NCBI GenBank assembly: GCA_011321935.1
Contig: DROJ01000242.1
Span: forward strand, 1-32,630
Origin: Bacteroidota bacterium
GTDB taxonomy: Bacteria; Bacteroidota; Bacteroidia; Chitinophagales; Saprospiraceae
DNA length: 32,630 nucleotides
Direction: 5' to 3'
Numbering within the stretch: position 1 is the first letter of the stretch; each line of letters begins with the position of its first letter. A program made the position numbers and the translations under genes. This document shows, in pieces, positions 1 through 32,630 of this stretch. The notes under the pieces were generated by a model that was given only the letters and a program-made list of their open reading frames with translations, was not told the DNA's origin and searched no databases.

Positions 1-1286
1 CCGTTTTGGGCAGATATTGCGGTTGAAATAGCGACCACCAAAGGCACTGCCAAGCCCAGTGCATGGGGGCAGGAAATGACCATCACCGTGACCATCCTTT
101 CGAGCGCAAACACAAAATCATGGCCTAGTGCCAACCATACGAACAAGGTGATAAAACCCGCAGCTAAAGCAATGTATGTCAACCACTTAGCAGCCCGGTC
201 GGAGAGGTTCTGCATTTTCGATTTGGTCTTTTGCGCCTCCTGTACCATCGTGATTACCTTGTTCAGATAGCTGTCTTTTCCGGTGTGTTCCACCTTTACT
301 TTTAGCGAGCCGTTGCCGTTGATAGACCCGCCGATCACCTTGTCGTTTCCACCTTTTTTGACGGGTTTCGATTCGCCCGTCAGCATGGACTCGTTGAGGT
401 AACTTTCGCCCTCCATGACGAGTCCGTCGGCGGGTACTTTTTCGCCCGGTTTGACCAATATGACATCGCCGCCCAATATGTCTTCCAATTTGACATCAAC
501 GACTTTATCGCCCACCAATTTATGTGCTTCGGAGGGCATCATGCTCACCAATAATTGCAATGCTTTGGAGGCGCCCAATACCGATTTCATTTCGATCCAA
601 TGCCCCAGCAACATGATGACGATAAGGGTGGCGAGTTCCCAATAAAAGCTCTCGCCGGGCAGGCCAAAAGTAGTGGCCGCAGAATAAAAATAGGCGACCG
701 ATATGGCCATCGCAATCAGCGTCATCATGCCCGGGGCTTTCTTTTTTATTTCATTAAAAAACCCTTTTATAAATGGCCGGCCTCCATAAAAATAAACAAT
801 ACTGGAAAGGGCAAAAAGCAAATATTTGCTGCCCGTAAATTGCCAATCAATTCCCAGCCATTTTTGTATCATCGGCGAAAGCAATAATATAGGGACGGCC
901 AAAACCAATGACACCCAAAAGCGTTTTTTGAAATCCTCGATCATCATGCGGTGATGGTCGTGGCCCATTTGTCCGTGGCCGGGATTGGCACCGCCGCCGT
1001 GGCCGCTGTGCTGTGCATGGCCACTGTGCTTTCCGTCCATTTTTTTATGGCCGCTATGTTCGGAATGGCCGCCGCCCATATCCATTTCTATGCTATAATT
1101 TCCGGCTTTCGCCAAAGCCCCTTTCATGGTTTCTTCATGTATATGGCGCTGCATGGTAATAATGGCCTGCGGCGGTTCAAGGCTCACTTCGGCAGACTGG
1201 ATGCCGTCTATATTTTCCAATGTTTTTTTGACCGTTTTGACGCAGTGGCCGCAGGTCATGCCGGTAATTTTATAAGTATGTTCCAT
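1..1286 (-). CDS. copB: Copper-type P1B ATPase with CPH motif, N-terminal part (C-terminus cut by window edge)
   Basis: The visible 428 codons start at an ATG at 1286 and run off the left edge without a stop. In order they hold an HMA metal-binding domain (GMTCGHC, Cys12 and Cys15), a His-rich linker (about residues 73-113, with repeated HSGH/GHG units), several hydrophobic segments, the actuator motif TGES (about residues 300-303) and the membrane metal site Cys406-Pro407-His408. The DKTGT phosphorylation site and ATP-binding domain would lie outside the window. CPH rather than CPC is the mark of the P1B-3 (CopB-like) subgroup, linked to Cu(II)/Cu(I)/Ag export from the cytoplasm; the exact ion cannot be read from sequence. 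The HMA domain, the His-rich stretch and the neighbouring copper genes all point to copper. It lies downstream of a long inverted repeat at 1326-1414, so it may have its own promoter or be read through from the preceding gene. Confidence 0.93.
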   Translation of the reverse strand, partial: MEHTYKITGMTCGHCVKTVKKTLENIDGIQSAEVSLEPPQAIITMQRHIHEETMKGALAKAGNYSIEMDMGGGHSEHSGHKKMDGKHSGHAQHSGHGGGANPGHGQMGHDHHRMMIEDFKKRFWVSLVLAVPILLLSPMIQKWLGIDWQFTGSKYLLFALSSIVYFYGGRPFIKGFFNEIKKKAPGMMTLIAMAISVAYFYSAATTFGLPGESFYWELATLIVIMLLGHWIEMKSVLGASKALQLLVSMMPSEAHKLVGDKVVDVKLEDILGGDVILVKPGEKVPADGLVMEGESYLNESMLTGESKPVKKGGNDKVIGGSINGNGSLKVKVEHTGKDSYLNKVITMVQEAQKTKSKMQNLSDRAAKWLTYIALAAGFITLFVWLALGHDFVFALERMVTVMVISCPHALGLAVPLVVAISTAISAQN

Positions 1287-1325
1287 TGTTTTTGTTTTTT
1301 AGTAATTGTTCAGCAGGGATGATTT

Positions 1326-1414
1326 TGCCACGGATTTCACGGATTTCCACAGATTATATGTGCGGATTTTTTTTGAAAAAAATAAATCCGTGAAAATCCG
1401 TGAAATCTGTGGCA
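1326..1414. repeat. Long intergenic inverted repeat (30-nt arms)
   Basis: Arms 1326-1355 and 1385-1414 are reverse complements with about three mismatches and a 29-nt AT-rich loop. Both arms are built from the phrase 'cacggatttcacggattt'. The element fills most of the gap between the end of the choice-of-anchor protein gene and the start of the P-type ATPase. In RNA it would form a strong hairpin, so it could end transcription or stabilise an mRNA end. It is not followed by a clean T-run, so I call it a repeat and not a terminator. Confidence 0.75.
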
Positions 1415-1428
1415 GACAGTTACATTTT

Positions 1429-2304
1429 TTATAAAAAGGTAATTTTACGAACAGCTTCTCCCCCATCGGTTTTTATTTTCAAAAAATATACGCCGGGAGT
1501 CAGCCCGAGCTGATGACGGTCAAACCTTTGCTGATATTTGCTGGGCATTTTATATCCCAATTGTTTTTGAAATAATTCTTTTCCGTCCAAATTAAAAATA
1601 TGGATGGCCACCTCTCCCCTATTTTCCAATATATAATCTACCTGAAAAGACCCGGTTGTTGGATTTGGAAATACCCGCAAACTTTTTTCCAAAGCAGGAG
1701 CCTCCTTCGCCGAACTTATCAGCGGGTTCAATTGAAATGATTGGGTATAAACAAAATCGCCGCTACCACTGTGGTTGTGGTTGGTGGCAATGGTGATGAG
1801 ATATAAAGTAACACTGCCTTCGTCGGCTGCCGGAGCAGTCCATTCAAACTGCCAGGAAATAGAATCGGGAAAAGGCGCATCCGAACCACAGGCCGTGGTG
1901 CCGACATATTTCCTGCCGAGCGCATTTATGTTCCTGATATTGGCGGGGTCGGTCAAATTAAACGAGCCGACAAAACTGTTGTCGCTATCGCGCAATACCG
2001 TTGCCTGAAAACCAAATTTGTTGATGTTTTCTTGCGACATAGAAACAGTGACAGGATAAGTTTCGCCCGGCATATATTCATTGTCCCCATTATTGATTTG
2101 CAATATATTCGTGGCCGGGCCGCTGTTGATATTTCCAGTATGGCACCCGTTTTGTCCGCACGAGCCTTCGCCGGGGGCACCGGTCAAACCGCCCCCGATA
2201 AGCGGTGCATCGCAGGGCGATTCGATATCGTATTTATTAAATGAATTTCCCATTATCAATAATAGAAGAGCGGCAAAAAGTGAAAATGTAATTGTTCGTT
2301 TCAT
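1429..2304 (-). CDS. Secreted choice-of-anchor V (Reeler-like) protein with T9SS sorting domain
   Basis: A 291-residue protein. It has an N-terminal signal peptide (hydrophobic residues about 7-20) and a central beta-rich domain of the choice-of-anchor V / Reeler-like type. The tail from about residue 209 is a type A T9SS sorting domain (RVFPNPTTGS ... GVYFLKIKT ... VRKITFL), so it should cross the outer membrane by type IX secretion and be released or attached at the surface. Near the mature N-terminus lies TGAPGEGSC followed by GCHTG, giving Cys49, Cys54 and His55. This CxxxxCH pattern is close to a c-type haem site, and relatives often carry CxxCH there; whether haem is bound is unknown. 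It lies 58 bp downstream of the metalloprotease gene in the same direction, so the two may be co-transcribed. Function beyond secretion is not recognised. Confidence 0.8.
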   Translation of the reverse strand: MKRTITFSLFAALLLLIMGNSFNKYDIESPCDAPLIGGGLTGAPGEGSCGQNGCHTGNINSGPATNILQINNGDNEYMPGETYPVTVSMSQENINKFGFQATVLRDSDNSFVGSFNLTDPANIRNINALGRKYVGTTACGSDAPFPDSISWQFEWTAPAADEGSVTLYLITIATNHNHSGSGDFVYTQSFQLNPLISSAKEAPALEKSLRVFPNPTTGSFQVDYILENRGEVAIHIFNLDGKELFQKQLGYKMPSKYQQRFDRHQLGLTPGVYFLKIKTDGGEAVRKITFL

Positions 2305-2362
2305 TTTGAAATGTTTAAAGATGATGTATATTCCAGCACTGTTAGCGCTAATAGTGCTAAAT

Positions 2363-4408
2363 TTATTTTTGTACCAAAACCTTCACAGCTTTTCGGTGTC
2401 CTCCAGCCTCTAAAACCACAAAATATACGCCCGAAGGAATCCCATCCGTCGGTAAATATATTTGCTGCTGACCCGCCGTATATTCTCGGTTCGATATTTT
2501 TTCCAAAAGCATTCCCTGTGCATTAAATAATTTCACAGAAAGCATTTCTTTTTCTGTTAAATGCAATTTGACATTTATTTTATCAAATGCGGGGTTGGGA
2601 TATATTTCCAAATTTCCGTTTTCCAAAAACACTTCGCCCGCCGATACCAAGTCACTGCCGTTTCCGATATAAAGGTCGTCAACGTATAGGTTGTTGCCGC
2701 CGTCCGTAACGTTCGCAATTTTCACCTCCACGAAGGTTTCGCTTTTATAGTTATCCAAAACAATAAATGCAGATTTCCATTGCGAAGAATCTGGAATAAA
2801 AGGAGTTGTCTGCGTCGGGCCGGTGGTCAGTGAGTTTCCAGATTTATAATATACTTGGGTAAATGTAGTCCCACAATCGGTGGAAAGCAGCACAATCATT
2901 TCATCGGAAAAACTGGGGTCAGACCTGGCATAAGCCCAATTAAATGACATATATAATTGCGAATCGGGAGAGACGGAAGTGAAGTCCAAATTGGGCAATA
3001 TAAGTTCGTCCACCGTGCCGCAACATACGCTTGCATAATTATCCATCCGCATAGAATACATGCCCGAAGTAGAGGCCAAAGAATCGAGTACCCATGTAAT
3101 ACCGCCGTTTGGATTATTGATGGTAATTCCCACAGGCGGATATAACCCTTCATCAAAATTTTCGGAATAAGGCAGCGCATCCCCGGTGCCGGGCGAGCCG
3201 ACATTTATATAAGAAGCAATAGTCAAAGTGTCAGTCGAAGTGCCATCGGAGGCAATTAAAGTCACATCGTATATTCCAATTGAATCATAAATAACGGTCG
3301 GGTTGGCCTCATTGGAAACAGCGGGGTTCCCGCCGGGAAAAGTCCATTGCCAAGTGCTCGCTCCATTAAGCGATATATCCATAAAATATACGCTGTTGCC
3401 AAAACATATATCGCGGGTAAGGGTAACAAAATCCGCTGCGACCGGGCAAGTTGCCGGAGGTGTATATACGGAATCATAGCCCGTGCTCAACATGTTTTCG
3501 TCCGTCCATATATATGTCCGTATTTCATTCAACGAGGACTGTATTCTCATTTTTTGGCCCTCGGTCAACATATTTTTACAACTGCCCGGTGTGTAGTCCA
3601 TATAGTTTTCTTTTAATTCACTAACGTCCGGCATATCGTTGTGGCAGGTGTTTTTTGTGGAGCAAGTATAATTAGGTTCAAATGCGGGGGGCGTATCGCA
3701 AACAAAATCACCGTCGGTGCAAATATCGTCTCCGCAGGAATTATTGAACGTATGGTAGAGGCCCAGCCAATGCCCCAATTCGTGTGTACCTGTGCGTCCC
3801 AAAAATGAATTCGCAGTCCCTGTTGTCCCAAAATAATTATGCTGAACCACTACCCCATCCTCTTCCGGCGGGCCGCCGGGAAAGGAAGAATATCCGGCCA
3901 CATTGCCATTGATATTTTTTACGATATAAATATTCAGATATCGGGTATTGTCCCAGAAACTCAGTTCTTTAAGCAAAGCCCGTTGGTAAGTTTGGTGGTT
4001 GGTCAATGGTGATTTTACCCGCACAATACCATTGGTGCAACGCCCATCAGGGTCAAGGTTGGCGAGGAAAAAACGGACTTCGGTGTCCACTCCCGAGCCA
4101 TCGCCATTGGTGCCGGGCAATTTTCCAAAATCTTCGTTCAAAACTTTTAGCTGGCTTTGCACCTGTGCTTCCGAAATATTTTCCGAACCGCCATTGTGGA
4201 TAATATGCACAACGACCGGAATGGCTTTGATAGAATCCATATTTCGGTTGCCCACCAATATATTTTGCACCCCATCTTGTATTTGCCGCTCTATTTTCAA
4301 AAGGTTTTCACCGTTTGTATATTCGTCAAAAAAACAGGGGGATTGTTGGGCAATTAAATTGCCCGTTAATATGATAAAACAGAAAAAATGTGTCAGTATG
4401 TTTTTCAT
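2363..4408 (-). CDS. Secreted M43 (pappalysin-like) zinc metalloprotease with PKD and T9SS domains
   Basis: A 681-residue secreted protease. A signal peptide covers about residues 1-20. The catalytic domain carries HELGHWLGLYH (His209, Glu210, His213, His219), the extended HEXXHXXGXXH zinc site of metzincins in the M43B form, followed by the Met-turn segment NYMDYT. Paired cysteines around CGDDICTDGDFVCDTPP are usual for the family. A PKD-like domain follows (about residues 320-405, WQWTFPGGNP and YDVTLIASDG), then a jelly-roll region, and a type A T9SS sorting domain at the end (EIYPNPAFDK ... SGVYFVVLEA ... AVKVLVQK). It should be exported by Sec and T9SS and act outside the cell on peptides or proteins. 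It has no evident link to copper; its position is probably that of a neighbouring secreted-protein locus. Confidence 0.92.
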   Translation of the reverse strand: MKNILTHFFCFIILTGNLIAQQSPCFFDEYTNGENLLKIERQIQDGVQNILVGNRNMDSIKAIPVVVHIIHNGGSENISEAQVQSQLKVLNEDFGKLPGTNGDGSGVDTEVRFFLANLDPDGRCTNGIVRVKSPLTNHQTYQRALLKELSFWDNTRYLNIYIVKNINGNVAGYSSFPGGPPEEDGVVVQHNYFGTTGTANSFLGRTGTHELGHWLGLYHTFNNSCGDDICTDGDFVCDTPPAFEPNYTCSTKNTCHNDMPDVSELKENYMDYTPGSCKNMLTEGQKMRIQSSLNEIRTYIWTDENMLSTGYDSVYTPPATCPVAADFVTLTRDICFGNSVYFMDISLNGASTWQWTFPGGNPAVSNEANPTVIYDSIGIYDVTLIASDGTSTDTLTIASYINVGSPGTGDALPYSENFDEGLYPPVGITINNPNGGITWVLDSLASTSGMYSMRMDNYASVCCGTVDELILPNLDFTSVSPDSQLYMSFNWAYARSDPSFSDEMIVLLSTDCGTTFTQVYYKSGNSLTTGPTQTTPFIPDSSQWKSAFIVLDNYKSETFVEVKIANVTDGGNNLYVDDLYIGNGSDLVSAGEVFLENGNLEIYPNPAFDKINVKLHLTEKEMLSVKLFNAQGMLLEKISNREYTAGQQQIYLPTDGIPSGVYFVVLEAGGHRKAVKVLVQK

Positions 4409-4444
4409 GACAATTGATTTTAAATGTTCCTTATTTTATTTTTT

Positions 4445-4452
4445 CAAAAATA
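4445..4452 (-). promoter_or_regulatory. Possible Bacteroidota -7 promoter box before the metalloprotease gene
   Basis: Read on the minus strand this is TATTTTTG, matching the Bacteroidota -7 consensus TAnnTTTG, about 37 nt before the ATG at 4408. No convincing TTG -33 element is seen at the right distance, and the box lies in an AT-rich self-complementary stretch, so the call is weak. Confidence 0.25.
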
Positions 4453-4547
4453 TTTTGAAATGTCAGAAGTCATTTTAGTGGTTCGATTCGTAATTAGCGG
4501 ACTATTTATTTTTTTGGTAAATACCACATTTTCAAGGATTTGGCGAA

Positions 4548-4575
4548 CTAATCACTAATCACTAATCACTAATCA
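4548..4575. repeat. Heptanucleotide tandem repeat (ctaatca x4)
   Basis: Four perfect head-to-tail copies of ctaatca lie directly against the stop codon of the YceI-like gene. The number of copies could vary by slippage, but the tract is in the 3' flank and does not alter a reading frame. The rest of the 167-nt gap holds only AT-rich sequence. Confidence 0.8.
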
Positions 4576-5130
4576 TTAGTTTTTATCGCTTTGCAATAAT
4601 TCCTGCGTTATCACCACTTCAAATTCATTCTCCAATCCGGATATCGGAAGTTCGATGTTCAGTTCGTCAAAACCAAGCTGCATCGTCATACCCAACATAC
4701 AGGCATATTTAGTGGTGTTCCCGACATGGTGCAGTTCCCCTTTTCCCTGTACCAGCGTTTTGGAGTTGCCCACTGTCAACCAACCTTCCGTGCTAAATTT
4801 CATGGGCGGGTGGTCTTGGGTATTGACATATTCAAGCCCCAGCTTGCCGTCAAATACTGCCTCGGAATTGCTCCGTTGCAATATATTGTCCAGTGAGTCC
4901 ACCCCGGTTTTCAAAGATTTTATCGGAAACCGTATGACAATATATGCCGTCTCATAATTTAGCATGGCCCCGAGTTCATTTGTTTGCAAATGCAGTGGTT
5001 TCCCGTTCATCTCGGCATTGATCTTAAGGTTTGCCCCAGTGGTATAATATACGTCTTGGGCAACACCAGTGCTGTAAGCAAAAATCAATATTGCAGCGAA
5101 AAGTAATATTTTATTAATTAATAAATTCAT
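4576..5130 (-). CDS. Secreted YceI-like protein
   Basis: A 184-residue protein with a clear signal peptide (residues about 1-24, ending VAQ). The rest is predicted mostly beta. The segment around HPPMKFSTEGWL resembles the YceI signature where a polar or charged strand precedes 'F.g.l'. YceI-family proteins are periplasmic lipocalin-like barrels that bind isoprenoid or amphiphilic molecules. Similarity here is partial, and the protein could be a distant or separate family. It contains one Cys and one or two His pairs (ELHHVG) but no strong metal motif. It stands alone between the metalloprotease and the AlbA_2 membrane protein, with gaps of 167 and 110 nt. Confidence 0.6.
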   Translation of the reverse strand: MNLLINKILLFAAILIFAYSTGVAQDVYYTTGANLKINAEMNGKPLHLQTNELGAMLNYETAYIVIRFPIKSLKTGVDSLDNILQRSNSEAVFDGKLGLEYVNTQDHPPMKFSTEGWLTVGNSKTLVQGKGELHHVGNTTKYACMLGMTMQLGFDELNIELPISGLENEFEVVITQELLQSDKN

Positions 5131-5240
5131 GTCTATTTATTTAAGTTATGAGATATGTTTTATCGGGGTACACGGAGCAAACCATAAACCAAAGCTGTCA
5201 ATTAACTGTGTAGTTAGCTTACAATTATTTTGTTCTTTAA

Positions 5241-6056
5241 TTATGCTTTTCCATTTTTAAATGTAACATAATTGACCGTTTCCTGAACAGTCAATTGTTT
5301 GGTTGAATTTCCTGTCCTTAAATAAAATACAGTTTTGCCTTTCAAGTTCACATAAGCCGGAACAGTCGATTGGCCAACCTCCACGCTGCATATGTCTTTC
5401 CCCTCTAATTTATAAAAAGATATATGGACCAATGAACAAAACTCCGTTCCGATATTAGAAGAAATCAATTGCATCAATTTCAACTCCAGCCCATCCCTGT
5501 TTTTCTTTTTTAGGGTAAAATAATCTTTTTCAAGTCCGAGTATATTTCCATCGTCGTCAACGCCAATCAATAAAGTCCCCCCTGTCGCATTCAAAAATCC
5601 GGTCACTGTTTTTAAAAAAACAGTCTCCAGTGTCTTGTTCATTCTTTCGTTCACATAGTCATATCTAAAAGAAGATTTAAATTCAGTTTTTTCGTTTTCG
5701 CCATTTTTGATGATGGCTTCAATGTTCCGTTCCAATTGTTTTTCCTGCTGTTTTAGCATTCTGTCTTTCTGCAATATTTTTCTATAATACAGTCCAGATG
5801 TCAAACCGACCAAAGCCCCGAGAATGATAAACACGGATGACATGCCCATCATCTTAAATGAAAAAGAATCTTTGAACCGCTCCGCCACTATATCAAAATA
5901 TTGGGCAGTGTCAAATTCAACCCCATTGAACTCGAACCAATATATGACCATCGTCAATGGATGGATAATAAAATAGAAAATGATTATCCCGATTAAAACA
6001 TGTTTGAGTACAACGAACCTGTCATTGAAATTCATTTTTACGATTTGGGTCTCCAT
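5241..6056 (-). CDS. Membrane-anchored AlbA_2 (Schlafen-like) domain protein
   Basis: A 271-residue protein. Two hydrophobic segments (about residues 18-38 and 70-88) are followed by a short charged, coiled-coil-like stretch, then an AlbA_2 / Schlafen AlbA_2 domain from about residue 118 (ENEKTEFKSS, NATGGTLLIGVDDDGNI, FYLRTGNSTKQLT). This domain is usually found in soluble putative transcription regulators or helicases that bind nucleic acid. Here it is tethered to the membrane, with the domain facing the cytoplasm by the expected topology. It lies next to a small DUF5676 membrane protein. Its role is not known; a membrane sensor that passes a signal to nucleic acid is possible but unproven. 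Confidence 0.85.
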   Translation of the reverse strand: METQIVKMNFNDRFVVLKHVLIGIIIFYFIIHPLTMVIYWFEFNGVEFDTAQYFDIVAERFKDSFSFKMMGMSSVFIILGALVGLTSGLYYRKILQKDRMLKQQEKQLERNIEAIIKNGENEKTEFKSSFRYDYVNERMNKTLETVFLKTVTGFLNATGGTLLIGVDDDGNILGLEKDYFTLKKKNRDGLELKLMQLISSNIGTEFCSLVHISFYKLEGKDICSVEVGQSTVPAYVNLKGKTVFYLRTGNSTKQLTVQETVNYVTFKNGKA

Positions 6057-6125
6057 ATTTGAACAGTGTGCAATTTGAATGGGAAAAGAAGAGCGGTAAT
6101 GCTGGAACAGTAAATTTAGAGTTTT

Positions 6126-6407
6126 TCAATTAGTCCTTTTCGTCATACTGAAATTATATATACCGGCAGTGCAAGCTCCGGCCAACCAGCCAATAACAAA
6201 AGAACCGACAAGCCCAATTAAAAACTCTGATAATGGAACGCCCATACGAACAATGGACGAGGTGTCAAGGCCATGCAGCAAGCTATTGAAAAATAAAGCG
6301 GTGCCGTCCTTTCCAGCAACCATCATTAAAACTGCGCAACCAATATACAGCAAGGCCCAAGTAGCGCCGACTGCGAGGCCAAATTTTTTTATGCGGATGG
6401 TATTCAT
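6126..6407 (-). CDS. DUF5676 family small membrane protein
   Basis: A 93-residue protein with two transmembrane segments (about residues 10-30 and 58-83). Between them lies FFNSLLHGLDTS, which matches the hallmark FNSLxHGLD of DUF5676. Members are small inner-membrane proteins often found beside heavy-metal efflux or copper-resistance genes; no biochemical function is established that I know of. It is downstream of the HMA-AraC regulator in the same direction, which fits the copper setting. Confidence 0.8.
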   Translation of the reverse strand: MNTIRIKKFGLAVGATWALLYIGCAVLMMVAGKDGTALFFNSLLHGLDTSSIVRMGVPLSEFLIGLVGSFVIGWLAGACTAGIYNFSMTKRTN

Positions 6408-6466
6408 GATATATTTGATTTAATTACGGTGAAAAAATAAATCCAAATCCAATATCCTGTCAATCA

Positions 6467-6474
6467 CAAATTTA
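6467..6474 (-). promoter_or_regulatory. Possible -7 promoter box before the DUF5676 gene
   Basis: On the minus strand this reads TAAATTTG, matching TAnnTTTG, 60 nt before the ATG at 6407. The -33 TTG is not at the usual spacing. Weak call based on a short motif. Confidence 0.25.
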
Positions 6475-6516
6475 CATTTAATACCCAACAGTTTTTTATC
6501 ATGTTTTGGGGGATAT

Positions 6517-7098
6517 TTATATAATCTTGTCAAATGGGGTACGCAGGTGGTTTTTCAATTTTTTGTATTCGCTCATACTTATGCCGGCTTCTTGTTTGAA
6601 CTGTGCGGACAGGCCGTAAATATTCTGGTAGCCCAGCTCATAGGCAATTTCGGAAAAATTCATTTGCTCATATTCAATCAGTTCCTTTGCTTTTTCAATA
6701 CGGAGCAGGATAAAATACCGCTGTATGGTAACCCCCTCTGTTTTAGAAAATGTTTTGCTCAATGTCCAATAATCGCGGTGCAGTTTCTCGACAAGAAAAT
6801 CCGATAGGTTTTTTGCTCTGTCAAGAGGTAGGTTTTTTACCAGTTCGATAAGTGCTAATTTGATTTCTTCCGAAATCATTTCGTCTTTATCCTTGACAAA
6901 TTCAAACTCGTCCATTTCCAATACCTTTTTGATATCTTCTATGGTTGTTTTTTTATTATTAAAACGGAATTTAATCTTCCCCATTTTTAATTGCAATAAT
7001 TCGATGCCGAGTGCTTCGAGATCTTGCCGGACCACTTTCATGCACCTGCTGCAAATCATATTTTTGATGGTCAGTTCATAAATTTCCTGCGTTTCCAT
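6517..7098 (-). CDS. AraC-family regulator with N-terminal HMA-like metal-binding domain
   Basis: The frame opens at 7155, but the ATG at 7098 (METQEIYELT) fits the domain start, giving 193 residues. Residues 5-70 form an HMA-like ferredoxin fold with NMICSRCMKVV (Cys16 and Cys19, a CxxC metal site). Residues about 95-185 form the double helix-turn-helix of AraC regulators (IEKAKELI, FSEIAYELGYQNIYGLSAQFKQEAG). The protein is about half the size of a classical AraC member and lacks a cupin sugar-binding domain. HMA-AraC proteins of this layout occur in Bacteroidota near copper genes. The likely role is a one-component regulator that reads cytoplasmic Cu(I) through CxxC and controls the surrounding genes; that readout is an inference. 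Confidence 0.88.
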   Translation of the reverse strand: METQEIYELTIKNMICSRCMKVVRQDLEALGIELLQLKMGKIKFRFNNKKTTIEDIKKVLEMDEFEFVKDKDEMISEEIKLALIELVKNLPLDRAKNLSDFLVEKLHRDYWTLSKTFSKTEGVTIQRYFILLRIEKAKELIEYEQMNFSEIAYELGYQNIYGLSAQFKQEAGISMSEYKKLKNHLRTPFDKII

Positions 7099-7220
7099 AA
7101 TATATGTTTTACACAATAGGTGGAGGGCAACAAAAGGGAATTGGATATTGGGCACTTAAGAACGTTGAAACAAGAATGTTCATAACATGCAAATACCTAA
7201 TACCATAATGCCCCCTATGC

Positions 7221-7523
7221 CTATTTATTACTTCTAATTTTAGCAGCCATTTCTGGTGTAAGCGCTTCCGCATAGACACCATACGCATCAATCAGTGTCC
7301 CCTTGATTCCATCCTTTGATTCGATGACATAAATGACCGAGTTGTCACTGGGGTCGCTCATGCCTTCAAACCGATAGGTTTCTTTTATTTCAAAGTCTTG
7401 CGGCTTAAGTTGGAGCTTTAGGGAGGAGCATTCCAAGCAATCTGATTTTAGATTAAAATCATGGACATAGCCTCTTGTATATAAATCTTCCAAGGCATCA
7501 ACTAAATTGTCATAATCTTTCAT
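7221..7523 (-). CDS. Small conserved protein of the type often labelled phosphoribosylpyrophosphate synthetase
   Basis: A 100-residue soluble protein with the conserved features VHDFNL, CLECSS, YRFEGMSDPSDNSVIYVI and DAYGVYAEALTPEM. Such proteins are common in Bacteroidota and are often annotated as phosphoribosylpyrophosphate synthetase. They are far too short for that enzyme and lack its PRPP-binding loop, so the label appears wrong. The CxxC pair (Cys29, Cys32) could hold a metal, but that is a guess. It follows the ion-channel gene by 11 nt, so the two are probably co-transcribed. Function unknown. Confidence 0.75.
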   Translation of the reverse strand: MKDYDNLVDALEDLYTRGYVHDFNLKSDCLECSSLKLQLKPQDFEIKETYRFEGMSDPSDNSVIYVIESKDGIKGTLIDAYGVYAEALTPEMAAKIRSNK

Positions 7524-7534
7524 TGTTGTTTGTT

Positions 7535-8128
7535 TTAATTATTAATTATTATTTCCCGATAATAAAAATGCATATTATAAAAATTGGACAATATAAAAAC
7601 CACCATAAAAAAGCTGCTTGTGATTTCCAGCATGACCAATATTTTTGCGCCCAATGAAACGGGTGCTATATCTCCAAAACCGATAGTTGCAAAAGTTACA
7701 ACGCTGAAATAATTAAATTCCAAAAACCGATAAAGCAAAGAACTCCCAACGTGAATACCCTTAAAAGCAAAAGCATTACAATCTGTCAAGCATAAATAAT
7801 CCAATGAAAATGATAGGATCAAGAGTATGATGATAGCTGCAAAAGAAGCGAGACAACGATAGAATGAAAAGGCTTTGTGACGAAGGTGTTTCTCCAAACG
7901 GTTTAGGGTGAAAAATAAAAAGTAGCTTACTTTTGCCCCTGAAAATATTATCACAAAAGCTATCATAAGCTTCGCCTCTTCGTGGTGGTTAAAGATGTTA
8001 ATTAGTATCAGGTATAGCGCTATGCCCACTGTAATCAGCCCTGTTTCTTTGAACAGGAATTCTTTTAAAAAACCACCAACCTCATTAAAAAAGGTTCTTC
8101 TATTATATGTTTCTCTAACTATTTTCAT
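7535..8128 (-). CDS. Ion channel (two-pore-helix, K+-channel-like) membrane protein
   Basis: The frame can open at 8188, but its first 20 residues overlap the upstream DUF3347 gene. The ATG at 8128 (MKIVRETYNR) or 8155 is more likely; with 8128 the product has about 197 residues. Four hydrophobic segments are visible. The last two flank a pore loop with TIGFGDIAP, the selectivity-filter signature of the Ion_trans_2 / potassium channel family. TIGFGD, where TVGYGD is usual, still fits K+ selectivity. No cytoplasmic RCK or cyclic-nucleotide domain follows. It sits between the stand-alone DUF3347 lipoprotein and the 100-residue protein, tightly spaced, so the three probably form one transcription unit. 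Confidence 0.85.
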   Translation of the reverse strand: MKIVRETYNRRTFFNEVGGFLKEFLFKETGLITVGIALYLILINIFNHHEEAKLMIAFVIIFSGAKVSYFLFFTLNRLEKHLRHKAFSFYRCLASFAAIIILLILSFSLDYLCLTDCNAFAFKGIHVGSSLLYRFLEFNYFSVVTFATIGFGDIAPVSLGAKILVMLEITSSFFMVVFILSNFYNMHFYYREIIINN

Positions 8129-8156
8129 TGGCTGTATTTTAAAATCACAATCCATT

Positions 8157-8789
8157 TCATTCTGGTAATACTTCAGTAATCTGACCACATTTCAACCTTT
8201 CATCTCCAAAGTATGGATTCCTTATTTTATGGTTAGCAGAAAGCCAATAAGCACCTTTTTCATTAAATGCCATTGGGCAATATACCAAGTGTATGTCTTC
8301 TTTTTTCATGTGGAAACTCTTGAAAGTAGAATACAGGTACTCGGAAATATAACTAAAATAAAGGCGTTTCTCCTGCAAGCTTTTTGCACCAATAAATGCC
8401 CTTAAATTTTTCTCATAACCAGCACTATATGTTTCCCATGCTTTTGCCGTTACTTTTTCTTTCATTGGTTTGTCAACCAAGCTCAACAGGAACAACATGA
8501 CATTGGCGGCGGCATTTGCCTTTGCTGTATCAGCTTTGACCAAAGCCTCTTCCATTTCTAAATACCTGTTGAAAAAAGTATCCATATGATATCCAAACTC
8601 TCTGGGGACATCATAATTCTCTGCCAATATGGGAATCCCTTTTTTTGCCAAATGATCAGTCAAATTATATGGCCTATTTTGCACGAATCCAGTTTCCATG
8701 TCATCTGGACAAGGCGACTTCGGGTTATTATTGCAAGCGAATAAGCAGAAGGTATAAACCAGTAAGAAATTCCAATATATTGCTTTCAT
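8157..8789 (-). CDS. DUF3347 lipoprotein (stand-alone form of the CusB C-terminal domain)
   Basis: A 210-residue protein with a lipoprotein signal (hydrophobic stretch then LFAC, Cys19). The body is a helical DUF3347 domain ending in YCPMAFNEKGAYWLSAN and NPYFGDERLKCG. The same ending, with CPMAF and a second Cys-Gly, closes the CusB adaptor at 17152-18990, so the two proteins share a domain that is likely to bind copper through Cys, Met and His. Here it is not attached to an adaptor and would be anchored to a membrane in the periplasm. It starts a close cluster with the ion channel (32-nt overlap with that frame's longest version). A copper buffer or a partner of CusB is plausible. Confidence 0.85.
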   Translation of the reverse strand: MKAIYWNFLLVYTFCLFACNNNPKSPCPDDMETGFVQNRPYNLTDHLAKKGIPILAENYDVPREFGYHMDTFFNRYLEMEEALVKADTAKANAAANVMLFLLSLVDKPMKEKVTAKAWETYSAGYEKNLRAFIGAKSLQEKRLYFSYISEYLYSTFKSFHMKKEDIHLVYCPMAFNEKGAYWLSANHKIRNPYFGDERLKCGQITEVLPE

Positions 8790-8839
8790 AATGAATTAAT
8801 TAATAGTTAAACAAACATCGCAGATAATATCCATGATTA

Positions 8840-9478
8840 TTATTTTTGGAGCAATTTGGGGTTTATCAAAAATTCACTTCTATTATATTTTATTAGGTTT
8901 TCTTTTTTCAGGGAATTGAGCGTTTGGGTAATGCTTTGCCGGCAAATGCCTATGTACGCTCCCAATTCGCTATGCGTAAAACCCTGAGCCACAATCCATC
9001 CGTTTTCCGCTACGCCCCTTTCTTTAGCTATATCTTTTAAGAATTCTATAATAACGTCCGGTGAGGATAGCGATCTTTTCCGTTGATATCTCTTCCAAAT
9101 TTCTTGTCGCTTTTTAATAAACTGTAAAATGATACAATCAACTAAATTACTGTTTTGCCGCAGTTCTAATTCAAATTTAAAATAGGGGATTTTCCAGGCC
9201 CTTACTTCCTCTCCCAATGCAAATGCAGACATACGGCTCGTTTTTTCTTTGGAGAATATTTCTCCTATTCCAACAAATTCCCCAGGGTACATAATATGGC
9301 ATATATGCCGTTTTTTAGAATTCCTAAAATTTTTAGTCATTATCACCCTGCCTTTTACAACCAAATATAAATGAGCAATGGGCATTCCCATATCTAACAT
9401 GCGGGCGCCTTTTCGGAAAGTTTTCAATGTTCCAATAACACTGATGTCAGCATGCAATGCTGAAATCAAATTTTCCAT
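8840..9478 (-). CDS. Crp/Fnr family transcription regulator
   Basis: The frame opens at 9496; the second Met at 9478 (MENLISALHA) is the usual start for the family, giving 212 residues. An N-terminal cyclic-nucleotide-binding-like beta-barrel (MGMPIAHLYLVVKGRV, YPGEFVGIGEIFSKEKTSRMSAFA) is followed by a long helix and a winged helix-turn-helix (FTHSELGAYIGICRQSITQTLNSLKKENLI). No Cys cluster for an Fnr-type iron-sulfur centre is seen, and the arginine of true cAMP sites is not evident, so the ligand is unknown. It is followed by the DUF3347 lipoprotein gene after 50 nt and could regulate it. A link to copper is only by position. Confidence 0.9.
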   Translation of the reverse strand: MENLISALHADISVIGTLKTFRKGARMLDMGMPIAHLYLVVKGRVIMTKNFRNSKKRHICHIMYPGEFVGIGEIFSKEKTSRMSAFALGEEVRAWKIPYFKFELELRQNSNLVDCIILQFIKKRQEIWKRYQRKRSLSSPDVIIEFLKDIAKERGVAENGWIVAQGFTHSELGAYIGICRQSITQTLNSLKKENLIKYNRSEFLINPKLLQK

Positions 9479-9607
9479 TTTTATGGCACCAAGCAATTGT
9501 TATTTTTTTTAGTACAGAATAAATCAAAGGCGGCAGACAAGTAATATTTTCATATTTCCTGCCTGCTGCGCCTTCGCAAAAACAATTATTATAAAAAAGA
9601 TTGTCTT

Positions 9608-9790
9608 AGAGCATATTGGGGAATTATATTCCGGCGAAAAAACATCCCTTTTCCGATGATGCTTTGTTGAAAATTTGGTCACGTAGTCCCACTATGCTTC
9701 CAATTTTTCGCCTCGTCTCATCAAACCTGCCTGCCGGCAGGCAGGAAATTGATATTTTTTCACTCGAAATATAATTTCCCAATATGCTCT
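9608..9790. repeat. MITE/REP-like 183-bp imperfect hairpin element
   Basis: The outer arms 9608-9630 and 9768-9790 are reverse complements over 23 nt with one mismatch. Pairing continues inwards with bulges (a run of six A against six T, then the phrases around 'gaaaatttgg' and 'ccaatttttc'), so nearly the whole element folds on itself. A separate perfect palindrome cctgcctgccggcaggcagg lies inside. It fills the gap after the HMA protein gene (stop at 9794) and has no reading frame of note. The remaining 110 nt of the gap up to the Crp gene is AT-rich without further signals. It may serve as a transcription end for the HMA gene. Confidence 0.7.
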
Positions 9791-9793
9791 TAA

Positions 9794-10198
9794 TTAATTT
9801 TGTGGCCGATCATATTGGCAACAACCGGGAAGGGCATTATATACCTCGTCTTTTGCCCGGAACTTATCCGTATCGTGGCCTGCCGCCGCTACCTTCTTTT
9901 TAATGTCGTCCAATGAAATGGCATCACTGTCATATTTGACGGTCATTACTTTGTTGTCCACGTCCCAGTCGGTAGAATGGATACCTTCCACAATTGCGAG
10001 GGCCGTTTCAATTCTGTTTTCGCACATGCCACAATTCCCGTAAACCATAAAAATATCAGTGGTTTCACTGACAACTTTCTTTTTGGGTTTTTCGGCTTTT
10101 GGCGCGTGGCTGTGGTTGCCATGGTCATGCTGTGCTTGCACCTGAACGCCGAGGAAAAGGAAAAAGCACATGCTGAAAATTACACTTAAATGTTTCAT
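9794..10198 (-). CDS. Secreted HMA-domain copper/heavy-metal chaperone
   Basis: A 134-residue protein. It has a signal peptide (residues 1-22, ending VQAQ), a His-rich mature N-terminus (HDHGNHSH), a Lys-rich linker, and an HMA domain (about residues 46-115) with NCGMCENRIE, where Cys56 and Cys59 form the CxxC metal site. A second cysteine pair lies near the end in LPGCCQYDRP. HMA proteins bind soft monovalent or divalent metals, here most likely Cu(I). Being exported, it would carry or buffer copper in the periplasm, perhaps handing it to the multicopper oxidase or the CusB adaptor. It is downstream of the DUF2231 gene with a 33-bp palindrome in between. Mercury (MerP-like) is an alternative, but no mer genes are present. 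Confidence 0.88.
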   Translation of the reverse strand: MKHLSVIFSMCFFLFLGVQVQAQHDHGNHSHAPKAEKPKKKVVSETTDIFMVYGNCGMCENRIETALAIVEGIHSTDWDVDNKVMTVKYDSDAISLDDIKKKVAAAGHDTDKFRAKDEVYNALPGCCQYDRPQN

Positions 10199-10230
10199 GA
10201 TAAATTATTTGATTATTAAAAATTTGGATT

Positions 10231-10263
10231 ACGTTTACTAAACTTTTAAAGTTTAGTAAACGT
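10231..10263. repeat. 33-bp perfect palindrome, same core as the one inside cusA
   Basis: Arms acgtttactaaacttt and their exact reverse complement are separated by one T. The 29-nt core matches that of the palindrome at 22934-22966 in the cusA coding sequence except for the central base. It lies 33 nt upstream of the HMA protein start. The rest of this 161-nt gap holds a weaker hairpin near 10321-10348. Confidence 0.85.
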
Positions 10264-10359
10264 ATGTCCTTGATTTTCAACTGTAGTTTGAATTATTAAA
10301 AAATACAAGTTTAATATTGTGCTTCCATTGTTCGGAAACAATGAAAGCATTGATTAATT

Positions 10360-11028
10360 TTAATGGGAATGCGTCGCATTTTCGAGATATTTGCCTTGCA
10401 CGCCTATACCGTGCAAATGAGTTAGAGCCGCACCATAATGCCCCGCCTGCCCTACCGTATATGCCGAAAAAAACAAAACAGCGGCCACGAGTATTTCTCC
10501 CCATAATTTTCTATTTAAAAAAAAATGACTTATTGTTTTTAGCACAAGGGCCGCTATACTCCCCCATTTAGCATAAGCCGCATATTCTTCGTGCAATGTC
10601 AAAAGTTGGGCAGCAATATCGTTCAGTTCGCCCGTATGCGGGTGGGCAAAATTGGAGGCTATATAGGCACCGGCAGCCCCTCCCGCTAATAAGAGCAAAG
10701 TCACCATGCTCAGTTCTTTTCCCCAAATAAAAAAGGAGGCCAATTGGGTTAAAAAAGCAATTAAAAGAAGTACTATCGGAAAATGCACGATCATTGGGTG
10801 CTTGCTCGGAAACTCGCTCAAACCGGGATCTGTACTCATACTGAAAGGGGCCATTTCTTCATGGCCGTTGTGCATATGCCCGTCCTCCATTGTTGCTATT
10901 TCGGCAGTATCTGCGGCCGTTGCCTGTTCTTCTTTTTTTTCTTCTTCTTGGTCGTCATCGCCGCCGTGCGCATTGGCCGGGAGGCTAAAAAGGAAAAGGC
11001 TGGCAGTAATAAAAATTAATGTTTTCAT
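10360..11028 (-). CDS. DUF2231-like membrane protein with His/acidic N-terminal segment
   Basis: A 222-residue protein. A signal peptide (about residues 1-20) precedes an exposed acidic and His/Met-rich stretch (DGHMHNGHEEM, about residues 21-62). Then come four transmembrane segments, the first opening with HPMIVHFPIVLLL, the mark of DUF2231, and later ASNFAHPHTGEL. The C-terminus has HYGAALTHLHGIGV and ends in HSH. The repeated His pairs inside and near the membrane suggest haem or metal ligation, as proposed for related membrane proteins. It follows the small 41-residue membrane peptide by 56 nt and lies in the copper cluster, so a role in copper or electron handling at the inner membrane is likely but not shown. 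Confidence 0.82.
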   Translation of the reverse strand: MKTLIFITASLFLFSLPANAHGGDDDQEEEKKEEQATAADTAEIATMEDGHMHNGHEEMAPFSMSTDPGLSEFPSKHPMIVHFPIVLLLIAFLTQLASFFIWGKELSMVTLLLLAGGAAGAYIASNFAHPHTGELNDIAAQLLTLHEEYAAYAKWGSIAALVLKTISHFFLNRKLWGEILVAAVLFFSAYTVGQAGHYGAALTHLHGIGVQGKYLENATHSH

Positions 11029-11084
11029 TTTTCAATGTTTTTATAACTGATATAGATACAATTCTTTGATTGCCTTATATCAGC

Positions 11085-11210
11085 CTAATTAAAAATGGCC
11101 TGATAAAAAATCCCGCAGACTAATAAAATCAAAAGAATGATTACCAGATAGTTAAAAATTCGACCTGTCTTTGATGGTGCTTCATTACCTGTTTGACAAC
11201 ATTTTTTCAT
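11085..11210 (-). CDS. Small single-span membrane peptide with N-terminal Cys-Cys
   Basis: A 41-codon frame from the ATG at 11210 to TAG at 11085. The product starts MKKCCQTGNEAPSKTG and then has one transmembrane segment (about residues 20-40, YLVIILLILLVCGIFY) and a short polar tail. It lies in the same direction exactly between the multicopper oxidase (stop at 11226, 15 nt away) and the DUF2231 gene (start at 11028, 56 nt away). The adjacent cysteines at residues 4-5 are a possible Cu(I) site. Support is the close fit in the operon, a plausible hydrophobic profile and the Cys-Cys motif. No family is recognised, and at this length a chance frame cannot be ruled out. Confidence 0.6.
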   Translation of the reverse strand: MKKCCQTGNEAPSKTGRIFNYLVIILLILLVCGIFYQAIFN

Positions 11211-11225
11211 CGCTTTATTTTTTAA

Positions 11226-13553
11226 TCAAAACCTTATACTTATTCCGCCTCCGCCACCAAAACGGTTGTCATAACTTCCCAGTACCGAAAAATTCCTGCT
11301 CAACATATATTCCGCTCCGGCATTCCAAACTATATCTTTTTGATAGTCTTCCCCATCGGGAAAATCATTGACCAAGCCAAAATCTGCCTGATACTCATAT
11401 TCTCCAAAAACGGACAATTTCGGGAATATCATAATTGCCCTGCTCAAACTTATTTGCGGCCGGAGTTGGTTGTCCAACCTTACATCGAGGTTGAACATAT
11501 AAGGCGTAAAAAAACGGATGCCTGCAATCGCCGTTGTTGAAATTTCAGCAAAACTATCGTCAATTTCATTTTCCACATTAATTCCTCCAAATATGGTTAG
11601 GTAATCATAGAGGTAGCGCTCATATGTCGCTTCCGCTTCCATATTTTCATTATAACCAAATTCAGCACTGAGGTTAAACTGGTTCCGTATATTCGATGAA
11701 ACAATATTCACGGCGCTCATTTGCGAAGCAATGTCAACCATGCCCCAAGTATAATAGGCGTCTGTTTCATGTATTAATTTGGATATTGGAAATTTGTCCA
11801 GCCGCGTATCCCGTGGTGTGTCATAACTAAACACCCGCGCCATGCCGCCCATCATATGGTACAATATATGGCAGTGAAAAAACCAGTCGCCCGTTTCATT
11901 GCCATAAAATTCAATGGTCACTTTTTGCATCGGAGGCACATTGACGGTATGTTTCATTGGAGCGTATTCACCTTTATCATTTAATACCCTGAAAAAATGG
12001 CCGTGCAAGTGCATGGGGTGGTGCATCATCGTGAGGTTGTTCAGGGTGATGCGGGTCACTTCCCCTTTTTTTATTTTTATTTTATCCGTTTCAGAAAGAG
12101 GGATTCCATTGAGGCTCCATATATACCGGTTCATATTTCCCGTGAGGTTGAGCAGTATTTTTTTGACCGGCAAACCTTTATCATAATTTGTCTTTTCGGG
12201 AGATTTTAAATAATTATAATCATATGTAACGGCCTTGTCCATCCCCTGCATTTTATCAGGTTCGGTATTTTTCATGTCCGTCATATCGGTTTCTTTTTTC
12301 ATATCCGTTTTGCCCTTATTTTCCATATCGTTTTTATTTTCCATATCCATTTCCTTTTCTCCCTGCATATTGTTTTTATCATCACCGGGCATATCCATAT
12401 TTTGCATATCGGAATCCATATCCATCTGCATTCCGTATTTATTCATCAATTTTTGGGGCTCGTCTTTTTTAGGTTTGAATTTTAAAGCAGGTGCCCCCAT
12501 TTTCATATCCATTTTTGCCATCGTTTTCATCATGCCGATCTTATCGGGACGCGGGACTATCGGTGCCTTTAATATTTCCCCTTGCCCGATATAAGTGGAA
12601 GTAAAACCTGATCCGTCTTGTGCCGTAGCCCTGATTTCCAATTTACCGGAAGGGGGGACAGTAATTATAAAATCATATGTTTCGGCAACGGCTATAATCG
12701 TTTTATTCCTCATTATTGGCACTACATCAACGCCATCGGATGCGACCAATAGGGGCATTTTATTGCCGCCAAATGTCAGCCAGAAATAAGTAGAAGCTGC
12801 TGCATTAATAAACCGGAGCCTTACTTTTTCACCGGGTTTAAAGTCAGGGTATTCAGAGGTTTGTTGGCCATTGATTAAAAAAGCATCATAAAATATATCG
12901 GCAATATCAGCGCCTTCCATTCTCTGTTTCCAAAAATTAATCTGTGCGCCCAATGCCCCTCTTTTTATAGCTCTGTTGAGCGGTGTCGCTGTTCCTTTTC
13001 TATTGCCGTACCATTCATTCCCCCTTTTCAGGTTCCGCAATACGCTCATCGGTTTTTCATTTGTCCAATCAGAAAGTACTAATACCAGTTCTTTGCTATA
13101 TTCCAATATTTGTTTTTGGGGCTTGATTACTATCGAACCATATACACCGCTTTGTTCTTGCAACATCGTATGTGAGTGGTACCAATAAGTACCCGAATGA
13201 ATGATCGGGAATTCAAATTTTTGTGTTTTTCCGGGCAATATAGGAGGCGTGGTCAAATAAGGAACTCCATCTTGAAAATTGGGCAACAATAAGCCGTGCC
13301 AATGGAGGGAGGTTTCTTCTGCCATATTGTTTTTTACATAAATAACCGCATATTCACCTTCGGTAAATTGTAAAGTCGGACCGGGCACAGAACCATTGAT
13401 GGCCATGGCATGGCGCTCCTTTCCAGTAATATTCACAATCGTATCACCAAGGGCAAGGTGATATTCATGGACAGGCCTATTGTCCATGTTTTGCGAAAAA
13501 ACGGGATATGCAAAAAGTACAAAATAAATGATTATATAATATGGCTTCATCAT
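11226..13553 (-). CDS. Multicopper oxidase (CopA/PcoA-like) fused to a CopB-like outer-membrane barrel
   Basis: The frame opens at 13631, but the first 26 residues run into a repeat element; the ATG at 13553 gives a proper signal peptide (residues 1-21, ending VFSQ) and 775 residues. Type 1-3 copper sites are seen as HWHG (about residue 84), WYHSH (about 124), HPMHLHGHFF (about 512) and HCHILYH (about 560). Between the second and third cupredoxin domains lies a Met-rich insert (about residues 360-470, many MDM/MQ repeats, as in CopA), which may take up Cu(I). After residue 605 comes a region of alternating beta strands that ends in Phe (GGISIRF), resembling the CopB/PcoB barrel. A single chain thus joins oxidase and outer-membrane partner. 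It should oxidise Cu(I) to Cu(II) in the periplasm at the outer membrane. Confidence 0.9.
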   Translation of the reverse strand: MMKPYYIIIYFVLFAYPVFSQNMDNRPVHEYHLALGDTIVNITGKERHAMAINGSVPGPTLQFTEGEYAVIYVKNNMAEETSLHWHGLLLPNFQDGVPYLTTPPILPGKTQKFEFPIIHSGTYWYHSHTMLQEQSGVYGSIVIKPQKQILEYSKELVLVLSDWTNEKPMSVLRNLKRGNEWYGNRKGTATPLNRAIKRGALGAQINFWKQRMEGADIADIFYDAFLINGQQTSEYPDFKPGEKVRLRFINAAASTYFWLTFGGNKMPLLVASDGVDVVPIMRNKTIIAVAETYDFIITVPPSGKLEIRATAQDGSGFTSTYIGQGEILKAPIVPRPDKIGMMKTMAKMDMKMGAPALKFKPKKDEPQKLMNKYGMQMDMDSDMQNMDMPGDDKNNMQGEKEMDMENKNDMENKGKTDMKKETDMTDMKNTEPDKMQGMDKAVTYDYNYLKSPEKTNYDKGLPVKKILLNLTGNMNRYIWSLNGIPLSETDKIKIKKGEVTRITLNNLTMMHHPMHLHGHFFRVLNDKGEYAPMKHTVNVPPMQKVTIEFYGNETGDWFFHCHILYHMMGGMARVFSYDTPRDTRLDKFPISKLIHETDAYYTWGMVDIASQMSAVNIVSSNIRNQFNLSAEFGYNENMEAEATYERYLYDYLTIFGGINVENEIDDSFAEISTTAIAGIRFFTPYMFNLDVRLDNQLRPQISLSRAIMIFPKLSVFGEYEYQADFGLVNDFPDGEDYQKDIVWNAGAEYMLSRNFSVLGSYDNRFGGGGGISIRF

Positions 13554-13587
13554 TATTTTTTCGTAACTACTTACCTCTCCAGCCAGC

Positions 13588-13741
13588 TTATTTAATTCAC
13601 TAACCCCCGACTTCAGTCGGGGGGCAAACAAAAAACATTATCGGGTTTTAACCCAAAAATATGCACGTTTGTTTTGGGTTAAAACCCAGATTTGTGCGTT
13701 GCCTACCCCCGACTGAAGTCGGGGGTTAGTGAATTAAATAA
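13588..13741. repeat. Nested 36-bp inverted-repeat element (154 bp)
   Basis: Arms 13588-13623 and 13706-13741 are perfect reverse complements over 36 nt. Each arm carries its own small palindrome (cccccgact / agtcggggg). Inside, 13643-13658 and 13672-13687 form a second perfect 16-nt pair around gggttttaaccc. The DNA can thus fold into one long stem or several hairpins. It lies 35 nt upstream of the multicopper oxidase start and in its leader, after the HMBD lipoprotein gene. No reading frame of interest is inside. Position allows a role as a terminator/attenuator or as a mobile palindromic element. Confidence 0.85.
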
Positions 13742-13859
13742 TATTGAAGGGCTGGTAGTAGTTACATTTTTTCACTTAATAAAAATCAAATTGGATTTGC
13801 TGTCAATGCAGCAATAATTAAATAACTACATTGACAGCCGATATAAATATCAATCCTGA

Positions 13860-14090
13860 TTAATGGTCATGCCCCTTGTGGTCTTTGTTCTTTTTGTAGT
13901 CCATGCCGCAGACAGGGCATTTGCCGGGCTTGTCGCTGCCGCTGCCTTCGCAATGCATGGGGCATACATATTCAGAAGTATATTCCTTGCCTTGCTTATC
14001 AGCGTTGCTGCCGCTGTTTCCACAAGATGAAACAGTCAGGCCTGCGGCCAAAAATGCCACAGAAAATAAAATCATTTTGAAATTTTTCAT
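13860..14090 (-). CDS. HMBD (heavy-metal-binding domain) lipoprotein, 76 residues
   Basis: A short lipoprotein: a hydrophobic signal ending VSSCG (Cys23 acylated), then one heavy-metal-binding domain with YVCPMHCEG ... GKCPVCGMDY, and a His-rich tail (KGHDH). The CPMH and CPVCGMD parts are the hallmark of the short domain also found at the N-terminus of CusB-type adaptors. It is expected to sit on a periplasm-facing membrane and bind copper or silver through Cys, Met and His. It is a close sister of the next gene (14123-14389), 32 nt away, pointing to a local duplication. Confidence 0.88.
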   Translation of the reverse strand: MKNFKMILFSVAFLAAGLTVSSCGNSGSNADKQGKEYTSEYVCPMHCEGSGSDKPGKCPVCGMDYKKNKDHKGHDH

Positions 14091-14122
14091 TGTTTGAAAT
14101 TTTTTGTGAATAAATATTTTAA

Positions 14123-14389
14123 TTAATGCTCATGGCCTTCATGGTTATCATCGTCAACCATTTTTAAGTCCATGCCGCACTTGGAACATTTGTCGCCTTC
14201 TTTTCCAGTGATTTCTGGGTGCATCGGACAAGCATAAGTATGCTCTTCCATATGATCGGCATCGTGGCCGGCCTCATGGTTTTCCATTTTTTCATCGTGG
14301 TGCTTATCGCTGTTCCCGCCGCAGGAGCTCAGTCCAAAGGTGAATGCAATAAGGGCAATCAATAATAAATTGTTTTTGAAATTTTTCAT
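14123..14389 (-). CDS. HMBD (heavy-metal-binding domain) lipoprotein, 88 residues
   Basis: A sister of the 76-residue lipoprotein downstream. The signal begins with the same MKNFK and ends with LSSCG (Cys23). A His/acid-rich spacer (HHDEKMENHEAGHDADHMEEH) follows, then the domain YACPMHPEI ... DKCSKCGMDL, and a final HEGHEH. It binds metal by the same logic: CPMHPE and CSKCGMD are close to those in CusB at 54-82. The longer spacer gives it more His ligands. It lies 31 nt from the next lipoprotein, and a 161-bp hairpin element separates it from the methyltransferase gene upstream. Confidence 0.88.
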   Translation of the reverse strand: MKNFKNNLLLIALIAFTFGLSSCGGNSDKHHDEKMENHEAGHDADHMEEHTYACPMHPEITGKEGDKCSKCGMDLKMVDDDNHEGHEH

Positions 14390-14420
14390 TGTTTGAAAAT
14401 TTTTATGAAGTGAATTGTTT

Positions 14421-14581
14421 AGTAACGATCAAATAATAACTTATCGATTTTAGGCTGAATTATTTTGGTCTTAGATTTTCTTTAAAAGAAGGAGTATTGT
14501 TGATACTATGACTGATTTTAAAGGAAAAAATAAGGGCAAAAGAATCAGCGTAAAACGGGAAGTTATTATTTGATCGTTACT
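14421..14581. repeat. MITE-like 161-bp element with perfect 22-bp terminal inverted repeats
   Basis: Ends 14421-14442 and 14560-14581 are perfect reverse complements (agtaacgatcaaataataac start). The inside continues to pair with mismatches down to a small palindrome near agtattgttgatact, so almost the whole unit is one imperfect hairpin. The right end reaches into the last codon and stop codon of the methyltransferase gene (stop 14577-14579). No coding frame is inside. The layout matches a miniature inverted-repeat element; I see no flanking duplication beyond the arms that would settle an insertion event. Confidence 0.75.
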
Positions 14582-15233
14582 TAGTTGCAATTAAATATCG
14601 GAGCGTCCCGATTTTTGTATTTACGAAATCGATTTCAACGACCTGCTCAAACCCGGCTTCTTTTACAAACCTGGGCAATAAACCCTTCCTGTTGTCGGTA
14701 GTGGTTTTAAAGCCATCGAGGATTTGAACCAAATAAAAACCCATGCTATAAAAGGCATTAGCGGGTTTTCCCCAATCACAGACCAGGAGTGTTCCTCCAG
14801 GTTTCAACACCCTGAATATTTTTTTCAAAGCATCTTCCTTTTCAGTCGTTTTTAATTGATGAAATACCAAACAGCTAAAGATTTTATCAAAAGAATTTTC
14901 GGAATACGGAAACTCTTCCCCGTCATATAAATCCAATTGCACATTTTTTAAAAAACCCAACTTATGGAGTTTTGCCTCGGCAATGGATTTTACTTTTGGG
15001 TCGATATCAAGGCCGGTATAAACAGCCTTGTTCTCTGCCCGCATGGAGTAGGCTAAATTCTCTCCCGTTCCAAACCCAAATTCCAATATTTTTTCATTCG
15101 GCTCTGGCGACAGGTGTTCAATGAGTTTAGTCCTAAACTCGATTTCGGGCATTGTCCAACCAATTACTTTATCATATAAAGCTGTTAATTGGTCGTATCC
15201 CAATGCGGGTATGAAATCAGTTTTGTCTTTCAC
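14577..15233 (-). CDS. Class I SAM-dependent methyltransferase
   Basis: A 218-residue cytoplasmic enzyme with a Rossmann-type SAM fold. Motif I is ILEFGFGTGENLAYS (about residues 49-63), followed by YTGLDIDPKV (ribose-binding acid), then YDGEEFPYSENSFDKIFSCLVFHQL, and FRVLKPGGTLLVCDWG. These are the Methyltransf_11-type motifs. No substrate domain is recognisable, so the acceptor is unknown. It starts 29 nt after the T9SS multicopper oxidase gene and could share its transcript. The stop codon lies in the 22-bp terminal repeat of a hairpin element, so the last residue(s) may have been set by that element's arrival. A link to metal resistance is positional only. Confidence 0.85.
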   Translation of the reverse strand: MKDKTDFIPALGYDQLTALYDKVIGWTMPEIEFRTKLIEHLSPEPNEKILEFGFGTGENLAYSMRAENKAVYTGLDIDPKVKSIAEAKLHKLGFLKNVQLDLYDGEEFPYSENSFDKIFSCLVFHQLKTTEKEDALKKIFRVLKPGGTLLVCDWGKPANAFYSMGFYLVQILDGFKTTTDNRKGLLPRFVKEAGFEQVVEIDFVNTKIGTLRYLIATK

Positions 15234-15261
15234 TGTTTGAATTTTATTAATTTCAAATCAA

Positions 15262-16956
15262 TTAATTTTTGACCACTTTATATGCCTTGCTGGATTCAGC
15301 AGATATTACATTAAAATAATAAACCCCCGACGCATATCCCGACAAATCAAATTGCCCGTTGCCGCCAGTCATTTCCTTTTTTTCCAATAATTGGCCAGAG
15401 GTATTGAACAGTTCAATAGTGGCCGGCATATGTCCATTCAAGGTTACCACATTTGATGTTGGGTTGGGATATATTGAAAATATTTCCTCCCCGGTTTCGC
15501 TGACAGCCGTTGGATTGCCGACTACTGTAAACTGCCCCATCATGCCATCGTCTTCGTGGGTCAGCATATGGCAGTGGTACATATAAGGGACTTCGTCGTC
15601 TGCAAAATCCTCGAACTTGGTAATGAACCGTACCGTTCCAAATTGGGGCGGCACTATGACCACATCTTTTCTTCCCTGTTCATTTGCGGGAACAGGCACA
15701 CCATTTCTCGACAATATATAAAACTGCACATCGTGGATATGAAATGGGTGTGCAATCATGGATTGATTGGTGAGTTCCCATATTTCTATATTATTTAAAG
15801 GAATGGTTTCATTAATTACATTAATATCGAAACTGGCGCCATTAATTACAAAAGGGCCATTGACCACATTGCTCGGGCCAAAGTTTTTTGGTGCAAATAA
15901 TAAATTACGGGTGGCGTCCACATCGCTTTCGTTCCACGGAGTCACATCCACCAAAGTAGAGGGGATAGTTGTGACGCCGCCTGTCGGTTCTCCGACCGCT
16001 AATTGGAGTATATCAAAATCACTTCCATTGAGCGGGTTGGAATTATAATTGGGAATGGACATCATGGAATTCATGCCAACCTGTGCTGCTCCATAAAACC
16101 CGGTCGGCAATTCGGAAGCATAGCTTTTTAAATATACACTTTGCGTTTCCATGCCATTCAGATCGAGCAATATTTCTGCCCGCTCTCCCGGAGATAGCAT
16201 AAGGCGGGTCAATTGCACCGGGGCGCTCAACAAACCGCCGTCGGTGGCTATTTGATAAAACGGCATATTGTCCGTTAATCCCAAATTATATATCCTTTGC
16301 GACGAGCCGTTTAATATACGCAGCCTTATTATTTGCGAGGGCACATTAATAAAAGCATCGCGCGTCGCATTGGCCAATACTTCGGTGTCCAGGGCATTGG
16401 TGCCCAATACGATTTGTTTATTGGCATCAAATGTTTTTGTTTGTATGACCACCGGAATATCGTCCACTCCATATGTGCGCGGCAAATCAAGTGCGGCCTC
16501 TTCTGCGTCGCGTACTATTATCAATCCGGCAATTCCTTTTAATACATGGTCATTGGTTTTCATGTGCAGATGCGGATGGTACCAATAAGTCGCCGCTTTG
16601 TCCAATACCGTAAATTGCGGGTTCCATATTTCTCCCGGTTCGATAGTCGTATGTGGGCCGCCATCATTTGCCGCAGAAACATGCATGCCGTGCCAATGTA
16701 TGGTCGTCGTTTCCCCTATTTGATTGTCAACCGTTATATTGACATCTTGCCCATTTTCGAGGATTAATGTTGGCCCCAATATATTTCCGTTTACTCCAAA
16801 AGTGGAGGTATTAGTTCCTGGAAAAAATTCAAAACTGCCCGGTTGCAAAGTCAGCGCTATATTTTCGCCAGATAATGTGGGTGGAATTAGCAATGGGTTT
16901 TGGGCGAAGCCCATAAAAGAAATTAATGCAAATAATAAAGTAATTGAATGTTTCAT
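15262..16956 (-). CDS. Secreted multicopper oxidase with T9SS sorting domain
   Basis: The frame opens at 17004, but MKHSITLLFALISFMGFAQ at 16956 is a proper signal peptide, giving 564 residues. Copper sites: IHWHG (about residue 87), YWYHPHLH (about 125), HPFHIHD in the third domain, and YHCHMLTHEDDGMMGQF (about 460), where the Cys ligates type 1 copper and the following Met fits an axial ligand. The length and the lack of a Met-rich insert resemble CotA/bilirubin-oxidase/CueO types. The tail from about residue 493 (FSIYPNPTSN ... SGVYYFNVIS ... AYKVVKN) is a type A T9SS domain, so this oxidase should act outside the outer membrane. The substrate may be Cu(I), Mn or phenolics. It follows CusB and precedes the methyltransferase. 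Confidence 0.92.
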   Translation of the reverse strand: MKHSITLLFALISFMGFAQNPLLIPPTLSGENIALTLQPGSFEFFPGTNTSTFGVNGNILGPTLILENGQDVNITVDNQIGETTTIHWHGMHVSAANDGGPHTTIEPGEIWNPQFTVLDKAATYWYHPHLHMKTNDHVLKGIAGLIIVRDAEEAALDLPRTYGVDDIPVVIQTKTFDANKQIVLGTNALDTEVLANATRDAFINVPSQIIRLRILNGSSQRIYNLGLTDNMPFYQIATDGGLLSAPVQLTRLMLSPGERAEILLDLNGMETQSVYLKSYASELPTGFYGAAQVGMNSMMSIPNYNSNPLNGSDFDILQLAVGEPTGGVTTIPSTLVDVTPWNESDVDATRNLLFAPKNFGPSNVVNGPFVINGASFDINVINETIPLNNIEIWELTNQSMIAHPFHIHDVQFYILSRNGVPVPANEQGRKDVVIVPPQFGTVRFITKFEDFADDEVPYMYHCHMLTHEDDGMMGQFTVVGNPTAVSETGEEIFSIYPNPTSNVVTLNGHMPATIELFNTSGQLLEKKEMTGGNGQFDLSGYASGVYYFNVISAESSKAYKVVKN

Positions 16957-17022
16957 TTTAAAATAATTTTTAATTGGAAAATAGATTTTAAAGACCGTAT
17001 CCATTTGACGCTTAGGGTTTCA

Positions 17023-17144
17023 AGGTGATGCCTTTACGATGGGTGCGCGAGCGGAAAGGCATCACCTCGAAAATAATTATCCGAGGATTTACTTATCCGA
17101 GGTAACGCCTTTCCTCCCGCAGCCCCACGCAAAGGCATCACCTC
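17023..17144. repeat. Pair of hairpin repeats in the cusB-multicopper oxidase gap
   Basis: Two related stem-loops lie in the 195-nt gap. The first pairs aggtgatgccttt (17023-17035) with aaaggcatcacct (17055-17067), perfect over 13 nt. The second pairs 17099-17112 with 17131-17144 over 14 nt with two mismatches and the same sequence theme. Between them ttatccgagg occurs twice. The gap ends a few nt before the cusB stop codon at 17152. It could separate cusB from the oxidase transcript. Confidence 0.75.
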
Positions 17145-17151
17145 TATATTT

Positions 17152-18990
17152 TTAATGATTATGCCCGCTCATCTTCGGCGCTTTCGCCATTTCCATGGGC
17201 GGGTTTTTAAATTCTTTATCAATGGTATCTTTTACAATTCCGCAGGTCAGCATTTTGTCGCCAAAAAACGGGTTGCGTATTTCTTTTTCCCTGCTTATCC
17301 AATCGGCACCTTTATTGTCGAATGCCATTGGGCAATGCTCCACATATAATGTGTCATCCGGCACACCAAATACTTTAATTGATTTTATCAATGCCTGCGA
17401 AAAGAAATCGAATTGTTTGCGCTGTTCTTTTATATCCGTTAATTCGGATATTTTTTTGCTGTGCGCTTGCATGGCATCAAATTGTTCCATCCAATACATA
17501 TGTGCATCGCCTTTTAATAAGCCCATTTTAACGGCTGCTAATTTTTCCTCCACACCTTTGGCAGCGGCAGCGGCCTGCTCAGCATCAGTTGCCACAAAAG
17601 CATCTTTTAATAAAATATAGGCATCGGAAACCTCCGCCAATTGTTGTTTAAATTCAATGGGCGTGCTTTCTGTATAATCCGGCAAATGCGTTGAATGGTC
17701 AGCCCCTTTTAGCATCACATTTTTATTCATCATGCTTACCTGATTATTTAATTGGGCGGCTGCATCAATGGAGAAACTTCCATAAGTCACGACTTCTTCA
17801 CCAGCTTCCAAACCGCTGATTAATTGATAACTATCTCCCAGCCCATCGCCCAATTCTATTTCCCGAAATTTATAAGAAGGAATAGTTGTGTCGGGCAGTT
17901 TGACATATACGACCGAGCGTTTGCCTGTCCATAGCACAGCAGATTTTGGAACGGTCAATTGGGTTCTGCTAATAGCTTTTCCCTTTAATATTCCGTTCAC
18001 AAACATTTCTGGTTTTAATAAACCATTGGAATTATTTATTTCCGTTCTGACAGAAGCTACCCGCGTATTTGGATTGATAACAGGGTCAATAAAAGTGATG
18101 CGCGATTTAAATATTTTATTGGGGACAGCGGGCGTTGTAAATTCAATTTTATTCCCAAGTTTTATATTCGGGAGGTCTTCTTCATAAGCATCAAAAAGCA
18201 CCCAAACTTTTCGGAGGTTCATTAAATCAAAAAGCGGTTCGCCCTTTTTCACATAATCGCCGACGGCCACCCGCCTATTGGTCACAATGCCCGATTCTTC
18301 GGCATATATTGTAAATGTTTCTTGTATTTTTCCTTTTTCCTCGATGGATTTAATGGCAGCATCGCTTATTTTCCAAAAGCGCAATTTATTCCGGGCGGCC
18401 TCCAATAATCCTGCATTTACATTTTCTAATTTTAATGCCTCAATTAATTCCCGTTGTGCAGTAATTAATTCAGGTGAATATACGGCGGCCAATTTTTGCC
18501 CCTTATTTACTTTTTCTCCCGTGAAGGTGACATATAGTTTTTCTATCCGCCCCGGCACATGGGCTACCTGACTTGAGGCCAAGCGTTCGTCGGCCTGTAT
18601 TTTTCCCGAAAGGCGCATGTCCCTTTGGGAGATTGCTTTTCCAGATTGTCCCATTTCTTCGCCGATAGTCGTGGTCTGGATATTGGCCAATTTTACGGCC
18701 TCATCGGTCATTTCCAAAACCAATGGATCATTGGAAGAATTCTTGGACAATGGAATTAAATCCATCCCACAAATAGGGCATTGCCCCGGCTCCTCTTGCT
18801 GTATTTGCGGGTGCATGGAACAGGTCCATATTTCTGCCCCGTCATTGGATATTTCCACGGCTTCCCCACTATGGTCGTGGGATTCGGCAGCGGGGGGCAT
18901 ATTTTTATTATTTCCAAAAATAAGATAGCCTGCACCTATACCTGCCGCCAAAGCGATGATGACTATTAGGATATTTTTTGTATTTTTCAT
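17152..18990 (-). CDS. cusB: CusB-type RND periplasmic adaptor with HMBD and DUF3347 domains
   Basis: A 612-residue membrane-fusion protein. Residues 6-26 are the membrane anchor. A His/Asp linker leads to a heavy-metal-binding domain (54-82, WTCSMHPQIQQEEPGQCPIC followed by GMDLIPL). The core holds the barrel-sandwich/lipoyl halves (VPGRIEKLYVTFTGEKVNKG, ADERLASSQV), alpha-hairpin, beta-barrel and membrane-proximal domains (about 100-440). The C-terminus (about 445-590) is a DUF3347 domain with EHCPMAFDNKGADWIS and NPFFGDKMLTCG, and the tail has MEMAKAPKMSGHNH, a Met/His end. CusB links the CusA pump to the CusC channel and passes Cu(I)/Ag(I) to CusA. The two extra metal domains suggest metal loading from the periplasm. 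It follows cusC by 95 nt. Confidence 0.95.
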   Translation of the reverse strand: MKNTKNILIVIIALAAGIGAGYLIFGNNKNMPPAAESHDHSGEAVEISNDGAEIWTCSMHPQIQQEEPGQCPICGMDLIPLSKNSSNDPLVLEMTDEAVKLANIQTTTIGEEMGQSGKAISQRDMRLSGKIQADERLASSQVAHVPGRIEKLYVTFTGEKVNKGQKLAAVYSPELITAQRELIEALKLENVNAGLLEAARNKLRFWKISDAAIKSIEEKGKIQETFTIYAEESGIVTNRRVAVGDYVKKGEPLFDLMNLRKVWVLFDAYEEDLPNIKLGNKIEFTTPAVPNKIFKSRITFIDPVINPNTRVASVRTEINNSNGLLKPEMFVNGILKGKAISRTQLTVPKSAVLWTGKRSVVYVKLPDTTIPSYKFREIELGDGLGDSYQLISGLEAGEEVVTYGSFSIDAAAQLNNQVSMMNKNVMLKGADHSTHLPDYTESTPIEFKQQLAEVSDAYILLKDAFVATDAEQAAAAAKGVEEKLAAVKMGLLKGDAHMYWMEQFDAMQAHSKKISELTDIKEQRKQFDFFSQALIKSIKVFGVPDDTLYVEHCPMAFDNKGADWISREKEIRNPFFGDKMLTCGIVKDTIDKEFKNPPMEMAKAPKMSGHNH

Positions 18991-19006
18991 AAAATGAATA
19001 TTTAGG

Positions 19007-19070
19007 TCGCCACTAATTGCGCTAATTATTTCTAATTGTAATTCGTAAAAATTAGCGTAATTAGCGGCGA
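19007..19070. repeat. 21-bp inverted repeat between cusC and cusB
   Basis: Arms 19007-19027 and 19050-19070 (tcgccactaattgcgctaat theme) are reverse complements with two mismatches, with a 22-nt loop. The stem takes up most of the 95-nt gap between cusC and cusB. An RNA hairpin here could adjust the ratio of the two products. Confidence 0.75.
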
Positions 19071-19085
19071 ATAATTTGTCAAATA

Positions 19086-20378
19086 TTAGCCTGCCACATA
19101 TCTCTCCACTTTTGCTTTCGCAATATGGCTCTGCACCACCGCTTTCAATATTTTCAAATCATAGTCAACCAGTTCTTTTTCCAGCCTCAGCAGTTCGTCA
19201 AAATCCCTCCCCTGCGTACTATAACTTGCTTCTAAAATATTGATAGCAGCCTGCGTTATTTCTATTTGTTTTGCATATAGTTCGGTCTTTAAACGCGCCG
19301 TTTCGCTTTCTGCAAATGCCTTTTCAATGGCCGTTCTATATTTTAATAAAACGTCTGCTTTTCTATCTTCCAATGCGGCAATTTTTAATTCTTCTTCCCG
19401 CTCTTTTGCGCTGTATTTATTCCGGTAAAGCGGTATTTTAATGGATGCCCTTAATTGCAAAATATCCCTCCCATTTCCTGATGGCTCGGCATCACTCCTT
19501 TTTCTCACCGTGATATAATCCATGCCCGCACCAAAAGAAGGTTTGCCGTTTAATTCATTTAATGAAATGGCCTGCCGAGATATTTCTTGTTGCAGTTCGA
19601 ACATTTGCAATATTGGGTGATTGGCTTTTATATTTTCCGTCAGTTCATTTTTATTAAATGGGATATTTACAAAAGAAAGGCTATCGGTAATATTGATTTC
19701 CGTTTCCAATGGGCGGTTCAATAATTGGTTAATGCTTGCCGTCGGGCTTGTTTTGGCCGACTCCAATATATCCAGTTCTTGCTTTAATTCCTCTGTTTTT
19801 AATTGCACCCGCAATACGTCGGCTGCGGTCGCTTTTCCACTTTCCACTTTGGTCAAGGCGAGCCGTTCCAATGCTTCCAAAATGGCAATATTGCGGCGTA
19901 TTATTTTTTGGCTTTGCTGTATTTCATAAAGCCGGAAATACGGTTTTTTTATTTCATAAAATAAATTCAATTTGCGCGCCTCAATGCGCTCGTACAATGC
20001 TTTTGCCTTTGCCAGTTCCAAATCTTTTTTGCTGTCCAATGTGCCCGGCCAGGGAAACATTTGGGTCGCAGATATACGGGTTATCTGTCCCCCCAACCTC
20101 GTTTCTACGGGAAATGGAAATGCACCGATGCTTGCCTCCGGGTCGGGCAGTTCGTTTACCTGCGGCGCCCTTTCCAATGCGGCGAGATATTCGGTGTTTA
20201 ATATTTTTAATTGCAAATTATTTGCTGCGGCGTCGTTTAATAATGTTTCTAAACTTTGGCTTTGGCCGACCAAAACAAAGCAGATGAACAGGCTTGTAAA
20301 GCCCGCCTTTATTATGGATTTGGGCGTGGCCTTAAAGGTTTTGCTTTTGCTTTTTTTATTTTTTTTGCTAAAAAACAT
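19086..20378 (-). CDS. cusC: TolC-family outer-membrane efflux channel (CusC-like)
   Basis: A 430-residue outer-membrane factor. A basic N-region of about 27 residues is followed by a hydrophobic signal (FTSLFICFVLVGQSQS). The mature part starts LETLLNDAAANNLQLKI, the usual start of the first helical repeat of the outer-membrane efflux protein domain, and a second copy begins after about residue 240. The conserved glycine-rich strands near PSFGAGMDYI match the family. There is no lipobox Cys, in contrast to E. coli CusC. It should form the trimeric tunnel through the outer membrane for the CusB-CusA pump. A signal region beginning at residue 28 makes the true start a little uncertain. It lies upstream of cusB and is separated from cusA by the reversed toxin-antitoxin pair. 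Confidence 0.92.
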   Translation of the reverse strand: MFFSKKNKKSKSKTFKATPKSIIKAGFTSLFICFVLVGQSQSLETLLNDAAANNLQLKILNTEYLAALERAPQVNELPDPEASIGAFPFPVETRLGGQITRISATQMFPWPGTLDSKKDLELAKAKALYERIEARKLNLFYEIKKPYFRLYEIQQSQKIIRRNIAILEALERLALTKVESGKATAADVLRVQLKTEELKQELDILESAKTSPTASINQLLNRPLETEINITDSLSFVNIPFNKNELTENIKANHPILQMFELQQEISRQAISLNELNGKPSFGAGMDYITVRKRSDAEPSGNGRDILQLRASIKIPLYRNKYSAKEREEELKIAALEDRKADVLLKYRTAIEKAFAESETARLKTELYAKQIEITQAAINILEASYSTQGRDFDELLRLEKELVDYDLKILKAVVQSHIAKAKVERYVAG

Positions 20379-20397
20379 TTTATTAATTATTTTAGAG

Positions 20398-20405
20398 TAT
20401 TTTTG
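20398..20405 (+). promoter_or_regulatory. Possible -7 promoter box for the toxin-antitoxin pair
   Basis: TATTTTTG matches TAnnTTTG and lies 15 nt before the antitoxin ATG at 20420, giving a very short leader. No clear -33 TTG at the usual spacing, so support is weak. The box is in the 41-nt divergent gap to cusC. Confidence 0.3.
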
Positions 20406-20419
20406 CTAAAATCACCGTT

Positions 20420-20653
20420 ATGAAAAAATTGACAAGAATTACTTTCAACCCCAATGTGATGGGCGGAAAGCCCTGCCTCCGGGGCATGCGCGTAACTGTC
20501 GGGGCAATCGTTGGCTTGGTAGCTTCGGGCTATTCTCACGAAAAAATATTGAAAGCCTACCCTTACCTTGAAAAGGAGGATATTGTGGAAGCCTTGAAGT
20601 ACGCAGCTTGGCGCTCTGAAGAAATAGAATTGCCTTTACCAACTGCCGCATGA
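20420..20653 (+). CDS. DUF433 antitoxin
   Basis: A 77-residue protein of the DUF433 family (VapB45-like antitoxins). The conserved opening ITFNPNVMGGKPCLRGMRVT is complete, followed by VGAIVGLVASGYSHEKILKAYPYLEKEDIVEALKYA. The fold is a helix-turn-helix related to antitoxins of PIN-type toxins; it neutralises the toxin and can repress its own promoter. Its end overlaps the toxin start by the ATGA overlap at 20650-20653, a translational coupling typical of such pairs. It is on the plus strand, divergent from cusC by 41 nt and opposite to all neighbours. Confidence 0.93.
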   Translation: MKKLTRITFNPNVMGGKPCLRGMRVTVGAIVGLVASGYSHEKILKAYPYLEKEDIVEALKYAAWRSEEIELPLPTAA

Positions 20654-21015
20654 AATTTTTAATTGACATGAACCTGTCCCCTACTTGGGTGCCTGTTTTT
20701 GAAAAAGCAGGTTGGGAGGTACTCCATTGGTCAAGTGTGGGCAACCATGACACTCCTGATAAAATCATTTTTGATTGGGCAAAAGAAAATGGGTTTATTA
20801 TATTTACCCACGACCTTGATTTCGGTGCTATACTTGCTGCCACAAAATCCGATTTGCCAAGTGTAATACAAGTTCGAACCCAAGATATTATGCCTGAATC
20901 ATTAGCAGAAAGATTAATTACAATCATTAAAAATTTTGAAACCCACCTTGAAAAAGGGGTTTTATTAACTGTTGATGAAATAAAATCCCGCATTAGAATA
21001 CTTCCCATTGTCTAA
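20650..21015 (+). CDS. DUF5615 PIN-like toxin
   Basis: A 121-residue protein of the DUF5615 / Mut7-C-like PIN family. It begins MKFLIDMNLSPTWVPVFEKA (Asp6 is the first acidic site), followed by HDTPDKIIFDWAKENGFIIF and THDLDFGAIL, the second acidic cluster of a PIN nuclease. It should be an RNase-type toxin held in check by the overlapping DUF433 antitoxin. The gene ends tail-to-tail with cusA, with one base between the two stop codons, so each messenger would run into the other if not stopped. Together with the antitoxin it occupies about 0.6 kb between cusA and cusC. Confidence 0.93.
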   Translation: MKFLIDMNLSPTWVPVFEKAGWEVLHWSSVGNHDTPDKIIFDWAKENGFIIFTHDLDFGAILAATKSDLPSVIQVRTQDIMPESLAERLITIIKNFETHLEKGVLLTVDEIKSRIRILPIV

Positions 21016-21016
21016 T

Positions 21017-24000
21017 TTATTTAGCAATATTCAATTTAATTTCCTCCCACAAAGAAAACAGCACCGGCACCGTAAACATGGTAATCATTTGCAACGTCAT
21101 GCCCCCAAAAGAAGGGATGGCCATCGGCAGCATAATATCCGCACCCCGCCCGGTAGAGGTCAGCACGGGCAATAAAGCCAAAACGGTAGTGGCCGTGGTC
21201 ATCATGGCGGGGCGCACCCGTCGCTGACCACCTTCCACCACGGCGTCCCTGATCCCCGCGATAGTATTTGGTTTATTGTTTTTAAAACTGCTCTGCAAAA
21301 AAGTAGCGACCAATACGCCGTCGTCGGTAGCAATGCCGAACAATGCAATAAACCCGACCCATACTGCGACCGATAAATTAATGGTCCGTATTTGGAAAAG
21401 TTCCCGCATATTGGCACCGAAAAAATTAAAATTCATAAACCAATCGGTATCATATAAACCGATCATTATAAAGCCTCCGGCAAATGCGATAAACACCCCA
21501 GAAAAAACCATTACCGAAACGGATATTGATTTAAATTGAAAATATAAAATAAGGAATATAATAGCGAGCGCAATCGGCATCACAATGCTCAGCCGTTTGC
21601 TTGCACGCACCTGCTGCTCATAATTTCCGGCAAAGCGGTAGCTGATGCCCGCCGGCACGACCAATGTTCCGTTGTCTATATTTTCCTTTAAATATGCCTG
21701 CGCATTTTTGACCACCTGCACTTCCGAATATCCTTTTTCTTTATCGAACAGCACATATCCGATCAAAAAACCGTCCTCGCTTTTTATGGACTGTGCGCCC
21801 GCTTCATAGCGGACGGTCATCAGTTCGCCGAGCGGTATTTGTTTCCCTGCAGAGGTCGGCACATATATCCGTTTTAATGCTTCGGGGTCGCTGCGCAGTT
21901 CGCGCGGGTAGCGGATGCGGATGGCATAGCGTTCGCGGCCTTCCACGGTCGTTGTCATTTCCATGCCGCCGACTGCGGCCTGTATATATTGTTGCACTTT
22001 TGCAATCGTCAGTCCATACCTGCTGATGGCCTCCCTGTTTATATCCAATAATAAATAGGGTTTTCCGACAATTCGGTCGGCAAATACGGCGGCATCTTTT
22101 ACGCCTTCTATATTTTTTAAACGTTTTTCCAGTTCCAATCCAAATGCCTCGATAGTGGCCAAATCCGAACCGCGGACTTTAATTCCCATCGGTGCGCGCA
22201 TGCCCGTTTGCAACATGACGAGGCGGGTTTCGATGGGCTGCAATTTTGGCGCAGAAGTAACGCCGGGCAATTGGGTGGCGTTTACGATTTCGTTCCATAT
22301 ATCGTCGGGGCTGTGTATATGGTCACGCCATTGCCGGAAATATTGGCCTTTTTTATCGGGAATCAGTTCGCCATATTTATCGCGCGTATACTCTCCGTCT
22401 TTATATTTATACCGGATGCGGTGGCCGTCCTTGTCTGTTTTATATTCCGATTTATATAGGATGATATTTTCGTACATCGAGAGAGGTGCGGGATCGAGCG
22501 CACTATTGATGCGGCCTGCTTTTCCGACCACCGTTTCCACTTCGGGAATTGCCGTTACGGCCATATCGAGCAGACGGAGGTTTTTAAGGTTTTCCTGCAT
22601 ACCGGCATGGGGCATGGAAGTTGGCATCAACAAAAAAGACCCCTCGTCCAATGAGGGCATAAACTCCTGCCCCGTTTTTTGAAAAGCCACAAAACCCTGA
22701 TATATAATAAAGCCGACGGCCAATAAAAAGAGCAATTTAAAGCGCAGCAAAAAGCGCAATATTTTTTCATAAAAATAAATAATGACAAAGAAAAAACCGA
22801 TCAATGTGCCTGCCACTACTACCACAAAAAGGAAATTGGCGACAGCGCTTTTGGTCACGCCGAGCGGCATCCAGACCGACGACAACAACCAAGCGACTAT
22901 AAGTGCATAAATTATATTGGTCAGCCAATTTACAGGTTTACTAAACTTTGAAAGTTTAGTAAACCTGACATCATTAAAGATTTGATGAAGTATGCCGGCC
23001 ATGCCGACCACGGCCAATACCGCCCCCAAAAAAGGTTGGTATAAAAATGCAATTATAGCCCCGGCAATTATAGCCAGCCCATTGCCGATATAAGGCAATA
23101 ATTTCTTTTTTGGTTTAATAGAAAATATACTGTGCGCCAATGCTGGGACTATGGTAACGGCCACAATAATAGAAGCGACCAGCGCAAATGTTTTGGTAAA
23201 TGCCAGTGGTTTAAATAATTTGCCTTCCGCCGCTTCCATCGTAAATACGGGAATAAAACTTATTATAGTTGTGGCCACCGCCGTAATTACTGCCGACGCC
23301 ACTTCCACCGTCGCTTCGTATATACTTTCCAAAACAGATTCGCCGGGGGGGGGCGAGGCCATGCGCGCCACCATGCTTTCGGTCAGCACGATGCCCATGT
23401 CCACCATGGTGCCGATGGCAATGGCGATGCCCGACAGCGCAACTATATTGGCGTCCACGCCAAAATATTTCATGGCAATAAAACACATCAGCACAGCCAC
23501 GGGCAAGGTGCCCGAGACCAACAGGGAAGACTTCAAGTTGAGGAGCATTAGTATCACCACAATTATAGTGATAAGTATTTCAAGCGTGAGGGCTTCCTGC
23601 AATGTGCCGATGGTTTCATTTATTAATTGTGTGCGGTCATAAAAGGGGATAATTTTGACCTGTGAAACGGTGCCGTCTTTTAATGTTTTGCTGGCGAGGC
23701 CGGGTTCGAGTTCCGCTATTTTTGCTTTTACATTTTGGATGACCTCCAATGGGTTGGCGCCATACCTTGCCACCACTACCCCACCGACGGCCTCCGCCCC
23801 CGATTTGTCCAAAACGCCACGTCGCGCGGCAGGGCCTATATTTACTTTGGCCACGTCGCCTATATTTATCGGGACATTATTGGTTGATTTAATTACGCTG
23901 TTTTCAATGTCCGCTATATTTTTTACATATCCGAGGCCGCGCACAAAATATTCCGCCAAATTAATTTCTATGGTCTGTGCGCCCACATCTATATTACTGC

Positions 24001-24688
24001 TTTTAATGGCCTTCATTACTTGTTCCAAAGTAATATTATAAGCCTTCATGGCCTCGGGGTCAACGTCCACCTGGTATTCTTTTACATATCCGCCAATGGA
24101 GGCTACTTCCGCAACGCCTTCGGCAGACGACAAACCATATCGCACATAAAAATCTTGTATGGTCCGGAGTTCGTGCAAGTCCCATCCGCCCGTCGGGTTT
24201 CCGTCTTTATCGCGGCCTTCCAGGGTGTACCAATATATCTGCCCCAAGGCGGTGGCGTCGGGGCCGAGGGTGGGCTGTACGCCCTCGGGCAAAGTATTGG
24301 CAGGGAGGGAATTCAATTTTTCCAATATGCGGCTGCGGCTCCAATAAAATTCTATATCATCATTAAATATGATAAATATGGTGGAGAAGCCGAACATAGA
24401 ATTGCTGCGGATGCTTTTTACGCCGGGAATACCGAGCAAAGCAGTCGTTAATGGATAAGATATTTGGTCTTCCACATCTTGCGGAGAACGGCCCATCCAT
24501 TTGGTAAAAACTATTTGCTGGTTTTCGCCAATATCGGGTATGGCATCAACGGCCACGGGGTCGCGGGGCAACCAATCTATACCAAAATCAAAAGGCGCAG
24601 AAACCAATCCCCAACCAATAAAAAGCAGGAGCATTAAATAAGCGACGAGCTTATTTTCGAGAAAAAACCGAATTAAATTATTGAGCAT
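21017..24688 (-). CDS. cusA: CusA/CzcA heavy-metal RND efflux pump
   Basis: A 1223-residue inner-membrane pump of the heavy-metal RND class. The start MLNNLIRFFLENK fits the family. Membrane motifs include GTMVDMGIVLTESM (about residues 425-440) and FGIATDDGVLVATFL (about 1115-1130), with Asp/Glu for proton coupling. The periplasmic Met-rich path is represented by EFMPSLDEGSFLLMPTSMP (about 672-692), matching Cu(I)/Ag(I) pumps more than divalent-cation pumps. It is about 170 residues longer than E. coli CusA. The extra part, about residues 530-660, contains several hydrophobic segments in the loop before the second half. Residues 575-585 (RFTKLSKFSKP) are encoded by a perfect 33-bp palindrome. 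It likely works with CusB and CusC, but the reversed toxin-antitoxin pair now separates it from them. Confidence 0.95.
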   Translation of the reverse strand: MLNNLIRFFLENKLVAYLMLLLFIGWGLVSAPFDFGIDWLPRDPVAVDAIPDIGENQQIVFTKWMGRSPQDVEDQISYPLTTALLGIPGVKSIRSNSMFGFSTIFIIFNDDIEFYWSRSRILEKLNSLPANTLPEGVQPTLGPDATALGQIYWYTLEGRDKDGNPTGGWDLHELRTIQDFYVRYGLSSAEGVAEVASIGGYVKEYQVDVDPEAMKAYNITLEQVMKAIKSSNIDVGAQTIEINLAEYFVRGLGYVKNIADIENSVIKSTNNVPINIGDVAKVNIGPAARRGVLDKSGAEAVGGVVVARYGANPLEVIQNVKAKIAELEPGLASKTLKDGTVSQVKIIPFYDRTQLINETIGTLQEALTLEILITIIVVILMLLNLKSSLLVSGTLPVAVLMCFIAMKYFGVDANIVALSGIAIAIGTMVDMGIVLTESMVARMASPPPGESVLESIYEATVEVASAVITAVATTIISFIPVFTMEAAEGKLFKPLAFTKTFALVASIIVAVTIVPALAHSIFSIKPKKKLLPYIGNGLAIIAGAIIAFLYQPFLGAVLAVVGMAGILHQIFNDVRFTKLSKFSKPVNWLTNIIYALIVAWLLSSVWMPLGVTKSAVANFLFVVVVAGTLIGFFFVIIYFYEKILRFLLRFKLLFLLAVGFIIYQGFVAFQKTGQEFMPSLDEGSFLLMPTSMPHAGMQENLKNLRLLDMAVTAIPEVETVVGKAGRINSALDPAPLSMYENIILYKSEYKTDKDGHRIRYKYKDGEYTRDKYGELIPDKKGQYFRQWRDHIHSPDDIWNEIVNATQLPGVTSAPKLQPIETRLVMLQTGMRAPMGIKVRGSDLATIEAFGLELEKRLKNIEGVKDAAVFADRIVGKPYLLLDINREAISRYGLTIAKVQQYIQAAVGGMEMTTTVEGRERYAIRIRYPRELRSDPEALKRIYVPTSAGKQIPLGELMTVRYEAGAQSIKSEDGFLIGYVLFDKEKGYSEVQVVKNAQAYLKENIDNGTLVVPAGISYRFAGNYEQQVRASKRLSIVMPIALAIIFLILYFQFKSISVSVMVFSGVFIAFAGGFIMIGLYDTDWFMNFNFFGANMRELFQIRTINLSVAVWVGFIALFGIATDDGVLVATFLQSSFKNNKPNTIAGIRDAVVEGGQRRVRPAMMTTATTVLALLPVLTSTGRGADIMLPMAIPSFGGMTLQMITMFTVPVLFSLWEEIKLNIAK
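22934..22966. repeat. 33-bp perfect palindrome inside the cusA coding sequence
   Basis: aggtttactaaacttt, one base, and the exact reverse complement. The unit is 11 codons long and in phase with cusA (codons 575-585). Its 29-nt core equals that of the intergenic palindrome at 10231-10263 apart from the central base. It lies between hydrophobic segments of the extra cytoplasmic or loop region, where an insertion would be tolerated. Confidence 0.9.
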
Positions 24689-24732
24689 TTTTCAATGGGT
24701 GCTTATCAAAAAAAGATATTACTATTCATTGC

Positions 24733-24897
24733 CTTATAGGGGTTTTCCCGAGGAATCGGGACAGGCCCGCAAAGTCAAGCAGAGGTTTCGCTAAGTCACG
24801 CAAAGTTTACGTGTACTCGTCTCGCCTTGCGTGACTTAGCGAAACCTCTGCGTGACTTTGCGGGCCTGTCCCGATTCCTCGGGAAAACCCCTATAAG
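24733..24897. repeat. Long near-perfect inverted repeat (71-nt arms) upstream of cusA
   Basis: Arms 24733-24803 and 24827-24897 are reverse complements over 71 nt with one mismatch, around a 23-nt loop. Each arm holds two phrases: ttttcccgaggaatcgggac and gcagaggtttcgctaagtca. It lies 45 nt before the cusA start and takes up half of the 320-nt gap to the HYC_CC_PP gene. The remainder holds no open frame or clear promoter. As RNA this is a very stable hairpin in the cusA leader, or the end of the upstream transcript. Confidence 0.9.
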
Positions 24898-25008
24898 TGC
24901 TTATGCTGAACAGTTAGCAAAAAGTAATCTGGTAAAATAGATAGCACAACATAGCAGGCAACAACCCGCAGCGGTCATTGCACGTAGTGCAGCAAAAAAC
25001 CCATTGAT

Positions 25009-25467
25009 TTAAATAAGGAAGGTTTCGAAAAGGACAGGGATGTCCCTTGAAATTATTGGTGGTATATAATTGGCAAAAGAAGGGGCGTCATTTTCGACGC
25101 TAAAAGTATTTTTGAAAAATATAAAAACATATGCAGCAACGAAGTGCTGCAATGGTTTGTTAAGCGAAAAGTCAAGTGATTGGACTTGCTGGTTTTGGTC
25201 TGGCTGGACTTGTAGTGTGCTGTTATGGCAGCATTGCTTTTGTGCCATGGAAGAGCAGCCCTCGTTTTGCTGGGCCATCTTTTGGTGGTTCGGACAGTCC
25301 TTATTAACAGCCATATCATAGCAATTTTTTGCCTTGCCAAATATGCTGAAGGACTTTACCTTGCCCTGACAGAAGTGCATATCCACCGCAAAACTGGCCG
25401 ATGTAGAGAACATCAGGAAGGCCAAGCTGAAGGCGATAAAACGATATGTACGACTGGTTGGATTCAT
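25009..25467 (-). CDS. HYC_CC_PP family Cys-rich exported protein
   Basis: A 152-residue protein with a signal or anchor sequence (residues about 9-28, ending SFAV). It has the family landmarks: DMHFC (the 'HYC' site), a Cys-rich middle (CPNHQKMAQQNEGCSSMAQK then QCCHN, the 'CC' site), and NYIPPIISRDIPVLFETF near the end (the 'PP' site). Such proteins occur in Bacteroidota, often next to copper or heavy-metal efflux genes. The many Cys, Met and His residues suggest metal binding in the periplasm. It lies first in the leftward cluster, 320 nt before cusA, so it could be the first gene of the cus operon or a separate unit ended by the long hairpin. Molecular role not established. Confidence 0.82.
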   Translation of the reverse strand: MNPTSRTYRFIAFSLAFLMFSTSASFAVDMHFCQGKVKSFSIFGKAKNCYDMAVNKDCPNHQKMAQQNEGCSSMAQKQCCHNSTLQVQPDQNQQVQSLDFSLNKPLQHFVAAYVFIFFKNTFSVENDAPSFANYIPPIISRDIPVLFETFLI

Positions 25468-25488
25468 TTTTTTTTAGCGAATAGACCG

Positions 25489-25496
25489 CAAATATA
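25489..25496 (-). promoter_or_regulatory. Candidate -7 promoter box for the HYC_CC_PP / cus unit
   Basis: On the minus strand TATATTTG matches TAnnTTTG, 22 nt before the ATG at 25467, a natural distance. A TTG -33 element is not clear. The 447-nt stretch 25468-25914 between the two divergent units has no convincing frame. It holds this box, a plus-strand TACATTTG at 25807-25814 and two hairpins (25773-25796 and 25850-25883). Confidence 0.4.
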
Positions 25497-25806
25497 CAAA
25501 GTTTGTGGGTAAGATGTTTTATGGGATATTGTTAAAGGTTTCTGAAATTTTGATGCTTTGATATGCCTGTGCAAGCTCTTAGTTCTGTCTTAATGTAAGA
25601 TTTGAGATCGGAGGAAAGAGACTGTTCATTTATCTGTGTTGCCCTGAGCATGGGTGATTGATTGTGAGCGTGTTTTTTTTAAACATAATTCGCTGAACTG
25701 TCTCTGGGAAAACACCTTTTTAAATTTAGTGGATACCAAACCTTAAAATATATACCTTCGCTTGAAATCAACTTCGAGGGATGTGAGACCCTCGAAAAAA
25801 AAGCAT

Positions 25807-25814
25807 TACATTTG
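25807..25814 (+). promoter_or_regulatory. Possible -7 promoter box for the FG-GAP protein gene
   Basis: TACATTTG matches TAnnTTTG about 100 nt before the ATG at 25915. The -33 element is not evident, and the 25850-25883 hairpin would lie in the leader. Weak call. Confidence 0.25.
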
Positions 25815-25849
25815 ATGCCCCGCCAAATTTATATGGCATACCAGACCGC

Positions 25850-25883
25850 TTTAGGTTTTCCCGAACCTTCGGGAAAACCTAAA
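25850..25883. repeat. 16-bp palindromic hairpin in the leader of the FG-GAP gene
   Basis: tttaggttttcccgaa and its exact complement are separated by two bases. The core phrase ggttttcccga recurs in the arms of the long inverted repeat at 24733-24897, so the two may be related elements. It lies 31 nt before the ATG at 25915. Confidence 0.8.
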
Positions 25884-25914
25884 ATGGTCAAGTATAGGTT
25901 CCAACTGCATCGTT

Positions 25915-28650
25915 ATGTTCCGAAATTCATTTCTTAAAATTTCGCTCCCAGCATTTTTGTGGTGTTTTGCCCTGTTCTCAAATGGGCAAGAAGTATCCTT
26001 TTCCTATCAGGCCGCCCTGCTCAATCCAGTATCGGGTTTCACCACTTACGCCGATTGTGCGGTTGACATGAACGGCGACTTTTTGGATGATGTGGTACGG
26101 GTGGGCAACAAAGTCCTCTATATTGATTTTCAAAAAAAAGAAGGCGGTTTTTCACAAAAAAATTTCCCGCTCATTGTCCAAAACCCTCCCGATTGGAGCA
26201 TCTGCGCCGGAGATTTGGACAACAACGGTTTCAACGATTTGCAGTTCGCAAGCGGCTCGGCAGTTTCTTTTGTGTACGCCAACGAAATGGGTTCTGGTTA
26301 CCTGGAATCGCTCATGCCCGATAGTATCCTCAGCCAACGTTCAACGATGGCAGACATCAACAACGACGGCTGGCTCGATGCTTTTGTCTGCCATGACATC
26401 GGCCAATCCCTTCCGTTCAAAAATGATGGAACAGGACAAATGGCATCCGACACCAACCTCATTCACACTTCCACTTTGCCGGGCAATTATGCAGCTATCT
26501 GGACAGACTATGACCACGACGGCGACACCGACCTTTACATCAGCAAATGCCTTTCCGGTGCCCCTCCGGGAAACCCGTCCCGAACAAATTTACTGTACCA
26601 AAACAATGGCGACGGCTCTTTTTCAGAAGTGGCCGGACTGGCCGGGCTGAACGACAATTCGCAATCATGGAGCACCGTGTTCGAGGACTTCGACAACGAC
26701 GGCGACATGGACGCTTTCATTGTCAACCACGATTTTAAAAACCGACTGCTCCGCAATAATGGGGACGGAACTTTTACCGATGTAATAGACAGTTCCGGCA
26801 TTGACCCAGAAGACCTAGGGGCTTGGGAAAACACCGCCGCCGATTTTAACAACGATGGCTTTGCCGATATTTTTTCTGACCTGTCAAACGAACTCTACCT
26901 GGGCAATGGCGACCTCACTTTCGTCGGCCAATCGGTACCGACCATCCCCGGGAGCATTGCCGATCTGAACAACGACGGCTACCTCGACGTGTACCGGGCC
27001 AACCAACTTTGGATGAACGATGGCGGCCCTTTCCATTGGTTGAAAGTGAACCTCTTTGGCATCGAAAGCAACCGGAACGGCATTGGGGCAAGGGTAGAAA
27101 TATACGGCGCATGGGGCATACAGGTGCGGGAAATGCGCTCTGGGCAAGGCTTTAGCCCAATGAATTCGCTGAACCTGCACTTTGGCCTGGGGCAAGAAAA
27201 ACAGGTGGATTCTTTGCTGGTAAAATGGCCGTCGGGCATTGTCAGCAAACTGGAAAACCTGCAGGCCGATAGCAGCTACCTCGTGCCAGAAGCTGCCTGC
27301 CTGCTGCCTTTTACTTTGATAAATGCGGATGAATACAAGCTCTGCCCCGGCGATACTATTTTGCTGGAAGCCCCTGCCGGCTTTTCACAATACCGCTGGT
27401 CGAACGGGCAAACATCGCAGCTTGCACACCTCACCAAAGCAGGCCGGTATTTTGTGTTGATGACCGATAGCGAGGGCTGCACCAGCCTTTCCAATTTTAT
27501 AAAAATAGAAGAAAAAAAAGATGTGCCGCCCTCTATTTTTGCCGTTCCGGCAAAACGCCGGTGTGAGGGCAACAGCATCGAATTAGTTGTTTCTCATGGC
27601 CAAAACCCTATTTGGTCAAATGGCCTGACAGGGCAGCGCACCGATGTTTTGGCAAGCGGAAATTACTCCGTCTCGGTGGATGCGGCCTGTGCCGGAGGGC
27701 AACTTGTTTCCCTGCCCTTCGAGGTGGAAATTTTACCAGCACCGCCGCCCCTAATCGCCGATATCAGCATTGGCGCGGGAGACTCCGTGCTACTTGTTGC
27801 CGATAGCGAAAACTGCTACTGGTACGACCAGCCAATGGCTGAAATTCCTTTGCACATCGGCTCTGTTTTCCAAACGCCGCCGCTCACGTCCGACACGGTT
27901 TTTTATGTAGAAACGCATTATGAATATCCAGCCGAAATGCAAGTGGGGGGCAAGCTGGACATGCTCGGCGATGGGGGCGTTTCACAACAGACCGGGTATC
28001 AATTGTTCGATGCTTGGCAGCCTTTCATTTTACGTTCGGTGGATGTTTATTTGCCGCCGGAGTCAGCCGAAGGCTTCCGTTTTGTGCAGCTTTTTTCTGA
28101 GGACACCTTGCTTGCATTTAAGCAATTTGAGGTGCAGACCGGGTGGAACGAAGTGCAATTGGATTTTGATGTTCCCGTCGGGAAATTAAGCCTGCATTGC
28201 CCGCAGGGCGTACTTTTCCGAAATACTGGCCAGCTCGGTTATCCCTTTCCAATCGGCGATGTAGGGCAGGTCACCTCCTCCTCTTTTGGCGAAGGCTATT
28301 ATTACTATTTCTACAATTGGAAAATAGAAACCCGTGCATCCGACTGCGTTTCAGAGAGGGTTTCTGTGGAAGTTTTGATTTCGGGGAATGATGAAACCCA
28401 TTTACAGGAAGGCATCGGCATTTTTCCAAACCCAAGCAGCGGCACCCTTTATTTTAAACAAAAAAAACAAGCGGCAAAACCTGCCATGCTCCGGCTCTAC
28501 GACATTGCGGGAAGAGAGGTTTTCCATCAAAAAATAGCAGTGGAAGAGGTTTCTGCCATTCAATTATACAACCTTCCTGCCGGCATTTATTTGTTGAAAT
28601 ACCAACAGGAGGGCGGCCGCTTTTTTTATGAAAAACTAATCCTGAAATAA
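25915..28650 (+). CDS. Secreted FG-GAP/VCBS repeat protein with ASPIC/UnbV, Ig-like and T9SS domains
   Basis: A 911-residue protein. A signal peptide (about residues 1-24) precedes FG-GAP/VCBS repeats with calcium-type loops (DNDGDMDAF, NNGDGTFTDV, DFNNDGFADIF, DLNNDGYLDVY), which should build a beta-propeller. An ASPIC/UnbV domain follows (about residues 382-442, GIGARVEIYGAWGIQVREM, SLLVKWPSG). Next come two Ig-like modules with RWSNGQTSQLAHLTKAGRYF and IWSNGLTGQ, related to the modules of the next gene. The tail is a type A T9SS domain (GIFPNPSSGTLYFK ... AGIYLLKYQQ ... FYEKLILK). It is expected at or outside the cell surface. Exact role is unknown; such proteins are linked to binding or polymer use. 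It lies 50 nt upstream of the adhesin gene, in the same direction. Confidence 0.93.
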   Translation: MFRNSFLKISLPAFLWCFALFSNGQEVSFSYQAALLNPVSGFTTYADCAVDMNGDFLDDVVRVGNKVLYIDFQKKEGGFSQKNFPLIVQNPPDWSICAGDLDNNGFNDLQFASGSAVSFVYANEMGSGYLESLMPDSILSQRSTMADINNDGWLDAFVCHDIGQSLPFKNDGTGQMASDTNLIHTSTLPGNYAAIWTDYDHDGDTDLYISKCLSGAPPGNPSRTNLLYQNNGDGSFSEVAGLAGLNDNSQSWSTVFEDFDNDGDMDAFIVNHDFKNRLLRNNGDGTFTDVIDSSGIDPEDLGAWENTAADFNNDGFADIFSDLSNELYLGNGDLTFVGQSVPTIPGSIADLNNDGYLDVYRANQLWMNDGGPFHWLKVNLFGIESNRNGIGARVEIYGAWGIQVREMRSGQGFSPMNSLNLHFGLGQEKQVDSLLVKWPSGIVSKLENLQADSSYLVPEAACLLPFTLINADEYKLCPGDTILLEAPAGFSQYRWSNGQTSQLAHLTKAGRYFVLMTDSEGCTSLSNFIKIEEKKDVPPSIFAVPAKRRCEGNSIELVVSHGQNPIWSNGLTGQRTDVLASGNYSVSVDAACAGGQLVSLPFEVEILPAPPPLIADISIGAGDSVLLVADSENCYWYDQPMAEIPLHIGSVFQTPPLTSDTVFYVETHYEYPAEMQVGGKLDMLGDGGVSQQTGYQLFDAWQPFILRSVDVYLPPESAEGFRFVQLFSEDTLLAFKQFEVQTGWNEVQLDFDVPVGKLSLHCPQGVLFRNTGQLGYPFPIGDVGQVTSSSFGEGYYYYFYNWKIETRASDCVSERVSVEVLISGNDETHLQEGIGIFPNPSSGTLYFKQKKQAAKPAMLRLYDIAGREVFHQKIAVEEVSAIQLYNLPAGIYLLKYQQEGGRFFYEKLILK

Positions 28651-28700
28651 TCCGCCTGCGGGCTGTTCGGGAATTCGTTTTTCTCACAAATCATTTTGTT

Positions 28701-31700
28701 ATGCAACTCTCATACACTAAGGTTTACCATCCTGATTTGAAACCAGCATTTATCTTTTTGCTTCTATTTGCCCTGGTTTCCTCTTCTGAATTATGGTCGC
28801 AATGCAGCGGCTTTTCCGTAACCGTTGATGCCCCCAATGCAGAAAGTTATTGCATCGGGGAAACGATCACTTTGAATTCAACGGTAATAGGGGGCACCGC
28901 TCCCTATACCTACTTATGGTCAACGGGCGGCACAGGCCCCAACGAAGATATTTTGGCAACGGGATGGATAATAGCGAACTTAACGGTGGTAGATGCCAAC
29001 GGCTGCATCGCTTTTTCTAATTGGGCACATATAAAGCCCGTTTTTTGGGATATTAATATATTTTCATCTCCCAATTCGACCTGCGAAGGCGCACTGGAAT
29101 TGGCCGTGAGTATTTTTGGGGGCACCAATGGCTACGACTTTCTTTGGTCAAATGGCAGCACCACTTTCAATACATTTGTCAATACGCCCGGCACCTACTC
29201 GGTTACGGTGACAGAGCCGACCAACGGCTGCGATACCGTCATGAATTTCACAACTCCCCCCTTTACTCCCAATTCGGGCCCCGAGCCTCAGATTACTGGC
29301 CCAACTACTCTTTGCAATGGGCAGTCTGGCACCTTGAGTGTCGTTGGAAATTACGCCAGTTACCTCTGGGCGCCTAACGGCGAAACCACCCAGTCCATTT
29401 CGATTACCGGCCCTGGAACTTATGCAGTAACAGTAGAAGAGAATGGCTCAAACTGCACGGGTTCAGATAGTTATACGGTCATATCGAGTACTTCTGTTCA
29501 GCCTCAATTGTCAGCCCCGCCGCTGCTATGTCCGGGGGAGCAGGGGATTGTTTCGGTTGTCAATAGTTCAAATTATACCGGTTTTTTATGGGACACGGGG
29601 GAGACCAGCCCAAGCATCAATGGAACTGCACCCAACACCTATAATGTCACCGTGACGGACATCAACGGATGTACCGAAACAGGGCAAGCGGACATCCCTG
29701 TTACGACCACGACGCCGCCGACTATTTCGGGGCCAACGGAACTTTGCACCGGGCAGGCTGGAGTGGATTTGACCGTGCAGCCCACCTTCAACCAGTACCT
29801 TTGGTCAACGGGCGAAACGACCCAGACCATCAATGTTTCCAACCCGACCGTTTATGAGGTTACGGTGACAGATGCCAACGGCTGCACCACGACTGGACAA
29901 CATATTCTTGGCTCATCACCTCCTCTAAACCCCGTTATTCCTCCGCCCTTGCCAAGCTGTTCGGGCAATCCTGTGTTGTTGGAGGTAATCGGCGGCCCTT
30001 TCCAATCATACGACTGGTCAACGGGAGAAACGACGGCTACTATTTTGACCAGCCAGTCAGGCACTTATACCGTTACCGTAAGCAATCAAAATGGCTGCAC
30101 GGGCGTAGCAGATGTTACCGTAAATACCAGCCCGGGGCCTCTCGCATCCGTCAGCCCACAGCCTTATGATTGCTCGGGCACTATAAATTTACAGGCCAGC
30201 GGAGGAACGGGTTTTTTATGGTCAACGGGCGAATCGAGCAGCATTATCAATGTGCAAAATAGCGGCACTTATTCGGTCACCGTCACCGATGGGGCAGGCT
30301 GTACCGACGTGGCCATAGAATCCGTTACCGTTCCTTTGCCTACTATGGTAAACATCTCTGGCCCGACCGCAATCTGTGAAGGAGGGGCAGGTGCTTTAAC
30401 AGCAACCCCGGGTTTTGTTGATTACCTCTGGTCAACGGGTGAAACGACGCCAAACATTGATATTTCAACCCCGGGCATTTACGACCTCATAGTAACCGAC
30501 ATGAACGGGTGTACCGCTTCCGCAAATCAAGCTGTTGGTACTTTGCCCTCCCCCCAACCTGTCATTTCTGGGCCCGCTGGTTTTTGCACGGGCGGAGTGG
30601 CCTTTCTTGAATTGAACAATGTGTTTGCAAATATTCTTTGGTCAAATGGGGAAAATAGCATTGGCATCACCGTTGCCTCGCCGGGCAATTACAATGTTGT
30701 GGTAACGGACGTCAACGGATGCACGGGACTTGATGAATGGCCGATAGCAGAATTTCCGTTGCCAAGTGTTGACATCGTTGGGCCATCCTCGATCTGCAGC
30801 GGCAGCAGCGCAGAGCTTTCCGTTCCGGGAAATTTTTCACAAATAACATGGAGCAACGGGGAGACGACGCAGGGCATCAGCGTTTCCCAGAACGGCATTT
30901 ACGGGGTGACCGTGACCGACGAAAACGGCTGCACCGCTGCCGATGAGCAGCAGCTTGAAACGGGCAGTTCGCTCAGCCCGCAGGTCACCCCCCTTTACGG
31001 CTGCGACGGCACTGCCGAACTCGATGCGGGGGGCGGGTTTTCTTCCTACCTCTGGGCAAACGGAGAAACGGGGCAGTCCATTTCTGTTACCGCAAACGGC
31101 AGCTATTCGGTCACCGTCAGCGACGGGCAGGGCTGCACCGGGGAAGCTGCGGCGGAGGTCAACATGCCGCCCCCGCCGGCCGTCGAGATCATGGGAAGCC
31201 CCGCTGCCTGCGAGGGGGAAGAAACAGCCCTGATCGGCAGCCCCGGCTTTGCTTTTTACGAATGGTCAACGGGCGAGACGACGGGCAGCATCAGCATTTC
31301 ACAGCCGGGGAACTATACGCTGACCGCAACCGATGCGAACGGCTGCACGGCAACCGACAGCCACCTGTTTTCCAACTTCCCTGCCCCGTCGGTGGACATC
31401 GTTGGGCCATCCTCGATCTGCAGCGGCAGCAGCGCAGAGCTTTCCGTCCCCAACAATTTTTCACAAATAACATGGAGCACCGGGGAAACGACACCGGGCA
31501 TCAGCGTTTCCCAGAACGGCATTTACGGGGTGACCGTGACCGATGAAAACGGCTGCACCGCTGCCGATGAGCAGCAGCTTGAAACGGGCAGTTCGCTCAG
31601 CCCGCAGGTCGTCCCCCTTTACGGCTGCGACGGCGTTGCCGAACTCGATGCGGGGGGCGGGTTTTCTTCCTACCTATGGGGCAACGGAGAAACGGGGCAG

Positions 31701-32630
31701 TCCATTTCTGTCACCGCAAACGGCAGCTACTCGGTCACCGTCAGTGACGGGCAGGGCTGCACCGGGGACGCAGCGGCCGAGGTCAACATGCCGCCCCCAC
31801 CGACCGTCGAGATCATGGGCTTGCCCGCTGCCTGCGAGGGGGCCCAAGCGACTTTGAGCGGCAGCCCCGGCTTTGCTTTTTACGAATGGTCAACGGGCGA
31901 GACGACGGGCAGCATCAGCATTTCACAGCCGGGGAACTATACGCTGACCGCAACCGATGCAAACGGCTGCACGGCAACCGACAGCCACCAGTTTTCCAAC
32001 TTCCCGTCCCCGTCGGTTGACATCGTTGGGCCATCCTCGATCTGCAGCGGCGGCAGCGTAGAATTTTCCGTTCCGGGAAATTTTTCACAAATAACATGGA
32101 GCAACGGGGAGACGACACCGGGCATCAGCGTTTCCCAGAACGGCATTTACGGAGTGACCGTGACCGACGAAAACGGATGCATCGCAACCGATGAGCAGCA
32201 GCTTGAAACGGGCAGTTCGCTCAGCCCGCAGGTCGTCCCCCTTTACGGCTGCGACGGCACTGCCGAACTCGATGCGGGGGGCGGGTTTTCATCCTACCTC
32301 TGGGCAAACGGAGAAACGGGGCAGTCCATTTCGGTAACGGCAAACGGCAGCTACTCGGTCACCGTCAGCGACGGGGCGGGATGCACCGGGGAGGCAGCGG
32401 CGGAGGTCAACATGCCGCCCCCGCCGGCCGTCGAGATCATGGGCTTGCCCGCTGCCTGCGAGGGGGAAGAAACAGCCCTGATCGGCAGCCCCGGCTTTGT
32501 TTTTTACGAATGGTCAACGGGCGAGACGACGGGCAGCATCAGCATTTCACAGCCGGGGAACTATACGCTGACCGCAACCGATGCGAACGGCTGCACGGCA
32601 ACCGACAGCCACCAGTTTTCCAACTTCCCG
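28701..32630 (+). CDS. Giant Ig-like-repeat surface adhesin, N-terminal part (cut by window edge)
   Basis: An open frame of 1310 codons from the ATG at 28701 to the right edge. A signal peptide (about residues 15-34, FIFLLLFALVSSSELWSQC) is followed by about 18 modules of about 70 residues. Each has an acidic/Cys start (ICSGSSAELSV, TLCNGQSGTL), a core of WSTGETT or a close variant with a hydrophobic residue before the Trp, then GTYSVTVTDxNGC. These resemble Ig-like/PKD-like modules of Bacteroidota surface proteins exported by T9SS. The conserved Cys pair of each module could form a disulfide. The first modules are diverged; from about 30771 on they are organised in a 624-bp repeat. A C-terminal T9SS tail would lie outside the window. 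An adhesin or gliding/attachment role is likely. Confidence 0.9.
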   Translation, partial: MQLSYTKVYHPDLKPAFIFLLLFALVSSSELWSQCSGFSVTVDAPNAESYCIGETITLNSTVIGGTAPYTYLWSTGGTGPNEDILATGWIIANLTVVDANGCIAFSNWAHIKPVFWDINIFSSPNSTCEGALELAVSIFGGTNGYDFLWSNGSTTFNTFVNTPGTYSVTVTEPTNGCDTVMNFTTPPFTPNSGPEPQITGPTTLCNGQSGTLSVVGNYASYLWAPNGETTQSISITGPGTYAVTVEENGSNCTGSDSYTVISSTSVQPQLSAPPLLCPGEQGIVSVVNSSNYTGFLWDTGETSPSINGTAPNTYNVTVTDINGCTETGQADIPVTTTTPPTISGPTELCTGQAGVDLTVQPTFNQYLWSTGETTQTINVSNPTVYEVTVTDANGCTTTGQHILGSSPPLNPVIPPPLPSCSGNPVLLEVIGGPFQSYDWSTGETTATILTSQSGTYTVTVSNQNGCTGVADVTVNTSPGPLASVSPQPYDCSGTINLQASGGTGFLWSTGESSSIINVQNSGTYSVTVTDGAGCTDVAIESVTVPLPTMVNISGPTAICEGGAGALTATPGFVDYLWSTGETTPNIDISTPGIYDLIVTDMNGCTASANQAVGTLPSPQPVISGPAGFCTGGVAFLELNNVFANILWSNGENSIGITVASPGNYNVVVTDVNGCTGLDEWPIAEFPLPSVDIVGPSSICSGSSAELSVPGNFSQITWSNGETTQGISVSQNGIYGVTVTDENGCTAADEQQLETGSSLSPQVTPLYGCDGTAELDAGGGFSSYLWANGETGQSISVTANGSYSVTVSDGQGCTGEAAAEVNMPPPPAVEIMGSPAACEGEETALIGSPGFAFYEWSTGETTGSISISQPGNYTLTATDANGCTATDSHLFSNFPAPSVDIVGPSSICSGSSAELSVPNNFSQITWSTGETTPGISVSQNGIYGVTVTDENGCTAADEQQLETGSSLSPQVVPLYGCDGVAELDAGGGFSSYLWGNGETGQSISVTANGSYSVTVSDGQGCTGDAAAEVNMPPPPTVEIMGLPAACEGAQATLSGSPGFAFYEWSTGETTGSISISQPGNYTLTATDANGCTATDSHQFSNFPSPSVDIVGPSSICSGGSVEFSVPGNFSQITWSNGETTPGISVSQNGIYGVTVTDENGCIATDEQQLETGSSLSPQVVPLYGCDGTAELDAGGGFSSYLWANGETGQSISVTANGSYSVTVSDGAGCTGEAAAEVNMPPPPAVEIMGLPAACEGEETALIGSPGFVFYEWSTGETTGSISISQPGNYTLTATDANGCTATDSHQFSNFP
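30771..32630 (+). repeat. 624-bp tandem repeat (208 residues, three Ig-like modules), three copies, the last truncated by the window
   Basis: The phrase gacatcgttgggccatcctc recurs at 30771, 31395 and 32019, an exact 624-nt period. Each unit codes three modules of about 69, 69 and 70 residues, whose cores read TWSNGETT, LWANGETG and EWSTGETT (with small changes). Copies differ at a scattering of sites only. Upstream modules (before 30771) are similar in design but clearly diverged in DNA. The third copy lacks its last 12 nt or so within the window, so further copies may follow. Confidence 0.95.

Follow-up and report, generated by a model that had tools for sequence, protein, structure and literature searches.

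A 33-bp REP-like palindrome linked to RAYT-type genes in Saprospiraceae, with a copy in frame in cusA

RAYTs (REP-associated tyrosine transposases) are regarded as domesticated, and REPs are taken to be extragenic. The available sections of one account place REPs near the 3′ ends of genes and describe some of them as intragenic (PMC3733652). Subclass 2.6 of TnpA_Y1 (Bertels group 5), in the excerpts available, is found mostly in Bacteroidetes, has atypical flanking structures without GT[AG]G that are copied elsewhere, and carries NH[LIV]H and YIH[QN]NP motifs at a median HUH-Y distance of 82 (PMC6006769); a 21-aa insertion between alphaC and beta4 is also part of its definition. The RPEs of Rickettsia, in the portions available of two sources, are palindromic, about 150 bp long, and lie in frame in unrelated genes (PMC10969869, PMC3733652).

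Here we analyse a segment of the efflux-pump gene cusA in a stretch of 32,630 nucleotides (the window, contig DROJ01000242.1) from a Saprospiraceae bacterium. The segment matches a dispersed family of 33-bp palindromes, and both the family and its link to RAYT-type genes are well supported, while movement of the units is an inference. In our preferred reading, to which we give a probability of roughly 0.72, the cusA segment is a copy of a REP-like palindrome belonging to a Saprospiraceae RAYT (HUH/Y1) system, moved in trans, which most likely arrived in cusA before this genome split from its relative G010.

The palindrome in cusA and its family

The + strand of the cusA unit (Table 1) reads AGGTTTACTAAACTTT-G-AAAGTTTAGTAAACCT, two complementary 16-nt arms around one centre base. 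The word 'perfect' applies to the arms only, because a palindrome of odd length cannot be self-complementary at its centre. One more pair can be added, giving 17-nt arms and a span of 22933-22967. On the minus strand, in the cusA frame, the unit encodes RFTKLSKFSKP (residues 575-585). A sequence-only reading of the window had described a 33-bp palindrome occupying these 11 codons and sharing a 29-nt core with an intergenic site; its coordinates and sequence are correct, and the core does recur at the second site, with a different centre base. Both neighbours of the intergenic copy are on the minus strand; it follows the stop of a DUF2231 gene (10360-11028) by 96 bp and precedes the start of an HMA-domain gene (9794-10198) by 32 bp.

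Table 1. Coordinates in the window of the cusA unit, its core, the host gene and the second copy
Feature	Position	Strand	Remarks
33-bp palindromic unit in cusA, AG-core-CT form	22934..22966		+ strand centre G; codons 575-585
29-nt family core, GTTTACTAAACTTTNAAAGTTTAGTAAAC	22936..22964		used for match search in genome and window
cusA, RND heavy-metal efflux pump, 1223 aa	21017..24688	-	ACR_tran (Pfam), E 7.5e-178
intergenic core copy, AC-core-GT form	10231..10263		T centre; 29-nt core at 10233-10261

In the alignment with E. coli CusA, residues 519-635, which hold the unit, fall between two matching stretches; this region has no counterpart in the E. coli protein, and the loop that carries the unit is variable. 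A low-confidence model of residues 450-740 (mean pLDDT 65.8, pTM 0.44) places the unit over a turn and the beginning of the helix that follows. Two other structures were seen in the window. One, AGCACTGTTAGCGCTAATAGTGCT at 2335-2358, looks like a shortened form of a different 33-bp palindrome found in the same genome (AGTGCTGTTAGCGCT..., locus L156, 1406), and a strong hairpin at 25838-25895 (TTTAGGTTTTCCCGAA..TTCGGGAAAACCTAAA), single in the stretches scanned, lies just upstream of a 911-aa ORF at 25915.

The core is matched twice in the window at up to 3 mismatches and never in 100 shuffles of it. In the genome that holds this cusA (W, also G000; 6.74 Mb in 633 contigs, 94.26% complete) the genome-wide count that the sequence-only reading had proposed gave 71 places at the same threshold, so the core is not single-copy, and 0 places for a reversed control pattern. 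With neither the control pattern nor the window shuffles giving a match, a chance origin of the core matches was rejected. Exact cores in W number at least 52 (52 were counted in fetched stretches): 47 with A or T at the centre and at least 5 with G or C among the matches listed. At up to 2 mismatches the core was found in 10 of the 60 genomes searched, W included, with 70 places in W, 38 in G007, 6 each in G008 and G014, 5 in G031, 3 in G028 and one each in G001, G003, G010 and G035. The distribution is patchy even within one genus, where W has 70, G007 38, G008 6 and G010 1, and 8 of the 14 genomes have none.

Exact cores also occur in other Saprospiraceae. At least 93 stretches with the core were returned by a scan of named genomes, and the 80 listed come nearly all from Saprospiraceae, Chitinophagales or unspecified Bacteroidota bins; two are from one Flavobacteriaceae bin and two from one Thermoanaerobaculia bin, which may be mis-binned. 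No exact core was present in viral_contigs, which was searched for viral carriage. When flanking proteins were compared, no position was common to the fetched copies of W and the copies from the relatives compared, with the exception of murD, which was seen later.

The size of the unit follows from pairing outside the core. Of 148 distinct exact cores with flanks, taken from all loci, 144 have a complementary first outside pair (C-G 98, G-C 30, T-A 14, A-T 2), the base varying while the pairing is kept; the second is complementary in 142 (A-T in 134), and the third in only 48. Complementarity thus stops after the second outside pair, which makes the unit 33 bp long. Independent support comes from a survey of odd-centred perfect palindromes with arms of at least 10 nt, in 134 gene-homology loci (550,411 bases, five W and G010 loci known to hold units being left out), which found two with 10-nt arms, five with arms of exactly 16 and none with arms of 11-15 or more than 16. 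Outside the group of GTTTAC-type palindromes, 16-nt arms were present in 11 of 25 distinct palindromes from all loci. Sub-palindromes inside the arms were considered as a general rule and rejected, as only 7 of 15 typed units exceeded shuffles (P < 0.05), three of which belong to the GTTTAC group.

The strict symmetry of the unit, the two 11-bp palindromes that each unit contains, and its exact recurrence across genera could also be expected of a selected site for a regulator or nucleoid protein that is not mobile. We consider such a site very unlikely given the 70 copies in W against 1 in G010 of the same genus (up to 2 mismatches), the different positions in different species, and the existence of tandem arrays, of copies within another repeat and of copies round RAYT-type genes.

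Several larger arrangements contain the core. Loci L260-L289 of G000 (L261 and L262, for example) hold a repeat with ends ATGCGAATAACGGGT and ACCCGTTATTCGCAT and the core at its centre; the core is intact in 19 of the 30 locus rows, and 9 rows (7 distinct places) carry a variant with the inner hairpin TCCCGAATTCACTTCGGGA. At 6844 in L063 the core is central in a perfect palindrome whose arms extend 33 bp beyond it on each side. Six tandem core copies, one with a mismatch, are spaced at 96 bp in G000:C358:2267-2775 (L167).

RAYT-type genes and placement of the copies

In a Saprospiraceae bin (L128), an ORF at 573-1274 is flanked immediately by exact cores, one at 546-574 and the other at 1302-1330. 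A related ORF of G007 (L190, C2:52000-60000; 58% over 205 aa) lies within minisatellite-like arrays of the palindrome, whose periods are about 51, 57 and 58-59 bp. Both proteins match the NCBIfam family REP_Tyr_transpos (NF047646), with E values of 5.7e-16 and 2e-13 and an HUH motif, at scores of 58.7 and 50.4 bits that fall below the curated cut-off of 80 bits; one of the two also has a marginal Pfam Y1_Tnp match. RAYT-type genes lie between GTTTAC-type palindromes at L128, L190/L363, L364 and L365, all in relatives of W. The four GTTTAC-type proteins have NHIH or NHFH as HUH motif, YIHHNP as Y motif, an HUH-Y distance of 88 and a visible C-terminal SS motif.

The association is wider than this one palindrome. 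Thirty saved RAYT loci, some weak matches among which have no HuH motif, were surveyed for palindromes with arms of at least 10 nt within 350 bp, and in nine the same or a near-identical palindrome stands on both sides (L363, L364, L365, L372, L375, L377, L379, L380, L383). A partly related pair flanks L387, nine loci have a palindrome on one side only, and none was detected at 11. The palindrome sequence differs between RAYT lineages, and 13 of 15 typed units, some of them hand-trimmed, are 33 bp long, the other two being 34 and 35 bp.

A cognate transposase of the TnpA-REP type had been expected in the same genome and was not found there: proteins of the L190 type are matched in 36 of the 60 genomes and not in W, whose assembly is 94% complete. 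W holds three IS200-type matches and one weak RAYT-like match, none of which adjoins a core. The units could in principle have been moved by these IS200-type transposases and not by a RAYT, and one of the three does share a short contig (C59) with a core copy; that gene, however, is flanked by long hairpins of another sequence, and with no core adjoining any of the four Y1 genes of W we regard this mover as the least probable of the explanations considered. We favour a cognate RAYT that would move the units in trans as single-strand hairpins, by analogy with what has been proposed for other REPs.

Placement relative to genes was summarized, with crude ORF calls, for 41 distinct copies of W and 100 from other genomes. 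Between co-directional genes the median distance to the upstream stop is 19 nt in W and 36 nt in the others, and that to the next start is 148 and 100 nt. Copies lie between convergent genes in 19 cases and between divergent genes in 9, a count that includes copies inside the other repeat and rests on the same crude ORF calls. This proximity to upstream stops, together with the convergent excess, is what a transcript hairpin (a terminator or 3′-end stabiliser) present in cusA by happenstance would produce. The core, however, has no T-run, REPs in general are placed alike as far as the available part of their description goes (PMC3733652), and copies lie in frame inside genes, so that a mainly transcriptional role appears most improbable to us.

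Eight copies of W fall in ORFs, but five of them stand in tandem within one AT-rich ORF of doubtful status. Of 52 exact copies, 3 are in credible genes, namely cusA, xdhA (which encodes the small subunit of an enzyme resembling xanthine dehydrogenase) and a lipoprotein-like gene that has no Pfam match. In other genomes 5 copies are in ORFs, of which 2 are credible, a restriction-enzyme-like protein of G007 and a mega-enzyme of G008, and both units lie in linkers between Pfam domains. The restriction-enzyme-like protein (L205, G007 C17) also contains, separately from the palindrome, a stretch of PVPVGTYTGT-type repeats.

In-frame units and slots shared by orthologues

The cusA of G010 is the nearest found: it is 85% identical to that of W across the gene, with differences at 230 of 376 fourfold sites, and has a loop of equal length, RFIGFSKFRNP. 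This loop shares 24 of 33 bases with the unit and is non-palindromic, with 9 of 16 pairs complementary, no higher than the background of 7-10 of 16 in 29 other CusA homologues retained after 248 genomes of the family were searched. The loop is 2-6 residues shorter in 28 of these 29, by 3 residues in 22, and their best identity to the 33-mer is 13-19 of 33 bases; the conservation in distant CusA proteins that the earlier reading had named as evidence against itself is therefore absent from this set. The clean 11-residue empty site that it had proposed to look for in relatives was not found, the usual difference being 3 residues, and no clean empty site was obtained for any copy. The idea of a mobile REP-type repeat turned coding accordingly holds in part: the dispersed family and the same palindrome beside RAYT-type genes in relatives bear it out, whereas a simple insertion accounts for the cusA loop only in part.

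In the CusA tree, the trio of W, G010 and L228 has UFBoot 95, and L228 has a short loop of 36 residues; since it groups with the other two, a single gain in the ancestor of W and G010 is unproved. The cusA of G098 has a 39-residue loop, equal to that of W, and groups far off. It was considered as a decayed third copy and rejected for its distance from W and G010 in the tree; its bases gave no clear polarisation of the loop change.

The cusA case had been presented as a rare clear one, and it is not alone: W has at least three further in-frame places, with two units in xdhA and one each in murD and the lipoprotein gene. In 3 of 30 murD loci, those of W (TFTKLYKFSKR), G010 (RFTKLQKFSKP) and G012 (RFRKSSRFPKS), the gene contains a 33-mer in which 14 or more of the 16 pairs are complementary, all at one codon. 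The G010 unit is the only core place of that genome at up to 2 mismatches, and the G012 unit is a perfect palindrome of clearly different sequence (23 of 33 bases shared with the cusA unit). Relative to the usual murD, W gains 11 codons and G010 and G012 gain 4 each. Across the three murD sequences, 6 of the 16 pairs changed on both sides and 0 on one side, 8 are invariant and 2 have unpaired cells only; six two-sided changes were reached by 2 of 500 shuffles and slid controls gave 0-1, which, with three sequences, is modest evidence. The idea that W and G010 conserve the murD unit more strongly at the DNA level than the rest of the gene found no support, as 150 of 445 other 11-codon windows have equally few differences.

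The first xdhA unit of W is of the GTTTAC type and lies in the linker after the 2Fe-2S domains, which has 15 residues against 9-10 in other homologues; the second, earlier in the gene, has 15 of 16 pairs. At the same linker slot G010 has an unlike perfect unit that keeps the phase but is shifted by one codon at its 5′ side, and G012 has a further distinct unit in the matching linker of a 37%-identical XdhA paralogue, about five residues further on. A CusA paralogue of G012 (L041) has a unit too, in the same loop. In the lipoprotein, G010 is one residue shorter and has only a half-like stretch (18 of 33), and others are mostly 3-5 residues shorter.

These comparisons also bear on whether there was an insertion in cusA at all. 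A native loop, older and equally long, could have become palindromic in this lineage through replacement or conversion from other copies, as is suggested by the length, base identity and background palindromicity of the G010 loop, by the equally long loop of the distant G098, and by net gains that are usually far below 11 codons (cusA +3, xdhA linker +5, murD +4 in G010 and G012). On the other side, point drift cannot account for an exact match when the unit has at least 52 exact copies in the genome, and the gain in the murD of W is exactly 11 codons. We judge such a change in place unlikely, though of some weight.

Under the preferred reading, arrival of a mobile unit, insertions would be frame-neutral since 33 bp is a multiple of three, and copies landing in surface loops or linkers would survive because the unit amounts to 11 codons and two of the six core frames are open, the centre base permitting. 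As fewer than 11 codons were gained at most sites, native codons would have been lost with or after arrival, or replaced by the unit. The cusA unit most likely arrived before W split from G010 and then decayed in G010; about eight native cusA codons would have gone with its arrival, to leave the net gain of 3 over most homologues, and this is the least certain step. In favour of the preferred reading are also the patchy copy numbers within one genus, the different positions of copies in relatives, and a G010 loop closer to the unit than that of any other homologue. Several results count against it: no RAYT of this type was found in W, no copy gave a clean empty site, the G010 loop pairs no better than background, L228 groups with W and G010 in the tree, only 9 of 30 RAYT loci have matching palindromes on both sides, and the two RAYT-type proteins score below the family cut-off.

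Slots shared by unlike yet symmetric sequences suggest that the unit is renewed in place, and independent landing in tolerant loops is a possible alternative. We only tentatively propose that slots last: an in-frame unit would be renewed whole, in both arms, through hairpin-templated correction or by exchange for a unit from a different RAYT family, and orthologues would thereby keep an 11-codon cassette at one codon while its sequence changes.

Comparison with described systems

The units form a RAYT-linked class of repeats whose size preserves the reading frame whatever its sequence, and in-frame units occur in pumps and in cell-wall, redox and restriction enzymes. With unlike symmetric units at one codon in orthologues, it becomes testable whether arm complementarity is kept by repair, by selection or by exchange of elements, and whether proteins regularly acquire new loops from short mobile palindromes. 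In the literature searched, where most subscription papers were beyond reach, we found no description of the 33-bp unit; two papers that contain the sequence of its half-core are unrelated, judging by their titles.

Like canonical REPs and REPINs, as far as the available sections describe them, the unit is short, present in many near-identical copies, mostly extragenic and downstream of genes near their 3′ ends, tied to a RAYT and sometimes intragenic (PMC3733652); the same palindrome adjoins a RAYT gene in relatives and not in W. Unlike the REPs and REPINs with a GTAG foot, it has no GTAG/CGTC foot, the flanks varying beyond 33 bp, it has no orientation, being fully symmetric, and it measures exactly 33 bp. 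IS200/IS605 transposases are alike at the family level in their HUH/Y1 chemistry, but those of W lie between other, longer hairpins. With RPEs the units share palindromic repeats in frame in unrelated genes; they differ from those elements of about 150 bp with a conserved peptide in having 33 bp, sharp ends and 11 codons, and in their RAYT link, which the available portions of the RPE sources do not describe (PMC10969869, PMC3733652).

Among the closest known systems are the REPtrons of subclass 2.6, set out above from the excerpts available (PMC6006769), which have in common with the units a RAYT-type HUH gene mostly of Bacteroidetes (Bacteroidota), structures without GT[AG]G that are copied elsewhere, and a C-terminal SS motif. 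The four GTTTAC-type proteins have NHFH or NHIH, YIHHNP and a distance of 88, where that text gives NH[LIV]H, YIH[QN]NP and a median of 82 (PMC6006769). The same excerpts describe the repeats of the subclass only as atypical structures, and weaker ones, and make no mention of a fixed size of 33 bp, in-frame copies or shared slots (PMC6006769). Set against that partial text, subclass 2.6 REPtrons are known in outline, while the fixed 33-bp size and the sharing of slots look new.
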